A DNA stretch of 64,000 bases from Solibacillus palustris. GTDB taxonomy: Bacteria; Bacillota; Bacilli; Bacillales_A; Planococcaceae. The stretch lies in NCBI RefSeq assembly GCF_022549215.1, contig NZ_JAKZFC010000010.1:1-64000 (forward strand), given 5' to 3'. Made by a program: the position numbers and the translations under genes. How positions within the stretch are numbered: the first letter of the stretch is position 1; each line of letters opens with the position of its first letter. The notes under the pieces are model-generated. The model saw only the letters and a list, made by a program, of their open reading frames with translations, was not told the DNA's origin and did no database searches. Shown here piece by piece: positions 1 to 64,000 of this stretch.

Positions 1-57
1 TCTTTAGCGTCGATGGTAGTTGGGGGTTTCCCCCTGTGAGAGTAGAACGTCGCTTCG
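1..57 (+). rRNA. 5S rRNA, 3' end (partial)
   Basis: The first ~57 bases match the 3' part of Bacillales 5S rRNA, including the GATGGTAGTTGGGGG...CCCCCTGTGAGAGTAG arm and the terminal ACGTCGC. The 5' half lies outside the window, so this is the tail of an rRNA operon on the plus strand. The exact 3' end is estimated from the family, not measured. Confidence 0.9.
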
Positions 58-65
58 CACGAATC

Positions 66-94
66 AAAACCACTGAGAAATCAGTGGTTTTTTT
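66..94 (+). terminator. rRNA operon terminator
   Basis: A 10-bp stem (AAACCACTGA paired with TCAGTGGTTT) with a GAAA tetraloop is followed by a T run. This is a textbook intrinsic terminator just after the 5S gene. It also lies just beyond the end of the convergent LytTR gene. Confidence 0.9.
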
Positions 95-112
95 GTGTCT
101 AAATTTGTAGTA

Positions 113-784
113 TTAAAACTTTAAAATACCTCGTAACTCATTAATATAAGATTGACTAATAGGTAACTCAGTACCATCTTTTAGATGAACAATAAAGTTT
201 GAAGTTAAATCGCGTGTGATTTTCTTTATAAAGACAATATTAATAATATAAGAACGATGGATACGAACAAAAGTACCTGGAAGCCTTGTTTGTAGCTCTT
301 TTAAAGTAACGGCAGTTTTATATTGCTGCTTATTTGAATAAAACCATGTACGTTTTTGGAGGCTTTCAATATAAGAAATTTGCTCAATTGGTACAGGAAT
401 CCAATCCTCGTTTTGTTTCCCAGTTAAAAATTGATATAAATCAGGTCCTTCAATTTTAAAGAGTGGAGGCAACACGACAACAAGTGCCCCAAGTTGGCCA
501 TCTATTGTGATAGGGTAGCCAATTGCATAGTATGGCGTATCGAATAAGCTAGTATCCATAACTGCATCAATTTTTTTCTTTTCATGTAGTACTTTAAAGG
601 CAATGCTGTTTTCTGGTACAGGTGAACCAATTGATAATGAAAAGTTATGGTGACCTGAACGGAAATAAATGAATGTATAATTTACCGCAATAGCGATTGA
701 AGCATCACTTGGAATCCAATCTTCTAAAATAACTTTATATTGTTCTAAAACACTCTTCTCCACATCAACTTTGTTTAAATTCAA
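113..784 (-). CDS. LytTR-family DNA-binding regulator
   Basis: Protein of 223 residues. The C-terminal ~95 residues (about 125-221) form a LytTR DNA-binding domain, with the typical segments PIEQISYIES and FVRIHRSYIIN. The N-terminal ~115 residues look like a small PAS/GAF-type sensor domain rather than a receiver: no phosphoacceptor pattern is seen. The start is probably TTG, with AAGGGG about ten bases upstream. It is divergent from aceA across 216 bp, so control of aceA or of itself is a reasonable inference but not shown. It converges on the rRNA operon end. Confidence 0.75.
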   Translation of the reverse strand: MNLNKVDVEKSVLEQYKVILEDWIPSDASIAIAVNYTFIYFRSGHHNFSLSIGSPVPENSIAFKVLHEKKKIDAVMDTSLFDTPYYAIGYPITIDGQLGALVVVLPPLFKIEGPDLYQFLTGKQNEDWIPVPIEQISYIESLQKRTWFYSNKQQYKTAVTLKELQTRLPGTFVRIHRSYIINIVFIKKITRDLTSNFIVHLKDGTELPISQSYINELRGILKF

Positions 785-895
785 ATTAATTCAACCCCTT
801 CTGTATTATCCAACTTTTAGCAATCCATCCTTCAAATACAACATTCTATCTTTAAATTAACCTATTTTGTCAGAAAATAATGAAAAATTAAATTT

Positions 896-933
896 TCTGT
901 TATATATTATGTTACAGGAAGAACGTCTGTTAT
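896..933. promoter_or_regulatory. Direct repeat in the LytTR/aceA divergent region
   Basis: TCTGTTAT occurs at 896-903 and again at 926-933, 30 bp apart in the same orientation, with ATGTTACAG between them. LytTR proteins bind direct repeats, so this is a candidate operator. Repeat spacing in known LytTR sites is usually shorter, so the call is tentative. Confidence 0.3.
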
Positions 934-1000
934 GGAACAGTAAGTTTATTGTTTTTTTAGCAGAATTTTTATATACAAATGGGGAAGGTGGAAATTTCAT

Positions 1001-2284
1001 ATGACAACTCGTCAAGAAAGAATCGAAACTTTACAAAAGGATTGGGCAGAAAACGCTCGTTGGAAAGGTATTGAGCGTGGTTATTCAGCTGAAGAGGTTG
1101 TGAAATTACAAGGATCGTTCATTCAAGAGCAAACGTTAGCAAAACGTGGTGCTGCACGTCTTTGGAAATCATTACACGAACAGCCATTTATCAACGCTTT
1201 AGGTGCTTTAACTGGTAATCAAGCAGTTCAACAAGTAAAAGCAGGTTTACAAGCAATCTACTTATCGGGGTGGCAAGTAGCAGCTGATGCAAACCTTTCT
1301 GGCCAAATGTATCCAGACCAATCTTTATACCCAGCAAACTCTGTGCCAGCAGTAGTGAAGCGTATTAACCAAGCGCTACAACGTGCTGATCAAATCGATC
1401 ATTCAGAAGGCCGTGAAGATGGTTTTGACTGGTTCGCGCCAATCGTAGCTGATGCTGAGGCAGGCTTCGGTGGTCCGTTAAACGTATTCGAATTAGTAAA
1501 AGGTATGATTGAGGCTGGTGCTTCAGGCGTACACTTAGAAGACCAATTAGCTTCTGAGAAAAAATGCGGTCACTTAGGTGGTAAAGTATTACTTCCTACA
1601 CAAAACGCAGTACGTAACCTAATTGCTGCACGTTTAGCTGCTGACGTAATGGGTGTAGATACAGTGTTAATCGCACGTACGGATGCAGATGCTGCAGATA
1701 TGGTAACTTCTGATATCGATCCACGTGATGCAGAGTTCATCACTGGTGAACGTACTCCAGAAGGTTTCTACCGTACAAATGCGGGCATTAAGCAAGCAAT
1801 CGCTCGTGGTTTAGCTTATGCACCATATGCAGATTTAATTTGGTGTGAGACGTCTCACCCATCGTTAGCAGAAGCTCGTGAGTTTGCAACGGCAATTCAC
1901 GCTGAATTCCCAGGAAAAATGTTAGCGTACAACTGCTCGCCTTCATTTAACTGGAAAGCTAAGTTATCAGATGAAGAAATTGCTGAGTACCAACGCGAAT
2001 TAGGAAAGCTAGGATACAAGTTCCAATTTATTACGCTTGCTGGTTTCCACAGCTTAAACTACTCAATGTTCGAGCTTGCGCATGACTATAAAGACAATGG
2101 TATGGCTGCATACTCTAAATTACAACAAGCTGAGTTTGCTGCAGAGTCTAAAGGTTACACTGCAACTCGTCACCAACGTGAAGTGGGTACAGGTTACTTT
2201 GACGAAGTATCACAAACAATTTCAGGTGGTACATCTTCAACAACTGCAATGTCTGGATCTACTGAGGCTGAGCAATTCGTATAA
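1001..2284 (+). CDS. aceA: Isocitrate lyase
   Basis: Protein of 427 residues, normal length for the Gram-positive enzyme. It cleaves isocitrate to succinate and glyoxylate in the glyoxylate shunt, in the cytoplasm. The catalytic signature KKCGHLGGK lies near residues 186-194, and the metal/substrate-binding segments [10 protein letters not shown] and SPSFNW are present. ATG is preceded by GGAAGGTGG. No malate synthase gene is adjacent, unlike the common aceBA arrangement, so the partner enzyme must lie elsewhere. Codon use is highly regular, suggesting strong expression. Confidence 0.97.
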
Positions 2285-2339
2285 AATTTGCAAGGTTTTG
2301 ACCGTTTCATAAACAGAGTATTGCAAAAAAAAAATTTTA

Positions 2340-2621
2340 ATGTGTGAAGGTATATTTTTGGGGCACTGTTGGGGAATTGTAGCCTAGTAAATCTTTGTTA
2401 TGCCGAAGCAGAGATTGAAGAAAAGTTTACTGTGTAGCACATAAAAATTTTACTTTTATGGATACAAACTTCGAACATCTCTCAACTATAATATCAAAGT
2501 CGAATTGGAACGCGGCTTTGATATGGGATTGCCTCCCATTATATAAATGTTAAACTTAGGGGTATTTAATAAATGAAAATATGTCTTTCTAGTCAAGATG
2601 GGGCTAGGGAGGCATTTTTTT
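2340..2621 (+). ncRNA. Candidate structured RNA or long structured 3' UTR of aceA
   Basis: About 280 bp between two convergent genes with no ORF. Successive helices can be drawn. AGTAAA near 2387 can pair with TTTACT near 2426. 2491-2502 pairs with 2513-2524 (11 of 12, one G-U). ATGGGA/TCCCAT form a hairpin at 2523-2539. The region ends in a strong terminator (2581-2621). No separate promoter is obvious, so it may be the aceA 3' UTR. I do not recognise the family; it does not match my memory of 6S, SRP or tmRNA. Confidence 0.4.
2581..2621 (+). terminator. Intrinsic terminator after aceA
   Basis: A 12-bp stem pairs 2581-2592 (ATGTCTTTCTAG) with 2604-2615 (CTAGGGAGGCAT), including three G-U pairs, and is followed by seven T. 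It closes the aceA transcript before the convergent Sel1 gene. Confidence 0.85.
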
Positions 2622-2680
2622 ATGTGGGTAGTAGGGTGTTTAGCAGGGAAGGGCCATTTTAAAAGGACCTTCCCTTTTGG

Positions 2681-4600
2681 TTATAAACCTTGTTCAATGG
2701 CTTCTTTTAACCATCTTGTCGCTTCGGTATAATCTTGTGCGACACCGAGTCCTTTCTTATAGAGCATGCCGAGTTGGAATTTTGCTTTGCTATGCCCTTG
2801 TTGTGCAGCACGTCGATACCACTTGGCTGCTTCTTGGTAGTCTTGAGCAGTCCCTTCACCGTTTGCATACATTTGAGCAAGTTGGAATTGAGCTTTTCCT
2901 AGCTCTTTCTTAGCTGCAAGAGTAATCCATTTAAAGGCCTCGTTAAAATCTCGTTTTGTGCCAAGCCCTTTATCGAAAATGTTACCGAGTTGATATTGTG
3001 CATTAACATGCCCCTGCTCTGCGGCTAAACGATAGCAATGACGGGCTTCATCGTAGTTAACTTGTGTGCCAAGCCCTTTTTCATATAAAAGGCCCAGCTG
3101 ATATTCGGCCTCTGCATCATTTTGAGTTGTAGCCGCACGGAACCATTTAAAGGCTTCTTGGTAATTTGGAAAGCTTTGTTCATCGCCTAGAGCAAGAAAC
3201 CCAAGCTGTATCTGAGCTTGTACATGATTTTGTATGGCCGCACGTTTTAACCACTTAACACCAGCTTCATCATGGCCTGTTTCAATATAGAGCATGCCTA
3301 AATCAAAATTTGCGCTAACATGTTCATTGGCAGCCGCTTTTAAAAACCATTCAATCGCTTGAGTGTTTGCTACTTTCGTATGTTGCTGTTTATAAATAAG
3401 CCCGAGTGAATATTGCGCGTTTGTATGTCCATGATTGGCCGCAAGAGTGAGCCATTTGATAGCTTCTTCTTCATTTTGAGCAACACCTTGTCCAGCTTTA
3501 TAGAGAAGGGAAAGCTGGAATTGCGCGCTTGTATGATGTTGCATTGCTGCAGATAAAAACCAGCAAGCCGCTTCTTCAAAAGATTGTGTGACACCTTGTC
3601 CTTTTGAATGCAAGTAGCCAAGGTTGTATTGAGCGCTTGCATCACCAGCCTTCGCCGCCTGTAAAAATAATTCCGCAGATTTTGCGTAATTCTGAGTAAC
3701 CCCTTGTCCATTGTGGTATAAAAAGCCAAGGTTGTTTAGCGCGCTCGTATTGCCTTGAGCAATTGCGAGTTCATACCACTTTGCTGCTTCTTTAAAGTTT
3801 AAGGGGACACCTTTCCCTTGATTGTATAATGAGCCAAGGTTGTATTGAGCGTCTGGATTGCCAGCAGTAGCCGCTAATAGATACAGTTCTGCCGCTTTTT
3901 GTTCATCCTGCTCGACACCATTGCCAAGTTGATACAACACGCCTAAAGCATATTGAGCGTTTGTATCCTGTTGATCAGCCGCCAGCATATACCATTTTGC
4001 TGCCTCAATATAATTGCGCTTAACCCCTTTGCCGTGATTATACAAAACACCGAGATTGTATTGGGCACTGCTATTCCCTTCTTGAGCGGCGATTAAAAAC
4101 CATTTAGTGGCATCCTCATAATTGTGCGTTGCCAAATCAAGCATTTCATAATCGCTAGCTGTTGGGAGGTTTTCTACATCTAACAGAGCGTCTTTCGTTA
4201 ATTTTTCACCTTTTGTTAAGTTTTGAATATACCAATCCGTTAAATCAATTAAGTAATCTAGCACCATTTGGGCTACTTTTGTATTAATTAATTCATTGGC
4301 ATTCAGCGATGTCATTTTTTGAATTAAATTCATCAACAAATACATACGACGTGGTTTTATTTTTTCAGTAAAGCTTTTGTTATTCAGGAGTGTACGTAAT
4401 TCGTTTTTTGTACCATCCTTTTTCATATCTTTGGCATATAAATCGCGAACGATAATGCTTAAGGCGATATTGGCTTTCTTTAAAGACAGCTTTGGCTTTG
4501 AGATTGTATAGCGTGCAGAGCCTTGAAGAGCGTCAGTTAATGGACGATGTGTTGTTGGAATCGTATTGCAAAGTGTTGTGAGCAAGTCGCGATCTACCAT
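2681..4600 (-). CDS. Sel1-like repeat (tetratricopeptide-type) protein
   Basis: About 639 residues from the ATG at 4600, which has GGAAGGAG 11 bases upstream; an in-frame GTG at 4612 overlaps that site and is less likely. The first ~165 residues are helical and repeat-free. The rest holds about 13 consecutive Sel1-type repeats of ~36 residues with the pattern AKWYxxAAxxGxxxAQYxLGxLYxxGxGVxxxxxEA, plus a final half repeat. Such alpha-solenoids mediate protein-protein contacts. No signal peptide or membrane segment is seen, so it is probably cytoplasmic. Specific role unknown. Confidence 0.85.
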   Translation of the reverse strand: MVDRDLLTTLCNTIPTTHRPLTDALQGSARYTISKPKLSLKKANIALSIIVRDLYAKDMKKDGTKNELRTLLNNKSFTEKIKPRRMYLLMNLIQKMTSLNANELINTKVAQMVLDYLIDLTDWYIQNLTKGEKLTKDALLDVENLPTASDYEMLDLATHNYEDATKWFLIAAQEGNSSAQYNLGVLYNHGKGVKRNYIEAAKWYMLAADQQDTNAQYALGVLYQLGNGVEQDEQKAAELYLLAATAGNPDAQYNLGSLYNQGKGVPLNFKEAAKWYELAIAQGNTSALNNLGFLYHNGQGVTQNYAKSAELFLQAAKAGDASAQYNLGYLHSKGQGVTQSFEEAACWFLSAAMQHHTSAQFQLSLLYKAGQGVAQNEEEAIKWLTLAANHGHTNAQYSLGLIYKQQHTKVANTQAIEWFLKAAANEHVSANFDLGMLYIETGHDEAGVKWLKRAAIQNHVQAQIQLGFLALGDEQSFPNYQEAFKWFRAATTQNDAEAEYQLGLLYEKGLGTQVNYDEARHCYRLAAEQGHVNAQYQLGNIFDKGLGTKRDFNEAFKWITLAAKKELGKAQFQLAQMYANGEGTAQDYQEAAKWYRRAAQQGHSKAKFQLGMLYKKGLGVAQDYTEATRWLKEAIEQGL

Positions 4601-4783
4601 AAACGTAGTCACTCCTTCCGATTTTTGTTAAGTATTCTTTTTATCGGAAAGTTCTAAAGAAAGTGGAGTATTTCTGATGGGGGAACGTTCTGAACGAATA
4701 GCTGGAGTAAAGTTGGACATTGTAATTTGCTGAAATAGTCGATAGAATTTAGTAAATATTTCTATTTCAAAGGAGCATGCAAA

Positions 4784-5521
4784 ATGGAACAAACTATTGT
4801 GTTAATCCCTGCGTTGAACCCATTACCAACCATTGTACACTTTGTAGAAAAATTAAAAACGCTTGCAATCGAAAAGATTATTATCATTAATGATGGTAGT
4901 GATTTGAAATATAATGAAATTTTTAAGCAATTGCTCAAGCAAGAGTGTATTGTTTTAACGCATGAGCGAAACATTGGAAAAGGTCAGGCATTAAAAACAG
5001 GTATGAACTATATCGTGAAATCGACTTTGAACGCAAAAGGGGTCGTAACTGTTGGAGCGCATGGCCAGCACTCTATTTTAGATGTTGAACAAATTTTAGC
5101 AAGTACAAAAATTTTTTCAGACGGTATCGTATTAGGTATTCGTGATTTTAAAGGTTCGGATTATCCTATTATTAGTCAAATACAAAATCGTGCGAGTTCG
5201 ATGCTTTTTGAGCTATTTTTTCATAAGCGTTTATTAGATACACAGACAGGCTTACGCTATATTCCCAGAGAACATTTGTCTTGGCTATTAAAAGTGAATG
5301 GCGAGTCTTTTCGCTATGATACGAATATGCTTGTTGAGGCCATTAAGCGTAAAGTCCCTTTATACGAAGTGCCAATTGGTCATGCCAAACTGCGGAAAAA
5401 TTCTATTATTTACTATGATGAAGTAACAAATCATGCCCAAATTTTACAGCAAATGTGGAATAATTTTTTCCATAAGGGCAATTCAACGAATGAAACTTTC
5501 TCAAAGCGAAAACGTAAATGA
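4784..5521 (+). CDS. Family 2 glycosyltransferase-like protein
   Basis: Protein of 245 residues with a GT-A fold typical of polyprenyl-phosphate sugar transferases: N-terminal VLIPALNP, IIINDGS, and HERNIGKGQALKTGM. It ends in a basic tail (SKRKRK) and has no C-terminal membrane anchors. The usual DXDGQH metal-binding motif reads GAHGQH here, so both expected aspartates are missing. Either metal binding is handled differently or the protein no longer transfers sugar. The RBS AAAGGAG precedes the ATG. It probably forms a pair with the downstream DUF1232 gene. Confidence 0.8.
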   Translation: MEQTIVLIPALNPLPTIVHFVEKLKTLAIEKIIIINDGSDLKYNEIFKQLLKQECIVLTHERNIGKGQALKTGMNYIVKSTLNAKGVVTVGAHGQHSILDVEQILASTKIFSDGIVLGIRDFKGSDYPIISQIQNRASSMLFELFFHKRLLDTQTGLRYIPREHLSWLLKVNGESFRYDTNMLVEAIKRKVPLYEVPIGHAKLRKNSIIYYDEVTNHAQILQQMWNNFFHKGNSTNETFSKRKRK

Positions 5522-5564
5522 AATGTATCTTTAATTTGCGAAGATGCTTGAAGGAGGAAGGGTT

Positions 5565-5984
5565 ATGGAACAGGATTACAATTTTGATAAAATGATTGCA
5601 GGTCAGGAAAAACATTATTCTGATAAAAAGTTTTTAAATAAATTTAAAGTTTTTGGTGGGGGCTTAGGAAAAAAAGCGATGCAGGCAGCGGCAACATTGT
5701 ATGTCACACTGCGTAGCCCAGACATGCCAAAGATGAATAAAATGATTGTGCTTGCTGCGTTAGGTTATTTTATTTTACCGTTTGATTTAGTAGCAGATTT
5801 TTTACCACTTGTTGGTTTAACAGATGATACATTTGTGATATTAACGGCATTAGGGAAAGTATATTTATCCATTACTGATGAGATGAAGTTTGAGGCAAAG
5901 CAACTCGTTGAGACGAAATTTACCAAAAATCATAACGATGTAGCGGAAGATTCATTAACGCATGTTGTCATTGATAAAAAATAA
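5565..5984 (+). CDS. DUF1232 (YkvA-like) small membrane protein
   Basis: About 139 residues. The start is set at 5565 because AAGGAGGA lies just before it; an upstream in-frame ATG at 5544 would place that RBS inside the gene. The DUF1232 core spans about residues 60-100, with the signature ALGYFILPFDLVADFLPLVG and TDD. The family is widespread and its biochemical role is not established. It lies 43 bp after the glycosyltransferase and ends before a strong terminator, so the two probably share a transcript. Confidence 0.85.
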   Translation: MEQDYNFDKMIAGQEKHYSDKKFLNKFKVFGGGLGKKAMQAAATLYVTLRSPDMPKMNKMIVLAALGYFILPFDLVADFLPLVGLTDDTFVILTALGKVYLSITDEMKFEAKQLVETKFTKNHNDVAEDSLTHVVIDKK

Positions 5985-5989
5985 TGAGT

Positions 5990-6037
5990 AAAGGCTTGTT
6001 TGCGCATGGCAATGATGCGTAAACAAGCCTTTATTTA
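5990..6037 (+). terminator. Intrinsic terminator
   Basis: A long near-perfect stem joins AAGGCTTGTTTGCGCAT (5991-6007) to ATGCGTAAACAAGCCTT (6014-6030), followed by a T-rich stretch. It ends the glycosyltransferase/DUF1232 transcript. Confidence 0.85.
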
Positions 6038-6069
6038 AAGATAAAAAAGTATAAAATTTCTCCAATGAC

Positions 6070-6130
6070 TGAGGCTCACACGATGTGAGTCATTGAGGGC
6101 ATACCACATGGATGTGGTGTTTTGCCCACT
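6070..6130 (+). repeat. Structured intergenic repeat, module C (copy 1)
   Basis: Hairpin A CTCACA-CGA-TGTGAG (6075-6089) is followed by a closing stem GGGCA/TGCCC (6097-6101 with 6123-6127) enclosing hairpin B (6103-6118, ACCACATGGATGTGGT). It has the same skeleton as copies near 16.8, 24.0, 30.6 and 48.6 kb, but with compensatory changes in both hairpins. It lies between convergent genes. Confidence 0.75.
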
Positions 6131-6166
6131 CGGGGCTGGAAGGGCGCTTTACCGCTTTTCTAATAG
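6131..6166 (+). repeat. 36-bp repeat E overlapping a gene end (copy 1)
   Basis: CGGGGCTGGAAGGGCGCTTT, then (A)CCGCTTTTCTAATAG. It matches 59484-59519 at 35 of 36 positions. The TAG stop codon of the minus-strand kinase gene (6160-6162) lies inside the repeat. Confidence 0.85.
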
Positions 6167-7107
6167 TTGAATTGAATATGCTCGAAAGCATGTAAACCAC
6201 GCTGAAAGATGGCTTCTAGTGGCTTATCTGCACAAAGCTCGATCTTCATTGCAGGATAAATTTGCTGAATGGCTTGTGTGACAGCTTCTAAGATAAACGG
6301 ATTATGTTTTAGTACGCCTCCATTAAAAAATAATGTATGAGCTTCGTTTCGATAGCCCACATTTTTTAATGAAGTGATGGTAAGTTGTATAAGCTCCTGG
6401 ACAGCATCCTGTGCAATTTTTTGTGCAATGGCATCCTGTTGCTCAACGGCCTTCTGTAAAAATGAACCAAAATGAGCTAATCGGCTATTTGTATAGTCCG
6501 ATGAATAAATGTAATTATACAATTCGTCTGTTGAATTTACTTGATGACCTTGTAAAATGAGTTTTGTTAATGCTGTCGACTCGTTGCGTCCATCTGCGGC
6601 ACGAAAGATCGCTTTGGCAATTTGTTTACCAATCCAATAGCCACTCCCTTCATCGCCAATTCGATGTCCCCAGCCTCCTGTACGGCTCATTTTATCATCA
6701 ATTAGACTGTAACAAATAGCACCTGTTCCAGAAATTAAAAGACTTACGTTATTTTTTCCAAGCCCTTTAGCTGTTGCCTCAGCATCATTTTCTAAAATGA
6801 TATGACCAAATGTAAAGGGGCTACGCGCTATACTTTGCTGAATAATGTCCCCAACGATTTTTTCATCTTGTAGGGTATCCACGCCAGCAATAGCAAACAC
6901 TGCGACATCAAAATGCAGGCTTGGCAAATGCGCGGCGGCACTTCGTAAAAGTCCTGTAAAGACATGCTGTACATGTTCTATGCCAACTGCTTGATAATTC
7001 GAGCTTGTGGATGTGGCACTAAAAAGCTCTCGTCCATCTGTTGTACGAATGGTCATTATCGTTTTTGTTGCACCACCATCTACTGCAAGTATGTAATGAT
7101 TAGTCAT
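6160..7107 (-). CDS. BadF/BadG-family sugar kinase (N-acetylglucosamine kinase-like)
   Basis: Protein of 315 residues of the ASKHA ATPase fold. The phosphate-1 motif AVDGGATKT lies at the N terminus, with LISGTGAICY and a GGWGHRIGDEGSGYWIG segment in the middle and FFNGGVLKHN near the C terminus. These match N-acetylglucosamine/N-acetylmuramic acid kinases used in cell-wall sugar recovery; the substrate is inferred from family likeness only. The start overlaps the end of the upstream ArgH-like gene by 8 bp, suggesting translational coupling. The stop codon is provided by repeat E. Confidence 0.82.
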   Translation of the reverse strand: MTNHYILAVDGGATKTIMTIRTTDGRELFSATSTSSNYQAVGIEHVQHVFTGLLRSAAAHLPSLHFDVAVFAIAGVDTLQDEKIVGDIIQQSIARSPFTFGHIILENDAEATAKGLGKNNVSLLISGTGAICYSLIDDKMSRTGGWGHRIGDEGSGYWIGKQIAKAIFRAADGRNESTALTKLILQGHQVNSTDELYNYIYSSDYTNSRLAHFGSFLQKAVEQQDAIAQKIAQDAVQELIQLTITSLKNVGYRNEAHTLFFNGGVLKHNPFILEAVTQAIQQIYPAMKIELCADKPLEAIFQRGLHAFEHIQFNY

Positions 7108-8623
7108 GCTGTACCCACTCCTTTAAAATTTGCTCAAGTTGTTCTTCGGCTCGGATAATATTCCCTGTTTTCTCGCGCAACCAGTTTTCAAGATTAGCGG
7201 TGGCATCTGTTGCCTGGACTAATGATTCACGCATCGTAGCGGGCGCAGGTCCACCTTTTAATGTACGAATATGAACGAAATATTCCGGCTGGAGAGTCTG
7301 ATAAAAGGCGATTTCGTTAATTCGTAATGACTTTCCTGTTACTTCGAAGCATTTTTCATTTGCTAATTGCCATGTTAAGGCGCTTAGGGATTCCTTATGA
7401 TGCGCAAGCAATTCACGCACGCAAAGACTGACGATTTTATGCGATTGGCGGAAAGAAATATTTTCCGAGCGTACGAGTGTATCTGCGAGCTCAGTGACAT
7501 TGGCAAAGCTATTTTGCGCGCGGCGTAGCAGGCTTTCTTTGTTAACATCCATTGTGACAATTAAGCTACCAAATAGTTTATAAATGCCGACTAATTTATC
7601 GATGGCACGCCATAAGTAAGGCTGCATGTCGTCTTCTGTATCGACAATATCTCCAAATGGCGTGTTATGTACCATTTGTAAAACGGTTGCAGCATCTCCG
7701 ACGACAGAGGATAACAATGAACGTGTATGTTCGATGGAAACAGGGTTGCGTTTTTGCGGCATAATGGAACTGATCTGTACATACGGACTCGCGAGCTTAA
7801 AGGCATTGAATTCTTGCGTAGCCCATAGTAGAAAATCTTGTGAGGTGCGCCCTAAATTAAGTGCTGCTAGTTGGACAACACTTGCTGCTTCCGCAATATA
7901 GTCTGCACCTGCCACGGCATCCCATGCGTTTTCAATTAGATCGTCAAAGGCAAGAAGCTGTTGCATCCGTTCCCGACTAATTGGAAAACCTGTTGTTGTT
8001 AATGCCGCAGCCCCCATACTACTGCGATTAATTGTTTCATACGCAGATTGCATCCGTTGGTAATCCCGTGTTAATTGATCGATTACGGCCTTTAAATAAT
8101 GTGCAAATGTCGTTGGCTGGGCTTGCTGTGTATGCGTGTAGCCAATCATAATCGTTTCAACATGTTCTTCCGCAAAAGCAATGAGCGCACTACGTAAATT
8201 AAGTAACTCTTGCATTAACGTAAGCAGTTTTTTACGCAATGTCATGCGGTAAATAGCAATCCCCATATCATTCCTGCTACGACCAATGTGTAAATTTCCA
8301 GAAATATCACCACCTAGCTCAATTAATTTATTTTCAATACGGAAAAATAAATCCTCGAATTGCGGGTTATAATCATGGGTTTTATAATAGTCCAAATCTA
8401 ATTGATGAATGGCTTGCCCGATTTGCCGAGCTTGCTGTGAGGTTACTAAATTCTGCTCTTCAAGCATTTTTAAATGGGCAATATGAATTTGGATCATCGA
8501 ATTTAAAAAATGTTTGCGTGCTTCGTCATAAGCTGGTTGTAGCACCATTTGACGATAGCTATTGGAAGGAAAATGAACGCCCTCTTTTTCATTTACTTGA
8601 TTGCGAAAATCTTGAAAAAACAT
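7100..8623 (-). CDS. Argininosuccinate lyase-like enzyme (fumarase/aspartase superfamily)
   Basis: 507 residues from the ATG at 8623, which has TTGGAGG upstream. The superfamily signature appears as SSIMPQKRNP, and the catalytic region as GYTHTQQAQPTTFAHYL. True argininosuccinate lyases carry GRSRNDQVATD; here the loop reads GRSRNDMGIAI. The protein is also about 45 residues longer than usual, and there is no argG nearby. A related C-N lyase acting on another succinyl adduct is therefore as likely as arginine synthesis. It forms an operon with the kinase downstream. Confidence 0.75.
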   Translation of the reverse strand: MFFQDFRNQVNEKEGVHFPSNSYRQMVLQPAYDEARKHFLNSMIQIHIAHLKMLEEQNLVTSQQARQIGQAIHQLDLDYYKTHDYNPQFEDLFFRIENKLIELGGDISGNLHIGRSRNDMGIAIYRMTLRKKLLTLMQELLNLRSALIAFAEEHVETIMIGYTHTQQAQPTTFAHYLKAVIDQLTRDYQRMQSAYETINRSSMGAAALTTTGFPISRERMQQLLAFDDLIENAWDAVAGADYIAEAASVVQLAALNLGRTSQDFLLWATQEFNAFKLASPYVQISSIMPQKRNPVSIEHTRSLLSSVVGDAATVLQMVHNTPFGDIVDTEDDMQPYLWRAIDKLVGIYKLFGSLIVTMDVNKESLLRRAQNSFANVTELADTLVRSENISFRQSHKIVSLCVRELLAHHKESLSALTWQLANEKCFEVTGKSLRINEIAFYQTLQPEYFVHIRTLKGGPAPATMRESLVQATDATANLENWLREKTGNIIRAEEQLEQILKEWVQHD

Positions 8624-8710
8624 TTGGTAATGGCCTCCAATCAAAGCATAAATCTTCGTGCTTTATCCTTTAATTTTACAATTGTTAGAATATTATAGCA
8701 ATTCCGAATA

Positions 8711-8741
8711 AAAAGAGCGAGCAGATGTAACATCCGCTCGC
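8711..8741 (-). terminator. Intrinsic terminator of the EamA gene
   Basis: On the minus strand GCGAGCGGATG (8741-8731) pairs with CATCTGCTCGC (8727-8717), followed by T-rich sequence. It ends the transporter transcript before the ArgH-like gene. Confidence 0.8.
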
Positions 8742-8750
8742 TTCCTGTTT

Positions 8751-9641
8751 TTAAATGGTATGTTTTTTTGCAGCAAAATATGAAGGCAATGTCGTGCCGA
8801 TCAGCACGAGGAATATCCCGCAGATCTGCAGCAACGTTAAGCTTTCTTTTAAAACGATTACAGATACAATGATCGCTACAGGTAGCTCCATTGCACTTAA
8901 AATCGATACAAGACCACCGCCAACTTTTGGTGCAGCAATGGAAAATAATAAAATCGGTAAAATAATCCCGAATAATCCGAGTGTTAAGCCAAACTTCCAA
9001 AGCCCAGCTGATAATTGTCCATTCCATAATATTTCAGGTGATAAAAATAATAAAATAATAACAAGTGAAACAATGGATACTATAAAGGTGCGCCCAATTG
9101 TTGTAACACCTTCAACAGGGCGAGAATTGACTTGTAAAAAGGCAGCAAAGCTAAAGGCAGCAACTAATCCGAGTGCCCAACCTTGCCAAGCGATTTGCGA
9201 TAGGTCCACATCTAAAATACCCGCCGCTAAAATCGTACCTGCAAATAAGAAGGCGAGGGAAATGAGTTCAATACGACTCGGAAAACGCTTTTTAATCATG
9301 CAGTCCATGAAAAGCCCAATCCACGTAAATTGGAATAGCATGACAACTGCCAGTGAGGCGGGTAAATAATTTAAGCTTTGTCCATACACAGTTCCTGTAA
9401 CAGCTGTAAGGGAACCTGCTAATAATAGGGTAAAAGCACCGGATTTTGATACTTTTGGTAATGTACGTTGGGTCGTAACAAAAAGTATAAGTGCCAAAAA
9501 GAAGCCAAATAAATACTGGCTTGTAACCGCTTCAGCCGATGTAAATCCGTGCTGCATGGCCACTTTGACAATGGTTGATAAAATCCCATAGCTACAAGAG
9601 GCAATAATAATTAATAATGGATAAATCCAACTTTGTTTCAT
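8751..9641 (-). CDS. EamA/DMT-family transporter
   Basis: 296 residues with about ten hydrophobic segments arranged as two EamA halves. The first half begins PLLIIIASCSYGILSTIVK; the second half carries the conserved MELPVAIIVSVIVLKESLT segment. These are drug/metabolite exporters of the inner membrane; the substrate cannot be read from sequence. Its own terminator separates it from the ArgH-like gene downstream. The GNAT gene lies 20 bp upstream on the same strand, so the two are probably cotranscribed. Confidence 0.88.
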   Translation of the reverse strand: MKQSWIYPLLIIIASCSYGILSTIVKVAMQHGFTSAEAVTSQYLFGFFLALILFVTTQRTLPKVSKSGAFTLLLAGSLTAVTGTVYGQSLNYLPASLAVVMLFQFTWIGLFMDCMIKKRFPSRIELISLAFLFAGTILAAGILDVDLSQIAWQGWALGLVAAFSFAAFLQVNSRPVEGVTTIGRTFIVSIVSLVIILLFLSPEILWNGQLSAGLWKFGLTLGLFGIILPILLFSIAAPKVGGGLVSILSAMELPVAIIVSVIVLKESLTLLQICGIFLVLIGTTLPSYFAAKKHTI

Positions 9642-9661
9642 ACGTGTTTCTTCCTATTCTA

Positions 9662-10222
9662 TTAGAGCGACTTCACCATATGATGAAACGGTTCATTAAT
9701 AATTGTCCACGGCTCAGTCACTACAAAGCCCATACGTTCGTAAAGACGGCGTGCATCAAATTTTTCTAGTTCTACATTTAACGATAATTTTTGATAGCCA
9801 AGTTCTTTCGCATGTTGTTCGGCAAAATGTAGCAATTTTGTACCGATACCTAGTCCACGGGCATTCTGTGCCACGCAAATTGTATCAATATAATATTCAT
9901 TTGTGTGTGCTTCCACATCTAATGTAACATGAATATTTTTTTCAGCAAGCTGTTGTTCTAATTGACGATCGAGATCATCGCCCCGCTTTCCGTCATATAA
10001 AACGACGATTCCTAAAATATCGGTATCTTTTACGGCTACAAATGTATTTAAATAGCTATGACGATTCGTTGTTTCTACAACAAATTGTTCTAGGGAATTA
10101 ATAACTTTAGATAACTCCTGCTCACCAGTTAAATTATTTGCAATGTCTCCAATCGCGTCATAAATTAAAGGAGCAACCATTTTTGCGTCCTGTGGTGTTG
10201 CTTTTCGAATAGAAATTGTCAT
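9662..10222 (-). CDS. GNAT-family N-acetyltransferase
   Basis: 186 residues from the ATG at 10222, chosen because AAGGAGAGG sits just upstream; an in-frame ATG at 10267 lacks one. It carries the acetyl-CoA binding pattern in IDTICVAQNARGLGIGTKLL, and a C-terminal LSLNVELEKFDARRLYERMGF motif typical of the family. The acceptor is unknown. It lies directly upstream of the EamA exporter, so a shared role in modifying and exporting a small molecule is possible but only an inference. Confidence 0.85.
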   Translation of the reverse strand: MTISIRKATPQDAKMVAPLIYDAIGDIANNLTGEQELSKVINSLEQFVVETTNRHSYLNTFVAVKDTDILGIVVLYDGKRGDDLDRQLEQQLAEKNIHVTLDVEAHTNEYYIDTICVAQNARGLGIGTKLLHFAEQHAKELGYQKLSLNVELEKFDARRLYERMGFVVTEPWTIINEPFHHMVKSL

Positions 10223-10368
10223 ATAAATCCTCTCCTTAACGAACAAAGTATAACAGAAATGTGACATATACGCGAAAAGAGTTACTGTCAGAATAGTATA
10301 AAGTTTTATGGATATATCATATTTGTGGTAAATTAAAAAGAACTACAATGTCGGAGGTTAGACAACTC

Positions 10369-11319
10369 ATGAGTCAGATAGACAAAGAATTCGTTCTCAT
10401 TTATGGAGACGCATTCGTTGATTATATTGCAAATGACCAAACAAATACGTCGTTTACGAAGTTTTTAGGTGGCGCAACCATTAATGTTGCAGCGGGAATT
10501 AGTCGAATTGGTGCCCCTTCTGCATTAATTACGATTACTGGTGATGACGAAACTTCAGAATTTTGTCGTCAAGAGATTGTTAAAGAAGGCGTGAACATGG
10601 ATTATGCGGTATTTGACCCAGCAAAACGTGTGTGCGGTGTGTATGTTCACTTAACCGAAAATTGCGAGCGCGAATTTAAAGATTATGTCGATGAGACACC
10701 GAATTTACAAGTAACACCAGAGCAATTACAAGAAGAAGCATTCAAACGAGCTTCGATATTTAATATTTGCTCAGGGACAATGTTTGAACCCACTGCGCTA
10801 AAAACAACGCGCGCAGCAGTAGATATGGCGAAGGAAAAAGGGGCCATTATCGCGATTGATGCTAATATCCGACCATTACGATGGGAATCTGAAGAAATTT
10901 GCCGCGAAACAATAGGTGCATTTTTTGACGATGCAGATATTTTAAAGCTGACAGATGAAGAACTATTCTTCTTAACAGAAACGACTACAATCGATGAAGG
11001 ATTAGCGAAGTTGGACGAGCTATTAGTGCCGATTATTTTAATTACAGTTGGTGGCGATGGTGCGTATGCTGTATTAAACGGAGAAATTATTCATGTCCCG
11101 GTGGAGCGTATCGTACCAGTGGATACAACAGGCGCTGGTGATGCCTTTATGGCGGGTATTTTACGCTACGTCCACTTCAACGGATTACCAACCATCAAAG
11201 AGGATTTAGTGAAATGTGTGGCGTTTGGTAATAAATTAGGTGCCCTTGCTGCAACAAAGGCAGGCGCATTAACTGCGTTGCCGAGCTATGAAGAAATTAA
11301 GCATTTAATTGAACAATAA
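10369..11319 (+). CDS. PfkB-family carbohydrate kinase (fructokinase-like)
   Basis: 316 residues from the ATG at 10369, with GGAGG 11 bases upstream; the earlier ATG at 10348 would precede the RBS. The ribokinase fold is evident from LGGATINVAAGISRIG near the N terminus and the catalytic/anion-hole motif DTTGAGDAFMAGIL (about residues 256-269). The family phosphorylates sugars such as fructose or 2-keto-3-deoxygluconate; the exact sugar is unclear. It is monocistronic, with a terminator directly after. Confidence 0.87.
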   Translation: MSQIDKEFVLIYGDAFVDYIANDQTNTSFTKFLGGATINVAAGISRIGAPSALITITGDDETSEFCRQEIVKEGVNMDYAVFDPAKRVCGVYVHLTENCEREFKDYVDETPNLQVTPEQLQEEAFKRASIFNICSGTMFEPTALKTTRAAVDMAKEKGAIIAIDANIRPLRWESEEICRETIGAFFDDADILKLTDEELFFLTETTTIDEGLAKLDELLVPIILITVGGDGAYAVLNGEIIHVPVERIVPVDTTGAGDAFMAGILRYVHFNGLPTIKEDLVKCVAFGNKLGALAATKAGALTALPSYEEIKHLIEQ

Positions 11320-11327
11320 AATGTTTA

Positions 11328-11361
11328 GGAAGCCCAAATGAAAAATGGGCTTCCTTTTTTT
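11328..11361 (+). terminator. Intrinsic terminator after the PfkB kinase
   Basis: GGAAGCCCA (11328-11336) pairs with TGGGCTTCC (11346-11354), followed by seven T. Confidence 0.9.
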
Positions 11362-11556
11362 AATCATTTCTTTCACACTAAAACGTTTGGTCACTAATTT
11401 ACGCTGTCCAATGCAATCCAAAAGATGCTATGAAGTACGATATTGCGCACATATTAAAATGTAACCATTAGTTGACGAAAGCTTTAAAACGTAACGTATA
11501 TTCGCTATAAATTTGGCGGGATTATTTTTATAATAAAGATACAGAGGTGAAGGATG

Positions 11557-12669
11557 ATGAGCAATTTTCGATTTGCGGCAATATTTATGCAAAAACGTAA
11601 GCAGCTTAATGTAACGCAAGAAGACATCGCCCGTTATGTCGGAATTTCAAGAGCAGCTGTTTCGAAGTGGGAGAAGGGGCAAAGCTATCCGGATATTTCG
11701 CTATTGCCTAAACTTGCGGCATATTTTAATGTTTCGATTGATGATTTATTAGGCTACGAGCCACAAATGACTGAGCAACGCATTTTGAAAACGTATGCGG
11801 ATTTGGCAGCGAAGTTTACGAAGCTACCATATGAAGAAGTGGATAAGCAAATTGAGGAACTTGTTAAGGAATATTTTTCATGTTTTCCGCTATTATTAAA
11901 AATGGCGCTGCTGTATGCTAATTACTTCAATTTAGCGCAAAATAAAGAGGAGGCAACAGAAAAAATTCAAAGCCTTTGTATTCGTGTGAAGGAATTTAGC
12001 GGGGATTATAAGCTTGTAAATGAAGCAACGATAATTGAAGCGTTAAGCTATATTTTACAAGAAGAGCCGCAAAAAGTATTAGCATTGCTTGGGGAGGATG
12101 CAAAAGTACAGCTTGGCGCGGAACAGCTAATCGCAGCCGCACAAACGATGCTCGGGGAAACCGAAAAAGCAAAGGAAATTTATCAGGTGAATCAGTATCA
12201 GTACTTACTAGGTATGCTCGGCAATGCTAGTGAAATGTTGATGCTTGAAATCGCAAACGCTACTTATTTTGAACAAATTGTAACACGTGTGGAAGCGGTA
12301 CTTGATACGTTTCAGATTGAAAAGCTAAATGTAAATACGGCACTTGTCTTTTATTTACGTGCGGCGAGTGGCTTTGCGGTGCAAAATCGCACAGAGGAGG
12401 CGCTACGCTGTATAGCGCGTTATGTTAAAATCTGTATGCATATGGATTTCCCAGTTCGTATTACGGGTGATGCGTATTTTTATTTGTTAGAAGATTGGGT
12501 AAAACGTGAAGTAATTCTAAACGCTCAATCACCGCGTGATGATGAATCTATTAAAAAATCATTGTATGAAAGTGTTGTAGGAAACCCAATGTTTGAGAGT
12601 TTGAAGGAGCATGCACAGTTCAAAAGTTTAGTGACAAATCTGCAGCATCATTTGCGTATAGGAGGTTAG
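11557..12669 (+). CDS. XRE-family regulator with helical repeat C terminus
   Basis: About 370 residues. The N-terminal helix-turn-helix (residues ~5-60) has the typical LNVTQEDIARYVGISRAAVSKWEKG pattern in two pieces. The remaining ~300 residues are helical and TPR-like, as in peptide- or partner-responsive XRE regulators. Two adjacent ATGs exist; 11557 has better spacing from GAGGTG than 11554. It is the first gene of a four-gene run with a PLDc_N protein, ABC ATPase and permease, and probably controls that run. Confidence 0.85.
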   Translation: MSNFRFAAIFMQKRKQLNVTQEDIARYVGISRAAVSKWEKGQSYPDISLLPKLAAYFNVSIDDLLGYEPQMTEQRILKTYADLAAKFTKLPYEEVDKQIEELVKEYFSCFPLLLKMALLYANYFNLAQNKEEATEKIQSLCIRVKEFSGDYKLVNEATIIEALSYILQEEPQKVLALLGEDAKVQLGAEQLIAAAQTMLGETEKAKEIYQVNQYQYLLGMLGNASEMLMLEIANATYFEQIVTRVEAVLDTFQIEKLNVNTALVFYLRAASGFAVQNRTEEALRCIARYVKICMHMDFPVRITGDAYFYLLEDWVKREVILNAQSPRDDESIKKSLYESVVGNPMFESLKEHAQFKSLVTNLQHHLRIGG

Positions 12670-12673
12670 AAAA

Positions 12674-12874
12674 ATGGAAGAGTTAGCGAAGATTCCTTGG
12701 GGGCTAATTGCACCATTATTAGTTTTACAGTTCATATTGGCGATTGTAGCCATTATTGATATTGTTCGTATTCATGATACGCGTGGACCAAAATGGATGT
12801 GGATATTAATTTCACTGTTCATCAGTACACTTGGACCAATTGCATATTTTATCGTTGGACGTAAAAGCCAATGA
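12674..12874 (+). CDS. PLDc_N-domain small membrane protein (YxlE-like)
   Basis: 66 residues with two membrane segments and the PLDc_N pattern ending KWMWILISLFISTLGPIAYFIVGR. B. subtilis YxlE, encoded just before YxlF/YxlG, is the same size and type. AGGAGG lies seven bases before the ATG. The stop overlaps the start of the ABC ATPase gene (CAATGATG), so the two are translationally coupled. Such proteins may serve as small partners or negative regulators in their operon; this is inferred from context. Confidence 0.85.
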   Translation: MEELAKIPWGLIAPLLVLQFILAIVAIIDIVRIHDTRGPKWMWILISLFISTLGPIAYFIVGRKSQ

Positions 12875-13773
12875 TGACGATCAACGTACAAAATTTATCG
12901 AAGCAATTTGCCGCAAAGAAGGTTGTAGATGATGTGTCATTTACGTTAGCACCACATACAGCAACAGCACTTATTGGTCCAAATGGTGCTGGAAAAACGA
13001 CAACGCTTTCGATGCTCGTGGGGCTACTTAAGCCAACAAACGGTGAAATTTCAATGCCAGGTGTAATGGATATACGTACAGCTATTGGTTTTTTGCCACA
13101 GTATCCACAGTTTTATTCTTGGTTAACAGCGCTTGAATACATGGAAATGGTTGCGAATTTAAGTGGTGTTGATAAGCGCTTTGTAAAGGAAAGATGCAAA
13201 AAAATGCTGTCGTTTGTAGGCCTAGAGAATGCCATGCATAAAAAGACGGTTACTTTCTCAGGTGGGATGAAGCAACGTTTAGGAATTGCACAGGCACTCA
13301 TTCATGAGCCAAAGTTACTACTGCTTGATGAACCAGTGTCAGCGCTTGATCCAGTAGGGCGTCGTGAAGTCATGAATTTATTAAAAGAGGTGCAGCAGCA
13401 AACGACGATTTTATATTCGACGCATATTTTGAATGATGCGGAGGAAATGACTGATCAGCTATTATTTTTACGCGAAGGGCGCTTAGTAGAACGAGGCTCA
13501 TTAGCTGAAGTGAAGGCAAAATTTGAGCAGCCACGCTTTAAGGTAACATTTGCAAATGAGCAACAGGCACATCAATTTGCACAGCTATCCGCGTTCTCTA
13601 CAACTAGTGAAGGTTGCTTTGTCTATGTGGAGGTAATTGATACACAGCCAACGATGCAAGAGCTTCTACAGCGATTAGCAAATTCGCCATTTGAAATTGT
13701 GAGAGTGGAGCGTCAAACAGTAAGCCTGGAGGAAATCTTTATGAAGGTGGCGGGTGAACATGCAACAATTTAG
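12871..13773 (+). CDS. ABC transporter ATP-binding protein (YxlF-like)
   Basis: 300 residues with Walker A GPNGAGKTT, signature FSGGMKQRL and Walker B LLLLDEPVSAL, plus a C-terminal ~80-residue extension after the H-loop (YSTHIL). It belongs to the two-component exporter type (separate ATPase and permease), typical of lantibiotic, antibiotic or Na+ efflux systems; the substrate is unknown. ATG at 12871 or 12874. It overlaps the permease gene by about 14 bp. Confidence 0.9.
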   Translation: MMTINVQNLSKQFAAKKVVDDVSFTLAPHTATALIGPNGAGKTTTLSMLVGLLKPTNGEISMPGVMDIRTAIGFLPQYPQFYSWLTALEYMEMVANLSGVDKRFVKERCKKMLSFVGLENAMHKKTVTFSGGMKQRLGIAQALIHEPKLLLLDEPVSALDPVGRREVMNLLKEVQQQTTILYSTHILNDAEEMTDQLLFLREGRLVERGSLAEVKAKFEQPRFKVTFANEQQAHQFAQLSAFSTTSEGCFVYVEVIDTQPTMQELLQRLANSPFEIVRVERQTVSLEEIFMKVAGEHATI

Positions 13774-14542
13774 CGCGTTATTGTTAAAAGAATGGCGTGA
13801 TAGCTGGCGCAGCTTCAAGCTGTTATGGATTCCGCTTGTCTTTTTACTGTTAGGGGTAAGTGACCCACTAGTAAATTATTTCTTGGATGATATTTTGCAA
13901 GCAGTTGGCAATATGCCTGAAGGGTATGAAATGATGTTCCCAGAACTTAGGCCAGTCGATTTATTGGCGGCTTCTACAGGGCAATTTCAATCAATCGGGA
14001 TTATTGTTTTGATTGCGGCGTATATTGGTACGTTTAGCCGTGAGCGTCAAAATGGTACGGCGACATTATTATATGTACGTCCGATTTCGTATAGTGCACT
14101 TTTTTTTAGTAAATGGATGGTCGCAAGTATTGTTGCAGTTATGAGTGCTATTGCTGGCTATACGGGGAGTATGTATTACACGGTGCTACTATACGGTACA
14201 GTTGACTGGGGAAAGTTTTTTGCAATGGTTGGTACGTATTGTGTGTGGTTACTATTTGTTATGGCACTTACCGTTGCAATGAGTGCGGCGTTTCAAACTG
14301 CCGTGGCGGCAACGATTACGATCATGTTAGTACCATTGGGCTTAGTCATGGATTCGTTAATCGGTAGCTTTTGGAAAGTGTCACCATGGAAGCTCTCGAA
14401 TTACGGAATGGCACTATTGACCGATAGCGTACTAATGAAAAACTATTGGTGGACGTTTGGACTTGTAATGGTATTGATGTTATTGGCGATTATTTTTGGT
14501 ATAGCAATGAGTAAGCGCAATAGTGGCAACGTGAAACTGTAA
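13760..14542 (+). CDS. ABC transporter permease (YxlG-like)
   Basis: 260 residues from the ATG at 13760, which has AAGGTGG nine bases upstream; an in-frame GTG at 13754 is too close to that site. It has six membrane segments of the ABC-2 type and the conserved early segment FSRERQNGTATLLYVRPIS. It partners the ATPase encoded just before it. A terminator follows the stop within 40 bp, ending the XRE-yxlEFG-like operon. Confidence 0.88.
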   Translation: MQQFSALLLKEWRDSWRSFKLLWIPLVFLLLGVSDPLVNYFLDDILQAVGNMPEGYEMMFPELRPVDLLAASTGQFQSIGIIVLIAAYIGTFSRERQNGTATLLYVRPISYSALFFSKWMVASIVAVMSAIAGYTGSMYYTVLLYGTVDWGKFFAMVGTYCVWLLFVMALTVAMSAAFQTAVAATITIMLVPLGLVMDSLIGSFWKVSPWKLSNYGMALLTDSVLMKNYWWTFGLVMVLMLLAIIFGIAMSKRNSGNVKL

Positions 14543-14578
14543 GTTGTAGGCGCGAAGGATGTACACATTTAACATATT

Positions 14579-14619
14579 AAAAAGTACAATTTTCTTGTTG
14601 GAGGAAAATTGTACTTTTT
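14579..14619. terminator. Bidirectional intrinsic terminator
   Basis: A 16-bp perfect stem joins AAAAAGTACAATTTTC (14579-14594) to its complement at 14604-14619. A runs on one side and T runs on the other let it serve both converging transcripts (permease and YetF gene). Confidence 0.85.
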
Positions 14620-14748
14620 CTTATGGCATTATTATAAATATTAACTTTTCTCAAAATTAGGAATATAATATCTTTTAGGTGTATTTTACTGGGGGGAGTT
14701 GTTGTGCAAAATACGGAAAGCTGATTGGTATTGTAACACCAATCGACA

Positions 14749-15450
14749 TTATGAAGGTGGACTAGCATTTTTCAGGCTAATATAGAACGAGCCATTTTCT
14801 AAAATTTGTACATAATATATTCCTTCAACATCATGAAAGTTTTTCTTAGATAATTTTTTCAAGAGCCATTCTTCCGTTAATTGTAACTTATCTAGGTTTT
14901 CGTAAATGACTTGACCATCGGAAACAAGTTCTGTTGGTAGATATTGTGGAGCTGGAGCGGATACATGTACGTCTTCTTTTGTAGCGGTACGAGCAAGCGG
15001 CTTCTTCATGACGCTTAAGTTTCCATTTGTTTCAAAAACAGCGTGCAGTACCTCGTCGAATGAAAAAATACTTTGTTCACGTAATAGCATTGCTAGTTCA
15101 TCGGTATGAAGGCGCGCTTTTTTGAGATGATCATTTAAGATGATGCCGTTTTGAATGACAATCATCGGTTTGTCATCAAATAATACACGGGCCTTTTTGG
15201 ATTTTAATGATACCAAACTAACCAATATGGTTAATACTGTCCACCAGATGAGCGAAATAAGACCGTCTAAAAACGGTGTTTCTACTTGGGCAGATATTTC
15301 AGCGGCAATTGAGCCGAATGTTATGCCAGTAACATAATGGAAGAATGTAAGTTGGCTTATTTGTTTTTTTCCGATAATGCGTGCGAGTAGGAGTATCGCA
15401 AAAAACGCAAAAGTTGAACGGATTAGCATTTCCCATAAATTTAATTCCAT
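14749..15450 (-). CDS. YetF-family (DUF421) membrane protein
   Basis: 233 residues from the ATG at 15450, which lies eight bases after AAGGAG. Three N-terminal membrane segments include FFAILLLARIIGKKQISQLT and THFHYVTGITFGSIAAE-type sequence (here FFHYVTGITFGSIAAE). A soluble domain of ~140 residues follows, with the paired segments seen in YetF/YcaP proteins. Members are linked to spore or stress physiology in bacilli; the mechanism is not established. It is divergent from the MFS gene with only ~80 bp between the chosen starts. Confidence 0.88.
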   Translation of the reverse strand: MELNLWEMLIRSTFAFFAILLLARIIGKKQISQLTFFHYVTGITFGSIAAEISAQVETPFLDGLISLIWWTVLTILVSLVSLKSKKARVLFDDKPMIVIQNGIILNDHLKKARLHTDELAMLLREQSIFSFDEVLHAVFETNGNLSVMKKPLARTATKEDVHVSAPAPQYLPTELVSDGQVIYENLDKLQLTEEWLLKKLSKKNFHDVEGIYYVQILENGSFYISLKNASPPS

Positions 15451-15531
15451 TGACATCACTCCTTATAGTCGGTAGCATGGACAAAAAATAATGGAAGTAT
15501 GCGATTTATCAAAGAGAAAGAATGTGAAAAT

Positions 15532-16731
15532 ATGTCGACAACAACCGTGAAACAATCGAATCCAATCTATCCAATTATGGTCGCAATTGGCGTTTGTCAC
15601 TTAATTAATGATACAATGCAAGCCGTTATTCCTGCGATGTTTCCGTTACTTGAGCGTGATTTAGGATTAACGTTTACACAGCTTGGGATGATTTCGTTTG
15701 TGTTAAATATGTTTGCAAGTTTACTACAGCCGGCAGTTGGGTTTATGACAGATAAACGCCCATTTCCGTATGCATTACCACTTGGGATGGTGAGTTCGTT
15801 TATTGGTTTGTCTTTACTCGTTTTATCTACGCAATATTGGATGATTTTAGTGTCGGTGTTATTTTTAGGGCTTGGCTCGGCGGTGTTTCATCCAGAAGGC
15901 TCACGTGTATCATTTATGGCAGCAGGGAATAAGCGTGGTTTAGCACAGTCTATTTATCAAGTGGGGGGCAATTCTGGACAAGCGCTCGCACCATTACTAA
16001 GTGCGTTTGTTATTTTACCATTTGGTATGAAAGGCGCTGCGATGGTATTAGTATTAACGTCGATGGGGATTTTTTTATTAACGAAAATTGCTGCATGGTA
16101 TAAGCGCCAACTAGAGGCAGAAAAATTGTCGAAAGTCAAAAGAGTGCTTGTATCATCACTCCCGCCATTAACAAAAAAACAAGTGGGCTTTGCGCTTGTT
16201 GTACTATTATTTATCATTTTTGCGCGTTCATTTTATGTTACGAATATGACGAGTTTTTATGTGTTTTATTTAATTGATCAGTATGGGGTATCCGTTGAGC
16301 GCGGTCAGTTATTTGTGTTTATTTTTATGGCATTTGGTGTAGTAGGGACGTTTTTTGGCGGGCCTTTGTCGGATAAATATGGCCGTAAAAATATTATTTT
16401 ATTATCGGTAATTGTACCGATTCCATTTTGTTTAGCATTGCCATTTGTACCGCTGTATGTTGCCCTAACATTGCTTATTATTATTGGGATGCTTATTATG
16501 ATTAGCTTTACAGTGACAGTTGTTTATGCGCAGGAGCTGGTCCCATCTAAAATTGGAACGATGGCTGGTTTAACGGTTGGGGTGGCGTTTGGTATGGGGG
16601 CGATTGGCTCAGTTGTCATTGGAATGGTCATAGATATGATGGGTATTCGCTTTACGATGATTGCCGTGTCGTTATTAACATTACTATTGTTTGTGGCGTT
16701 TTTATTACCAAAGGATAACGCAACAACTTAA
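15532..16731 (+). CDS. MFS transporter, fosmidomycin-resistance (Fsr) family
   Basis: 399 residues from the ATG at 15532; an in-frame ATG at 15499 would add 11 residues, and neither has a strong RBS. Twelve membrane segments with the MFS motif LSDKYGRKNI between segments 8 and 9. The N-terminal half has GVCHLINDTMQAVIPAMFP and the mid-protein GSAVFHPEGSR, both characteristic of Fsr-type exporters. It probably exports a drug-like compound across the inner membrane; the substrate is not determinable. Confidence 0.87.
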   Translation: MSTTTVKQSNPIYPIMVAIGVCHLINDTMQAVIPAMFPLLERDLGLTFTQLGMISFVLNMFASLLQPAVGFMTDKRPFPYALPLGMVSSFIGLSLLVLSTQYWMILVSVLFLGLGSAVFHPEGSRVSFMAAGNKRGLAQSIYQVGGNSGQALAPLLSAFVILPFGMKGAAMVLVLTSMGIFLLTKIAAWYKRQLEAEKLSKVKRVLVSSLPPLTKKQVGFALVVLLFIIFARSFYVTNMTSFYVFYLIDQYGVSVERGQLFVFIFMAFGVVGTFFGGPLSDKYGRKNIILLSVIVPIPFCLALPFVPLYVALTLLIIIGMLIMISFTVTVVYAQELVPSKIGTMAGLTVGVAFGMGAIGSVVIGMVIDMMGIRFTMIAVSLLTLLLFVAFLLPKDNATT

Positions 16732-16789
16732 CTTGATTCAGAGGAGATTCAATGAGTTAGTTGTAGCCACGCCCTCAGAAATAGTGGAA

Positions 16790-16851
16790 CAAATGCTAAA
16801 AACGCCACATCGTGTGGCAACGCATTCGTGACCAACATCATGTTGGCCTCC
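16790..16851 (-). repeat. Structured intergenic repeat, module C (copy 2)
   Basis: Minus-strand copy of module C. Hairpin A (16832-16846) is CCAACA/TGTTGG, the closing stem uses AATGC (16792-16796) with GCATT (16822-16826), and hairpin B (16804-16818) is GCCACA/TGTGGC. It lies between the convergent MFS and Usp genes. Other bases of 16732-16930 show nothing I can name. Confidence 0.75.
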
Positions 16852-16935
16852 TGTAGCGTAGCAGAACGGATTATTTTAGATAAATGCACTTGGTTCCAAG
16901 TTTCGTATTGAAAAATGCTCGTTATAAATATATTT

Positions 16936-16971
16936 GAAAAAAAGCTGTTCCAATGATGTGGAAACAGCTTT
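16936..16971 (-). terminator. Intrinsic terminator of the Usp gene
   Basis: On the minus strand AAGCTGTTTCC pairs with GGAACAGCTT across a 10-base loop and is followed by seven T, directly after the Usp-like gene. Confidence 0.85.
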
Positions 16972-16976
16972 CGCTA

Positions 16977-17672
16977 CTATTCTTTTGATAGAAAACATTC
17001 TTTTGGGATAATATCAATATGATTTACAAAACCCTCTGTAATATCTACCTCATGAAGTTTTCCGTTGTAGTTAAACTTAAAAATCCCATTATCGAAATCG
17101 GTGCCGATCTCTTTAAAGAAAATCCCCTCAAGCGATACGAATTTTGGGCAAGTGAACGCTACTTTATACTGCTGGTTTTCTTCGACCAAGTAAGCACGCA
17201 CACCTTTTTCGTATATGTCGATCAATTCGTCTTCAGATGGGCGCTTTACTGAAACAATGTGGAAGTCTACGAATGGGATTTCTTTTAATAATACATTTAA
17301 GAAGGAACCTTTCGTAATTTCCTCCCAACGACTTTGAGCACTTTGCCCAACGATAATTTGTGTAATATTGAAGTCAATGGCCATTTCTGTAATAACTTTG
17401 TGAATAGGGCGTTTTTCATTGTCTTTAATAATGATTTTTTCAATTTCTAATTCTTCAGCTAATTGTTTCCACTGCTCAATATAGCCAGATTTTTCGGCAT
17501 CAAATGCGTCAAGTGGCTTTGAATCAACCGTTAAAACATATAATGGGCAATCGAGTAAAGTAGCAAGCTTGTGTCCGCGGCGAATTAATCGTTCACCATT
17601 TTGACCGTAATACACACAAACTAAAATACTTTCATCCATTCGGCCTTTTACATATTTCATTTTAGTTCGCAC
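16977..17672 (-). CDS. Universal-stress-type protein resembling the KdpD Usp domain
   Basis: 231 residues; a start at an internal ATG about a dozen codons in (MDESILVCVYYG) is also possible. The first ~145 residues align by eye with the Usp domain of KdpD sensor kinases: ILVCV, ERLIRRGHKLA, and ITQIIVGQSAQSRWEEI followed by GSFLNVLLKEI. The last ~80 residues are not recognised. KdpD's Usp region participates in K+/c-di-AMP signalling, and this free-standing version is divergent from the Mrp antiporter operon, so a link to cation homeostasis is plausible but inferred. Confidence 0.75.
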   Translation of the reverse strand: MRTKMKYVKGRMDESILVCVYYGQNGERLIRRGHKLATLLDCPLYVLTVDSKPLDAFDAEKSGYIEQWKQLAEELEIEKIIIKDNEKRPIHKVITEMAIDFNITQIIVGQSAQSRWEEITKGSFLNVLLKEIPFVDFHIVSVKRPSEDELIDIYEKGVRAYLVEENQQYKVAFTCPKFVSLEGIFFKEIGTDFDNGIFKFNYNGKLHEVDITEGFVNHIDIIPKECFLSKE

Positions 17673-18000
17673 CTCGTTTTCTTATTCAATAATACTGTAT
17701 TAAAATGTACTTTTTTGAGAATTTAAGTATAAAAGAGTTAATAATGATGCTATTACAGTGCATTGCATACATGATTATTGTATACTAAAACTGTAATGTT
17801 TCCTGTTGTTTAGTGATTTTTACATAATAATTTATAATTGGATATATTAATTAGTGATGTCCACACTTGTTGAGATGGACAGTTTCACTATATGCCACAT
17901 TATTATGAAGTGAGTTAAATGGTTAGTCAAGTGTCATCGTCTTGCTGATATTACTATACATAGCTTACATTGACTTTTAATATGTAGGAGGTTTTTGCTT
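17673..18000 (+). promoter_or_regulatory. Leader/divergent region upstream of mrpA
   Basis: About 328 bp without a gene. It is AT-rich near the Usp side. A small hairpin GTCCA...TGGAC lies around 17860-17880. No T-run terminator and no riboswitch class I recognise is present. It must hold the promoters of both divergent genes, but I cannot fix their positions. Confidence 0.35.
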
Positions 18001-20409
18001 TTGAGTGTTGCATTGTCGATTTTACTACCGTTCATTGCTTCGGCCTTTATTCCGTTTTTATACAGGCGAGTTACCAATATTCATTTAGGATGGTTTGTTT
18101 TAGTTGTGCCTGTCGTCTTATTTTCGTATTTAGCTACTTTTATCCCTCGAATTGCCAGTGGCAAAACCTTTATAAACACGTTCGAGTGGATCCCCTCTTA
18201 TGATATTAACATTACCACCTATTTAGACGGTTTGAGCATGATCTTTGGTTTGCTTATTACCGGAGTAGGTAGTCTAGTAATCCTTTATTCTATTTTCTAC
18301 CTTTCATCAAAAGAATCTTTGCATCACTTTTATTGCTACCTGCTGCTGTTTATGGGGGCAATGTTAGGTGTTGTATTTTCCGACAACTTAATGGTCCTTT
18401 ATGCGTTTTGGGAGTTAACAAGCGTTTCGTCATTCCTATTGATCGCCTTTTGGCATCATCGTAAAGCATCGCGTGCTGGTGCGCGTAAAGCGATGACAAT
18501 CACCGTTTCGGGTGGTGTGGCGATGTTAGCTGGATTTTTAATGCTGTATGTGGCTTCAGGGACATTTAGCATACGGGAAATTTTAGCGAATTTAGAAGCT
18601 GTGCAAGCAAGCTCCTACTTTGTGCCAGCAATGTGCTTAGTATTACTAGGTGCATTTACGAAATCAGCACAATTTCCATTTCATATTTGGTTACCGGATG
18701 CAATGGAAGCACCAACACCCGTATCGGCTTATCTTCACTCGGCAACGATGGTTAAAGCAGGTATTTATCTGGTAGCACGTACGACACCTATTTTTGGTGG
18801 ACATGAGGTATGGTTTTGGTCGGTTAGTGCTGTCGGATTAGTGACCTTGTTCTGGGGTTCATTTAATGCGGTAAAGCAGTTTGACTTAAAAGCGTTACTT
18901 GCATATTCAACAATTAGTCAGCTTGGCTTGATTATGAGTTTGTTTGGGCTAGGTTCGGCGGCGCTATCGTTAGGCTATTCTGCAGACACGGTTATTTATA
19001 CGCAAGCAACATTTGCGGCGTTGTTTCATTTAATTAACCACTCAACCTTTAAAGGTGCGCTATTTATGATGGTTGGTATTGTCGACCATGAAGTTGGTAC
19101 GCGTGATATCCGTCGATTAGGTGGTTTAATGTCACTGATGCCGTTTACGTTTACGATTGCGGTTATAGGTAGTTTCTCAATGGCTGGGTTACCGCCTTTT
19201 AACGGTTTTTTAAGTAAGGAAATGTTCTTTGCAGCTACATTAAAAATTACGCAGCTTGATATTTTCTCGCTCGATGCGGTTGGGTTAATATTCCCGATTG
19301 TGGCATGGATTGCGAGTATTTTTACGTTTATTTACTGTGTCATTATCGTAAATCGTACATTTTTTGGAAAGTTACAGCCGGATCGTTTAGAAAAGCCACC
19401 ACATGAGGCTCCGATAGGCATGTTAATTTCACCGTATATTTTAATCGCACTTGTTATTGGTATTTTTATTTTCCCGAATGTGTTAGGGCATTATATTTTA
19501 AGTCCTGCGATGGCGAGTATTTATCCGTCATTCCCATCAGTGGATGAATTGACACCACATATTGCAGCATGGCATGGCTATATTAATACGGAACTCATTA
19601 TGACATTTGGAGTTGTAGTCGTTGGTATTTTCCTATATAGAACGCTGAAAAAATGGCGTCCGATGTATCAGCTAATTCCGCAAAAGTATACGCTAAATGG
19701 GATTTATGAGCGTGTGATCGGCTCGAGTGAGCAGTATTCTGGTGCGTTAACGAAGTTTTATATGAACGGAAAATTAACGTATTATTTCATCTATATTTAC
19801 GTGTTTTTTGTTGCGATTTTAGCCGGTTATATGGTTTATGCGGATTTGTTTAGTTGGAATCCGAGTAATGATTCGGTTATTGAGCCTTATGAACTCCTAT
19901 TAGTGTTTGTCATGATTGCAGCAGCAGTTGCGATTATCTTCGCGAAGCAGCGTATTACGGCGGTACTGTTAAACGGGGTACTTGGTTATTCGGTTGCGTT
20001 TTTCTTTGTGGTATTTCGAGCCCCTGATTTAGCATTAACACAGCTCGTTGTAGAATCCGTAACAACAGCGTTATTCTTACTTTCGTTTAAGTTTTTACCT
20101 AAATTGCAGCCAGAAAGTGGATCGAAAGCATGGGAGTTTACGAAGGTTACCATTTCGATTGCAGTTGGTGCAACAGTGACGTTAATTGGTTTAGCTGTTA
20201 TGAATTATGACAAATTTGAACCGATTTCCGCGTACTTTGAAGACTCGTACAACTTAGCGGGAGGAAAAAATATCGTCAATACGATTTTAGGTGATTTCCG
20301 GGCGTTTGATACGATGTTAGAAGTAGTCGTGTTATTTATTGCAGGGCTTGGCGTCTATACACTCATTAAGCTAAAGGCGAAAAAGGAGGGTAAGGACGTT
20401 GAAGATTAA
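18001..20409 (+). CDS. mrpA: Mrp Na+/H+ antiporter subunit A
   Basis: About 802 residues from the TTG at 18001, which lies eight bases after TAGGAGGT; a TTG two codons earlier is too close. It is the NuoL/ND5-like subunit with ~20 membrane segments. The proton-pumping core carries LMVLYAFWELTSVSSFLLIAFW and KSAQFPFHIWLPDAMEAPTPVSA. The C-terminal third has the MrpA-specific DUF4040/MbhD-like region. It works with MrpB-G as a hetero-oligomeric membrane complex exchanging Na+ for H+. It overlaps mrpB by 11 bp. Confidence 0.96.
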   Translation: MSVALSILLPFIASAFIPFLYRRVTNIHLGWFVLVVPVVLFSYLATFIPRIASGKTFINTFEWIPSYDINITTYLDGLSMIFGLLITGVGSLVILYSIFYLSSKESLHHFYCYLLLFMGAMLGVVFSDNLMVLYAFWELTSVSSFLLIAFWHHRKASRAGARKAMTITVSGGVAMLAGFLMLYVASGTFSIREILANLEAVQASSYFVPAMCLVLLGAFTKSAQFPFHIWLPDAMEAPTPVSAYLHSATMVKAGIYLVARTTPIFGGHEVWFWSVSAVGLVTLFWGSFNAVKQFDLKALLAYSTISQLGLIMSLFGLGSAALSLGYSADTVIYTQATFAALFHLINHSTFKGALFMMVGIVDHEVGTRDIRRLGGLMSLMPFTFTIAVIGSFSMAGLPPFNGFLSKEMFFAATLKITQLDIFSLDAVGLIFPIVAWIASIFTFIYCVIIVNRTFFGKLQPDRLEKPPHEAPIGMLISPYILIALVIGIFIFPNVLGHYILSPAMASIYPSFPSVDELTPHIAAWHGYINTELIMTFGVVVVGIFLYRTLKKWRPMYQLIPQKYTLNGIYERVIGSSEQYSGALTKFYMNGKLTYYFIYIYVFFVAILAGYMVYADLFSWNPSNDSVIEPYELLLVFVMIAAAVAIIFAKQRITAVLLNGVLGYSVAFFFVVFRAPDLALTQLVVESVTTALFLLSFKFLPKLQPESGSKAWEFTKVTISIAVGATVTLIGLAVMNYDKFEPISAYFEDSYNLAGGKNIVNTILGDFRAFDTMLEVVVLFIAGLGVYTLIKLKAKKEGKDVED

Positions 20410-20821
20410 TGATGTCATTTTAAAAACCGTCGTTCGTGGTGTTGTATTCATTGTTTTTACGCTTGGCATGTACTTATTTTTTGCAGGACATAATGCACCA
20501 GGTGGCGGCTTTATAGGCGGGCTTGTGCTCGGCTCTGGTATTGTCCTTTTGTATTTAACGTACGATATCGAAACGGTGCATAAAGGGATGCCTTTTGATT
20601 TTAAAAAGGTCGCTGCATTAGGTGTACTGCTTGCAACGGGTACTGCTATCGCCTCATTGTTTTTTGATGCACCATTCTTAACACAAACAGCTGGCTATTT
20701 TGACATTCCCTTATTAGGCGAAAAGCATCTATCTACTGTAACGATTTTTGAAGCAGGTGTGGCACTGACCGTAGTGGGTACGCTTGTAACGATTATTTTA
20801 AATATAAGTGAGGATGAATAG
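20399..20821 (+). CDS. mrpB: Mrp antiporter subunit B
   Basis: 140 residues with four membrane segments and the family motif GHNAPGGGFIGGLV (residues ~28-41). The TTG start follows AAGGAGGG. It overlaps the end of mrpA, and mrpC starts one base after its stop. This is the expected size and position for MrpB in a seven-gene group 1 operon. Confidence 0.95.
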   Translation: MKINDVILKTVVRGVVFIVFTLGMYLFFAGHNAPGGGFIGGLVLGSGIVLLYLTYDIETVHKGMPFDFKKVAALGVLLATGTAIASLFFDAPFLTQTAGYFDIPLLGEKHLSTVTIFEAGVALTVVGTLVTIILNISEDE

Positions 20822-20822
20822 T

Positions 20823-21161
20823 ATGGAATCATTAATGATTGTGCTGATCGGCATACTCGTGGCAGTCGCTACTTATTTAGTCCTCTCTCGTAGTGTATTA
20901 CGTGTAATTGTCGGTACAGCCATTTTGTCGCATGCCGTGCATCTTTTACTGTTGACTGTCGGCGGATTAAAAAAAGGAAGCGTGCCAATACTTGGACAGG
21001 CTGATGCACCTTTTACAGATGCTTTACCACAGGCGCTTATTTTAACTGCGATTGTGATTAGCTTTGCGGTAACTGCGTTTTTACTTGTGCTTGCGTATCG
21101 CATGTATTTAACAAATGGTAGTGATGACTTCCATAAGCTTGGAGGTTCATCTGATGAGTAA
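20823..21161 (+). CDS. mrpC: Mrp antiporter subunit C (NuoK-like)
   Basis: 112 residues, three membrane segments. The ATG at 20823 is preferred because AGTGAGGA lies eight bases upstream; an in-frame GTG at 20808 overlaps mrpB. The NuoK-like pattern LRVIVGTAILSHAVHLLLL and DALPQALILTAIVISFAVTA is present. The end overlaps mrpD by 8 bp. Confidence 0.95.
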   Translation: MESLMIVLIGILVAVATYLVLSRSVLRVIVGTAILSHAVHLLLLTVGGLKKGSVPILGQADAPFTDALPQALILTAIVISFAVTAFLLVLAYRMYLTNGSDDFHKLGGSSDE

Positions 21162-22638
21162 TATATTAGTTTTACCATTAATTGTGCCGATTATTACGGG
21201 CGCATTGTTAGTGTTTTTAAATGATTATATAAAGCTACAGCGAATTGTGAGCTTACTTACGATGATTTTCGTTGCAGGAATATCGGTTGTTCTACTGCAG
21301 CTTATTCAAACAGAGGGCATACTACGTCTTGATTTTAGTGGATGGCTACCGCCTTTTGGTATTTTATTTGTAGGGGATTCGTTTTCGGTATTGCTTGTAT
21401 TAACATCAAGCATTGTTACGTTGTTTTGTTTAATTTATGCGTTTTCAACGATTGGTAAAGAACGAGAAAAAATGTATTTTTATCCGTTTGTGCTGTTTTT
21501 AGTAGCGGGTGTTAATGGGTCGTTTTTGACGGGGGATATTTTTAATTTATTTGTGTGTTTTGAGGTAATGCTTCTTGCTTCGTATGCATTAATTGCACTT
21601 GGTGGTGAGAAGTTTCAATTACGTGAATCGTTAAAATATGTACTCATTAATGTAGTTGCATCATGGATGTTTTTAGTTGCTTTAGCTTATTTATATGGCA
21701 CCGTGAAAACATTGAATATGGCACATATCGCACAGCGCGTAGCAGAGGTCGGACAAGATCCAATGCTAACGTTAGTGTCATTGATCTTTTTAATTGTCTT
21801 TGCGTTAAAGGCGGGGTTACTTTTATTTTTCTGGTTACCAGGCTCGTATAGTGTGCCACCAACAGCGGTACAGGCATTGTTTGCAGCGTTATTAACAAAG
21901 GTCGGGATTTATGCGTTATTCCGTACGTTTACGTTAATGTTCCCGCTACAACCCGAAATCACGCATACAATTATTGGTGTTATGGCAGGGATTACGATCA
22001 TTGCTGGCTGTATGGGTGCTTTATCAGGACGTGATGTGCGTACTATCGCTTCGTATAACGTCATTATTGGGGTGGGCTTTATACTGATGGCTCTTGCGAT
22101 AGGCAATGAACAAGCCTTTGCTGGAGCTGTATACTATTTAATTCATGACATAATTGCCAAAGCGTTATTGTTCTTATTAATTGGGACAATGGTGATGTTA
22201 ACAGGTGAAATTGTCGTAAAAAATATGAACGGGCTTATCCGAAATTATCCGTTGTTTGGATGGATATACTTTATCACAATGTGCGGGCTTATCGGGATTC
22301 CACCGTTAAGCGGCTTTGTTGGGAAAGTATTAATTGGGCAGGGTGCAGTTGAACAAGGTGCTTATGTATTATTAGCGTTAGGCTTTGGTTCGAGTATTAT
22401 TGTGCTGTACTCGCTACTTCGCATTTTCCTAGCATCGTTTTTCGGGGAAACGTCGATTAGCGAAGAAGACAAACAACCAATGCCAAAAGGTGCCTATGTT
22501 TCATTTGTGTTACTTACTTTATGCATGATTGGACTAGGTGTCGGTGCGGAAGGGATAGCCATATATGTAAATGATGCGGCTCATACGTTGGCAAACCCAT
22601 CCGCGTATATTGAGGCAATTTTAAATACGAATAAATAA
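21154..22638 (+). CDS. mrpD: Mrp antiporter subunit D (NuoM/N-like)
   Basis: 494 residues from the ATG at 21154 with TGGAGGT upstream; earlier in-frame starts lie well inside mrpC. About 14 membrane segments, with the conserved GDIFNLFVCFEVMLLASYALIAL and KAGLLLFFWLPGSYSVPPTAV in the antiporter core. Length matches Bacillus MrpD. It is one of the two large proton-translocating subunits of the complex. Confidence 0.96.
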   Translation: MSNILVLPLIVPIITGALLVFLNDYIKLQRIVSLLTMIFVAGISVVLLQLIQTEGILRLDFSGWLPPFGILFVGDSFSVLLVLTSSIVTLFCLIYAFSTIGKEREKMYFYPFVLFLVAGVNGSFLTGDIFNLFVCFEVMLLASYALIALGGEKFQLRESLKYVLINVVASWMFLVALAYLYGTVKTLNMAHIAQRVAEVGQDPMLTLVSLIFLIVFALKAGLLLFFWLPGSYSVPPTAVQALFAALLTKVGIYALFRTFTLMFPLQPEITHTIIGVMAGITIIAGCMGALSGRDVRTIASYNVIIGVGFILMALAIGNEQAFAGAVYYLIHDIIAKALLFLLIGTMVMLTGEIVVKNMNGLIRNYPLFGWIYFITMCGLIGIPPLSGFVGKVLIGQGAVEQGAYVLLALGFGSSIIVLYSLLRIFLASFFGETSISEEDKQPMPKGAYVSFVLLTLCMIGLGVGAEGIAIYVNDAAHTLANPSAYIEAILNTNK

Positions 22639-22652
22639 AGGAGGGTGAGCGG

Positions 22653-23135
22653 ATGTTTGGACAATTTATTCTAAATTTATTTATTGCTTCGTTGTGGTTT
22701 TTATTAAAAGATGATCCGAATGCTGATTTTACAACATTTATGTCAGGATTCTTTATTGGTACGCTGATTTTATATGCGATGCACCGATTTTTTGGAACGC
22801 AATTTTATTTGCGCCGAGTATTAAAAATTTTGAAGCTCATCCTTTTATTTATTAAGGAGCTATTATTGTCGAGCATCGAAGTGTTGAAGCAAGTGCTAGA
22901 CCCACAGCTGAAAATTACACCAGGCATTTTTACATATGAAACATGTCTAGAGGGGGATTGGCAGATTACGGTATTGGCATTGCTATTAACATTAACGCCG
23001 GGTTCAGTTGTAATGGAAGTATCGGAAGACGGCAAGACGTTTTATATTCACGCGATGGACATTGTCGAATCAAAAGAAACGGTACTACGTTCAATTGGTA
23101 AGTTTGAAACAGCTATCTGGGAGGTGACACAATGA
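22653..23135 (+). CDS. mrpE: Mrp antiporter subunit E
   Basis: 160 residues with GGAGGGTGAG upstream of the ATG. It has N-terminal membrane segments and the conserved soluble part ITPGIFTYETCLEGDWQ followed by LTLTPGSVVMEV. The end overlaps mrpF (ATGATC at 23132). MrpE is needed for assembly and full activity of the complex in Bacillus. Confidence 0.95.
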   Translation: MFGQFILNLFIASLWFLLKDDPNADFTTFMSGFFIGTLILYAMHRFFGTQFYLRRVLKILKLILLFIKELLLSSIEVLKQVLDPQLKITPGIFTYETCLEGDWQITVLALLLTLTPGSVVMEVSEDGKTFYIHAMDIVESKETVLRSIGKFETAIWEVTQ

Positions 23136-23416
23136 TCGATATCATTTTAAGGATGGCATTGCTGTTATTTATGGTGGCCATTGCACTGTCATTAGTGCGT
23201 GTGATTAAAGGGCCGTCATTACCAGATCGTGCGATTGCACTTGATACGATTGGTGTTAATTTAATTTCATTGATTGCGATAATTTCGATTGTGTTAAAGA
23301 CGAAAGCCTTCTTAGAGGCGATTTTGATTTTAGGAATTTTAGCATTTATCGGGACGATTGCATTCTCGAAATATATTGAAAGAGGTGTCATCGTTGAGCG
23401 TAAATCAGCTGATTGA
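23132..23416 (+). CDS. mrpF: Mrp antiporter subunit F
   Basis: 94 residues, three membrane segments, with the family signature VIKGPSLPDRAIALDTIG. Same length as B. subtilis MrpF. It overlaps mrpE at its start and mrpG at its end. Confidence 0.95.
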   Translation: MIDIILRMALLLFMVAIALSLVRVIKGPSLPDRAIALDTIGVNLISLIAIISIVLKTKAFLEAILILGILAFIGTIAFSKYIERGVIVERKSAD

Positions 23417-23786
23417 GATTATGGCCGCCCTGTTCATTTTGTTAGGAGCGATTGTGAGTGTGATTAGTGCATTGGGAATGATTCGCTTACCTGATGTCTA
23501 CACACGTTCACATGCGGCAACGAAAAGTGCGACGTTATCGGTATTACTTTGCTTATTTGGCGCGTTCGTTTATTTTTGGATTCACGATGGCTATGTGAGC
23601 ATTCGTTTAATATTAGGGATTGTGTTTGTATTTATTACTGCACCAGTAGCGGGGCATTTAGTCTGTCGCGCGGCGTATCGTTCACGTGTACCACTTGCGG
23701 AAGGTTCAGGTGACGATGCGTTAAAGCTAGTGTTGTTTGGTGATGAAGACGTACATGGAAAATCAGAGGTCGAACAATCAAAATAA
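23394..23786 (+). CDS. mrpG: Mrp antiporter subunit G
   Basis: About 130 residues from the TTG at 23394, which has AGAGGTG six bases upstream; it overlaps mrpF by 23 bp. Three membrane segments with the conserved LGMIRLPDVYTRSHAATKSAT. Last gene of the operon, followed by an intrinsic terminator. Confidence 0.95.
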   Translation: MSVNQLIEIMAALFILLGAIVSVISALGMIRLPDVYTRSHAATKSATLSVLLCLFGAFVYFWIHDGYVSIRLILGIVFVFITAPVAGHLVCRAAYRSRVPLAEGSGDDALKLVLFGDEDVHGKSEVEQSK

Positions 23787-23794
23787 TTAAAGTA

Positions 23795-23838
23795 AAGCGC
23801 TCCATAAGTTAGGAATATAACTTGTGGGGTGCTTTTTT
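23795..23838 (+). terminator. Terminator of the mrp operon
   Basis: A 17-bp stem pairs 23795-23811 with 23817-23833 (with G-U pairs) around a GAATA loop and is followed by a T run. Confidence 0.88.
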
Positions 23839-23883
23839 GTGTCTTGTATTGCATTCCGCATTTGTTAAGTAGTGGCTTGGGGT

Positions 23884-24058
23884 GGTGCTTCACTCATGTG
23901 TTAATTAGCCGCTGTAGGCTCTTTTCTCGTTGATCAGATGTGGAAAGAAAGCTAAAAACGTCACATCCTGTGACAACGCATTCATGACCAGCATCGTGCT
24001 GGCCTCCATCCTCGGCGCAAAGGAGGTGTCCCAGAATCACTTCTCGGACACCCCCTTT
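23884..24058 (-). repeat. Composite intergenic repeat (modules A-C-B, minus orientation)
   Basis: Read on the minus strand, the order is module A hairpin (24058-24019, AAAGG...GTGTCC...GGACAC...), module C (24010-23945; hairpin A CCAGCA/TGCTGG, hairpin B GTCACA/TGTGAC) and module B (23919-23884, GCCTACAGCGG then TTAAT). The same order occurs at 30.6 and 57.6 kb. The closing stem of module C is imperfect here. Confidence 0.75.
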
Positions 24059-24337
24059 GTGGACAAATGTGAATAACTTTGTGAATAACTTATGATCAGA
24101 ACACAAGAATGAGCTAAAAGAGTAGGAAAGAGGGTAAATTTTTACGTTTAGATGCGTTGGCTATGAAGAAAAACCTATGGCGTAAAGGAAAGTTTAAATG
24201 TTTAGTAGTAATTGATTCCGCTTATTTACATAGATTTGTGGATAACTAAAGGGTAAATTGTTGAAAAATGGAGCTTTAACTGTGGGTAACTAATAGAAAA
24301 GTGGATAACTCTGTGGATAAAAAGAATATGTGGATAT
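24058..24337 (+). other. Cluster of DnaA-box-like 9-mers
   Basis: Eight sites in the same orientation resemble the DnaA box TGTGGATAA. Two are perfect (24237-24245, 24312-24320). Others are TGTGGACAA (24058), TGTGAATAA (24068 and 24080), TGTGGGTAA (24281), AGTGGATAA (24300) and TGTGGATAT (24329). The stretch is AT-rich. No dnaA or dnaN is near, so this is probably a DnaA-binding or titration cluster rather than the main origin. Confidence 0.6.
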
Positions 24338-24351
24338 TTTTTCTTGATTAA

Positions 24352-24402
24352 TTGACAAATACGCTCATTTTAAGTACAGTACATTACAACACTAATGTAC
24401 TG
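24352..24402 (+). promoter_or_regulatory. Promoter and palindromic operator of the YtrA-type operon
   Basis: TTGACA (24352-24357), a 17-bp spacer and TACAGT (24375-24380) form a sigma-A promoter. A perfect 9-bp inverted repeat, CAGTACATT (24377-24385) and AATGTACTG (24394-24402) with an 8-bp gap, overlaps the -10. This is where the GntR protein encoded next would block transcription. Confidence 0.8.
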
Positions 24403-24426
24403 ATTAACAGAGAGAGGAGGATCAAT

Positions 24427-24798
24427 TTGGATTTCAATGTGCAAAGTACAACGCCAATTTATATACAAATTGCAGAATGGTTGGAAAATGAAATATTAGC
24501 TGACCGTTTGCTGCCGAATGGTAAAGTGTATTCGCAATATCAGCTCGCCGAAATTTTTAATATTAATCCAGCTACAGCGGGAAAAGGTCTAACGATTTTA
24601 GTAGAAAAAGAAATTCTCTATAAAAAAAGGGGACTTGGGATGTTTGTCATAGTCGACGCAAAACAACGAATTTTAGCAACACGTCGAAGTGAAACGTTAA
24701 CACAATTGGCGATGGAAATCGTGCAGGAAGCCAAACGTTTAGCCGTTTCAGATGAAGATTTAATTCAGTTAATTAAACATATTCAAAAGGAGGGGTGA
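24427..24798 (+). CDS. GntR-family regulator, YtrA subfamily
   Basis: 123 residues from the TTG at 24427, six bases after GAGAGGAGG; the longer reading from 24352 would start inside the promoter. A winged helix (residues ~8-75) has the pattern PIYIQIAEWLENEIL and YQLAEIFNINPATAGKGLTIL. The short C-terminal dimerisation tail is typical of YtrA-type repressors that control ABC transporter operons. It is the first gene of a four-gene operon and probably represses it through the palindrome at the promoter. Confidence 0.9.
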   Translation: MDFNVQSTTPIYIQIAEWLENEILADRLLPNGKVYSQYQLAEIFNINPATAGKGLTILVEKEILYKKRGLGMFVIVDAKQRILATRRSETLTQLAMEIVQEAKRLAVSDEDLIQLIKHIQKEG

Positions 24799-24801
24799 CA
24801 A

Positions 24802-25689
24802 GTGATTTTCTGCGAACAACTGCAAAAACGTTATGGGAAAAAGGTGATTTTAGCAAATGTTTCGTTTCAAATTGGCGAACCGAAAATCATTGGACTTATC
24901 GGACGGAATGGTGTGGGGAAATCGACTTTATTAAAAATATTAGCAGGGCATTTGAAGCCATCTAATGGCAAGGTTGAGGTAGTTGGGAAGAGGGCCTTTC
25001 AAAATTTAACGGTGGCAGCCAATACGATTTTAATAGAAGACGCCATGACGTTTCCAACGGTGCTAACGCTAAAAGAAATTTTGCATATAGCACCAAGATT
25101 TTATGCAAAATTTGCGCTAGATTTAGCGTTTGAGTTGCTTGAATTTAGTGGCATTTCACATAAAAATCATCATCATCAGCTGTCAAAGGGGCAAAAGGCT
25201 GCGTTCGATTTAATTTATGGAATCGCCAGTCGCAGCGCGGTGACGTTACTCGATGAGCCAATGAATGGGATGGACGAAACGATTCGTGATGATATGTACC
25301 GTGTCATTTTAAAGGACTTTTTAGCACATCCACGCATCCTCATTATTTCAAGCCATTATTTGAATGAAATGGAGCATTTAATAGAAGATATTTTGCTACT
25401 ACATGAAGGTCAGGTGGAGCTATTTGCCCCAGTAGATGAGGTGCAAAATTTAGCGGTGAGGCTTGTCGGGCAAAAGGACAATATTGAGCCATATTTAGCA
25501 AACTATGAGGTGCTCTTGACGCGTGAGAATGGCCCGATTTTTGAGGCGATTGTACGTAATAATGATTTGCCGCTACCACCGCAAGTGCGTATGCAAAACT
25601 TATCGGTAAGTGATGTATGTAAAGTGCTAACGACTTCGAAGGGAGGTTCGGTTGATGACATCTATCGTAGTAGCGAATCCGGCGCGTAA
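24802..25689 (+). CDS. ABC transporter ATP-binding protein (YtrB-like)
   Basis: 295 residues, GTG start after AAGGAGGGG. Walker A GRNGVGKST, signature LSKGQKAAF and Walker B VTLLDEPMNGM; an extended C-terminal region follows SSHYLNEME. It lies four bases after the GntR gene and overlaps the next membrane gene. It probably energises a transporter formed by the following two membrane proteins, of the kind induced by cell-wall antibiotics in bacilli. Confidence 0.88.
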   Translation: MIFCEQLQKRYGKKVILANVSFQIGEPKIIGLIGRNGVGKSTLLKILAGHLKPSNGKVEVVGKRAFQNLTVAANTILIEDAMTFPTVLTLKEILHIAPRFYAKFALDLAFELLEFSGISHKNHHHQLSKGQKAAFDLIYGIASRSAVTLLDEPMNGMDETIRDDMYRVILKDFLAHPRILIISSHYLNEMEHLIEDILLLHEGQVELFAPVDEVQNLAVRLVGQKDNIEPYLANYEVLLTRENGPIFEAIVRNNDLPLPPQVRMQNLSVSDVCKVLTTSKGGSVDDIYRSSESGA

Positions 25690-26365
25690 TATTTGGGAGC
25701 AGGTGAAGTGGAAGTGTCAGGCATATAGCTCAATGTTTAGTACTGTGATTTTAGTGCATGTAATTTTAGGATTTTTATTTTCAGAAGGAACAGGGTCGAT
25801 GGGACTCGGGGGAGGTTTTATTTCCTATGAGGCTCGGGTCTATACACTAGATGTTCTCTTTATTTATAGTGTTATTTTAATGCTTGGAATGGGCTGGATG
25901 CTTGCGTCAGGTGCCTTGTCGCGTGATCAATTTTCGATTGTGACAACGAATCGAATGGAAGTGATTTCAACGCTGTTATTTACGATGGTGTTAGCGATTT
26001 TTACCGTCATTTCTGCATTAAGCATCCATTGTATTACTATTGCGCTAGAAATAATAAAAACGGATACCCCCTTTGTATTAGAAAATCAATTTTTCTCATC
26101 AAATACCCTTTTCGCCTTTGTGGTATGTATTACACTAGCCTGCGCGGTTGGCTATTTTGTACGTGTCGTGTTTCAGTTTTCTAAAATCGTCTTTGTGCTA
26201 CTGGCAGTTGTGCTGATTTTAGCGATTCGGGCATATACGATTTCGCTATGGGGTGTCGTATTTGGCGCAAGCATATGGGCAATTGTCGGGCGCAGTAGCT
26301 TGTACATTGTGCTATTATGGGCAATTATTTTGGTGATTCGTCAACGTAGAGAGGTGAATCGTTAA
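25655..26365 (+). CDS. ABC transporter membrane protein
   Basis: 236 residues from the ATG at 25655 with GGGAGGT eight bases before it; a TTG one codon earlier is less likely. Six hydrophobic segments and short loops, consistent with an ABC-2-like permease. It overlaps the ATPase gene by 35 bp and abuts the next gene (TAATG), so all are coupled. I do not recognise a close named family. Confidence 0.75.
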   Translation: MTSIVVANPARNIWEQVKWKCQAYSSMFSTVILVHVILGFLFSEGTGSMGLGGGFISYEARVYTLDVLFIYSVILMLGMGWMLASGALSRDQFSIVTTNRMEVISTLLFTMVLAIFTVISALSIHCITIALEIIKTDTPFVLENQFFSSNTLFAFVVCITLACAVGYFVRVVFQFSKIVFVLLAVVLILAIRAYTISLWGVVFGASIWAIVGRSSLYIVLLWAIILVIRQRREVNR

Positions 26366-27039
26366 TGAGTATGGTGTTATTAATTACAATTATACAGGCG
26401 ACTGTCATTATTTTATTGGTGATTTTTATGGCAAAGTTTCGTATTTGGAAGCCGAAGCGCACCGTTTACTTAGTACTTGTGTATATTGCCTGTGGTGTGG
26501 TGGCGTTTGTTTATTTAGCAGTTGCCTCTCAAAATATTGAAAAGGTAGAGTCAATGGCGTTTCTTGAGGCTCAGCAAGCAAAAAACGAGGAGATTACCGA
26601 GCGTCTAGAAATGCGTGATTTTAGTGTTTTAAATGAAGAGGATGTAAAGTTTACAGTGAAGTTTACACCGACTACAGAAGATGTTTACATTAATCGTGAA
26701 CAGGAGCTTCGTTATATTCACACCTATATTAATTGGGTGGATACGGCGGATCATGAAATAACGGCCAGCTATTATGAAATGCCGACGTATTTAAATCGGG
26801 TAGATACGACGCCGTACGTAAAGCAGCCGAGCATTACTTTTAGTAATAATACGATTTATATTGAAGACGAAAATACAAAGGTCACGATGAAATCAATTGA
26901 TATGTCGGTGACAATGTTAAGTAATGCGGTGAACGAATATAGATCATCGGATTTAGCAAATCGATTAATAGGAAATCGGATTTTATACTTGAATGTTCCG
27001 AAGCACTTCAATATCATTGATAGCAGTGGGTGGAATTAA
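26365..27039 (+). CDS. Membrane-anchored protein of the YtrA-type operon
   Basis: 224 residues. Two N-terminal membrane segments (about 5-25 and 33-55) are followed by a short helical stretch and a ~150-residue extracytoplasmic domain rich in beta-type residues. The ATG overlaps the preceding stop. Not recognised as a named family. The position suggests an accessory or extracytoplasmic partner of the transporter. Confidence 0.65.
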   Translation: MSMVLLITIIQATVIILLVIFMAKFRIWKPKRTVYLVLVYIACGVVAFVYLAVASQNIEKVESMAFLEAQQAKNEEITERLEMRDFSVLNEEDVKFTVKFTPTTEDVYINREQELRYIHTYINWVDTADHEITASYYEMPTYLNRVDTTPYVKQPSITFSNNTIYIEDENTKVTMKSIDMSVTMLSNAVNEYRSSDLANRLIGNRILYLNVPKHFNIIDSSGWN

Positions 27040-27075
27040 AGACCACTAAAACTTTCAATGAATTGAGCGAGTACG

Positions 27076-27891
27076 TTGAAAAAGTTAATCAAATTGATAA
27101 TAGGAATAGCCGCTATTTATGTATTTCTCTATGTAAATAATAATTGGCTCGTGACAACAGAGATTACGCATGAATCCGAAAAGATTCCGCAAAGCTTTGA
27201 CGGCTTTCGCATTACGCAAATAACGGATTTGCATGATGCAACGTTTGGAGAAAATCAGTCACGGTTAGTAAAAAAAGTACGGGCTACCAATCCAGATGCG
27301 ATTTTTATAACGGGTGATTTAGTCGATAGTAGGCGCTATGATTTGGACAACAGTTTACAGGCGGTTGCGCAGTTTGTGGAAATTGCGGATGTTTATTACG
27401 TGCTAGGGAATCATGAAGTGTCATTAAATTTAGTAGATGAAATTTATGCAGCGCTGACTGATTTAGGTGTGCACGTCTTACCAAATGACGCAGTAACGTT
27501 AGAGCGTAACGGGGAACGCATCGTTGCTCTTGGTATTGAGGATCCGTTAATAGGACAAAATGTGGATGTGTCGATTGATGCAGCACGACAAAATGTAGGG
27601 ACCGATTCCTTTACGATGCTGTTATCTCATCGACCTGAGCAATTCGAAGCATACGTCGAAAAGGAAATGGATTTAGTATTTACAGGTCATGCACATGGCG
27701 GTCAAATTCGATTGCCGTTTATTGGTGGCATTTTGGCACCGGGGCAGGGTTTTTTCCCAAGCTATACAGCAGGTGTTTTTAAGGAGCAAGATACGACAAT
27801 GATTATTAGCAGAGGGCTAGGCAATAGCCTTTTCCCTTTCCGTATCTTTAATTTACCTGAAATTATCACAGTACAATTGAAGTCTAAGTAA
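27076..27891 (+). CDS. Membrane-anchored metallophosphoesterase
   Basis: 271 residues with an N-terminal anchor (KLIIGIAAIYVFLYV). The dimetal-site motifs appear in order: ITDLHD, FITGDLVDS, LGNHEVS, LSHRP and GHAHGGQ. This matches the YkuE/YaeI-type calcineurin-like phosphoesterases acting at the outer membrane face, some on lipid phosphates. The TTG start lacks a strong RBS. It begins 36 bp after the transporter genes and may be cotranscribed with them. Confidence 0.87.
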   Translation: MKKLIKLIIGIAAIYVFLYVNNNWLVTTEITHESEKIPQSFDGFRITQITDLHDATFGENQSRLVKKVRATNPDAIFITGDLVDSRRYDLDNSLQAVAQFVEIADVYYVLGNHEVSLNLVDEIYAALTDLGVHVLPNDAVTLERNGERIVALGIEDPLIGQNVDVSIDAARQNVGTDSFTMLLSHRPEQFEAYVEKEMDLVFTGHAHGGQIRLPFIGGILAPGQGFFPSYTAGVFKEQDTTMIISRGLGNSLFPFRIFNLPEIITVQLKSK

Positions 27892-27920
27892 AAAAAACAT
27901 CACATTAGTGGTGTTTTTTT
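27891..27920 (+). terminator. Intrinsic terminator
   Basis: An A-rich/T-rich stem, AAAAAACATCAC against GTGGTGTTTTTT, directly follows the phosphoesterase stop codon. Confidence 0.85.
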
Positions 27921-28072
27921 GTTGGAAAATATACACAAGGAATGTTATTTACTTCCGAATAGATTTTTTATATGATGAAACAAGTGTTAATAGTAGAAAA
28001 ATATAGAATGTAAATAAATAAAATGGACTATTTTGGTTAGTAGGTCTTAATTGTTAATTGGAGGGGAGTTTA

Positions 28073-30070
28073 ATGAAAAATTGGGGGATTGGTGCAAAAT
28101 TAACGACATCAATTATCGTATTACTAACATTCACATGTGCCGTTTTAGGTGTGTCGAGTTATTACAATAGCTATAACTCGCTTGAGGTACAAATTCGTGA
28201 CAACTTGCAATCAAAGGCAGAGGATGTCTCTAACTATATGGAAGAGTTTTTCAAGCGTACGAATATCGAAGTAGAAAGTATTGCAGAGCAAGAAGTCATC
28301 CGTAATATGGATTTTGCCGAGCAGAAAGTGTATTTAAATAAGCGCTTAGCAGAAAGCGATGATTATTTAGAATTTGCGATAGTTGATGCAAAGGGTGTTG
28401 CGCATTATTTAGATGATTCGACGGTCGATTTAGCAGATCGCTCATACATAAAAGCAGCTTTTGCTGGTGAAACAGCAATGTCGGATACAATTATTAGTCG
28501 GGTAACAAATGAACCTGTCGTTATGATAGCTACACCAATTGATACAACTACTGGCGAAAAGGCACTTCTATTAGCACGTATTGATGGCTACTTTTTATCG
28601 AACATTTTACAAGATATCGTAGTTGGGGAAACAGGGTATGTATTTTTAGTAAATGCTGAAGGTACAATTCAAGCGCATCCAAATGCAGATTATGTAAAAA
28701 ATCAAATGAATTTTATTGCTGAAGCCGAAGCAACTGGAACAACAACGGGCGAAGCGACTGCCATTCAAAAAATCATTTCCGTAGAAGAAGGGTTTTATGA
28801 ATTTAAACATTCAGATGGCAACAATCGTTTTTTAGGTCACCATCAATTAGATAATGGATGGTCTATCGCTGTAATGGCGGAAGAAAATGAAATGTTCGTT
28901 GGCTTAAAGCAAATGCGCATTATTTTAAGTGCCTTTACATTTGGTATGTTGTTTATCGGATTTGGCTTTGCCTTTTTCGTATCGAATAGCATTAGTCGGC
29001 CAATTCGCTCGGTAGTAAAGGTAAGTGAGTTTGTAGGGCAGGGAGATTTTACACATAAACCGAACGAACGTCATTTAAAGCGTAAAGATGAGTTGGGCGT
29101 TTTGGCACATTCACTAGACCAAGTTGTAGAAAATATGCGGACGATGATTACAAAAGTGCAAATAGGCTCGTCAAATGTTAATGAAGCTTCGTGTGATTTA
29201 ATGGGCGATGTTGCGAATGTGGCAGACAATGCAAAAATCATTGCGCAATCAATTGAAGAAGTAAAGCGCGGTGTAGTAAGTCAAACGCAAGTGGCAGAAG
29301 AAAGTGCAGCAACAATGGGGCAACTGGCAAACGGCATTCAACAAGTAGCGGAAGTGGCTAGCACGGTGTCACAGCATACGGACTTTATTGAAACGAAAGT
29401 GCACGATGGCTATAGCGCGGTTCGCCATTCAATTGCACAAATGAATGCGATTCAAAATGGCATGGAAATTGAGCTTGCGGTTATTCATAAATTGAAGCAA
29501 GAATCGTTAGAAATCGGATTAATTTCAAAAATGATTACCGATATTTCAGATCAAACGAATTTACTGGCATTAAATGCATCGATTGAAGCAGCACGTGCAG
29601 GTGAAGCTGGACTTGGTTTTGCGGTTGTAGCGGGTGAAGTGCGCAAGTTATCTGAGCAGACAGCACATTCAGCGGCACAAATTAATGTATTGATTCAAAA
29701 GGTGCAGCAATATACAGAGGAAGCGGTGTACGCAGCAGAATCAGGTGAAGAAAATGTGGAACTTGGTTTACAGTCGATTAACCAGTTAGAACAGCGCTTT
29801 AGTGAAATTGTGGATGCGGTGACACATATTGCGACAGAAATTGAAGAGTTAAGTGGCTCAGCACAAGAAATGAGTTCCAACACAGAGGAAGTTTCGGCGT
29901 CAATGGAAGAAATGTCGGCTTCTGTTACATCATCAGCGGGCTATGTAACAGATGTTGCGGTATCGGCATTAGGTCAGCTTCAAACGGTCGATGAAATGAC
30001 CAAACAAGCAGAGCGGTTATCCGATATGGCACGTGAATTACAAGTAGCCATACAGCAATTTAAATTATAA
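28073..30070 (+). CDS. Methyl-accepting chemotaxis protein
   Basis: 665 residues from the ATG at 28073 with GGAGGGGAG upstream. A first membrane helix (~10-32) precedes a ~250-residue extracellular dCache-type ligand domain. A second helix (~280-305) leads into HAMP ([16 protein letters not shown]). A long coiled coil follows with the signalling tip [26 protein letters not shown], in which the usual VVADEVR reads VVAGEVR. It signals to CheA/CheW elsewhere. Ligand unknown; monocistronic. Confidence 0.93.
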
Positions 30071-30076
30071 GTTGAG

Positions 30077-30105
30077 CAGCACAGGGGCTTCCTTGTGCTG
30101 TTTTT
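30077..30105 (+). terminator. Intrinsic terminator after the chemotaxis gene
   Basis: CAGCACAGGG and CCTTGTGCTG pair with a small bulge and are followed by TTTTT. Confidence 0.8.
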
Positions 30106-30216
30106 ATTTGTGAATCCGGTACGTAGCATAACGGACTATAATTTAAAGAACACTATACTCGCAACATAGTAACGGGTTTAGGTACAATGAAGAAAAAAGC
30201 TTTAAAGGAGTTAGTT

Positions 30217-30573
30217 ATGGAACAATGGATTACATGGGTTGCACTTGTATTAATCGTAGTCATGATTTTTCGCTTTATGCCGAAAAAAGGCGTGAAGTAT
30301 ATTACAACGAAGGAATTACAGCCGTTGCTTGAAAAAGATGACATCGTTTTTGTAGATGTGCGTTCGGCCAATGAATATAAAGAAGCACACATTCCGCGGT
30401 TTATTAATCGTCCGCTTGGCACGTATTTAGGTGATTTACCGAAGGACAAACCAATCGTTGTGATTTGTCAGAGTGGGGTACGTAGTAATAAGGCATGTAA
30501 GGAGCTTGTGAGGCTTGGTTATACCGATGTGACGAATGTACGCCGTGGGATGAACGGGTTAAAGGCAGCGTGA
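30217..30573 (+). CDS. Membrane-anchored rhodanese-like sulfurtransferase
   Basis: 118 residues from the ATG at 30217, six bases after AAAGGAG; the ATG at 30187 places that RBS inside the gene. An N-terminal membrane helix (residues ~4-20) is followed by a rhodanese domain. The domain has VDVRSANEYKEAHI and the active-site loop CQSGVRS, with the sulfur-carrying cysteine at position 84. It is similar in build to YqhL/YibN proteins. Sulfur partner not known. Confidence 0.88.
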   Translation: MEQWITWVALVLIVVMIFRFMPKKGVKYITTKELQPLLEKDDIVFVDVRSANEYKEAHIPRFINRPLGTYLGDLPKDKPIVVICQSGVRSNKACKELVRLGYTDVTNVRRGMNGLKAA

Positions 30574-30574
30574 G

Positions 30575-30792
30575 AAAGGGAATGTCCGAGAAATATTTCT
30601 GGGACAATCCCTTTGAACCGAAGATGGAGGCCAACACGATGTTGGTCATGAATGCTTTGTCACAGGGCGTGACGCTTTTAGCATTCGTTCCTTATTCTTA
30701 CCACCACAGAAGCACCGCCTACAGCGGATTAATAATACATGAGACGGAAGCTGTCCAAAAAGTATTTACTTTTGGACAGCTCCTTTCGTTGT
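30575..30792 (+). repeat. Composite intergenic repeat (modules A-C-B-D)
   Basis: The fullest copy. Module A hairpin lies at 30575-30615 (AAAGGG..GTCC..GGAC..CCCTTT). Module C lies at 30625-30690: hairpin A 30631-30645 CCAACA/TGTTGG; closing stem GAATGC 30650-30655 with GCATTC 30681-30686; hairpin B 30659-30673. Module B is at 30711-30745 (GCACCGCCTACAGCGGATTA). Module D hairpin is at 30748-30783, ending CAGCTCCTTTCGTTG. Module D probably also serves as the 3' end of the convergent alaX transcript. Confidence 0.8.
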
Positions 30793-30793
30793 T

Positions 30794-31966
30794 TTATAAT
30801 GCTGCATTCATCGCTTCAAGTAGTGCTTCAGCAGGGATTACTTTTTCGCCACCACCCTGTACTAGTGCATCACTACCGCCACCCTTACCGTTAATAATCG
30901 GAAGCGCGGCTGTTGAAACAGTTTTCATTGAAGTCGTATTTGCTTTGCCGCGTGCTGCTACGAATTGTAGCTTGTCATCATTCGTCGAGACGAGCAGTGC
31001 AACGGCCTGGTCATTTTGCTCCGTGATGAATCGTGCGAGCTTTTGTAAATCTTGGATTGAGCGATTTTCGAATGTACGAGCTGCTATGTTTTCATTGGCA
31101 AACTCTTTTGCTTCGAATTGTAATAATGCGTCCTGTGCATCTTTTAAGTTTTTCTCTGTTTGTTTTGCAGCTGTGGCGAATTTTCGTAATGCCTCGCTAG
31201 CTTGTTCCTCAGGTGCGCTTAATTGACGTGCGACATCGGATAATACATTTTTACGCATCGCTAATTGTTGCAAGACACGGTTACCACAAACAAAATGCAC
31301 GCGAATTTGTTGCTTCATTTTTTCGGTAGTTAAAATTTTAAGGAGTCCCACTTGTCCTGTAGACATTGGATGTGTGCCGCCGCAGCCGTTGTAATCGTAG
31401 TCTGGGATAATGACTAAGCGAATATCCTCATCTACTTTTACGTCTTTTCGTAAGTTATAGTTCGCCAATTCGTCTTTAGTTACCCATTTTGTTTCGATTG
31501 GGCGATTATCTAAAATAATTTCGTTGGCACGTTGCTCAGCGTCCGCTAGTTGTGCGTCCGTTACGTCGTTCACATTTAAATCGATTGTTACAAGCTCAGT
31601 CCCTAAATGGAAGCTTGTCGTTGCCATATCAAATAATTCGACAAAGGCCGCTGTTAAAATATGCTGACCTGTATGTTGCTGCATATGATCAAAACGGCGT
31701 GTCCAATTGAGTTTCGCAAAAATTTCCCCGGAAATACCCGAAACATTATTTGATGTATAATGGCGTATTTCATCTTCTACTTTTTCGACATTAATAATTT
31801 CTATATCTTGTATCCAGCCTGTATCGTGCGGCTGCCCGCCACCAGTTGGGTAAAAGGCTGTATTATCTAATACGATATAATTTCCATTTTCATCGCGATC
31901 TGTTTTTATGATGTTGGCATGAAATGCTGAAATCGTGGCGTCTTGGTAATATAATAAATCCTTCAT
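30794..31966 (-). CDS. Alanyl-tRNA editing protein AlaX-L type
   Basis: 390 residues. The N-terminal part resembles the AlaRS beta-barrel (NTAFYPTGGGQPHDTGW). The editing domain carries the zinc ligands HMQQHTGQH and CGGTH. A C-terminal coiled-coil/DHHA1-like region ends with GGGSDALVQGGG. Free-standing AlaX proteins hydrolyse Ser- or Gly-tRNA(Ala) made in error. AGGAGTG precedes the ATG. It is convergent with the rhodanese gene across the composite repeat. Confidence 0.92.
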   Translation of the reverse strand: MKDLLYYQDATISAFHANIIKTDRDENGNYIVLDNTAFYPTGGGQPHDTGWIQDIEIINVEKVEDEIRHYTSNNVSGISGEIFAKLNWTRRFDHMQQHTGQHILTAAFVELFDMATTSFHLGTELVTIDLNVNDVTDAQLADAEQRANEIILDNRPIETKWVTKDELANYNLRKDVKVDEDIRLVIIPDYDYNGCGGTHPMSTGQVGLLKILTTEKMKQQIRVHFVCGNRVLQQLAMRKNVLSDVARQLSAPEEQASEALRKFATAAKQTEKNLKDAQDALLQFEAKEFANENIAARTFENRSIQDLQKLARFITEQNDQAVALLVSTNDDKLQFVAARGKANTTSMKTVSTAALPIINGKGGGSDALVQGGGEKVIPAEALLEAMNAAL

Positions 31967-32100
31967 GTTGTATCACTCCTTAAAATCTAGTTTGGCATAC
32001 GAAAAACTACCTGTCACGTGCAAAATTAGCCATGTTATTTGACGCGCTCAAATTTTCGTTTATCATAAGAAGGGAGATTTCCAAAAAGGGAGCCATTTAC

Positions 32101-32409
32101 ATGAACATTACACACTATTTAATTGATGAAATTTTAGATCCTACAAACATTATCGAGGGCAAGCGCTTTGAGTTTTTATTAGATGTAGAGGTAGATGAGG
32201 ACGATGAGCTATATTCAGAAGCGGGCTTAGAAATCCGCGCAATCGTTGGGTTAATTAACGAAGATGTACGTATCATGAATTATTTCATTACCGATAAAAC
32301 AAACAACGAAATTTTGGATTTCGCACTTGAAGATGATGAAGAGGCGATGATTTTAGCGTTCTGTAAGGAAGAAATATTAGCGCCACCAGCAACAGAGGAC
32401 GTAGAATAA
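32101..32409 (+). CDS. Small acidic protein, probably DUF6509 family
   Basis: 102 residues from the ATG at 32101 with AAAGGGAG upstream; the longer reading from 32032 has no RBS. It is strongly acidic, with segments FEFLLDVEVDEDDELYSEAG and LDFALEDDEEAMILAFCKEE resembling a Bacillus family of unknown function that I recall as DUF6509. Soluble and cytoplasmic by composition. No function is established. Confidence 0.7.
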   Translation: MNITHYLIDEILDPTNIIEGKRFEFLLDVEVDEDDELYSEAGLEIRAIVGLINEDVRIMNYFITDKTNNEILDFALEDDEEAMILAFCKEEILAPPATEDVE

Positions 32410-32416
32410 GGAATTT

Positions 32417-32447
32417 GGGCAACACGGAATGTCGTGTTGTCCTTTTT
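32417..32447 (+). terminator. Intrinsic terminator
   Basis: GGCAACACG (32418-32426) pairs with CGTGTTGTC (32433-32441), followed by TTTTT. Confidence 0.82.
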
Positions 32448-32483
32448 AATTTATAAGAGATGTAACTGAGTATAACGCACAAA

Positions 32484-32522
32484 TAAAATAGGCACTTTTG
32501 CTCGTAGTGAACAAAAAGTGCC
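32484..32522 (-). terminator. Terminator of the mnt operon
   Basis: On the minus strand GGCACTTTTTG pairs with CAAAAGTGCC (32522-32491) across an 11-base loop and is followed by T-rich sequence. It lies 60 bp past the end of mntD. Confidence 0.78.
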
Positions 32523-32581
32523 AATTTTAAATATTGAAGAACGTAACATTTAAATGATTGTTTGTTTTAAAGTATCCTTGG

Positions 32582-33469
32582 TTAAATGTTAGAGTTGTGT
32601 TCTTCCGTATCGATTTCCGCGACTACTTTTTTATTTAAATGCGCATTTATCTTATCAATTGCAAATACCACAATAAAAATAACTCCAACAATTGTTGCCA
32701 TCATACCTGCTATTGAAGTATCCAACCATTTCGCACTATAATATCCGATTACAGCTGCCGTCACGCCAAAAGTGATACTCCATACAAACATTTGCTTAAT
32801 GGATTTACTAATCAAATAGGCGGTAGCTGCTGGACCAATAAGCATCGCTACTACTAAAATTGCGCCAACACTATCAAATGCTGAAACAGTTGTTAACGAA
32901 ATCGTCGTCATAAAGCCGTAATGTAATAGCATAACCGGTAAGCCGATTGTTGCAGCATAAACAGGATCGAACGTTGATAACTTCATTTCCTTATAAAACA
33001 GTACAAGGAAAGTAATATTGATTACTAGCACTAAAAGCAGCATCCATACTGCTTTGGGCATAGTAATCGACAACAATGTCCATCTATCCCAAGGAACGAA
33101 CGCGATTTCCCCCATTAAAACATGCTCTACATCTAAATGAACATTCCCTGCAAATAATGTGATAAGTAGCACGCCGGCCGCAAACAATGATGTAAATATA
33201 ACCCCAATCGCAGCATCCTCCTGAATGCCTGAAGATTGTAGTAACTGTACTAAATAAGCTGTCAAAATCCCTGCACAAGCCGCACCCACTAACATCCAAA
33301 AACCATTTAATGTTTGCGTTATGATAAAGGCCATAACAATTCCAAACAGCACGGTATGACTAATCGCATCAGCAATCATAGACATTTTACGAAGAATTAA
33401 AAATACACCTGCTATACCGCACGTAATTCCGACTAATATACCCGTTAAAATGACCCAAAATTCAATCAT
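32582..33469 (-). CDS. mntD: Mn/Fe ABC transporter permease (MntD-type)
   Basis: 295 residues with eight to nine membrane segments of the ABC-3 family. It carries DAISHTVLFGIVMAF, and SVGAILVVAMLIGPAATAYLIS late in the protein. It is the last gene of a four-subunit manganese-type uptake operon. It starts with ATGA overlapping the mntC stop, so the two permeases are coupled. They are expected to form a heterodimeric channel. Confidence 0.9.
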   Translation of the reverse strand: MIEFWVILTGILVGITCGIAGVFLILRKMSMIADAISHTVLFGIVMAFIITQTLNGFWMLVGAACAGILTAYLVQLLQSSGIQEDAAIGVIFTSLFAAGVLLITLFAGNVHLDVEHVLMGEIAFVPWDRWTLLSITMPKAVWMLLLVLVINITFLVLFYKEMKLSTFDPVYAATIGLPVMLLHYGFMTTISLTTVSAFDSVGAILVVAMLIGPAATAYLISKSIKQMFVWSITFGVTAAVIGYYSAKWLDTSIAGMMATIVGVIFIVVFAIDKINAHLNKKVVAEIDTEEHNSNI

Positions 33470-34341
33470 GACACATCACCCTGTTGTTGAAATTTCTTTT
33501 TCCTCAAATACTTGCTTAACTGTCCGGATTTTGGACTAAAAACATATGAAATGAAAAAAATACTAGCTGCAAATAACACAATAATTGGCCCAGTAGATAA
33601 CCCTGTACGAATGGAGCTAATAAATGTACCTGCCACACCTGCTAATCCACCACAAATGGCGCTAAATAATAGCATTGTATTTAACTTTTTCGTCCAAAGC
33701 TTAGCACTTGCCGCTGGGATAATAAGAAGTGCGGACATTAAAATAACACCTACTGCTTGAATACCTGTTACGATTGTCATGACGATAAGTGCCGTTAAAC
33801 AGGCTTTTAATGCCTCAACAGGTAAACCAATTCCTTTTGCATAAACAGGGTCAAAAATCATCAGCTTCCATTCCTTGTACAGTAAAAGACTTACTAAAAT
33901 AATGATTCCTGCGCTTATAAAGAGCCAAGTTAAATCTGACTTTGTCATCGTCGCGGCTTTCCCGAAAATAAAGTCATTTAACCCACTTTGATTGCCAAGT
34001 GGACTGCGATTGACAATCGTTAAGAGCACAATCCCAATTCCAAAAAACACCGCTAATACGAGGCCAATTGCTGCGTCAGCCTTTAACTTTGAATACGTAA
34101 CAATCCATTGGATACAGTACACAGCAAGTGCAGAGGTAATAGCAGCCCCGACCATTAAAATAGGTAGTTCCTTCTGTCCTGTTAGTAAAAAGGCGATAGC
34201 AATACCGGGTAATGCAGCATGGGCAGCTGCATCACCTACTAGGCTTTGCTTTTGTAAGAAGGAGAATGTCCCTGTAATACCCGCTGCTATACCGAGAAGC
34301 ATTGTACCGATTAGTACCCACAGTAAATTTCCTGATAACAT
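33466..34341 (-). CDS. mntC: Mn/Fe ABC transporter permease (MntC-type)
   Basis: 291 residues, ABC-3 type. It carries GDAAAHAALPGIAIAFLL, the EWKLMIFDPVYAKGIGLP loop, and GVILMSALLIIPAASAKLW. RBS GGAGG lies ahead of the ATG. It is 12 bp downstream of the ATPase gene and overlaps mntD by 4 bp. Two different permease genes are typical of manganese/iron systems such as MntABCD, whereas zinc systems usually have one. Confidence 0.9.
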   Translation of the reverse strand: MLSGNLLWVLIGTMLLGIAAGITGTFSFLQKQSLVGDAAAHAALPGIAIAFLLTGQKELPILMVGAAITSALAVYCIQWIVTYSKLKADAAIGLVLAVFFGIGIVLLTIVNRSPLGNQSGLNDFIFGKAATMTKSDLTWLFISAGIIILVSLLLYKEWKLMIFDPVYAKGIGLPVEALKACLTALIVMTIVTGIQAVGVILMSALLIIPAASAKLWTKKLNTMLLFSAICGGLAGVAGTFISSIRTGLSTGPIIVLFAASIFFISYVFSPKSGQLSKYLRKKKFQQQGDVS

Positions 34342-34353
34342 CGTAACTCCTCC

Positions 34354-35082
34354 TTACATCGCTTCCATTATGAATAATTTTCCGCCATAGGTTTGTTGTA
34401 GTTTATCGGGTGTAAAAACTTCCTCGGTTTTCCCTGCCGCTAAAATCGTTTTATTTAATAAAATCGTATAGTCAAAGTACTCCTTTACGGTTTGCAAATC
34501 ATGATGAACAACGAAAATACTTTTCCCCTGTGCCTTTAAATTTTTTAAAATATCGATAATTGTTTTTTCTGTTGCAGCATCTACCCCTGCAAAGGGCTCA
34601 TCTAAAAAGTATATCTCTGCATTTTGGGCGAGTGCTCTAGCTAGGAAAACCCGCTGCTGTTGACCGCCAGAAAGTTGGCCAATAGAGCGGTCTGCAAAAT
34701 CCTGCATGCCAACACTCGATAAAGCCTCCATAGCGAGTGCGCGGTCGTTTTTTGTAGGACGTTTAAATAAGCCTCGATGGCCGTAACGCCCCATTAATAC
34801 AACATCAATCGCTGTTGTTGGGAAATCCCAGTCAACGGCATTGCGCTGAGGAACATAGCCAACCTGTAAGCTTTTTGGAGAAAAAGCCTTCCCTAAAATC
34901 GCTACATTTCCAACTTTGTTTGGCAGCTGATTTAATACCGCCTTTAAAAATGTCGATTTTCCAGCCCCATTTGGACCAATAATGGCTGCTAAATGTCCAG
35001 TTGGTACTGAAACGCTTGCACTTTCCAATACCGTCTTTTTATCATAAGCAACCGATAAGTTTTGAACTACTAATGCTTCCAT
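34354..35082 (-). CDS. mntB: Mn/Fe ABC transporter ATP-binding protein
   Basis: 242 residues with Walker A GPNGAGKST, Q-loop region VGYVPQRNAVDWDFP (typical of metal-type ATPases), signature LSGGQQQR and Walker B IYFLDEPFAGV. It lies nine bases after mntA. It drives the MntC/MntD channel from the cytoplasmic side. Confidence 0.93.
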   Translation of the reverse strand: MEALVVQNLSVAYDKKTVLESASVSVPTGHLAAIIGPNGAGKSTFLKAVLNQLPNKVGNVAILGKAFSPKSLQVGYVPQRNAVDWDFPTTAIDVVLMGRYGHRGLFKRPTKNDRALAMEALSSVGMQDFADRSIGQLSGGQQQRVFLARALAQNAEIYFLDEPFAGVDAATEKTIIDILKNLKAQGKSIFVVHHDLQTVKEYFDYTILLNKTILAAGKTEEVFTPDKLQQTYGGKLFIMEAM

Positions 35083-35091
35083 CTATTTCAC

Positions 35092-36018
35092 CTACTTTAA
35101 TGAATTGACAATCGTGTCAACGTTATGTTTATACATGCCTAAATACGTACCTTCTTCTGTTCCCACGGCTCCCATAGCATCTGAGAACAGTTGGCCGCCA
35201 ATTACTATGCTATGACCTTTTTCCTTAGCGCCTTCAATTACTGCTTTCATCGCCTTATCGGAGACACTGGACTCTACAAATATCGATTTAATGTTGTTCT
35301 CTACTAAATAGTCGACCATATTTTGCACATCTTTTACGCCATACTCTGAATTCGTACTTAAGCCTTGAAGACCTCGTACTTCAAACCCTTGACTTTTACC
35401 AAAGTAGTTAAAGGCATCATGGGCGGTTACTAAAATTCGTTGCGCCGCTGGAATTTCTTGGACTCTATCAGCTGTGTATTGCTTTAGTTCATCTAACTGC
35501 GCTAAGTAAGCTTCTTCATTTGCCTCAAAATCATCCTTATGTTCAGGATATTCTTCAACTAACGTATCGCAAATTGTATTCACAACTTCCTTCCATAAAT
35601 CGATATCAAACCAAATGTGGGGATCGTGTAATGTTGCATTTTTGGGATCCGCTAATAATTGTGCTTTATCAATTTTCCCCGCGACTGCTTGCACGGTTTT
35701 TTCCTCTGCCATTTGGTCAAAGATTTCTTGCATCTGTCCTTCTAAATGTAAGCCGTTGTAAAAAATTACCTCTGCTCCATCCAGCTTTGTCAGATCACTT
35801 TGTGTCGCCTTGTATAAATGTGGGTCGACGCCAGGTCCCATTAATGTTGTTACTTGTAAATGATCACCGCCAATAATTTTTAAGGCATCTCCAATTTGAC
35901 TTGTAGTTGCGACGATATTTCCTTCTTTTTTTTCACTAGTTGATGATCCCTCATTTCCGCATCCTACTAACATAAGAGATAATCCTAAAACCCCCAAAAT
36001 CCCTAAAAAACGTTTCAT
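35092..36018 (-). CDS. mntA: Manganese-type metal-binding lipoprotein
   Basis: 308 residues. The lipobox LMLVGC gives a lipidated Cys20, anchoring it outside the membrane. The cluster A-1 metal ligands can be placed: His in DPHLYKA, His in HDPHIWFD, His/Asp in AHDAFNYFG and Asp in FSDAMG. There is no histidine-rich loop, which argues for Mn or Fe rather than Zn. The start ATG overlaps the stop of the small gene upstream (ATGA), and AAGGAG lies ten bases before it. Confidence 0.92.
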   Translation of the reverse strand: MKRFLGILGVLGLSLMLVGCGNEGSSTSEKKEGNIVATTSQIGDALKIIGGDHLQVTTLMGPGVDPHLYKATQSDLTKLDGAEVIFYNGLHLEGQMQEIFDQMAEEKTVQAVAGKIDKAQLLADPKNATLHDPHIWFDIDLWKEVVNTICDTLVEEYPEHKDDFEANEEAYLAQLDELKQYTADRVQEIPAAQRILVTAHDAFNYFGKSQGFEVRGLQGLSTNSEYGVKDVQNMVDYLVENNIKSIFVESSVSDKAMKAVIEGAKEKGHSIVIGGQLFSDAMGAVGTEEGTYLGMYKHNVDTIVNSLK

Positions 36019-36188
36019 TGTCTTTTAAACTCCTTATCTTTCAAATAATGATTGTGAATCACATACCGTAAGCTAATCCATGTCACAAAAAATAACGTCG
36101 CGAACGTCACTGATTTTGTTAGGAGCCATGCAAGTAAGAAAATAAACCAAATAAGACATAAAAGAATCATTAAAACTTCAACAGTCAT
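36015..36188 (-). CDS. 57-residue membrane protein translationally coupled to mntA
   Basis: A short ORF of 57 residues beginning MTVEVLMILLCLIWFIF and ending KEFKRQ. Two hydrophobic stretches (about 5-23 and 27-44) are followed by a basic tail. The RBS AAAGGA lies about nine bases before the ATG. Its TGA overlaps the mntA ATG, and it lies downstream of the promoter and MntR-like box, so it is the first gene of the mnt transcript. Not recognised; possibly a small partner or regulator of the transporter. Confidence 0.75.
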   Translation of the reverse strand: MTVEVLMILLCLIWFIFLLAWLLTKSVTFATLFFVTWISLRYVIHNHYLKDKEFKRQ

Positions 36189-36220
36189 AATTTTCAGTCC
36201 TTTTCATTAACGATAATATG

Positions 36221-36263
36221 TTTCCTTAAGGAAAAATATATGCTGAAACGAAAGAAAATGCAA
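36221..36263 (-). promoter_or_regulatory. mnt promoter with MntR-type operator
   Basis: On the minus strand TTGCAT (36263-36258), a 17-bp spacer and TATATT (36240-36235) form a promoter. Directly downstream lies a perfect 14-bp palindrome TTTCCTTAAGGAAA (36234-36221), which matches the core of the Bacillus MntR box (..CCTTAAGGAAA..). Manganese-bound MntR would cover the transcription start. Confidence 0.82.
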
Positions 36264-36278
36264 CAATAAAGTTAAAAT

Positions 36279-36479
36279 AAACTTGTCGCTTTGGAAAATT
36301 TCAAGCAGATAAACGATATATACGTTCATGCAGAAGGTGACATCTTATTAAGTAAGGTAATGAAAAAAATAATAAAGCTGGCGGTTTCAGAAGGTTATGA
36401 TGTATGTTTCGGTAGGGGATAAGTATGCCATTGTATTTGAAAGGGGAAGGATAAAGAGCCAAAAAAGCCTCGGTGCATA
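36279..36479 (+). pseudogene. Degraded GGDEF (diguanylate cyclase) domain fragment
   Basis: Plus-strand translation gives ALENFKQINDIYVHAEGD followed by ILLSKVMKKIIKLAVSEGYDV, then a frame change near 36415 into GDKYAIVFERG. This matches the D-NFKxINDxxGHxxGDxLL and GGDEFAIV segments of GGDEF domains. The catalytic motif is ruined (GGDEF to GRGDKY across a frameshift) and there is no start codon or N-terminal part. A relic of about 65 codons lying between the mnt promoter and the ywrD-like terminator. Confidence 0.72.
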
Positions 36480-36501
36480 GAGATAACATGCATCGAAGCT
36501 T
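36461..36501 (-). terminator. Terminator of the gamma-glutamyltransferase gene
   Basis: On the minus strand AGCTTCGATGCA (36500-36489) pairs with TGCACCGAGGCT (36478-36467) and is followed by six T. Confidence 0.85.
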
Positions 36502-36510
36502 ATACTTATT

Positions 36511-38121
36511 TTACCAGGCTGCGATTGTGCCATCCGTACGTGGCTCTGTTCCACCGTAAAGTACGCCTGTTTTTTGATCGCGCCAAATAATTTGTCCTCG
36601 TCCGAAAATACTACCATCGATTGCAACATGAATATCATGACCTTTACGCTGCAAGGCTTGGACTAAATAATTTGGGAAATGTGGTTCAACTTCAATACGT
36701 TTGTCACCCATCCATTGCCAGCGCGGCATGTCGAGCGCGGCCTGAGGATTTAGCGCGAAATCAACCGTATGCGTTACGACTTGAAAATGTCCTTGAGGCT
36801 GCATATAGCCACCCATAACGCCAAATGGTCCAACGGCTTCGTTATTTTTCGTTAGGAAGCCTGGAATGATTGTATGATATGTACGTTTTCCTGGTTTTAA
36901 AAAATTTGGATGATTTTCATCTAATGAAAAATCATAGCCACGATTTTGTAGAGATACGCCTGTTCCTGGAATCACAATACCTGAACCGAAGCCCATATAG
37001 TTACTTTGAATGAATGATACCATGTTGCCGTCCGCATCTGCGGTTGCTAAAAACACCGTACCACCTTTTGGAATATCAAATGGCTTTGGTAGAAGTGCTG
37101 TATCGGTAATTTCGGCAAAACGTTTTTCACCGTAATCCTTTGAAAGTAATGTATCAGTATCTACCGGCATTTCTGCACGCTCCGTGACGAAGGCTTTACC
37201 GTCTGTATAGGCAAGCTTGATTGCTTCAATTTGCTTGTGCAATGTATCAATGTCCTGCCATTTTGCTTCTGCATGCTGGAAAATATTTAGCGCCATTTGT
37301 GCGACGATGCCTTGTCCGTTTGGTGGGATTTCCCATACGTCATAGCCTTTGTAATTTACACCAATTGGTTGAACCCATTCCGGCTCGTAGCTTGCTAAAT
37401 CGTCTTTCGTTATAAAGCCATTATGCTGTTTCATGAATGTATCGATTTTTTCTGCAAGTTCCCCTTGATAAAAAGCCTCGCCATTTGTCGCGGCGATTTT
37501 ACGTAATGTGTCAGCATGACCGGGAGAACGCCACATTTCACCAATTTCCGGCATGCGCCCATCGATTGAAAACGTGTCGAACCAAGCGTTGAATTCTTCG
37601 GTTGTGAGTGATTTTTTGTACTTTTTATAAGCGTTTTGCCAGTTTTGTCCAAGTGTAACGGAAATCGGGTAGCCGTCCTCCGCATAAGAAATCGCGGGTG
37701 CTAACACTTCCGTTAAAGGTAATTTTCCGAAGCGCTTTGATAGTGCTACCCAAGCCGCAGGAGCACCTGGAACAGTTACCGGAATGACGCCATGTATCGG
37801 CATTTTGTCGATCCCGCGTGCTGTTAATGCTTCCTTTGAAATCGCTTTGGCAGAAGGACCTGAAGCGTTTAATCCATAAAGCTCTTTATCGGCGTTCATC
37901 CAAACAAGTGCAAAGGCATCTCCACCAATCCCGTTTGATGTTGGTTCGACAACGGTAAGGGCTGCTGCTGTTGCAATGGCTGCATCAACCGCATTGCCAC
38001 CCTTTTTTAAAATATCAAGCCCAGCTTGTGCAGCAAGTGGCTGTGATGTTGCAACCATCCCACGATTTGCAATGACCGTATTGCGTTTACTCGCAAACGG
38101 ATAATGTAATAAATCCATCAT
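36511..38121 (-). CDS. Gamma-glutamyltransferase-like Ntn hydrolase (YwrD type)
   Basis: 536 residues without a signal peptide. N-terminal MVATSQPLAAQAGLDILKKGGNAVDAAIA and SNGIGGDAFALVW are family hallmarks. The autoprocessing site is at GGTVFLATADADGNMVSFIQ, where the threonine becomes the N-terminal nucleophile of the small subunit. The following SNYMGFGSGIVIPGTG matches YwrD-type members. Being cytoplasmic, it may act on gamma-glutamyl or oxamate-like amides rather than extracellular glutathione. It follows the Gfo/Idh gene by 27 bp. Confidence 0.88.
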   Translation of the reverse strand: MMDLLHYPFASKRNTVIANRGMVATSQPLAAQAGLDILKKGGNAVDAAIATAAALTVVEPTSNGIGGDAFALVWMNADKELYGLNASGPSAKAISKEALTARGIDKMPIHGVIPVTVPGAPAAWVALSKRFGKLPLTEVLAPAISYAEDGYPISVTLGQNWQNAYKKYKKSLTTEEFNAWFDTFSIDGRMPEIGEMWRSPGHADTLRKIAATNGEAFYQGELAEKIDTFMKQHNGFITKDDLASYEPEWVQPIGVNYKGYDVWEIPPNGQGIVAQMALNIFQHAEAKWQDIDTLHKQIEAIKLAYTDGKAFVTERAEMPVDTDTLLSKDYGEKRFAEITDTALLPKPFDIPKGGTVFLATADADGNMVSFIQSNYMGFGSGIVIPGTGVSLQNRGYDFSLDENHPNFLKPGKRTYHTIIPGFLTKNNEAVGPFGVMGGYMQPQGHFQVVTHTVDFALNPQAALDMPRWQWMGDKRIEVEPHFPNYLVQALQRKGHDIHVAIDGSIFGRGQIIWRDQKTGVLYGGTEPRTDGTIAAW

Positions 38122-38148
38122 AAAAACGTCCCCTTATAAAATGATTTG

Positions 38149-39084
38149 CTATTTTAATAACTCATCTATCCAACGTTGAACCTTTAACCCTTCTTCAAAT
38201 GGTACGATAAAGGCATTTTCACCAAGCAGTGTTTTACGGCAAGCGTCTAGCATCGTTTCGGGCATTTCGGTTGCAATAACTTCTACTTCTGCTTCATAGG
38301 CTTTTGCTGTGAATACTTGTGACCAGTTACGCAATGTGACCGTTTTATTTGTACCGAAAACTTTATAGTCGATGCGTTCTTCTTGGCCAATGCCTGCAAG
38401 TCCATTTATGACCATTGGAATACCGCTCATTGTTTTTGCTAATGCGGATACGCCTGATTCACATAGTGCTTCGTTTTGTGGATATGTCGTTTCGTGTACA
38501 GTAATGTCGATATCGCCAAATAAATGATGCGTTAACTGTAAGTAGTGTGGGAAAATTTCACGTATGAAGCCACCTTGCTCACGTGAAGCAATCCACGGGT
38601 TTTGCTGCCATTTGCGCGGCCATTCTGGGAAATATGTATGTAGTTCAATGCGCATAATATCGCCCATATCACTTGCTAATTCTTTTTTGAATTGATGCAC
38701 CGCTGCTCCGTACATTAGCGGGAAGTGCATCGCTGTTTTGACATTCGATTGTTGTGCGACTTGTACCATGACTTCACCGTCCGAGGCATCATGGGCAAGT
38801 GGTTTTTCTGATAAAATATGAAGCCCGTGCTTGGCGACTTCCTGTGTTAATGAGGCATGGCTAACGGGCGGTGTGCCGATATACACCCAGTCAGGTCTTA
38901 AGTTGAGTAGTGCTTGTAAATCATTTGTTGTGTTGACGTTGTATTTTTCCTGTAATTCCTTCGTACGTTGTTCATTCGTATCAAAAATAGCGGCGATTTC
39001 GTAATGTTCGTTGTTTAACGCTTGGTTAATAATCCTTTCGCCGACAACACCTGTGCCGATAATACCGATTGTTGTTTTTGTCAT
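38149..39084 (-). CDS. Gfo/Idh/MocA-family oxidoreductase
   Basis: 311 residues. A Rossmann fold begins IGIIGTGVVGERI, and the family motif LSEKPLAHDASDGE lies near residue 90. A C-terminal alpha/beta substrate domain follows. These enzymes oxidise or reduce sugars, inositols or other polyols with NAD(P). The substrate cannot be inferred. It is cotranscribed with the gamma-glutamyltransferase-like gene downstream. Confidence 0.87.
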   Translation of the reverse strand: MTKTTIGIIGTGVVGERIINQALNNEHYEIAAIFDTNEQRTKELQEKYNVNTTNDLQALLNLRPDWVYIGTPPVSHASLTQEVAKHGLHILSEKPLAHDASDGEVMVQVAQQSNVKTAMHFPLMYGAAVHQFKKELASDMGDIMRIELHTYFPEWPRKWQQNPWIASREQGGFIREIFPHYLQLTHHLFGDIDITVHETTYPQNEALCESGVSALAKTMSGIPMVINGLAGIGQEERIDYKVFGTNKTVTLRNWSQVFTAKAYEAEVEVIATEMPETMLDACRKTLLGENAFIVPFEEGLKVQRWIDELLK

Positions 39085-39365
39085 AGTGGGATTGCTCCTT
39101 TATTAGAGTATTCTGATAGTTAGTGTAGCATATTTTTCGGATTTCGGAATATAGTGGAGGGAGATTTTAGAAGTTTTGGAGCGAATAAAAACAGTGAAAA
39201 AAATAAATGCATGTCACATTAAGCATCGTTCATGTGAAATGATTGAAAATATGTTTTACTAATGGTAAGTTAACTCACTTATATAACTAATGAACATGAA
39301 TAAAGTATACAAAAGATAAAAAATATTTTCTGAAATGGGATTAGACTTAGAAGGAGTGGTGCACG

Positions 39366-40694
39366 GTGAAGGTAGTAATTATCGGAGGAGATGCGGCAGG
39401 AATGAGCGCGGCAATGGAAATTGTGCGCAATAATAAGGCTGCACAAATTTTAGTGTTAGAAAAGGGCGATGTCTATTCATACGGGCAATGTGGTTTGCCG
39501 TATGTCATTAACGGAAAAGTGCCACATACAGATGATTTAATCGCACGAGATGTTGAAGAGTTCCGTGCAAAATACGGAATTGATGCACGGATTTTTCATG
39601 AAGTAACGAATATTGATACGAAGTTAAAAAAGGTGAGTGGCGTGGATGTGAATAGCCGTGAACCATTTGAATTTTTATACGACAAATTGTTAATTGCAAC
39701 AGGGGCCTCACCAATAATTCCTCGGCTGGAAAATGCAGACTTACAGGGCATTCATACAGTGAAAACCATTCCACAAATGGAGGCGTTAATGCGTGTATTA
39801 CCTAATGTGAAGCATGTGACGATTATTGGTGCGGGTTATATTGGTTTGGAAGTTGCAGAAACGATTCGTGAGCGCGGGTTAGAGGTGCGTTTAATTCATC
39901 GCGGGAAGCGTTTGATGTCAGCTTTAGATCCAAAGCTAGCGCAAATGGTGTTAGAGGAAGCACGGAAACATGGCATTGAAGTATTACTAAACGAAACGAC
40001 ACTAGGTTTTAAAGGGGCAACGCATGTCGAAGGGGTACGCACGGCATCAGGTATTTATGAGACCGATTTAGTCATTGTCGCAACGGGGGTACGTCCAAAT
40101 ACGCAGTTTGCGAATGGCTTTGCGAAACTCGAAAACGGGGCATTAATTGTTAATGAACATATGGAAACATCTATTGAACATGTCTATGCAGCAGGCGATT
40201 GTGCAACCCATTATCACCGTATTAAGCGTCAGATGGATTACTTACCGCTAGGCTCTACAGCGAATAAGCAAGGACGTATTGCCGGTTTAAATATTGCTGG
40301 CTACATGCAAAAATATCAAGGCATTGTGGGCACATCGATTTTAAAATTTTTCAATTTGCAAATTGGAATGACGGGATTAACTAATGCAGATGCCGATCAA
40401 CTGCATGCACTTGTAGAAGCGTATGAAATGGAAGTAAACGATATCGCAAGCTATTATCCGAATGTACGTCCGATGAAACTGCGCATGCTTGTAGAGCAGC
40501 AAAGTCGTCAGTTACTAGGCATGCAAGCGGTTGGGGAAAATGGGGTCGATAAGCGTATCGATGTATTTGCAACAGCGCTTTATAACGAAATGACATTTGA
40601 GGATTTACTACATTTGGACTTAGCATACGCACCACCATTTAGCGGTGTGTGGGATGCAATTATGCAAATGCCGAAGCGATACGGTAAAAAATAA
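39366..40694 (+). CDS. cdr: CoA-disulfide reductase (pyridine nucleotide-disulfide oxidoreductase)
   Basis: 442 residues, GTG start after AAGGAGTGG. FAD-binding VIIGGDAAGMSAAM lies at the N terminus. The single redox cysteine is Cys42 in YSYGQCGLPY, the hallmark of CoA-disulfide/NADH oxidase types, and the NADH fold is in IIGAGYIGLEVAE. The second FAD segment is VYAAGDCA, with a C-terminal dimerisation domain. Coenzyme A disulfide or a persulfide is the likely substrate; an NADH oxidase role is the alternative. Confidence 0.88.
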   Translation: MKVVIIGGDAAGMSAAMEIVRNNKAAQILVLEKGDVYSYGQCGLPYVINGKVPHTDDLIARDVEEFRAKYGIDARIFHEVTNIDTKLKKVSGVDVNSREPFEFLYDKLLIATGASPIIPRLENADLQGIHTVKTIPQMEALMRVLPNVKHVTIIGAGYIGLEVAETIRERGLEVRLIHRGKRLMSALDPKLAQMVLEEARKHGIEVLLNETTLGFKGATHVEGVRTASGIYETDLVIVATGVRPNTQFANGFAKLENGALIVNEHMETSIEHVYAAGDCATHYHRIKRQMDYLPLGSTANKQGRIAGLNIAGYMQKYQGIVGTSILKFFNLQIGMTGLTNADADQLHALVEAYEMEVNDIASYYPNVRPMKLRMLVEQQSRQLLGMQAVGENGVDKRIDVFATALYNEMTFEDLLHLDLAYAPPFSGVWDAIMQMPKRYGKK

Positions 40695-40705
40695 TCAAAA
40701 CGAAA

Positions 40706-40754
40706 GAAGGCACGAGCTACTATTGGGAGGATAGCTCGTGCCTTCTTCTTTTTT
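40706..40754 (+). terminator. Terminator after the CoA-disulfide reductase gene
   Basis: A perfect 14-bp stem GAAGGCACGAGCTA (40706-40719) with its complement at 40732-40745 is followed by a T-rich tract. Confidence 0.92.
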
Positions 40755-41173
40755 TCGTTTAGGCTAGGTGTGTGCTAGCCTACCTTATGAATGAGGTGGT
40801 AGTCAAATGGTTCAAAGCATAATGAATATTGTTGAGTTTTTACATGCTAGCAGCTAGGTATCCTGCAACGGTGGAATCATGCAAAAAGTCTAAATACTCT
40901 TTTGAACTTACATACACTATAACGCAAAAACAGCACAAAAATGCCATTTTAATAGAACTGTAAATGATATGTAAAGTATAAAAAATGGTATAAAACCCAT
41001 TGTATCAATGTTTATGGGCGATTACAGGAAATTGCCCTTGTCATGTTATGAATATTGTATGACAAATATATGACGTATGTGACGAACGATTTAAGATTTT
41101 CGTAAGGTTGGACGCAGTTTACTGTAAGGTTTGCGCGGTATAGTAAAAGCAACAACAAAACGAGGTGTTTGAC
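40755..41173 (+). promoter_or_regulatory. Leader of the YxdLM-like operon
   Basis: About 420 bp without a gene. GTAAGGTT occurs twice (41102-41109 and 41124-41131), 22 bp apart, just before a -10-like TATAGT (41139-41144). Direct repeats at that spacing upstream of a weak promoter suit an activating OmpR-type response regulator. A perfect hairpin TAGGCTAG/CTAGCCTA lies near 40763-40785. The rest is AT-rich with no ORF I can support. Confidence 0.45.
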
Positions 41174-41941
41174 ATGACGACAATCTTACAAGTAAACAAT
41201 GTGTCAAAGGTGTACGGTAAAGGCCAAGCTACTTTTGAAGCACTGAAAAATATTACATTTGATATTGAACAAGGGGAATTCGTGGGGGTAATGGGTCCTT
41301 CAGGTGCTGGGAAATCCACATTACTAAACGTTTTAGCGACTATTGACTCCGCTTCTAATGGCGACATTGTAATCGACAACGCCAATATTGCGAAAATGAA
41401 GGAAGAAAAGCTCGCCGATTTTCGCCGCGATCATTTAGGCTTCATCTTCCAAGATTATAACTTGCTCGATTCTTTGACAGTGCGTGAAAATATCGTGCTA
41501 CCACTGGCGATTGCCAAAGTACAGCCAGCACAAATTAAAGAGCGCGTTGAAACGATTGCCGCGCAGTTTGGGATTGAAGGCTTACTCGATAAATATCCAT
41601 ATCAAATTTCAGGTGGGCAAAAGCAGCGTACAGCAGCCTCACGCGCACTTGTTACAGCACCGAAAATGATTTTTGCTGATGAACCAACTGGCGCACTCGA
41701 TTCAAAATCGGCTACAGATTTACTCGAAAGTATGAGTAAATTAAATGCACAGCAAAACGCGACGATTATGATGGTTACACATGATGCGTATGCCGCAAGC
41801 TTTTGTCAACGCATTTTGCTTATTAAAGATGGTGAGTTATCGAAGGAGCTATTTCGCGGTACGAAATCAAGGAAGCAGTTTTTCCAATTTATATTAGAGG
41901 AATTAGCAGCAACGGATGGTGATATGCATGACATTATTTGA
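41174..41941 (+). CDS. Antimicrobial-peptide-type ABC transporter ATPase (BceA/YxdL-like)
   Basis: 255 residues from the ATG at 41174, six bases after CGAGGTG. Walker A GPSGAGKST, signature ISGGQKQRT and Walker B MIFADEPTGAL mark the MacB/BceA group. It overlaps the permease gene by 14 bp. With that permease it should form a module that senses or removes cell-envelope-acting peptides. Confidence 0.92.
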   Translation: MTTILQVNNVSKVYGKGQATFEALKNITFDIEQGEFVGVMGPSGAGKSTLLNVLATIDSASNGDIVIDNANIAKMKEEKLADFRRDHLGFIFQDYNLLDSLTVRENIVLPLAIAKVQPAQIKERVETIAAQFGIEGLLDKYPYQISGGQKQRTAASRALVTAPKMIFADEPTGALDSKSATDLLESMSKLNAQQNATIMMVTHDAYAASFCQRILLIKDGELSKELFRGTKSRKQFFQFILEELAATDGDMHDII

Positions 41942-43772
41942 TTTGGCATTAAAAAACATTCGCCGCAATATGAAAAGCTACTCACTTTATGTTGGCTCGA
42001 TGGTCTTTAGTATTTGTATTTACTTCACATTTGTCACGTTGAAATTTAGCGATGATTTTGCTGACGGTGGTTCGATGATTAGCACACTTATGAATGTGTC
42101 TTCGGTAATGCTTATTATTTTTGTTGCAATTTTTATTGCCTATTCGAATTCATTTTTTATGAAAAAGCGTAAAAAAGAAGTCGGCCTGTATTCATTACTG
42201 GGTGTTCGCAAAAAGCAAATTGGTTTTTTATTGTTTTTCGAAAATATGGTGATTGGGCTATTTTCATTAATTGTCGGCATTTTGCTAGGGTTCTTTACTT
42301 CGAAGGGCATTTTAGCGATATTAATTCAGTTAATGAATTTAGATATTGTTTCAAGTTTTACATTTTCGGGTGAGGCAGTTCGTCAGACGATGTTGCTATT
42401 TATGATCATCTTCTTCCTCACATCATTGCAGGGTTACTTTGTTATTTATCAATTTAAGTTAATTGACTTGTTCCATGCAGAAAAAAAGGGTGAGGCGCTG
42501 CCAAAAGCGAAGGCGATTGCTGCTATTTTAGGGGTGGCGATGATTGGCGCAGGCTATTATTTAGCCTCTGTCGATATGTCGACTTCGCAGACTTGGAAAA
42601 TGCTAGGGATTTTAACGACACCGCTGATTATCGTTCTACTCGTTGTGTTTGGGACATATTTATTATTCCATAGCGTAACGGTATTCGTATTATCGAAAAT
42701 GAAAAATAATGTCCACTTTGCATGGCGCGGTTTGAATTTAATGACTGTATCGCAAATGCTGTATCGTATTCGTGGAAATGCGAAAACGTTAACATTAATT
42801 GCGATTTTGAGTGCGACGACCATAACAGCGGGTGGCGCGGTATTTGGCCTTTATTACAATATTGGAAAAGAAGCACAAAAATATGCACCAAATACGTTTA
42901 TGTGGCAGGGTAATTCTGTAAATATACAATCAGACGCAATAATATACAACGAAAATATAGAGGTTAAAAACAGTGATTTAAGTATATACGGTGACGTGTA
43001 TAACTATGCGTTCATTAAATTATCTCAGTATAATAAAATAACTTCTTTGCAAGGGAAGGAAGCGTTGACGTTGTTGGGAAATAATGCGTTTATTATTGAT
43101 AGCTTTTACGATGCGCGTTTTTCTGATGATTACACAGGGAAGACCATGCAAGTAGGCGAACAAACATTTACGATTGAAAGCTTTTCAGATGAGTCGATGT
43201 TTAATACGCCATCACTATTTGTTGTAGCGGTTGTAACGGACAAGGCATACGAAGCCATTCAAGGTGAGGCAGTTTCGTATCAAATGGTTGAAATGAAGGA
43301 TGAAAAAAATCAGTTAGCAGTATCTGATAAAATCCGCGAGCAAATCGGGGAGAGTGAAACCCTCTCAAGCTATCCTGCAATCTATCAATCAATGGTGCAA
43401 TCCTATGGGGCGCTACTGTTTGCTGGGAGCTTTTTGGGCTTAGTATTTCTTATGGCGATGGGGAGCGTTATTTACTTCAAAATGATTACCGATGCCGAGG
43501 AGGATCGAGGCAAATACGAGGTGTTATTTAAAATTGGCGTGAACTCAAAAGAAATGAAAAAAACAATCCGCGCTCAAGTTGGCTTGATTTTTGGGATTCC
43601 ACTTATTTTAGGCATTTTACACAGTGTGTTTGCGTTAAAGGCTTTCTCAACATTGTTTAATATGAATATCGTGACACCTGTGCTCATTTGGATTGTTGTT
43701 TATTCTGCAATTTACGGTCTGTACTATGTATTAACAGTTTCTTATTTCAATAAAGTGATTCGTCAAAAATGA
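41928..43772 (+). CDS. FtsX-type permease (BceB/YxdM-like)
   Basis: 614 residues with ten membrane segments. An extracellular domain of roughly 200 residues lies between segments 7 and 8 (from about residue 310). This is the architecture of peptide-sensing BceB-type permeases. The N-terminal FtsX segment includes FFMKKRKKEVGLYSLLGVRKKQI. ATG at 41928 is preferred over one four codons earlier. The usual neighbouring intramembrane-sensing kinase is absent. Confidence 0.92.
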   Translation: MTLFDLALKNIRRNMKSYSLYVGSMVFSICIYFTFVTLKFSDDFADGGSMISTLMNVSSVMLIIFVAIFIAYSNSFFMKKRKKEVGLYSLLGVRKKQIGFLLFFENMVIGLFSLIVGILLGFFTSKGILAILIQLMNLDIVSSFTFSGEAVRQTMLLFMIIFFLTSLQGYFVIYQFKLIDLFHAEKKGEALPKAKAIAAILGVAMIGAGYYLASVDMSTSQTWKMLGILTTPLIIVLLVVFGTYLLFHSVTVFVLSKMKNNVHFAWRGLNLMTVSQMLYRIRGNAKTLTLIAILSATTITAGGAVFGLYYNIGKEAQKYAPNTFMWQGNSVNIQSDAIIYNENIEVKNSDLSIYGDVYNYAFIKLSQYNKITSLQGKEALTLLGNNAFIIDSFYDARFSDDYTGKTMQVGEQTFTIESFSDESMFNTPSLFVVAVVTDKAYEAIQGEAVSYQMVEMKDEKNQLAVSDKIREQIGESETLSSYPAIYQSMVQSYGALLFAGSFLGLVFLMAMGSVIYFKMITDAEEDRGKYEVLFKIGVNSKEMKKTIRAQVGLIFGIPLILGILHSVFALKAFSTLFNMNIVTPVLIWIVVYSAIYGLYYVLTVSYFNKVIRQK

Positions 43773-43790
43773 TAATGGAGGAAAACATAG

Positions 43791-44150
43791 ATGAAAAAAC
43801 TATTTATTGCTTTTGGTTTCGTAGTGGCTTTGTTAGTAGCTGGCTTAGTTGTGTTAGCGACAATGGATTTTAACCGTTTAGGGAAAGACCATGCGTACGT
43901 GCAAATTACAGAAGATGGCGTAGAAGATCGTTCTGTCGCAACGGATGGGACGGTTTATATGAGCTATTGGTACGAGCAAGTTGCGTACGATGAGGACGGG
44001 AAAGAAGTTCTGGTGAAATTTTCGGCGAGCAAAAATTTACGTCATGAAGCATACTTAATGCTCTATACAAAAGATGGAAATGAAGTAACGTCTTACGATG
44101 AAGTGCAGTACGATGAGCTACCAGCGAAAGTAAAAGCACAATTCAAATAA
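43791..44150 (+). CDS. yxeA: YxeA-family (DUF1093) secreted protein
   Basis: 119 residues with a signal/anchor segment (about 3-24) and a beta-rich domain containing RLGKDHAYVQI and YDEDGKE, as in the YxeA family. In B. subtilis yxeA follows yxdLM, and the same order here supports the assignment. GGAGG lies ahead of the ATG. Role unknown; probably an extracytoplasmic accessory of the transporter. Confidence 0.88.
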   Translation: MKKLFIAFGFVVALLVAGLVVLATMDFNRLGKDHAYVQITEDGVEDRSVATDGTVYMSYWYEQVAYDEDGKEVLVKFSASKNLRHEAYLMLYTKDGNEVTSYDEVQYDELPAKVKAQFK

Positions 44151-44187
44151 TCGTTTGACAGTTTTTGGGAAATAATGAAAAATTAGA

Positions 44188-44222
44188 AGTCGTAAAAGGG
44201 TGCTGCTCTTTTATGACTTTTT
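44188..44222 (+). terminator. Terminator of the YxdLM-YxeA-like operon
   Basis: AGTCGTAAAAG (44188-44198) pairs with CTTTTATGACT (44208-44218) and is followed by T. Confidence 0.85.
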
Positions 44223-44337
44223 GCTATTTTTGTGGTTTAGAAAGTATAAATTTTTCAAGTAAACCCACAAAAGAAAAGCTATCATTTTAATCTGTATTGT
44301 GCGAAACATGCTTTTCTAACGATCAGAAGGGATACGA

Positions 44338-44569
44338 ATGAAATTAACACAATTTGCACGTAACGCTACCAACTGCGGAAATGGTGGAGGCGGTACAGCT
44401 ACTGGCGCGTACAGAAGGAATTTTACTGGATGTCGTTTATACTGGAAAAGTGATGGCTGGTCTTATTGATTTTGTGCGAAAAGGGAACTATTCAAAGGAC
44501 GACAAAATACTGTTTATACATACAGGCGGTGCGATTAGTTTGTCCGCTTTTGGAGAGGCATTTAGGTGA
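44338..44569 (+). pseudogene. Internally deleted ACC deaminase/D-cysteine desulfhydrase gene
   Basis: The start MKLTQFAR (RBS AGAAGGG, ATG 44338) resembles the N terminus of this PLP enzyme family. It is followed almost at once, in another frame, by its last ~70 residues: [39 protein letters not shown], and [10 protein letters not shown]. More than 200 internal codons, including the PLP lysine, are missing. A clear deletion relic rather than a working gene. Confidence 0.8.
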
Positions 44570-44741
44570 ATTAGATTAATGGTAAATCCCTTTTTAAATT
44601 TACATGTAACTTAGTGTATTTACGTTCTCAAAATGTAATAAAAAAATACAAAATATAATATAAAAAAAGAGATTTGTTAATGGAAAGTATTTTATTCTCT
44701 GATATAATAAAAATACTTTAATTTGGAAGGAGAGGTAATGT

Positions 44742-46040
44742 TTGGTTGTGAAGAAAAAACTTTATAGTTTGATTATAGTAATCACTATTGCTTGGTTGTC
44801 CGTATTTTCGATTGGAAACAATGTGGGCTTTGCAAAGACATCAGCAGATTTTACTGATCTAAAAGATTTAGATGCAGCAACGAAGGCGAAGTTTGATGCG
44901 ATGATTTCAGCAGGTGTTTTCGATGGTGTCTCTGACACGAATTTTGGACTAAGAGAAGAGATGAATCGCGCTCAATTTGCCAAGGTTGCAGCCCTTATTA
45001 CTGGCTTGGACGTTAACAAAGATTTAAAGACATCATCTTTTAGCGATGTACATGCGGATGATGCAGCAAATGGTTATGCATTACCTTATATTGAAGCGAT
45101 AAAAAAAGCAGGAATAACAGATGGTGTAGGTAATGGAAACTATAATCCCGCAGGTGAAGTGACTAAAGAGCAATTGGCTACATTTTTAGTTCGAATTTTA
45201 GGTAATAATGGGGAAGCGGGCTCAACTCCAACTGGTACTGACAGAACTGTTTCAGATTGGGCGCAAGGTTATGTTGCACAAGCTCTTCAATTAAAATTGT
45301 TATCTAACAATGCTAACGGTACGTTTGGAGGAAATACAAGTGCGACTCGAGATTTGCTAGTTTTGGGTGGTTTTGAAACTGCAAAAACAATCGAAGGTGC
45401 GAAACCTCTCGAAGTGTCTGGAGCTGATTTCGTAGCAGCGAACAAGCTACAGCTCACTTTAACAGTGGGTGTAAACGCGAATTCTGTCGATCTGTCTAAG
45501 ATTACAATTAATGGTGTGCCGTTAGATCCGAAGCTGGATAGTTATGAGTTGTCTGAAGATAAAAAGACAATCATTATTAAATTACATGAAGGTTTTCAGT
45601 TTGATCCGTCTAAGACACCAACCATCACTGTGAACGGCTTAGTTTCGATTTTTGGTAACGAGGTGAAGAACGAAGAAGGCAAGATAATTCCAGTAAAGGT
45701 GACAGAGCCTCCGGTTAATTCAGCAACACCAGTTATTCCAGAGTCTGCACCAATAGAGCCAAATCCAGGCGAAGAATTACCAGAAGTACCAATAGAACCA
45801 AATCCAGGCGAAGAATCACCAGAAGTACCAATAGAGCCAAACCCAGGCGGAGAATTACCAGAAGTACCAACAGAACCGAATCCAGGCGAAGTATTACCAG
45901 AAGTACCAATAGAGCCAAATCCGGGCGAAGAATTACCAGAGGTACCAATAGAGCCAAATCCGGGCGAAGAATTACCAGAAGTACCAATAGAACCAAATCC
46001 GGGCGAAGAATTACCAGAAGCGCTAATAGATCTAGAATAA
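44742..46040 (+). CDS. SLH-domain cell-surface protein with proline-rich repeat tail
   Basis: 432 residues, TTG start eight bases after AAGGAGAGG. A signal peptide (about 1-30) precedes three SLH-type segments (residues ~33-90, 95-155, 165-215; e.g. FSDVHADDAANGYALPYIEA). These bind pyruvylated wall polymer. An Ig-like domain follows (~220-310). The C terminus is about seven copies of a 13-residue unit IEPNPGEELPEVP, acidic and proline-rich, like a wall-spanning or spacer stalk. No sortase signal is seen. Confidence 0.85.
   Translation: MVVKKKLYSLIIVITIAWLSVFSIGNNVGFAKTSADFTDLKDLDAATKAKFDAMISAGVFDGVSDTNFGLREEMNRAQFAKVAALITGLDVNKDLKTSSFSDVHADDAANGYALPYIEAIKKAGITDGVGNGNYNPAGEVTKEQLATFLVRILGNNGEAGSTPTGTDRTVSDWAQGYVAQALQLKLLSNNANGTFGGNTSATRDLLVLGGFETAKTIEGAKPLEVSGADFVAANKLQLTLTVGVNANSVDLSKITINGVPLDPKLDSYELSEDKKTIIIKLHEGFQFDPSKTPTITVNGLVSIFGNEVKNEEGKIIPVKVTEPPVNSATPVIPESAPIEPNPGEELPEVPIEPNPGEESPEVPIEPNPGGELPEVPTEPNPGEVLPEVPIEPNPGEELPEVPIEPNPGEELPEVPIEPNPGEELPEALIDLE
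45751..46020 (+). repeat. 39-bp in-frame tandem repeat
   Basis: About seven near-identical 39-bp units encode IEPNPGEELPEVP with small variants (EESP, GGELP, EVLP, TEPN). Such arrays readily change copy number by slippage or recombination. Confidence 0.9.
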
Positions 46041-46082
46041 GGATCTTATTTCTCAGAGGGAACAAATAAATTTAATTACAGG

Positions 46083-46112
46083 AGGGGCATCTAATTAGGT
46101 GCCCCTTAATTT
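46083..46112 (+). terminator. Probable terminator after the SLH protein gene
   Basis: The palindrome AGGGGCATCTAATTAGGTGC continues to CCCCTT, followed by a short T-rich stretch. The T run is weak, so the call is moderate. The sequence to 46180 holds nothing else I can name. Confidence 0.6.
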
Positions 46113-46189
46113 CGCCCTTACTTATGATAAGGAGAGCCTTATCGAGTAAGTGCGATTATTGTAAGTGAGTAATTCAATAATATTGGGAT

Positions 46190-46218
46190 TTGACATCTAT
46201 CTCCATGTAGTGTATTGT
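46190..46218 (+). promoter_or_regulatory. Promoter of the queF riboswitch transcript
   Basis: TTGACA (46190-46195), 17 bp, TATTGT (46213-46218), located about 30 bp ahead of the preQ1 aptamer. Confidence 0.7.
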
Positions 46219-46248
46219 CTTTTTAGATAAAATACCTGAAAATTCTCA

Positions 46249-46335
46249 GGAGAGGTTCATAGCTGATACCCTCTATAAAAAACTATGGATACATGACAAA
46301 TACGCCATGTCCATAATTGGACATGGCTTTTTTTG
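46249..46335 (+). promoter_or_regulatory. preQ1-I riboswitch with terminator (upstream of queF)
   Basis: The aptamer is AGAGGTTC..AGCT..ACCCTCTATAAAAAACTA (46251-46285), an almost exact match to the class I preQ1 consensus. It is followed by a terminator (stem GCCATGTCC/GGACATGGC, 46303-46328, then seven T). Binding of preQ1 would favour premature termination. Confidence 0.95.
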
Positions 46336-46373
46336 ATTCAATCCTGTAAGTTGTATAGAAAATGACAGCGCCT

Positions 46374-46408
46374 CTCCTTGAAAAGATTCGGTATTACTTT
46401 TCAAGGAG
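46374..46408 (+). promoter_or_regulatory. 12-bp hairpin covering the queF ribosome binding site
   Basis: CTCCTTGAAAAG (46374-46385) pairs perfectly with CTTTTCAAGGAG (46397-46408), which contains the whole AAGGAG Shine-Dalgarno of queF; the start codon is nine bases further on. It lies downstream of the riboswitch terminator, so it could add translational control to full-length transcripts. Confidence 0.75.
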
Positions 46409-46416
46409 GTTTTTTT

Positions 46417-46917
46417 ATGACTGGCCGCAAGCCCACTGAAGGATTAAATGATTTAAAACTATTAGGGAATCAGAATACACAATATGCAACGGACTATGCA
46501 CCTGAGGTATTAGAGTCAGTAGAAAGTCTGCATTCGAATCGTGATTATTTCGTGAAATTTAATTGTCCGGAGTTTACGAGTTTATGCCCAATTACAGGAC
46601 AACCGGATTTTGCAACAATTTATATTTCATACATTCCAGAGAAAAAGTTAGTTGAAAGTAAATCATTAAAGCTTTACTTATTTAGCTTTAGAAACCATGG
46701 TGATTTCCACGAAGATTGCGTGAATATTATTATGAATGACTTAATCAAGCTACTAGATCCAAGATATATTGAGGTTTGGGGCAAATTCACGCCACGTGGT
46801 GGTATCTCGATTGATCCATGGTGCAACTATGGAAGACCAGAAACAAAATACGAAGAAATCGCAAATTACCGTTTAATGAACCATGATTTGAATCCAGAAA
46901 AGATTGATAATCGATAA
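46417..46917 (+). CDS. queF: NADPH-dependent 7-cyano-7-deazaguanine (preQ0) reductase
   Basis: 166 residues from the ATG at 46417 after AAGGAGG; the longer reading from 46378 would include the hairpin and RBS. Single-domain (YkvM-type) QueF in the T-fold family, reducing the preQ0 nitrile to preQ1 for queuosine. Catalytic Cys57 and Asp64 lie in [12 protein letters not shown], and the QueF motif [17 protein letters not shown] follows. Regulated by the preQ1 riboswitch upstream, i.e. by its own product. Confidence 0.97.
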
Positions 46918-46970
46918 AAGGTATTTGCCCGTTAATGCGAGATGAATTGAATAGATCCTTGTTGGCAAGG

Positions 46971-47041
46971 AAGAGGTTATTAGCGACCCTCTTAAAAAAA
47001 CTAAGATGGAAACAGCACTTCTCTTAGCGTGCTGTTTTTTC
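46971..47041 (+). promoter_or_regulatory. Second preQ1-I riboswitch with terminator (queF-queC gap)
   Basis: AGAGGTTATTAGCGACCCTC followed by TTAAAAAAACTAAG (46972-47005) fits the class I preQ1 aptamer. A terminator stem CAGCAC (47013-47018)/GTGCTG (47029-47034) with a T run follows. It would control queC and the transporter separately from queF. Confidence 0.93.
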
Positions 47042-47061
47042 TTGATTAAGGAGATTTTAAT

Positions 47062-47733
47062 ATGATTCAGGATAAAGCACTTGTTGTATTTAGTGGGGGG
47101 CAAGACAGTACCACTTGTTTATTTTGGGCAATTGAACGTTTTGCACAAGTTGAGGTTGTGACTTTTGATTATGGTCAAAGGCATCGTTTTGAAATTGAAT
47201 GTGCTAAAGAAATCGCAAATGAAATGGGCATCAATCATCACATTCTTGATATGTCCCTGCTGAATCAACTTACTTCGAATGCATTGACACGTGAAGAAAT
47301 AAAGATTGAAGAAAATAGTGATGGGCTACCTTCGACTTTTGTCCCTGGACGCAATCTGCTTTTTCTTTCATTTGCTGGTGTTTTAGCAAGTCAAATAGGA
47401 GCAAAGCATATAGTGACAGGCGTTTGCGAAACTGATTTTAGCGGCTATCCTGATTGTCGCGACATTTTTATCAAATCATTGAATGTAACATTAAATTTGT
47501 CGATGGATTGTACTTTTGTCATCCATACACCATTGATGTGGATTAACAAAGCACAAACATGGGAGCTAGCAGATCAACTTGGTGTATTAGATTTTGTGAG
47601 AGAAAAAACACTAACTTGCTATAACGGAATAATGGCAGACGGTTGTGGTGAATGTCCGGCTTGTAAGTTACGAAAAAAAGGGCTTGAAGACTATATAAAC
47701 GCTAAGAGCGAATTTTACGAAAAGAATAGTTAA
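47062..47733 (+). CDS. queC: 7-cyano-7-deazaguanine synthase
   Basis: 223 residues. ATP-pyrophosphatase P-loop [12 protein letters not shown] at the N terminus. The zinc-binding cysteines are in the C-terminal [20 protein letters not shown]. It converts 7-carboxy-7-deazaguanine to preQ0 with ATP and ammonia. AAGGAG precedes the ATG just beyond the riboswitch terminator. queD and queE are not in this window. Confidence 0.97.
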
Positions 47734-47781
47734 ATATTGCTAAGCTTTTACAGAGTTAGTGGTATTTAAAGGAGAGAAATT

Positions 47782-48321
47782 ATGAGAATATTATTCTATT
47801 TATTGTCAATTGTAATTGCAAACGTAGTAACAGCAAGATTTGCACCATTAGAGTTTGGAATGTTTATCGTTCCGATGGGGACACTTTTTGTTGGAGCAAC
47901 CTTCATTTTTCGAGATCTTGTGCAAAATAAGTATGGTCGAGCAAAAACATATATCTTTATTTTCTTAGCGTTACTCTTATCTGGAGTGGTTTCGTTTTCA
48001 CTAGGGGATACTTTGATGATTGTTGCAGCATCTGCGATATCATTTCTCATTGCTGAATCAGCCGATACAGAAATCTATACACGCTTGAAACTACCAATGG
48101 CTTGGAGAGTTTTCTACAGCGGGATTGTTGGCGGTCTTCTTGATTCTGTTATTTTTGTCATCGTTGGGTTGAGCCCACTTGGAGCAGGATTCATACCATG
48201 GGAAGCTGTACCAGCCGCTATTGTGGGTCAAGTAATTGTGAAGACAGTCATTCAATTGCTAGGGGCTTTGATTTTAAAACAAGGATTGGCAATAAAAGAA
48301 AAGCGTCTTACTAGCGTATAA
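47782..48321 (+). CDS. Queuosine precursor transporter, VUT/YhhQ family
   Basis: 179 residues with five to six membrane segments. It carries the early IVIANVVTARFAP and later FIFRDLVQNKYG and FLIAESADTEIYTRL segments seen in COG1738 proteins, which take up preQ0/preQ1-type bases. AAAGGAGAG precedes the ATG. Its place behind queC, under the second preQ1 riboswitch, supports the transport role. Confidence 0.9.
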   Translation: MRILFYLLSIVIANVVTARFAPLEFGMFIVPMGTLFVGATFIFRDLVQNKYGRAKTYIFIFLALLLSGVVSFSLGDTLMIVAASAISFLIAESADTEIYTRLKLPMAWRVFYSGIVGGLLDSVIFVIVGLSPLGAGFIPWEAVPAAIVGQVIVKTVIQLLGALILKQGLAIKEKRLTSV

Positions 48322-48411
48322 ATAAGAAGATTTGCCATTTAGGTATGGCACATTTGATTTTCCTAGTTAAAACTATGTGGTAGAGAAAAAATAGTATCGA
48401 TATTAAAAATA

Positions 48412-48472
48412 AACCGCACTTAGGCTTGTAACGTAGAACCATATTACAAGTAAGTGCGGTTCTACTTTTCAT
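48412..48472 (+). terminator. Terminator of the que operon
   Basis: AACCGCACTTA (48412-48422) pairs with TAAGTGCGGTT, and CTTGTAA/TTACAAG lie inside the stem. Followed by TCTACTTTT. Confidence 0.8.
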
Positions 48473-48478
48473 TCTATT

Positions 48479-48560
48479 AATTACGCCTCTGTGTAATTGC
48501 GTCAAGATTTTTTTCGAGTTCACTCGAAAAACTCCCCTAAAAAATCTGTGACATCCACCA
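48479..48560 (-). repeat. Intergenic repeat module F (copy 1)
   Basis: Minus-strand reading: GGTGGATGTCACAGATTTT, an interior 9-bp hairpin (TTTTTCGAG/CTCGAAAAA, 48511-48532), then GACGCAATTAC...GTAATT. The ends match 55764-55858, but the interior differs. It abuts module C copy at 48560. Confidence 0.7.
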
Positions 48561-48625
48561 GGGCTTTGTCCGACACGATGTTGGTCACTCAGGTGCCGCA
48601 CAAAGCGGCGTCCTTAGCCTGAGTT
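48560..48625 (+). repeat. Structured intergenic repeat, module C (variant copy)
   Basis: Hairpin A CCGACA-CGA-TGTTGG (48570-48584). The closing stem CTCAGG (48588-48593)/CCTGAG (48618-48623) encloses hairpin B GCCGC/GCGGC (48595-48609). Same layout as other module C copies with largely different stem sequences. Confidence 0.7.
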
Positions 48626-48633
48626 CCTCCAAG

Positions 48634-50019
48634 CTAAAGCTTACTGACGATAAGTTGTCCTGTTAAGGCATCTATCCCTACAATCTGCTGTTTCGTTTGT
48701 GCGTATCCTAATTTATATTGTAATACTTCATCGTTTTTATTTTCATCATACTGCCTTGACCATTGTAAAAAGGTATCGATTTCTTTTAAGGCTGGCATTA
48801 CGTCTTTTAATGGTTGGATAGTTTGGGCTTCATAGGATTGAAGAAGCGCTAGGTCCATATGAGGGGACCATAAGATATCCACGAATCCCGTCGTTTTGTT
48901 TATGCCAATGTAAAAACGTTCCCCCTCTATTTGTAAGTCTGGAGCTACGTGCAGCGGGAAAGTGAAAAATGCGCGGTTTGCTTCATTAAATGCGGGTTTT
49001 TCGATTCGGTATTGTAAATAAGGAACATATTCTTCAAAATACGTTGCAATAACTGCGCATGCAATGTCACGGCAGGCTTCAAACGAAAGATCGAGTTCAC
49101 CTGTACGCTCTTTAAACCACATGAATTCCTTTAACTTCCTCGAATGCTTATCAATCTTCGCTTTTACCGTATGCTCCATACGTTCAAGCAGGAAGTTTTC
49201 CATTGTCTTATCTGCAGGTGCTCGCCAGTCTTTTTCTCGCCATACAATGACAAGTGTATTTTCATCCACTTCGAATTCGCGTAGTTTTATCATAGAATCT
49301 GATACATCGATAATTTCCTCTATTGTTGCTCGTTTTTCAAATGCGGATACCTTTGGAAAAGGGATGAACGACTCGGGCTCTTCCTGTTCGTGTTCAAAGG
49401 TAGGGTGCCCATTTACAGCATTAAATGATTGATAAACAATCGGACTCTCATAAATTGGGTACAGGCCAGATTGTGAAACTGAATAATAGTCACTTACTAG
49501 ATACTTCATCGTTAGTGTCCAATTTGCTTTGTATAGCTGTTGCAAAATAGCTTCTTTATCGGCAAGCTGTATTGGGAATTTTGGTGGTGTTTTCGTGTAG
49601 CCATCGTACCTAAAATCAATGATTTCACCGAATTTGGAAACGGCTATTTTTGTGTAATAGCTTGCAAGAGGATAACCTCCTATAACTTGTTCGTATAAAA
49701 AAATGGTTTCATCCTCGTTTTCGATGACAGTAGACAAAGTTAAATAATCCAGTGCTTCTTGGTACTGTTCCATTAGAAAATTTTCTGCAAGGGCTTGCTG
49801 CTGTTGCGTTGTCACGAGTGTTCCTGTATTCGAAGGAGGTCGAGTTAAATCTAATAATTTTCCGTTTTGATCAAGTGACACTTCAATTCCTTTTGCTAAA
49901 TCATCTGCCGACCACATAAATTTAGCTTGTTCGTTTGAAAAATCCTCTACAAGTAATTGATAGTCATCAGGAATGGACACAAAGTTTAAAGCTCTTTTGG
50001 CTAGTTGTTCCTTTAACAT
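48634..50019 (-). CDS. YcdB/YcdC-repeat protein
   Basis: 461 residues from the ATG at 50019, with AAGAAGTGG upstream; the longer reading from 50088 lacks an RBS. Two YcdB/YcdC (PepSY-like) regions are suggested by YPLASYYTKIAVSKFGEIIDFRYDGY near residue 145 and FYIGINKTTGFVDILWSPH near 380. No signal peptide or membrane segment. Related proteins in bacilli are of unknown function, some linked to sporulation. Confidence 0.75.
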   Translation of the reverse strand: MLKEQLAKRALNFVSIPDDYQLLVEDFSNEQAKFMWSADDLAKGIEVSLDQNGKLLDLTRPPSNTGTLVTTQQQQALAENFLMEQYQEALDYLTLSTVIENEDETIFLYEQVIGGYPLASYYTKIAVSKFGEIIDFRYDGYTKTPPKFPIQLADKEAILQQLYKANWTLTMKYLVSDYYSVSQSGLYPIYESPIVYQSFNAVNGHPTFEHEQEEPESFIPFPKVSAFEKRATIEEIIDVSDSMIKLREFEVDENTLVIVWREKDWRAPADKTMENFLLERMEHTVKAKIDKHSRKLKEFMWFKERTGELDLSFEACRDIACAVIATYFEEYVPYLQYRIEKPAFNEANRAFFTFPLHVAPDLQIEGERFYIGINKTTGFVDILWSPHMDLALLQSYEAQTIQPLKDVMPALKEIDTFLQWSRQYDENKNDEVLQYKLGYAQTKQQIVGIDALTGQLIVSKL

Positions 50020-50268
50020 ATGTACCACTTCTTTCTGCTTATTGATGGGTTCATGCGTTGTTTTAGTTGATATGAATAATTTTACCATAACGGTTATTAT
50101 TATGTAGTTTTAACTTGTGCCACTGTCAGCACAAGTTATTTATTGGAAAAATAGCAGGAGATGTTGGCGAATCAACACGTTCGTTGAAAAAGTGAAAAGA
50201 AATGCGAACACCCACCTAAACAAGGCGCATAGAATATTGAAAAACAATTACACGAAAGGCGGAATCCA
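50020..50268. other. Intergenic region without a recognisable gene
   Basis: About 250 bp between the divergent YcdB/YcdC and SIMPL genes. An ORF that can be read at 50117-50320 has biased, arginine/asparagine-rich composition, no RBS and overlaps the SIMPL gene, so I do not accept it. Confidence 0.4.
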
Positions 50269-50919
50269 TTGTATTCTCCACAATTTCGGTTTCAACCATA
50301 TCCAGACTCACGTGAGATGACCGTGACGGGGAATGGAGAAATCGTTGCGCGGCCTGATTATGTTCAAATTCAGATAGAAGTGCGTACAGAAGGGAAAGAT
50401 GTCAGTCTAGCTCAGCAAGAAAATGCCTTAATCATGAACCGCGTCATTGGGTCGCTTTTGGCGTTAAATATTCCAAGAGAGGCCATCCAAACAACGGCCT
50501 ATACAATTTCTCCAAACTACGATTACATCGAGGGTAGACAGGTGTTTAGGGGCTATGAGGTGCAAAATGCGATTACAGTTAAAATAACGGATATTAGTCA
50601 AGCTGGGACGGTTATTGATACAGCTATACAAAATGGGGCGAATCATGTTTCAGCTATCCAGTTTAAAATAGAAAATTCTGATGCCTATTATAAACAGGCG
50701 CTTAATTTAGCACTGGTCAATGCTATAGCAAAAGCCAAATCAATGGCTGAAACGATGCAAATACCGTTACAGCTGATACCGATTGAAATTGTAGAAGAGA
50801 GCCATAATAATATACCAGTTCCTTATAAGGTTCAAATGAGTAATCAAGACTTTATAACACCCATTGAACAGGGGACAATTCCTATTAATGCCTCTGTTCG
50901 AGTTAAATTTCGATTTTAA
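50269..50919 (+). CDS. SIMPL (DUF541) domain protein
   Basis: 216 residues, TTG start after GAAAGGCGG. The domain covers most of the protein (about 17-216): MTVTGNGEIVARPDYVQIQI at the start and AKAKSMAETMQIPLQLIPIE near residue 165. No signal peptide is visible, unlike many exported members. Members resemble the periplasmic YggE/BP26 group; function is not settled. Confidence 0.87.
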   Translation: MYSPQFRFQPYPDSREMTVTGNGEIVARPDYVQIQIEVRTEGKDVSLAQQENALIMNRVIGSLLALNIPREAIQTTAYTISPNYDYIEGRQVFRGYEVQNAITVKITDISQAGTVIDTAIQNGANHVSAIQFKIENSDAYYKQALNLALVNAIAKAKSMAETMQIPLQLIPIEIVEESHNNIPVPYKVQMSNQDFITPIEQGTIPINASVRVKFRF

Positions 50920-51093
50920 CGAAAAGGTTACTCCTTAAATTATTTGTGAGGAATTATATGGATGTGCATTGTATTTTGACTAAAAAACTTTTGTTTTAAT
51001 AATTTTTATTAACCTGGGTCAAACTTTAGTTTGAAAAGTCTTAATTAGACGATTCGTTTAATTACTTTTCAAAAAAAAGAATGGAGGATGGTT

Positions 51094-51288
51094 ATGTCAA
51101 ATATGAATGAAAATCGTAATCATGCAACAGCAAAGGGAAAACAAAGTATGGAAAAACGAGAAGTAAATCGAAATCCCAAGAAGTTTCAGTTGGAGGAGTT
51201 CGGTACAGAATTTGACTTCGATACGGGCTCAAAGCAGGCTAAAGCAAACAACAATCAACCAGTGAGTGAGCGATCAGCCTGGCACTAA
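51094..51288 (+). CDS. Gamma-type small acid-soluble spore protein-like
   Basis: 64 residues from the ATG at 51094, six bases after TGGAGG. Small, highly polar, Asn/Lys/Glu-rich, with one EEFGTEFDFDT segment resembling the FGTEFASET repeat of gamma-type SASPs (SspE). These serve as an amino-acid store in spores. Only one repeat is present rather than two, so the family call is moderate. Confidence 0.65.
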   Translation: MSNMNENRNHATAKGKQSMEKREVNRNPKKFQLEEFGTEFDFDTGSKQAKANNNQPVSERSAWH

Positions 51289-51318
51289 TTTATATTTGAC
51301 AACTATTCGACACAATGA

Positions 51319-51357
51319 GAAGAAGAACTAAGGCATGTGCCTTAGTTCTTCTTTTCG
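51319..51357. terminator. Bidirectional terminator
   Basis: AAGAAGAACTAAGGCA pairs with TGCCTTAGTTCTTCTT around a two-base loop. It serves the SASP-like gene and possibly the convergent histidine kinase gene. Confidence 0.85.
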
Positions 51358-51413
51358 TGATTGGATTACAAATATTCCACGTATACCTGCTTTTTGTCGA
51401 TTAGCACATCCCT

Positions 51414-52799
51414 CTAAATGCGAATCTTTACAGTAGTACCGTTACCAATTTCACTCTCAATTGAAACTTCGCCACCATGTGCGATAATAATATCACGAGC
51501 AATAGCGGTACCAAGACCCGTTCCGCGCACATTTGTCGTATTCGAGCCGCGATAATAGCGCTCGAATACATTTTCAACATCTTCTTGTGACATGCCACGA
51601 CCATTATCACGAATTTCAATCATTACACGTCTATCTACTTCAGTGAGCGCTACAGTCACTTGTGTATCACCAGGATTATGAATAAGTGCATTCATCAAAA
51701 AGTTCGTGATGGCACGCTGCATTAGATGCTCATCAACGGTTAACACCAGCTCGGATGCGGTACTTTCAAAATGGACATGACTCATTGTAAATTGAGGGTC
51801 GTTTAGCACGTTAATCACTAGGTCACGTAGTAATTTTTCGATACGTACTTCTGTTAGTTGAAGCGGCAATTTGTGCTGGCGTAGCTTCATTGTTAAATTA
51901 AAATCATCGATGAGTTCACGCATATAAACCGACTTGCGCTCAATCACTTCTGCGTATTCTTTACGTTCCACGTCACTAACATCCGCATCGTTCAATAATT
52001 CGGCATAGCCTTGAATCGATGCGAGCGGAGTTTTCATGTCATGCGAAATATTACTAATCCACTCATTACGCATTTGCTCGAGCTTTTTGTGTTCGTTTTC
52101 TTGTTTTTCGAGCTCGCTTGAAACGTCCTGTAAATTGGTAAACACCTGCTTATAAATACCAGGACGCTTCACTTTTTGTAAGTGGAAGTTGCGGTTTTTT
52201 AACTGCTGGATGCTGTCAATCATGACATAAAGCGGCTTCGTTAAAATCGAACCGAACATGAGCCCAGCAAAGAGCGCAATTATTAAATCAACAATAATGA
52301 TATATAGAACATATTTAGAAGTGACATTTATAATGGAGCTACCATTTAACGATAAGGTATAGCGTGACACATCAGGATTGAAAATACCGATTAAATAGCT
52401 GAAATCGTCCTTGTTACTAACATAAACGGTTGTGCCTGTATCATATTCCTGATATTTGTAATGCTGCACAATGTCAATTGGACGATAATGGCTCGGTGCT
52501 TCACTAGGTGCAAAATAAGATGTGACAACAGTGCCATTTGAATCTAAAATTTGAATCCATGCATTATGGGCTGTTAATAAAGAAAGACCAGCGTCATTAA
52601 CATTAGGTACATTTTGCTCGGTGGAAATATACTGTTTAAAATCACGTGTAAATACTTCATCATTGACGGAATCATTCGTTGTGGATTTGTTCGATTGCCA
52701 ATAGAGTAGCCCGACAAGCAATACTAAATTCACGATAATAACTATAAAAATAATGGTCATAATCGTCATTAAAAAGCGATTCGTCAGCTTCCATTTCAT
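51414..52799 (-). CDS. Sensor histidine kinase
   Basis: 461 residues. Membrane helix ~12-34, an extracytoplasmic sensor region of ~130 residues, second helix ~165-188, then HAMP. The HisKA phosphoacceptor is in EWISNISHDMKTPLASIQGY. The ATPase domain has N box NFLMNALIHN, G1 IRDNGRGM and G2 RGTGLGTAIARDII. It pairs with the OmpR-type regulator encoded 21 bp upstream. It resembles YclK-type kinases in layout; the signal is unknown. Confidence 0.92.
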   Translation of the reverse strand: MKWKLTNRFLMTIMTIIFIVIIVNLVLLVGLLYWQSNKSTTNDSVNDEVFTRDFKQYISTEQNVPNVNDAGLSLLTAHNAWIQILDSNGTVVTSYFAPSEAPSHYRPIDIVQHYKYQEYDTGTTVYVSNKDDFSYLIGIFNPDVSRYTLSLNGSSIINVTSKYVLYIIIVDLIIALFAGLMFGSILTKPLYVMIDSIQQLKNRNFHLQKVKRPGIYKQVFTNLQDVSSELEKQENEHKKLEQMRNEWISNISHDMKTPLASIQGYAELLNDADVSDVERKEYAEVIERKSVYMRELIDDFNLTMKLRQHKLPLQLTEVRIEKLLRDLVINVLNDPQFTMSHVHFESTASELVLTVDEHLMQRAITNFLMNALIHNPGDTQVTVALTEVDRRVMIEIRDNGRGMSQEDVENVFERYYRGSNTTNVRGTGLGTAIARDIIIAHGGEVSIESEIGNGTTVKIRI

Positions 52800-52820
52800 T
52801 GTGCGTTCCTCCGAATCTTA

Positions 52821-53522
52821 TTAAATCACAAATTTATAGCCAAGCCCCTTTACAGTTTTGATGGAAACAGGCTTAGACGGAATTTGTTCGACCTTTTCAC
52901 GAAGACGGCGAATATGCACCATCAGTGTATTATCCGCGCCCAAAAAGTCCTCACCCCATACGTGCTCATATAACAGTTCTTTACTCAAAATTCGGTTTGG
53001 ATTGCGCATGAAGCAAGCCATTAAACCAACCTCTTTTGCTGTTAATTCAAGCAGTACACCGTCTTTTTTTATTTCTGTTTCATCGGCATTCATTTCGAAT
53101 GGTCCGCATATCGTAGAAGTACTTTCAGTGATAGTAGATGTGCTTTGAGCAAAACCGAGGCGGCGTAACTGTGCCTTTACACGGAAGGCTACTTCTTTTG
53201 GACTGAATGGCTTTGTAATATAATCATCGCCACCAATTGCCAGTCCTAAAATTTTATCGACCTCATCAGATTTTGCGGATAAAAATAGCACTGGAATATG
53301 CGAGGTTTCACGGATTTTGCGGCATAGTTCGTAGCCCTCACCGTCTGGTAGCATGATATCAAGCAGTGCAATGGTTGGCGAAAACGTTTTAAATGCCTGG
53401 AGCCCTTCTGCGACAGAGCCCGCCGTTTGGATTTCGGTGAAGCCTTCTTTTTTGAGCGCGGCTTTCATTAAATTTCGTAAATCCTCTTCATCGTCTACAA
53501 TCAAAATGCGCGGCTGTTCCAT
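52821..53522 (-). CDS. OmpR-family response regulator
   Basis: 233 residues from the ATG at 53522 with AAAGGACG upstream; the longer reading from 53567 has no RBS. Receiver domain with acidic pair IVDDEEDLR, phosphoacceptor in ALLDIMLPDGEG and switch lysine in YITKPFSPKE. A C-terminal winged helix follows (LLYEHVWGEDFLGADNTLMV). First gene of a two-gene operon with the kinase. Confidence 0.94.
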   Translation of the reverse strand: MEQPRILIVDDEEDLRNLMKAALKKEGFTEIQTAGSVAEGLQAFKTFSPTIALLDIMLPDGEGYELCRKIRETSHIPVLFLSAKSDEVDKILGLAIGGDDYITKPFSPKEVAFRVKAQLRRLGFAQSTSTITESTSTICGPFEMNADETEIKKDGVLLELTAKEVGLMACFMRNPNRILSKELLYEHVWGEDFLGADNTLMVHIRRLREKVEQIPSKPVSIKTVKGLGYKFVI

Positions 53523-53714
53523 AGAAGCACGTCCTTTCAAAAAACTAGTATTTTTATTATAAAACATTTGGGAATGTTTTACCTTTGTGACAATTCAAGT
53601 CGTAATGCGTATGAAAAAAATTGTATAATAGAGGAAGAAACAGTTTGCCGATTATAAGTACGGTAAAATAATCGCTCGTATTTTTTGGGTTTTCATATTA
53701 TAGGGGGTTTTTAC

Positions 53715-55088
53715 ATGACAAATGAAGTTAACACAGCAAACAACCCTGCAATGGATGTAGGAGAAACACTAACATTTATCGAGGAGCCGATTGTACAAGC
53801 GGCTGAAACGTTATTTGTAAATGAATTTACAGACGGAATTTTAAATCCGAATGTACCGATGTTAGGACCACTAAAAGACGGGGGTACGATTATCGCGAAT
53901 ACAGCACCGGGTTGCTGGGGACCGATGATTACACCAGCAATTCGTGGCGGCCATGAGGTGACAAAGCCTGTTTACATTGAAGGCGCGGAAGTAGGCGATG
54001 CGCTTGTTATTGAAATCCAATCTATTCAGGTAACATCGATTGCGACTTCTTCAGGAACGGATGAAGCACAAAGCGACCGTTTTATTGGAGACCCGTTTGT
54101 TAAAGTCAAATGCCCAGGTTGCGGGAAGCTTTATCCATCAACAATTGTACAAGGTATCGGTCAAGAAGCGGTAAAATGTGCGACATGTGGTACGGACACA
54201 ACACCATTTAAAATGTCAAACGGCTACACGATGGCGCTTAGTCCTAAAGGGGATATTGGTTTAACACTTGGTAAAGAAGCGGCGCGACGTATCGCACAAA
54301 ATGCAAAAGAATTTATGCGTACACCTGAAAATTCGATTCAAAATCCTGTCACTGCTTTTGCGCCGAGCGATTTAATTGGGCTAATGGCGAGAATGCGTCC
54401 ATTTGTAGGGCAACTTGGGACAACGCCATCAAAAGCAATGCCGGATTCACATAATGCCGGTGATTTCGGGACTTTTTTAATCGGCGCACCACATGAATTT
54501 ACGATGACGGAAGACGAATTAGATATTCACCGTACAGATGGTCATATGGATATAAGTCGTGTACGCGCGGGGGCGGTTGTTATTTGTCCGGTAAAGGTGC
54601 CAGGTGGCGGTGTGTATGTTGGAGATATGCATGCGATGCAGGGTGACGGCGAAATCGCGGGGCACACAACGGATGTTGCTGGTATTGTGCAGCTAAAGGT
54701 AAGTGTATTGAAAAAGGTTGGTTTGCAAGGACCGATTTTATTGCCTAATGGCGAGGATCTTCCTTATACAGCGAAGCCTTTTACAAAGGAAGAAAAGCGT
54801 ATTGCGCGTAATTTAGCAGAAGAATTCGGTGTCAAAAATATTGAAGATAGCTTCCCATTGTCGATTGTGGGCTCAGGCGCAAACTTAAATAGTGCGACTG
54901 ACAATGCATTAGCACGTGCAGCAAAACTCTTTGATTTACCGGTAGAAGAAGTGAGAAACCGTGCGACCATTACTGGCTCTATTGAAATTGGTCGTCATCC
55001 AGGAGTTGTGACAGCTACCATGCTGATGCCAAAGTCGCTATTAAAGCAGGCGCGCATTTATAAACCAATTAAGCGTCAATATGATTGA
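53715..55088 (+). CDS. Acetamidase/formamidase family protein
   Basis: 457 residues from the ATG at 53715, with TAGGGGG upstream. FmdA/AmdA fold with IANTAPGCWGPMITPAIRGGHEV, GDMHAMQGDGEIAGHTTDVA and HNAGDFGTFLIG. A CPGCGKLYP...CATCGTDT segment near residues 135-170 looks like a small zinc ribbon inserted in the catalytic domain. It probably hydrolyses short amides to ammonia plus acid. It may be cotranscribed with the 172-residue gene 65 bp downstream. Confidence 0.9.
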   Translation: MTNEVNTANNPAMDVGETLTFIEEPIVQAAETLFVNEFTDGILNPNVPMLGPLKDGGTIIANTAPGCWGPMITPAIRGGHEVTKPVYIEGAEVGDALVIEIQSIQVTSIATSSGTDEAQSDRFIGDPFVKVKCPGCGKLYPSTIVQGIGQEAVKCATCGTDTTPFKMSNGYTMALSPKGDIGLTLGKEAARRIAQNAKEFMRTPENSIQNPVTAFAPSDLIGLMARMRPFVGQLGTTPSKAMPDSHNAGDFGTFLIGAPHEFTMTEDELDIHRTDGHMDISRVRAGAVVICPVKVPGGGVYVGDMHAMQGDGEIAGHTTDVAGIVQLKVSVLKKVGLQGPILLPNGEDLPYTAKPFTKEEKRIARNLAEEFGVKNIEDSFPLSIVGSGANLNSATDNALARAAKLFDLPVEEVRNRATITGSIEIGRHPGVVTATMLMPKSLLKQARIYKPIKRQYD

Positions 55089-55153
55089 TTGCCACGTTTT
55101 TAGTGCTCACTTTTCGGGAAAACAATCTAATAGAAATATAGAGAGGTGATACA

Positions 55154-55672
55154 ATGCAGCCAGTAATCAGAAAAATTGAAGCACTTGTCCTCTCGATTAG
55201 CGTGCAATCGGGTGTCGGTATTATCGAAACGATAAGTGAAAAAGATGAAACGAAAAAAGCGATATTAAAAATTACAGGGCAAACACCGCTTTTGACAAAA
55301 GACGGTCATCGAATTGGTGTATCAGCGATTCCGGTGAAGGGTCGCATTATTGCATTTGTTGACTCTAAAACGCCACTGCCAATGGTGTCACCGCCACAAA
55401 CAACACCGCTGTTAGTCATTTTTGATCAGTATGACAAAAAGGGCGAAGTGGTCATTGGAGCGTTTGATGAAATGCAATATAGCGAGCAATTGAAACTGAA
55501 ATTACACATAAAGGATTCAACGGAAATGGTTGATTTGCAAGGGAAGCGTGTTGAAAAAGAGGAGCTGATAGGTAAAATCCTCATCGTTTTTTATAGTACG
55601 ACAACACGTAGTATCCCAGCCCAAACGAATCCAACAAAAATTATTGTGACGGATGTTTTATCAACGGAATAA
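55154..55672 (+). CDS. Hypothetical protein of 172 residues
   Basis: GAGAGGTG precedes the ATG. Soluble, beta-rich by pattern, with no signal peptide or membrane segment and no motif I recognise. Notable segments are GHRIGVSAIPVKGRIIAFVD and LIVFYSTTTRSIPAQTNPTKI. It follows the acetamidase/formamidase gene closely. Function unknown. Confidence 0.75.
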   Translation: MQPVIRKIEALVLSISVQSGVGIIETISEKDETKKAILKITGQTPLLTKDGHRIGVSAIPVKGRIIAFVDSKTPLPMVSPPQTTPLLVIFDQYDKKGEVVIGAFDEMQYSEQLKLKLHIKDSTEMVDLQGKRVEKEELIGKILIVFYSTTTRSIPAQTNPTKIIVTDVLSTE

Positions 55673-55928
55673 TGCCAAGAAACTGCGTTAAATGTGAAGA
55701 CGTTTAATGTAGTTTTTTAACTTTTTTCAGCAGGGGTTCAAACCCCGACTGAATCAAATTAGTGCCCTCGGCGGATGTCACAGATTTTAAAAGAAAATTT
55801 CCCAGCGGGTTCAAAAAATGGACGCAATTACGCCGAGGTGTAATTGATTTTTTTATTTCGTAGTCATTTAATGTTTGTTATATTTTTCTATAGAGTGAAA
55901 GAGGGATGTGTTAAAGGAGGAATGGCTG
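55673..55928. other. Intergenic region rich in palindromes
   Basis: Contains a hairpin TTCAG/CTGAA enclosing GGGGTTCAAACCCC (55725-55753), then module F copy 2 and the RBS region of the next gene. The hairpin could act as a weak terminator for the upstream gene. Confidence 0.5.
55764..55858 (+). repeat. Intergenic repeat module F (copy 2)
   Basis: GGCGGATGTCACAGATTTT, then an interior hairpin (CCCAGCGGG region), then GACGCAATTACGCCGAGG and TGTAATT, followed by a T run. Both ends match the minus-strand copy at 48479-48560. Confidence 0.7.
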
Positions 55929-57377
55929 TTGTTGCTTCCATTTGATGAGCAGCTTTTAAAGGAGACGCAGGGACAGATTGGGGTAGAGCTAGAGAAAAAG
56001 TTGCGAGAGACATGTGATGAAACATCGATTTGGGGTGTGACATTCGATAGTGAAAGCTTTTTATTTGAACAGGAGCGTGCGGAAAAATTCTGCTTTTTGC
56101 TACTGAAAAATTATTGGGGGAAAGTGAATTTATTTTTTTATGATTCTTTTCATGAGGCAAATTTTAACGTAGAAGTGGTCAATGAAAAAATTCAGCAATT
56201 TTTTAATGAGCCAGAAAATAAGAAAGCACTATTTGCATTTATACATAAACAAGGAGAGATTCGTTTTTCGCAGCTAATTGAATTTCTTTTTGCAAAATCG
56301 ATTCAAACACCCGTATCCGAAACAGGCTTAGAACGACTGATTGTTTATAAAGTGGGCGAGCGCTATTTTGTGCAGCCGCTTTACTCGGATCAGGGCGAAT
56401 TTTGGGAATATATCACCGCCAAAAAAATCTATTCGCTCTATTTACAGCAATCTTTATCAGTAATTGAGCGACCACTGCAAATGATGCGTACTTTTAAATT
56501 GATGCTACAACCACAGTTTAGTAAAAATCGAGTAGCGACAATGATTCATAAGCTTGTTCAGCATATCGATTATGAAAATCCTAAAAGTTACGCATTAAAG
56601 CAGCTGCATTTATTTAATATTTGTTCACATTTTACAAGTGGGCGCCGTCATTTTAAGAAATTGCGAAAATGTGTAGCCAATGTCCAATCTGAGTGGAATC
56701 AGGGGGGCTTTGCGCTCAACGATAAGGAGCAAACGTTGCTAAGTTATATGCTGTTTCAGGAGGCGATTGTACGAAATGACAATGCGACGATTATGAAGCA
56801 TGGGCTGCATCTAATTGAAGAGGAGCGTTTATCCAATCACGCAATCGAGCTCATTGTTGATTATGAAGATGTTTTGCAAAGTATGAGTCCACAGCCACAC
56901 GCACTTGTGAAAAATTACAATGAAAATTATCTGGAGCATTTATTTTTCGTATTAATTGACACGCTTGTAAAAGAGGAGCAATGGCAGCAAGCGTTTGAGC
57001 TAGTAAAATGCTATGAGCTTGCCACATGTTCGGCCATTTTTGAGTTGTTACAGGCACAAAATCCACAGTCGATGCTGCATGTAATTGAAGCAACTGTTCA
57101 GCAAGATATTGCGGTGTTAGTCGATGGGACCGCCCAAAATATCCGTGATTCGCTTGTGACATGGCATGCGCAATATGTAGAAAAAAATAGTGAATATTAT
57201 GAAATGGCCAAAATGACATCACGCCATATGTGCAATTTATTAAAAATATTATTTTATGCTGAACAAGATTTTCTAGTAGAAAAGCTATTAGCTGTTTATA
57301 AGAAATATTTACTTTTCTCAACACACTTTGAAAATTTACGTCAGTTTATAGAACAGCGTACGGCATTAACAGTGTAA
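55929..57377 (+). CDS. Hypothetical helical protein of about 482 residues
   Basis: A long soluble protein, probably all-helical, with no recognisable motif or membrane segment. The start is set at the TTG 55929, eight bases after AAAGGAGG; an in-frame GTG at 55908 would place the RBS inside the gene. The mid-part (SGRRHFKKLRKCVANVQSEW) and C-terminal half resemble helical-repeat scaffolds only in general character. Function unknown. Confidence 0.7.
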   Translation: MLLPFDEQLLKETQGQIGVELEKKLRETCDETSIWGVTFDSESFLFEQERAEKFCFLLLKNYWGKVNLFFYDSFHEANFNVEVVNEKIQQFFNEPENKKALFAFIHKQGEIRFSQLIEFLFAKSIQTPVSETGLERLIVYKVGERYFVQPLYSDQGEFWEYITAKKIYSLYLQQSLSVIERPLQMMRTFKLMLQPQFSKNRVATMIHKLVQHIDYENPKSYALKQLHLFNICSHFTSGRRHFKKLRKCVANVQSEWNQGGFALNDKEQTLLSYMLFQEAIVRNDNATIMKHGLHLIEEERLSNHAIELIVDYEDVLQSMSPQPHALVKNYNENYLEHLFFVLIDTLVKEEQWQQAFELVKCYELATCSAIFELLQAQNPQSMLHVIEATVQQDIAVLVDGTAQNIRDSLVTWHAQYVEKNSEYYEMAKMTSRHMCNLLKILFYAEQDFLVEKLLAVYKKYLLFSTHFENLRQFIEQRTALTV

Positions 57378-57467
57378 TTCGCAAAAAATTACAACTTTTC
57401 GTGTGATTTTTCTCACAGCGAACAAGCGATTCCTTCTATTACACTTAACGTAGAAGGAGTGAGCAAA

Positions 57468-57560
57468 ATGATTAAAGGATTTTTATTAAGCTGTGTTGGC
57501 GTAGTATGTTCTGTTTTACTAGGCATGAGTATTTATTTTAGCTTCGTATCGGTAGGATGA
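57468..57560 (+). CDS. 30-residue single-span membrane peptide
   Basis: A short ORF starting MIKGFLLSCVGVVCSVLLG and ending FVSVG. AAGGAGTGAG lies just before the ATG, an excellent RBS. One hydrophobic helix covers residues ~5-27, with almost no soluble part. A -35/-10 pair is not certain. Function unknown; too small for most gene finders. Confidence 0.65.
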   Translation: MIKGFLLSCVGVVCSVLLGMSIYFSFVSVG

Positions 57561-57583
57561 GTGATGAAATAAGGTGTATCAAC

Positions 57584-57747
57584 GAGGGGGGTGTCCGAGA
57601 AGTAATTCTGGGACACCTCCTTTGCGCCGAGGATGGTGGAAATTTTATTTCGACCACCGCAGAAGCACCGCCTGCAGCGGATAATTAATACACGAACGAA
57701 GCACTGCGCGAAAAGTAAATACTTTTCGCGCAGCTCCTTTTGTTGTC
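57584..57747 (+). repeat. Composite intergenic repeat (modules A-B-D, C truncated)
   Basis: Module A hairpin lies at 57584-57624 (GTGTCC..GGACAC). A remnant of module C follows (GCCGAGGATGG, then GGTGG/CCACC). Module B is at 57664-57690 (GCACCGCCTGCAGCGG). Module D hairpin (CTGCGCGAAAAG/CTTTTCGCGCAG) ends CAGCTCCTTTTGTTG. Same order as the copy at 30575, with module D stem bases changed on both sides. Confidence 0.78.
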
Positions 57748-57912
57748 TGATTGGGGTGACACGTTGAGATGGTGCGATTTATCCCGAGAAGACGCCCACT
57801 TCAAACTAGCAAGTGTTAGGAGACAGCTAAGTGGACGAACAATTGTCCCTAAAAGTCCGATTGGTGGAAGCTAATGCTGGGTAGGGGTCGCGGAAAACCC
57901 CACCGAGCAAAG
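57748..57912. other. Unexplained structured segment
   Basis: About 165 bp of noticeably higher GC than its surroundings, with no ORF. CCACTT (57796-57801) can pair with AAGTGG (57829-57834), and GGTAGGGGT (57880-57888) with AACCCCACC (57896-57904). It lies past the end of the CoA-transferase gene. It could be a structured RNA, a mobile-element relic or another repeat family; I cannot name it. Confidence 0.4.
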
Positions 57913-57919
57913 TTTCTTT

Positions 57920-59105
57920 TTATTTTAGAACGCCTAATTTCGTCAATTCTTCAATATGTTGTTTTGAATAGCCATACGCTGTTAAAATTTCGTCGGTATG
58001 TGCGCCCATTTTTGCGCCGACATATTGATAATTTGGCTCGACGCCTTCAATTTTTAAGGCGGTTCCAATTTGGCGCTGTGTTGTGCCGTCTAATTTTGGC
58101 ACGTCGACAAGCATATTGCGTGCTTTGATTTGTGGATGCTCACATGCTTCATCGAATGTTAGTACGGGTTCAACACAGCCATGGAAATCCTCGTTGAAAA
58201 TTTCTAGCCATTGCGCAAATGTTTTGGAGCAAAAGGCATCCTTTACTGCTTCTTTAAAACGTTGTTGTGTGTAAGTCGAATCGTTGAAGGTGTTGCCGAT
58301 TAGCTCTGGAATATCGAGCGCTTCACATAAGAGCTTGCGAAATTGTGGCTCCAGGCTGCCAACCGAGAAATAGCGCCCATCTTTTGTACGATAGTAATCG
58401 TAAAATGTGCCGCCATTTAAAATTTCCTCTTCGGGCTGTGGTGCGCGGCCACTTCCGAAATATTGCGCGCCGTATAGTGCGTTCATCGCAAACATGGCAT
58501 CCGTCATTGAAACGTCGATAAATTTACCCTTGCCCGTTTTTTCACGGTGAAGCGCGGCTGCCAAAATGCCGACTGCTGCATGCATTGTCCCCCCAGCGAT
58601 GTCTGCAATTTGAATGCCCATTACGGCTGGTTTTTTTATCCTTTAAGCGAGAATGGTTAAGCACCCCACCAATAGACAAATAGTTGTTGTCATGACCAGG
58701 GCGCGTTGCATAGGGACCTGTTTGTCCGTAGCCCGTAATCGAGCAGTAAATAAGGCGTGGATTAAGTTCACTTAGCGTCTCATAATCAATCCCAAGGCGC
58801 TTCATCACTCCTGGACGGAAGCCTTCAATGACAATGTCGTAATCCTGCACAAGCTTTTTAATAATGTCGACTCCGGCATCTGTTTTTAAGTTGATTTGTA
58901 GTGATTTTTTTGAGCGATTCAAATGTTGGTGAATATACGACTCGCGGTCATCATCATACGGTGGCATTATGCGCATTAAATCCACGCGGCGCTCGGATTC
59001 GATATGAATCACCTCAGCACCCAAATCTGCAAACATCATCGTCGCAAGTGGCCCCGGTAATAGCGAGCTAAAATCTAAAATTTTTAACCCATTTAAAATT
59101 GTCAT
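57920..59105 (-). pseudogene. Family III (CaiB/BaiF) CoA-transferase, frameshifted
   Basis: Two overlapping reading frames together encode one ~395-residue family III CoA-transferase. The N-terminal part (59105 to ~58640) has LKILDFSSLLPGPLATMMFADLGAEV and RPGHDNNYLS, with the likely catalytic Asp. The C-terminal part (to 57920) has MGIQIADIAGGTMHAAVGI. The frame changes at a run of seven A (plus-strand T 58631-58637); with six, the frame is continuous. Sequencing error, recent mutation or slippage are all possible. The family moves CoA between carboxylic acids. Confidence 0.85.
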
Positions 59106-59347
59106 GACTCCATCCCCCTTATGCGATCAATACAACAAACTGTAATAATACAACGGTATTTTATTTTAAACAGTATTATAACAGTAGCGGCGATAAATTC
59201 CTATAATTATCCTTTTCTTATTAATAGAAATGTATGAAATAAAATATGAGTATAAGAAAATAAGCCACAAAAAAAGATATTACATTTAATGTAAGTATAT
59301 TTCAAATTATCTGAAAATTATAGTGCGAAAATGAGCAAAGTTTGATG
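59106..59347. other. Intergenic region without a recognisable gene
   Basis: AT-rich sequence upstream of the CoA-transferase gene, which must hold its promoter. No ORF, repeat or RNA is recognised here. Confidence 0.5.
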
Positions 59348-59381
59348 GAAATATAAAAAACTCGAGAGAATCATTCTCTCG
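59348..59381 (-). terminator. Terminator of the CAP-protein gene
   Basis: CTCGAGAGAAT and ATTCTCTCGAG form a near-perfect stem (59354-59377), followed on the minus strand by six T. It lies ~120 bp past the CAP gene, beyond repeat E. Confidence 0.88.
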
Positions 59382-59483
59382 AGCTCCATAGTCTAGGCTA
59401 AAGCGCCAGTCCCTCGGCCATTTCGATCCCTCCTGCAAAAGTGGTGGTGCGTCTACTTTTGCGTCGGGCTCTCCAATGTCTGT

Positions 59484-59519
59484 CGGGGCTGGAAGGGCGC
59501 TTTAGCGCTTTTCTAATAG
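59484..59519 (+). repeat. 36-bp repeat E overlapping a gene end (copy 2)
   Basis: Matches 6131-6166 at 35 of 36 positions. The TAA stop codon of the CAP-domain gene (59502-59504) lies inside it, in a different frame from that used at copy 1. Confidence 0.85.
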
Positions 59520-60692
59520 CGAATAAAAATTGATTGTAAAGTAGGGCTGGTTCTTGTTGTTGAAGTCTACACCGACAAAAACATGGGTGAATTCTTTTCG
59601 TAAAATATTTTCACGGTGACCAAGTGAGTTCATAAGTGCTTCGTGTGCATGAATCGCGCTGTATTGACCGTAGGCTAGGTTTTCACCCCACCAATCGTAT
59701 GTTAAGCCGCCTTGTTTCATACGATCGCCACCGCGCAGACTATTTAAATCGGAATGGCTGAAGAAGTTGTTGTCGGCCATGCTTGTACTATGCTTACGAG
59801 CAACAGAATTATATGTTGGTGTATATGTTAATGGTTTTAACCCTTCAGCAACACGTGTTTGGTTTATTAATTCGACCATTAAGTTTTCGAAGCCGTCACG
59901 TAATTCTTGTGATTGTGTAGCAAAGAAGCCTAATTTCGACATTTCTGTAGCAGCACTTATCCAACTAACGGAACGAATTATGTCGTTTTTATGGGCATCG
60001 TAGAAAAATGTTACATATTGATTGTCGATGAAATAGGTACCGCTTGTTTCTTGCCCATATTTGTCTTTGTAATTTTGTGTGTATTTCGTGTTGTTTTTCG
60101 TAATGCTTGTTAGTGGATCGCCGTATTTTACTTTAACCGAATTGCGTGTGTCGCCAACTTTAATCTCGAAAACTGTTTGACCGGAACGTGTTTCATAGCC
60201 GCCAACAGTAGCGGCGTTTTTTGTACCTATTAAATGGAATTGCTTATAGTCAGACGAAGGCATGTTCCATTGTAAATCATATTCAGAGGCAAATGTTTTT
60301 ACTGCTGAATCAGAAGCCGCTTTTTTTACGGTTGTAAATGGAATGATGATTTCTTGGTTCATTGCATTTCCATTGGTTGATTTTAGATTATTCGTTACAA
60401 CAATTTTGTAGCTACTACTATAATTAAGCTCTGTCGCGGGTTGGACTGTTAATTCTCTTCCGAAAATCGTTGTAATGATGGCGATTCGTTTGTTGTTTGC
60501 ATCAACTAAGTAAACATTGTTGGCGATTGAATTAGCATCGATCTTTTGTTTAAACGTAATCGTCCATTTCTTATTGATTGCTATATTTGAATAGGATTTC
60601 CATTGAGTAGATTCTGTTGTATTTGTGCCTAGTAATCTGGTGCTAAAAATGATAGGGATGATGATAGACATCATGAAACTTGTTTTTTTCAT
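59502..60692 (-). CDS. Secreted CAP-domain (YkwD-like) protein
   Basis: 396 residues with an N-terminal signal/anchor (MKKTSFMMSIIIPIIFSTRL). An Ig-like (Big_5 type) domain spans ~30-120, then a CAP-associated region (~135-265; FEIKVGDTRNSVKVKYGDPL). The C-terminal CAP/SCP domain (~270-396) has the hallmarks ARKHSTSMADNNFFSHSDL, WWGENLAYG and LGHRENIL. Bacterial members are cell-wall or spore associated and of unsettled activity. Its last codons run into repeat E. Confidence 0.88.
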   Translation of the reverse strand: MKKTSFMMSIIIPIIFSTRLLGTNTTESTQWKSYSNIAINKKWTITFKQKIDANSIANNVYLVDANNKRIAIITTIFGRELTVQPATELNYSSSYKIVVTNNLKSTNGNAMNQEIIIPFTTVKKAASDSAVKTFASEYDLQWNMPSSDYKQFHLIGTKNAATVGGYETRSGQTVFEIKVGDTRNSVKVKYGDPLTSITKNNTKYTQNYKDKYGQETSGTYFIDNQYVTFFYDAHKNDIIRSVSWISAATEMSKLGFFATQSQELRDGFENLMVELINQTRVAEGLKPLTYTPTYNSVARKHSTSMADNNFFSHSDLNSLRGGDRMKQGGLTYDWWGENLAYGQYSAIHAHEALMNSLGHRENILRKEFTHVFVGVDFNNKNQPYFTINFYSLLEKR

Positions 60693-61280
60693 ACTCGACT
60701 TTTCCCCCGTGTTCTATATGTTCACGAAGGTATTCTATAACGAACTTAAGGGGGATTTCATGCCATATGATTGAGTCTATCAGATGCATCAACCCTTGTT
60801 GATACTCTGTTTAGGTGATATGTTCTAGAAAATATCCAAAAAATTAAAATGGGTTTTCGTGGATAAAATTTATATAGAAATAACATTTCGTACTGAGGCA
60901 CAAGTTTTTTACATAATCGATATAAAAAATGCGGAAAATTTATTGGTTACTTATGTTAAATTACATATACACATTTTCGACATTTTAAACTAGTTAATTT
61001 TACTTATTTTATGTACATTTATAATATATTACCCAAAATATTACGACTTATTAGGAATATAAGGGAGTTCGGGCTAGGTGATTCCTTTTATATCAACGTT
61101 TGAATGAATGCTAAGAACGATTTGTGTTTTTCTAACCCAACTGTTAAGGGCTTGTACGAAAAGTAAAACAAATCGCTCTTTTTTATACAGTTTTACCTAA
61201 GGTTTGCCGATATAAAGATAGTAGCATTACAAGTAGATTCAGCATGACTTTACAATTCAAAAAGGGAGGTATTCTCTAGA
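60693..61280 (+). promoter_or_regulatory. Long divergent region and leader of the S-layer-type gene
   Basis: About 590 bp without a gene, very AT-rich between 60840 and 61060, as expected for strong S-layer promoters. CGATTTGT (61118-61125) pairs with ACAAATCG (61168-61175) and is followed by CTCTTTTTT, giving a terminator-like structure ~95 bp before the start codon. Promoter positions are not certain. Confidence 0.5.
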
Positions 61281-64000
61281 ATGGGATCGAAAAAAGCACA
61301 AAAGCTTTCAAAGGCAACCGTGGCAACCGTTTTAGCTACAAGTGGTGTAATCGTAGCAATTCCACAGTCATCGAGTGCCAGCACATTTAGTGATGTCAGC
61401 CAATATTCGGATTACTATGAGCCGATTGTCGATTTAGTTAATCGTAATATAATTAGCGGCTACCCAGATGGTACATTCAAACCAAATAAATCTATCACAC
61501 GTGAAGAAGCAGCAAAAATGCTTGCACGAACGATTGATGTCAATATAACAAACCCATCCAACCCAGGCTTTAAGGATGTAAAAACAAGCGATGCCAATTA
61601 TCGCTATATCGCAGCGTTAGCAGCAGAGGGAATTATTAATGGTTATCCGGACGGGAAATTCCATCCGAAAGAACCGATTACACGCGCGCAAATGTCAAAA
61701 ATTTTGTCGTTAGGCTTCAAATTAGGTATTTCGACAAAGTTAAATCACGGGTTTAAGGATGTGGAGAGCACAAACCCAAATGCGTACTATATTCAAACAT
61801 TGTACGATTTAAACATCACAAAAGGGGTCTCAGCCATTAAATTTGACCCATTTAATACCGTAACACGCGCGCAAATGGCGACGTTTATTTGGCGTGCAGA
61901 AAAGGCCGACCGTGGCACACCTGTCTATGAGGTTGGCGATATTATCGGGGATCAAATATACATAAACGGTGTTGCGCATACAATAGCAAATCATTTACGC
62001 AGTATTTTAAATGCCTCGAACAAAAATATTTTAAAGGGCGCTTATATTGAAGGTGACTTTACAGGCAATAAAATCAATAACATTACGAAGCTAACGATTA
62101 ATGCGAGTGGTACATCATCACGCTTACTTGCGATGGATGGCAACTACACATCCTTTGCCGGAGAGCTTGTTGTTAATGGTAGCTATTTACGCTTCAAAAA
62201 CATTAATTTTACAGGGCGTGTTGAACTTGCAGAGCCTCCGCGCCGTTCGTTAGCTGGCTTAAGCGAAGTTCGTGTAGCAGGAATTCCTAGTTTTGCAGAC
62301 TTTATCGATTGGACGCCGCCAACGAATAATAATGGTGATGATTCTTTAAACACAGATGAGGACGAGACGTTAGTTGATAAGCCTGACCCGTCAAATCCAC
62401 AAAAGAAATACAAGGATCGTATGCCAAATCTAAAGAAATATGTAGATTTTGAAGGCTCGGAGTTACGTCATGTCTATGTAACGGCCAATCATGCTTTTTT
62501 AAAGGCTGATCATGATATTGACCGCTTATATGTACAGGGAGATATCTCGAATTTTGAGCTATATGCAGATGCCAATGCGATGTACGTTGATACAGACTTC
62601 AACGTCACGATTTATGGGTCGCATGATATTGCGTATGCTTACAAAAACTCGCTAAAAAATGTGTATCTGAGATCGGATGCAACGTATGATTATTACTACG
62701 TTACAGCAGGCAATGGCTACACCAATCTTGGGGAATTTGCCTATATTACAAACGCCATTATTCCGGTAAAGAAAACAGTGAATGATGTGTTCGACGATTT
62801 TGAAACGGATGAACCAAATATTGGGTATATTGAAGACGAGGACGGGAAAGAAGTTTCGCGTGACCCTGTAGGCGATAATGATGTTTCGGACAAAACACAG
62901 CCAATTATTACGCAGCTGGATGTTAAGGCTGGTGGTACAGTGGCAGATGTAACTTTAACAGCCAATGAAAATGGTACATACTACTATGTGGTAAGACCTT
63001 CAAGCGAAAAAGCACCATCGATTAACGAAATTAAAACAGGTGGCTTTAAATTCAATGGTAGTGGTCCAATTGTGATGGATGAGCAGGTGAAATTCCAAGT
63101 AACAGGCTTAGAAACGAAAACTGAATACACTATTTACGCCATCGTTATTGATAATGCCGATAATGTATCGGAGAAGAAGTCTGTCGATTTCACAACGATT
63201 GACAATAGCCCACCACGCTTTACGTTACAGCCGGGTGCAAAACAGCCAGGCGGTAAGCGTTTTGAGGTGAAGTTCACAAAAATTAGCGAGCCCGGAACGA
63301 TTTACTACTATGTACGAGAAAAGGGCTCATCTTCAGTAGATCCAACGATTGACGACATCATTAAAAAGCATACTGGCACAAAATTAGTCACAAAGCCAGA
63401 AGATTTGACGGAAATGATTCGAGAATTCGGTCTAGATCCAAATAAAGGCACCATTCAGCCAAATACAACCTATGAAGTCTTTGCGGTAATGGTCGACAAA
63501 ACCAATAATAGATCGAATTTGGTGGAGAAGATCGAGGTTAAGACGGAAGCGCCTGATGCAGCACAGCCATATGTCGCGAATGATGCGAAATTGGAAGTGG
63601 TCGATAAGGAAAAAGGGGTTTTCGAATTTACCGTTTCCGAAGAGTTAGATCCAAAAACAGCAACTGATGTGAATAACTATACATTATCAGGGACAGCGGT
63701 ATTAAATATTACCGGTCAAAAAACGATTAAGCCTTCAAAGGTAGAAGTGAATAAAACGAAGGTACGTTTAACGATTCCAGCTTTAAATGCATTAGTTAAA
63801 GGCGATACGCTTCGTGTGACGGTTTCGAAAAATGTACTCGATTTAGCGGAAAATGAATTCGAGCATATCGATCGTTACCCAGCCGACCAAAACGCACCTC
63901 GTAATGAAGCGTATTATACGCATGAGGATGATTTGCTACCGGTCATTAAAATCAATAAGGTCATTATTGAAAAAGACCGCAACCTAGTAGAGTTCGAGGC
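61281..64000 (+). CDS. S-layer-type surface protein with three SLH domains (3' end outside window)
   Basis: Open from the ATG at 61281 (GGGAGG upstream) to the window end, at least 906 residues. The signal peptide ends near ...SSSASTF. Three SLH domains follow (about 33-90, 95-150, 155-212; motifs YPDGTFKPNKSITREEAAK and YPDGKFHPKEPITRAQMSK). Then comes a beta-rich region, an acidic linker (~345-385), and repeated fibronectin/Ig-like domains with the recurring ENGTYYYVVRPSS and EPGTIYYYVREKG elements and a Big_5-like segment. It attaches to wall polymers and forms the surface layer. Confidence 0.92.
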   Translation, partial: MGSKKAQKLSKATVATVLATSGVIVAIPQSSSASTFSDVSQYSDYYEPIVDLVNRNIISGYPDGTFKPNKSITREEAAKMLARTIDVNITNPSNPGFKDVKTSDANYRYIAALAAEGIINGYPDGKFHPKEPITRAQMSKILSLGFKLGISTKLNHGFKDVESTNPNAYYIQTLYDLNITKGVSAIKFDPFNTVTRAQMATFIWRAEKADRGTPVYEVGDIIGDQIYINGVAHTIANHLRSILNASNKNILKGAYIEGDFTGNKINNITKLTINASGTSSRLLAMDGNYTSFAGELVVNGSYLRFKNINFTGRVELAEPPRRSLAGLSEVRVAGIPSFADFIDWTPPTNNNGDDSLNTDEDETLVDKPDPSNPQKKYKDRMPNLKKYVDFEGSELRHVYVTANHAFLKADHDIDRLYVQGDISNFELYADANAMYVDTDFNVTIYGSHDIAYAYKNSLKNVYLRSDATYDYYYVTAGNGYTNLGEFAYITNAIIPVKKTVNDVFDDFETDEPNIGYIEDEDGKEVSRDPVGDNDVSDKTQPIITQLDVKAGGTVADVTLTANENGTYYYVVRPSSEKAPSINEIKTGGFKFNGSGPIVMDEQVKFQVTGLETKTEYTIYAIVIDNADNVSEKKSVDFTTIDNSPPRFTLQPGAKQPGGKRFEVKFTKISEPGTIYYYVREKGSSSVDPTIDDIIKKHTGTKLVTKPEDLTEMIREFGLDPNKGTIQPNTTYEVFAVMVDKTNNRSNLVEKIEVKTEAPDAAQPYVANDAKLEVVDKEKGVFEFTVSEELDPKTATDVNNYTLSGTAVLNITGQKTIKPSKVEVNKTKVRLTIPALNALVKGDTLRVTVSKNVLDLAENEFEHIDRYPADQNAPRNEAYYTHEDDLLPVIKINKVIIEKDRNLVEFE

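What the first reader, a model, noticed from the sequence alone, without database searches (positions are those of the whole stretch)
30625..30690. Module C: a dispersed three-helix element with compensatory base changes
Copies at 6070-6130, 16790-16851 (minus), 23945-24010 (minus), 30625-30690 and 48560-48625 share one layout: a 6-bp hairpin with a 3-base loop, then a closing stem around a second hairpin. The stems differ but still pair. Hairpin A is CCAACA/TGTTGG, CCAGCA/TGCTGG or CTCACA/TGTGAG. Hairpin B is GCCACA/TGTGGC, GTCACA/TGTGAC or GCCGC/GCGGC. The closing stem is GAATGC/GCATTC, CTCAGG/CCTGAG or GGGCA/TGCCC. Both-sided changes argue for selection on a fold, in RNA or as a DNA cruciform, rather than passive repeat decay. 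All copies lie between genes, mostly convergent ones.
Basis: seen in the sequence. Interest (0 to 1): 0.78.

Follow-up and report, generated by a model that had tools for sequence, protein, structure and literature searches.

The report
Folded cassette in mobile bacterial repeats
The five spots belong to, or resemble, a catalogued but unexplained bacterial RNA family, Bacillaceae-1, which here behaves as a small folded cassette carried inside several kinds of mobile intergenic repeat rather than as an ordinary small-RNA gene.

Summary
Four of five copies match Rfam RF01690 (Bacillaceae-1) above its cut-off; the fifth is a divergent relative inside another repeat of about 20 copies. This Solibacillus genome has 101 matches, 100 above cut-off. 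In 34 diverse copies 14 of 17 base pairs changed on both sides, so a fold is selected; the family itself is not new. Not found in print by my searches: the ~65-bp core is a cassette inside several unrelated mobile repeats. Repeats A and B occur with and without it, in this window too. Two genomes of one species differ by whole repeats, with no target duplication at three clean sites, and at three of 13 places by the core alone. Compensations outnumber breaks on deep branches (30:3), breaks outnumber compensations at the tips (76:39): selection acts on copies that spread. The published CsrA-sponge idea fits poorly. The mobilising enzyme is unknown: neither genome has a Y1 transposase or reverse transcriptase hit.

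The parts
30631..30697 (-).
   Evidence: 67.9 bits
30575..30786 (-). family A repeat around that core, filling the space between convergent genes; its outer hairpins look like two-way terminators
   Evidence: repeat extent; sequence and relatives without it
23936..24002 (+). RF01690 core in a family A repeat
   Evidence: 64.8 bits
23885..24058 (+). family A repeat around that core; the same-species genome G170 has two copies here, six other species have a gap without it
16780..16846 (+). RF01690 core in a family D repeat, next to a family B left-end remnant at 16727-16742
   Evidence: 68.9 bits
48570..48633 (-). RF01690 core, 64 bp, with family B sequence on one side (48476-48559)
   Evidence: 44.8 bits
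6075..6138 (-). divergent core, below the Rfam cut-off
   Evidence: 18.5 bits
6059..6160 (-). family F repeat (about 20 copies in the genome) holding the divergent core
57587..57741 (-). family A repeat WITHOUT the core (ends approximate); a 16-base spacer stands where the core would be
55716..55848 (+). family B repeat WITHOUT the core, 133 bp

Best explanation
This is Bacillaceae-1 (RF01690). Its conserved ~65-bp unit is a structural cassette of small, non-coding, intergenic mobile repeats of the Bacillales. SHOWN: high copy number; insertion polymorphism with clean empty sites; host repeats with and without the core; compensatory evolution concentrated in multiplying lineages. After landing, a copy is under little constraint and decays. 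Effects on neighbouring genes, such as family A repeats acting as two-way terminators, are side effects of the host repeats.
For: 101 matches in this genome, in four flank families plus 12 single copies (38+31+15+5+12). Other genera carry the core in repeats with different ends. Gaps without the repeat in relatives and empty alleles in the same species. Of 74 G170 copies with usable flanks (75 held of 93 matches), 40 share a place with a G000 copy, 27 match no G000 copy place and 7 match on one flank. Core-only difference at 3 of 13 places. Family B repeats without a core hit: 17 of 120, of which 7 are 105-135 bp and so too short to hold one; family A 3 of 45; both samples were mostly fetched around cores. 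Compensating against breaking changes 30:3 (deep), 18:11 (middle), 39:76 (tips); deep plus middle against tips p = 4.6e-8. Slid-pair controls give 1-3 two-sided changes against 87.
Against: No enzyme was found: Y1_Tnp and RVT_1 have no match in G000 and G170. Coreless family B repeats exist too, so the core is not strictly needed for movement. Non-A cores mostly lie with the Rfam strand along co-directional genes (61 to 12; G000, all families, 37 to 14), so the strand favoured by wobble pairs is usually neither the mRNA strand nor the exposed lagging-strand template; this tension is unresolved. Over all branches the strand asymmetry is weak (69 against 48, p = 0.064; without pair 11-49, 59 against 45, p = 0.20), and an earlier tree-free count was 20 against 10, p = 0.10.
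Confidence: 0.55

Rival explanations
1. A true RNA regulator whose reverse strand carries paired GGA hairpins and sequesters CsrA (hypothesis of Gardner and Eldai 2014, PMC4333381, passages seen).
For: The strand favoured by wobble pairs on internal branches is the one they proposed. csrA-bearing genomes carry RF01690 more often: 191 of 234 against 11 of 27; within genus g21 28 of 36 against 3 of 10, p = 0.008. GGA stands in at least one loop in 167 of 259 distinct cores.
Against: GGA stands in both loops in only 47 of 259. In this genome, which has csrA, the reverse-strand loops read CGA rather than GGA in 47 of 85 cores at the second helix and 65 of 85 at the third, by the deciding base. G090 and G094 have no csrA hit yet at least 18 matches each, and the one G090 core I held has GGA in both loops. 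Copies differ between strains by insertion.
Confidence: 0.07
2. A host-level element in mRNA ends (terminator, stabiliser or processing site), kept because it benefits nearby genes.
For: Intergenic: of 150 copies in two genomes 148 lie between ORFs of 125 aa or more, one is at the edge of its stretch and one lies in a 131-aa ORF. Family A sits between convergent genes in 18 of 31 classified cases, against 9 of 39 gaps in the window (different ORF thresholds). Non-A copies run with co-directional genes 61 to 12.
Against: Resident copies lose pairing freely (39 compensations against 76 breaks at tips). Orthologous places often lack the repeat. The orientation preference differs between families although the core is the same (family A co-directional 6 same, 6 opposite). 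The terminator-like hairpins belong to the host repeats, not the core.
Confidence: 0.2
3. Part of an IS200/IS605-type (REP-like) non-autonomous transposon moved by a Y1 single-strand transposase.
For: Family B ends in hairpins and inserts next to TTTAA, TTTGA or TTTAC without target duplication at three clean sites; I saw no duplication among the 70 printed of 119 full-length copies found. Between non-co-directional genes, non-A copies follow the assumed replication direction 27 to 11, p = 0.014.
Against: No Y1 match in G000, G170 or G009, which have 101, 93 and 103 RF01690 matches. In four Y1 loci of relatives (of 20 Y1 matches) I saw only scattered two-mismatch hits to single repeat ends and no pair framing the gene. 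The replication trend comes from G170 (18 to 4); G002 alone shows none (9 to 7, p = 0.80), and beside lagging-strand genes copies follow the gene 6 to 3. At two of the three clean sites a target base beside the left end differs from the empty allele.
Confidence: 0.15
4. Both-sided changes come from DNA template switching that repairs imperfect palindromes, with no selection.
For: The units are palindromic, and such events are known in bacteria (recalled).
Against: It should act on resident copies too, yet tips show mainly breaks and deep branches mainly compensations. Unpaired positions are also conserved (G8 A9 T18 A19 A40 A41 T50 G51 A52 invariant in 34 copies).
Confidence: 0.08

Closest known systems
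Rfam RF01690, Bacillaceae-1 RNA (Weinberg et al. 2010, PMC2864571; table passage seen)
   Same: Same three helices and conserved letters; 4 of 5 window copies above the gathering score.
   Different: Rfam types it as an sRNA gene, on the opposite strand; here it is a cassette in mobile repeats, with a divergent form that Rfam's model misses.
Small interspersed repeats such as BOX, RUP and SPRITE of pneumococcus (PMC3049150, abstract and outline seen) and bcr1-bcr18 of B. cereus (PMC3446304, passages seen)
   Same: Short, intergenic, structured, many copies; the pneumococcal authors read theirs as parasitic rather than host-serving.
   Different: Here one fold with compensatory evolution is shared by several repeats with unrelated ends and can be absent from them. 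Whether BOX or bcr repeats do this was not tested.
Bhal-1 of Bacillus halodurans (Petrillo et al. 2008, PMC2267715; table passages seen)
   Same: A 74-bp stem-loop repeat family, listed with 36(32) copies and type I; possibly the same element.
   Different: Sequence not compared here, so identity is only a guess.
IS200/IS605-derived palindromic elements and REP sequences (features recalled)
   Same: Terminal hairpins, no target duplication, some orientation bias.
   Different: No Y1 transposase match in three high-copy genomes.

Membership tests
RF01690 Bacillaceae-1 | score above the curated gathering score | tested here: met
   4 of 5 window copies; 100 of 101 genome matches. Copy 5 fails with 18.5 bits
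RF01690 Bacillaceae-1 | three-helix fold supported by covariation | tested here: met
   14 of 17 pairs with two-sided change in 34 copies
RF01690 Bacillaceae-1 | RNA gene transcribed on the Rfam strand | tested here: inconclusive
   wobble asymmetry on internal branches favours the other strand (18 against 3); no expression data
CsrA-binding sRNA | GGA in both hairpin loops | tested here: not met
   47 of 259 distinct cores have it
CsrA-binding sRNA | found with csrA | tested here: inconclusive
   enriched in csrA genomes, but 11 of 27 csrA-less genomes have it
IS200/IS605 or REP-type element | insertion without target duplication | tested here: met
   three clean family B sites
IS200/IS605 or REP-type element | Y1 transposase available in the genome | tested here: not met
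   0 matches in G000, G170 and G009; present in 9 of 16 genomes of the genus
MITE with DDE transposase | direct target duplications | tested here: not met
   none at three clean family B sites, none seen by eye in listed family A and B flanks; families D, E and F not tested
reverse-transcribed repeat | reverse transcriptase in the genome | tested here: not met
   RVT_1: 0 matches in G000 and G170; present in 12 of 16 genomes of the genus

The most novel reading that the evidence does not exclude
The ~65-bp core is itself a mobile unit, among the smallest known, that enters the hairpin arms or tips of other mobile repeats (at least A, B and the second site C in B) as a folded single strand, using an enzyme that is neither a Y1 transposase nor a reverse transcriptase. 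A widespread Rfam 'sRNA' family would then be a mobile element nested in mobile elements.
Probability: 0.2. Interest if true: 0.75.

Novelty: new variant of a known kind. Interest (0 to 1): 0.5.

Why it matters
Bacillaceae-1 entered Rfam from a 2010 screen; a 2014 paper reports that its discoverers were unsure of the strand (PMC4333381), and a 2022 review places it in its section on the most abundant sRNAs (PMC9029176; passages seen in both). The data here say it should be treated as a module of transposable repeats, suggest the opposite strand, and weaken the one mechanism proposed for it in the passages I read. They also give pairs of filled and empty alleles that make its function directly testable.

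Tried and rejected
Coding: the copies hold short open frames, but the stems change between unrelated codons and core lengths differ by non-multiples of three (read by eye), so I do not think it encodes a peptide. IS200-type partner: four Y1 loci of relatives show no pair of repeat ends around the gene (hairpins of one of them). Reverse transcription: no RVT_1 match in the two genomes. Spread on plasmids or phages: no match for one family E core of 111 bp in either collection; other families were not tried. Target duplications: none seen by eye in families A and B. Orientation: one search had a coding slip (convergent pairs counted as co-directional) and was replaced. Strand: the tree-free count gave 20 against 10, p = 0.10; the tree over all branches 69 against 48, p = 0.064; only internal branches are clear (18 against 4, 18 against 3, differing in how ties are broken). 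The class-wide sample had 0 of 8 other-genus genomes with a match, so the family is not general in that class.

Full report
WHAT IS THERE. The five places carry the hairpins and stems described. The fifth, 6075-6138, scores 18.5 bits. It belongs to a ~100-bp repeat: itself, 18 copies at 85-95% identity, one at 74% and three fragments. That repeat holds a divergent form of the fold; a scan of five of its loci, this one included, listed no RF01690 match at E up to 5. The genome has 101 matches, 100 above cut-off, with 150 of 444 first-look candidates scored. The genus is taken to be Solibacillus because a contig of the same-genus genome G004 has exactly the length of a named Solibacillus faecavium record (683,913 bases). 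Of the genomes searched in its order (all labelled same family), 202 of 261 have a match, 199 above cut-off, in 17 of 19 genera; that search scored at most 18 candidates per genome, so its counts are floors.

IS IT MORE THAN CHANCE. On 34 copies chosen from diverse genomes, 14 of 17 pairs have two-sided changes, 97.1% of cells pair, and none of 500 shuffles reaches the observed covariation score; sliding the partner by 1-3 columns leaves 28-38% paired. The number of further pair types does not stand out (202 of 500 shuffles reach it). On a tree of 259 distinct ungapped cores (from 384 raw hits, which include repeated reads of the same place; gapped cores were dropped), there were 87 changes from one Watson-Crick pair to another, against 1-3 with slid partners.

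WHO IS SELECTED. I split those changes by branch. On branches with four or more descendants there were 30 compensations and 3 breaks; with two or three descendants 18 and 11; at the tips 39 and 76 (first two groups against tips, Fisher p = 4.6e-8). So the fold is kept in lineages that go on to multiply, and single resident copies decay. That is the pattern of a mobile element, not of about 100 host genes. It also argues against arm correction by template switching, which should act on resident copies too.

WHICH STRAND. Over all branches the asymmetry is weak (69 and 48, p = 0.064; without pair 11-49, 59 and 45, p = 0.20), and a tree-free count was 20 and 10, p = 0.10. Most loci were first found with the Rfam model, which if anything favours wobble pairs on Rfam's strand; the cores were then cut out with a sequence-only profile. 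Gardner and Eldai 2014 (PMC4333381, passages seen) report that the discoverers were unsure of the strand; this result points to the reverse strand, at moderate strength.

NESTED IN MOBILE REPEATS. In this genome the cores fall into flank families: A (38), B (31), C (15, a second core inside B), D (5) and 12 single copies (consensus). Other genera carry the core in repeats with quite different ends. Families A and B also exist without the core. In this window, A at about 57587-57741 and B at 55716-55848 are coreless. Over all loci held, 17 of 120 distinct family B places had no core hit, of which 7 are 105-135 bp, too short for one; the other ten (182-242 bp) may hold decayed cores; the loose core pattern can also count one core twice. 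Of 45 family A places 3 were coreless. These samples were mostly fetched around cores, so the true coreless share is probably higher. In the coreless forms the host hairpin looks complete, and the core takes the place of its tip or one arm (by eye), which suggests the core was gained.

MOVEMENT. At the three window places tested, relatives lack the repeat: at 23936 six species have a 300-419-base gap without it, G002 has a 1,498-base gap holding other sequence, and the same-species genome G170 has two nested copies; at 16780 two species have a 57- or 80-base gap with only a terminator hairpin, four have gaps of about 3.8 kb that I did not resolve, one was not resolved for lack of one flank, and G170 has a decayed family B copy; at 30631 G170 shares the repeat, four species have a 64-199-base gap without it and three were not resolved. 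Of 93 G170 matches I held 75; 74 had usable flanks, and of these 40 share a place with a G000 copy, 27 match no G000 copy place (empty there, or region absent) and 7 match on one flank. For one G170 insertion of 309 bp the G000 allele is empty; a second place is a replacement, 220 bases against 43, rather than a clean insertion. Of 13 further G170 copies whose G000 site could be predicted, 3 differ by the core alone, 3 look like whole-repeat differences (910218 and 308945 clean, 1435019 ragged), 1 is a longer partial difference (1183466), and 6 were not resolved. The three clean family B sites show no target duplication. Two of the three core-only cases fit gain of the second core in family B; the family A case could be a deletion, because the coreless allele keeps the first bases of the core region. 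Gene conversion between copies could also explain gain.

ENZYME. Y1_Tnp has no match in G000, G170 or G009 (9 of 16 genomes of the genus have one), and RVT_1 none in G000 or G170 (12 of 16 have one), although G000, G170 and G009 hold 101, 93 and 103 RF01690 matches. The mover is therefore unknown or has been lost. Other transposase families were not searched.

CONTEXT. Copies are intergenic: of 150 in G170 and G002 (of 200 matches there), 148 lie between ORFs of 125 aa or more, one is at an edge and one lies in a 131-aa ORF; the 11 'in ORF' cases in G000 are ORFs of at most 121 codons. Family A prefers convergent gaps (18 of 31 classified, against 9 of 39 in the window, p = 0.0035), and its outer hairpins followed by T runs look like two-way terminators; at 30631 it stands where relatives have an ordinary terminator hairpin. 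Non-A copies run with co-directional genes 61 to 12 and, between non-co-directional genes, with replication 27 to 11, p = 0.014 (122 places after merging neighbours and dropping opposite-strand pairs; origin assumed at base 1 and terminus at the midpoint). The replication trend is G170's (18 to 4); G002 shows none (9 to 7), and beside lagging-strand genes copies follow the gene 6 to 3, so replication and transcription are not separated. The strand favoured by wobble pairs is then usually neither the mRNA strand nor the exposed lagging-strand template; I cannot explain this.

CsrA. GGA stands in both loops in 47 of 259 distinct cores and in at least one in 167. csrA is missing from 27 of 261 genomes, of which 11 still have RF01690; two of these (G090, G094) have at least 18 matches (seven of the 27 were not printed and were deduced from handle numbers). 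Presence is correlated (191 of 234 against 11 of 27, p = 1.4e-5), also within one genus (28 of 36 against 3 of 10, p = 0.008), which may reflect shared ancestry or lifestyle. The sponge idea is weakened, not excluded.

KNOWN OR NEW. The family is known. Eight searches, for 'Bacillaceae-1', 'RF01690', 'TwoAYGGAY' and for repeat and mobile-element terms, listed no paper whose title or abstract describes it as a module of mobile repeats; of the 11 papers that hold the name I read passages of four. Most subscription papers are not held, and no supplementary file was read. Petrillo et al. 2008 list a 74-bp repeat, Bhal-1, that may be the same thing (table passages only).

Noticed in passing
window 46246-46292 (+): PreQ1 riboswitch, 41.8 bits.
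   Followed up: no
window 59477-59512 (-): Fragment of the family F repeat; no core seen beside it.
   Followed up: no
G002, e.g. 426480 (+) with 426584 (-), 1562543 (+) with 1562649 (-), 3463231 (+) with 3463336 (-): Pairs of cores about 105 bp apart in opposite orientation, besides same-strand pairs about 100-110 bp apart.
   Followed up: no
L034-L058 flanks, e.g. L035, L040, L052: In family E repeats an outer stem around the core seems to covary (GCGTGA/TCACGC, GCACGA/TCGTGC, GCCCGAG/CTCGGGC), so the structured unit may be larger than the Rfam model (by eye).
   Followed up: partly
L314, L331, L347 (records titled Pseudomonas sp. ISL-84): Near-consensus cores in records named Pseudomonas; possibly a mislabelled Bacillales genome.
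   Followed up: no
window 5990-6034: Long near-perfect hairpin next to copy 5, probably the terminator of the upstream gene.
   Followed up: no
261 genomes of the order: Presence of RF01690 and csrA is correlated even within one genus (28 of 36 against 3 of 10).
   Followed up: partly
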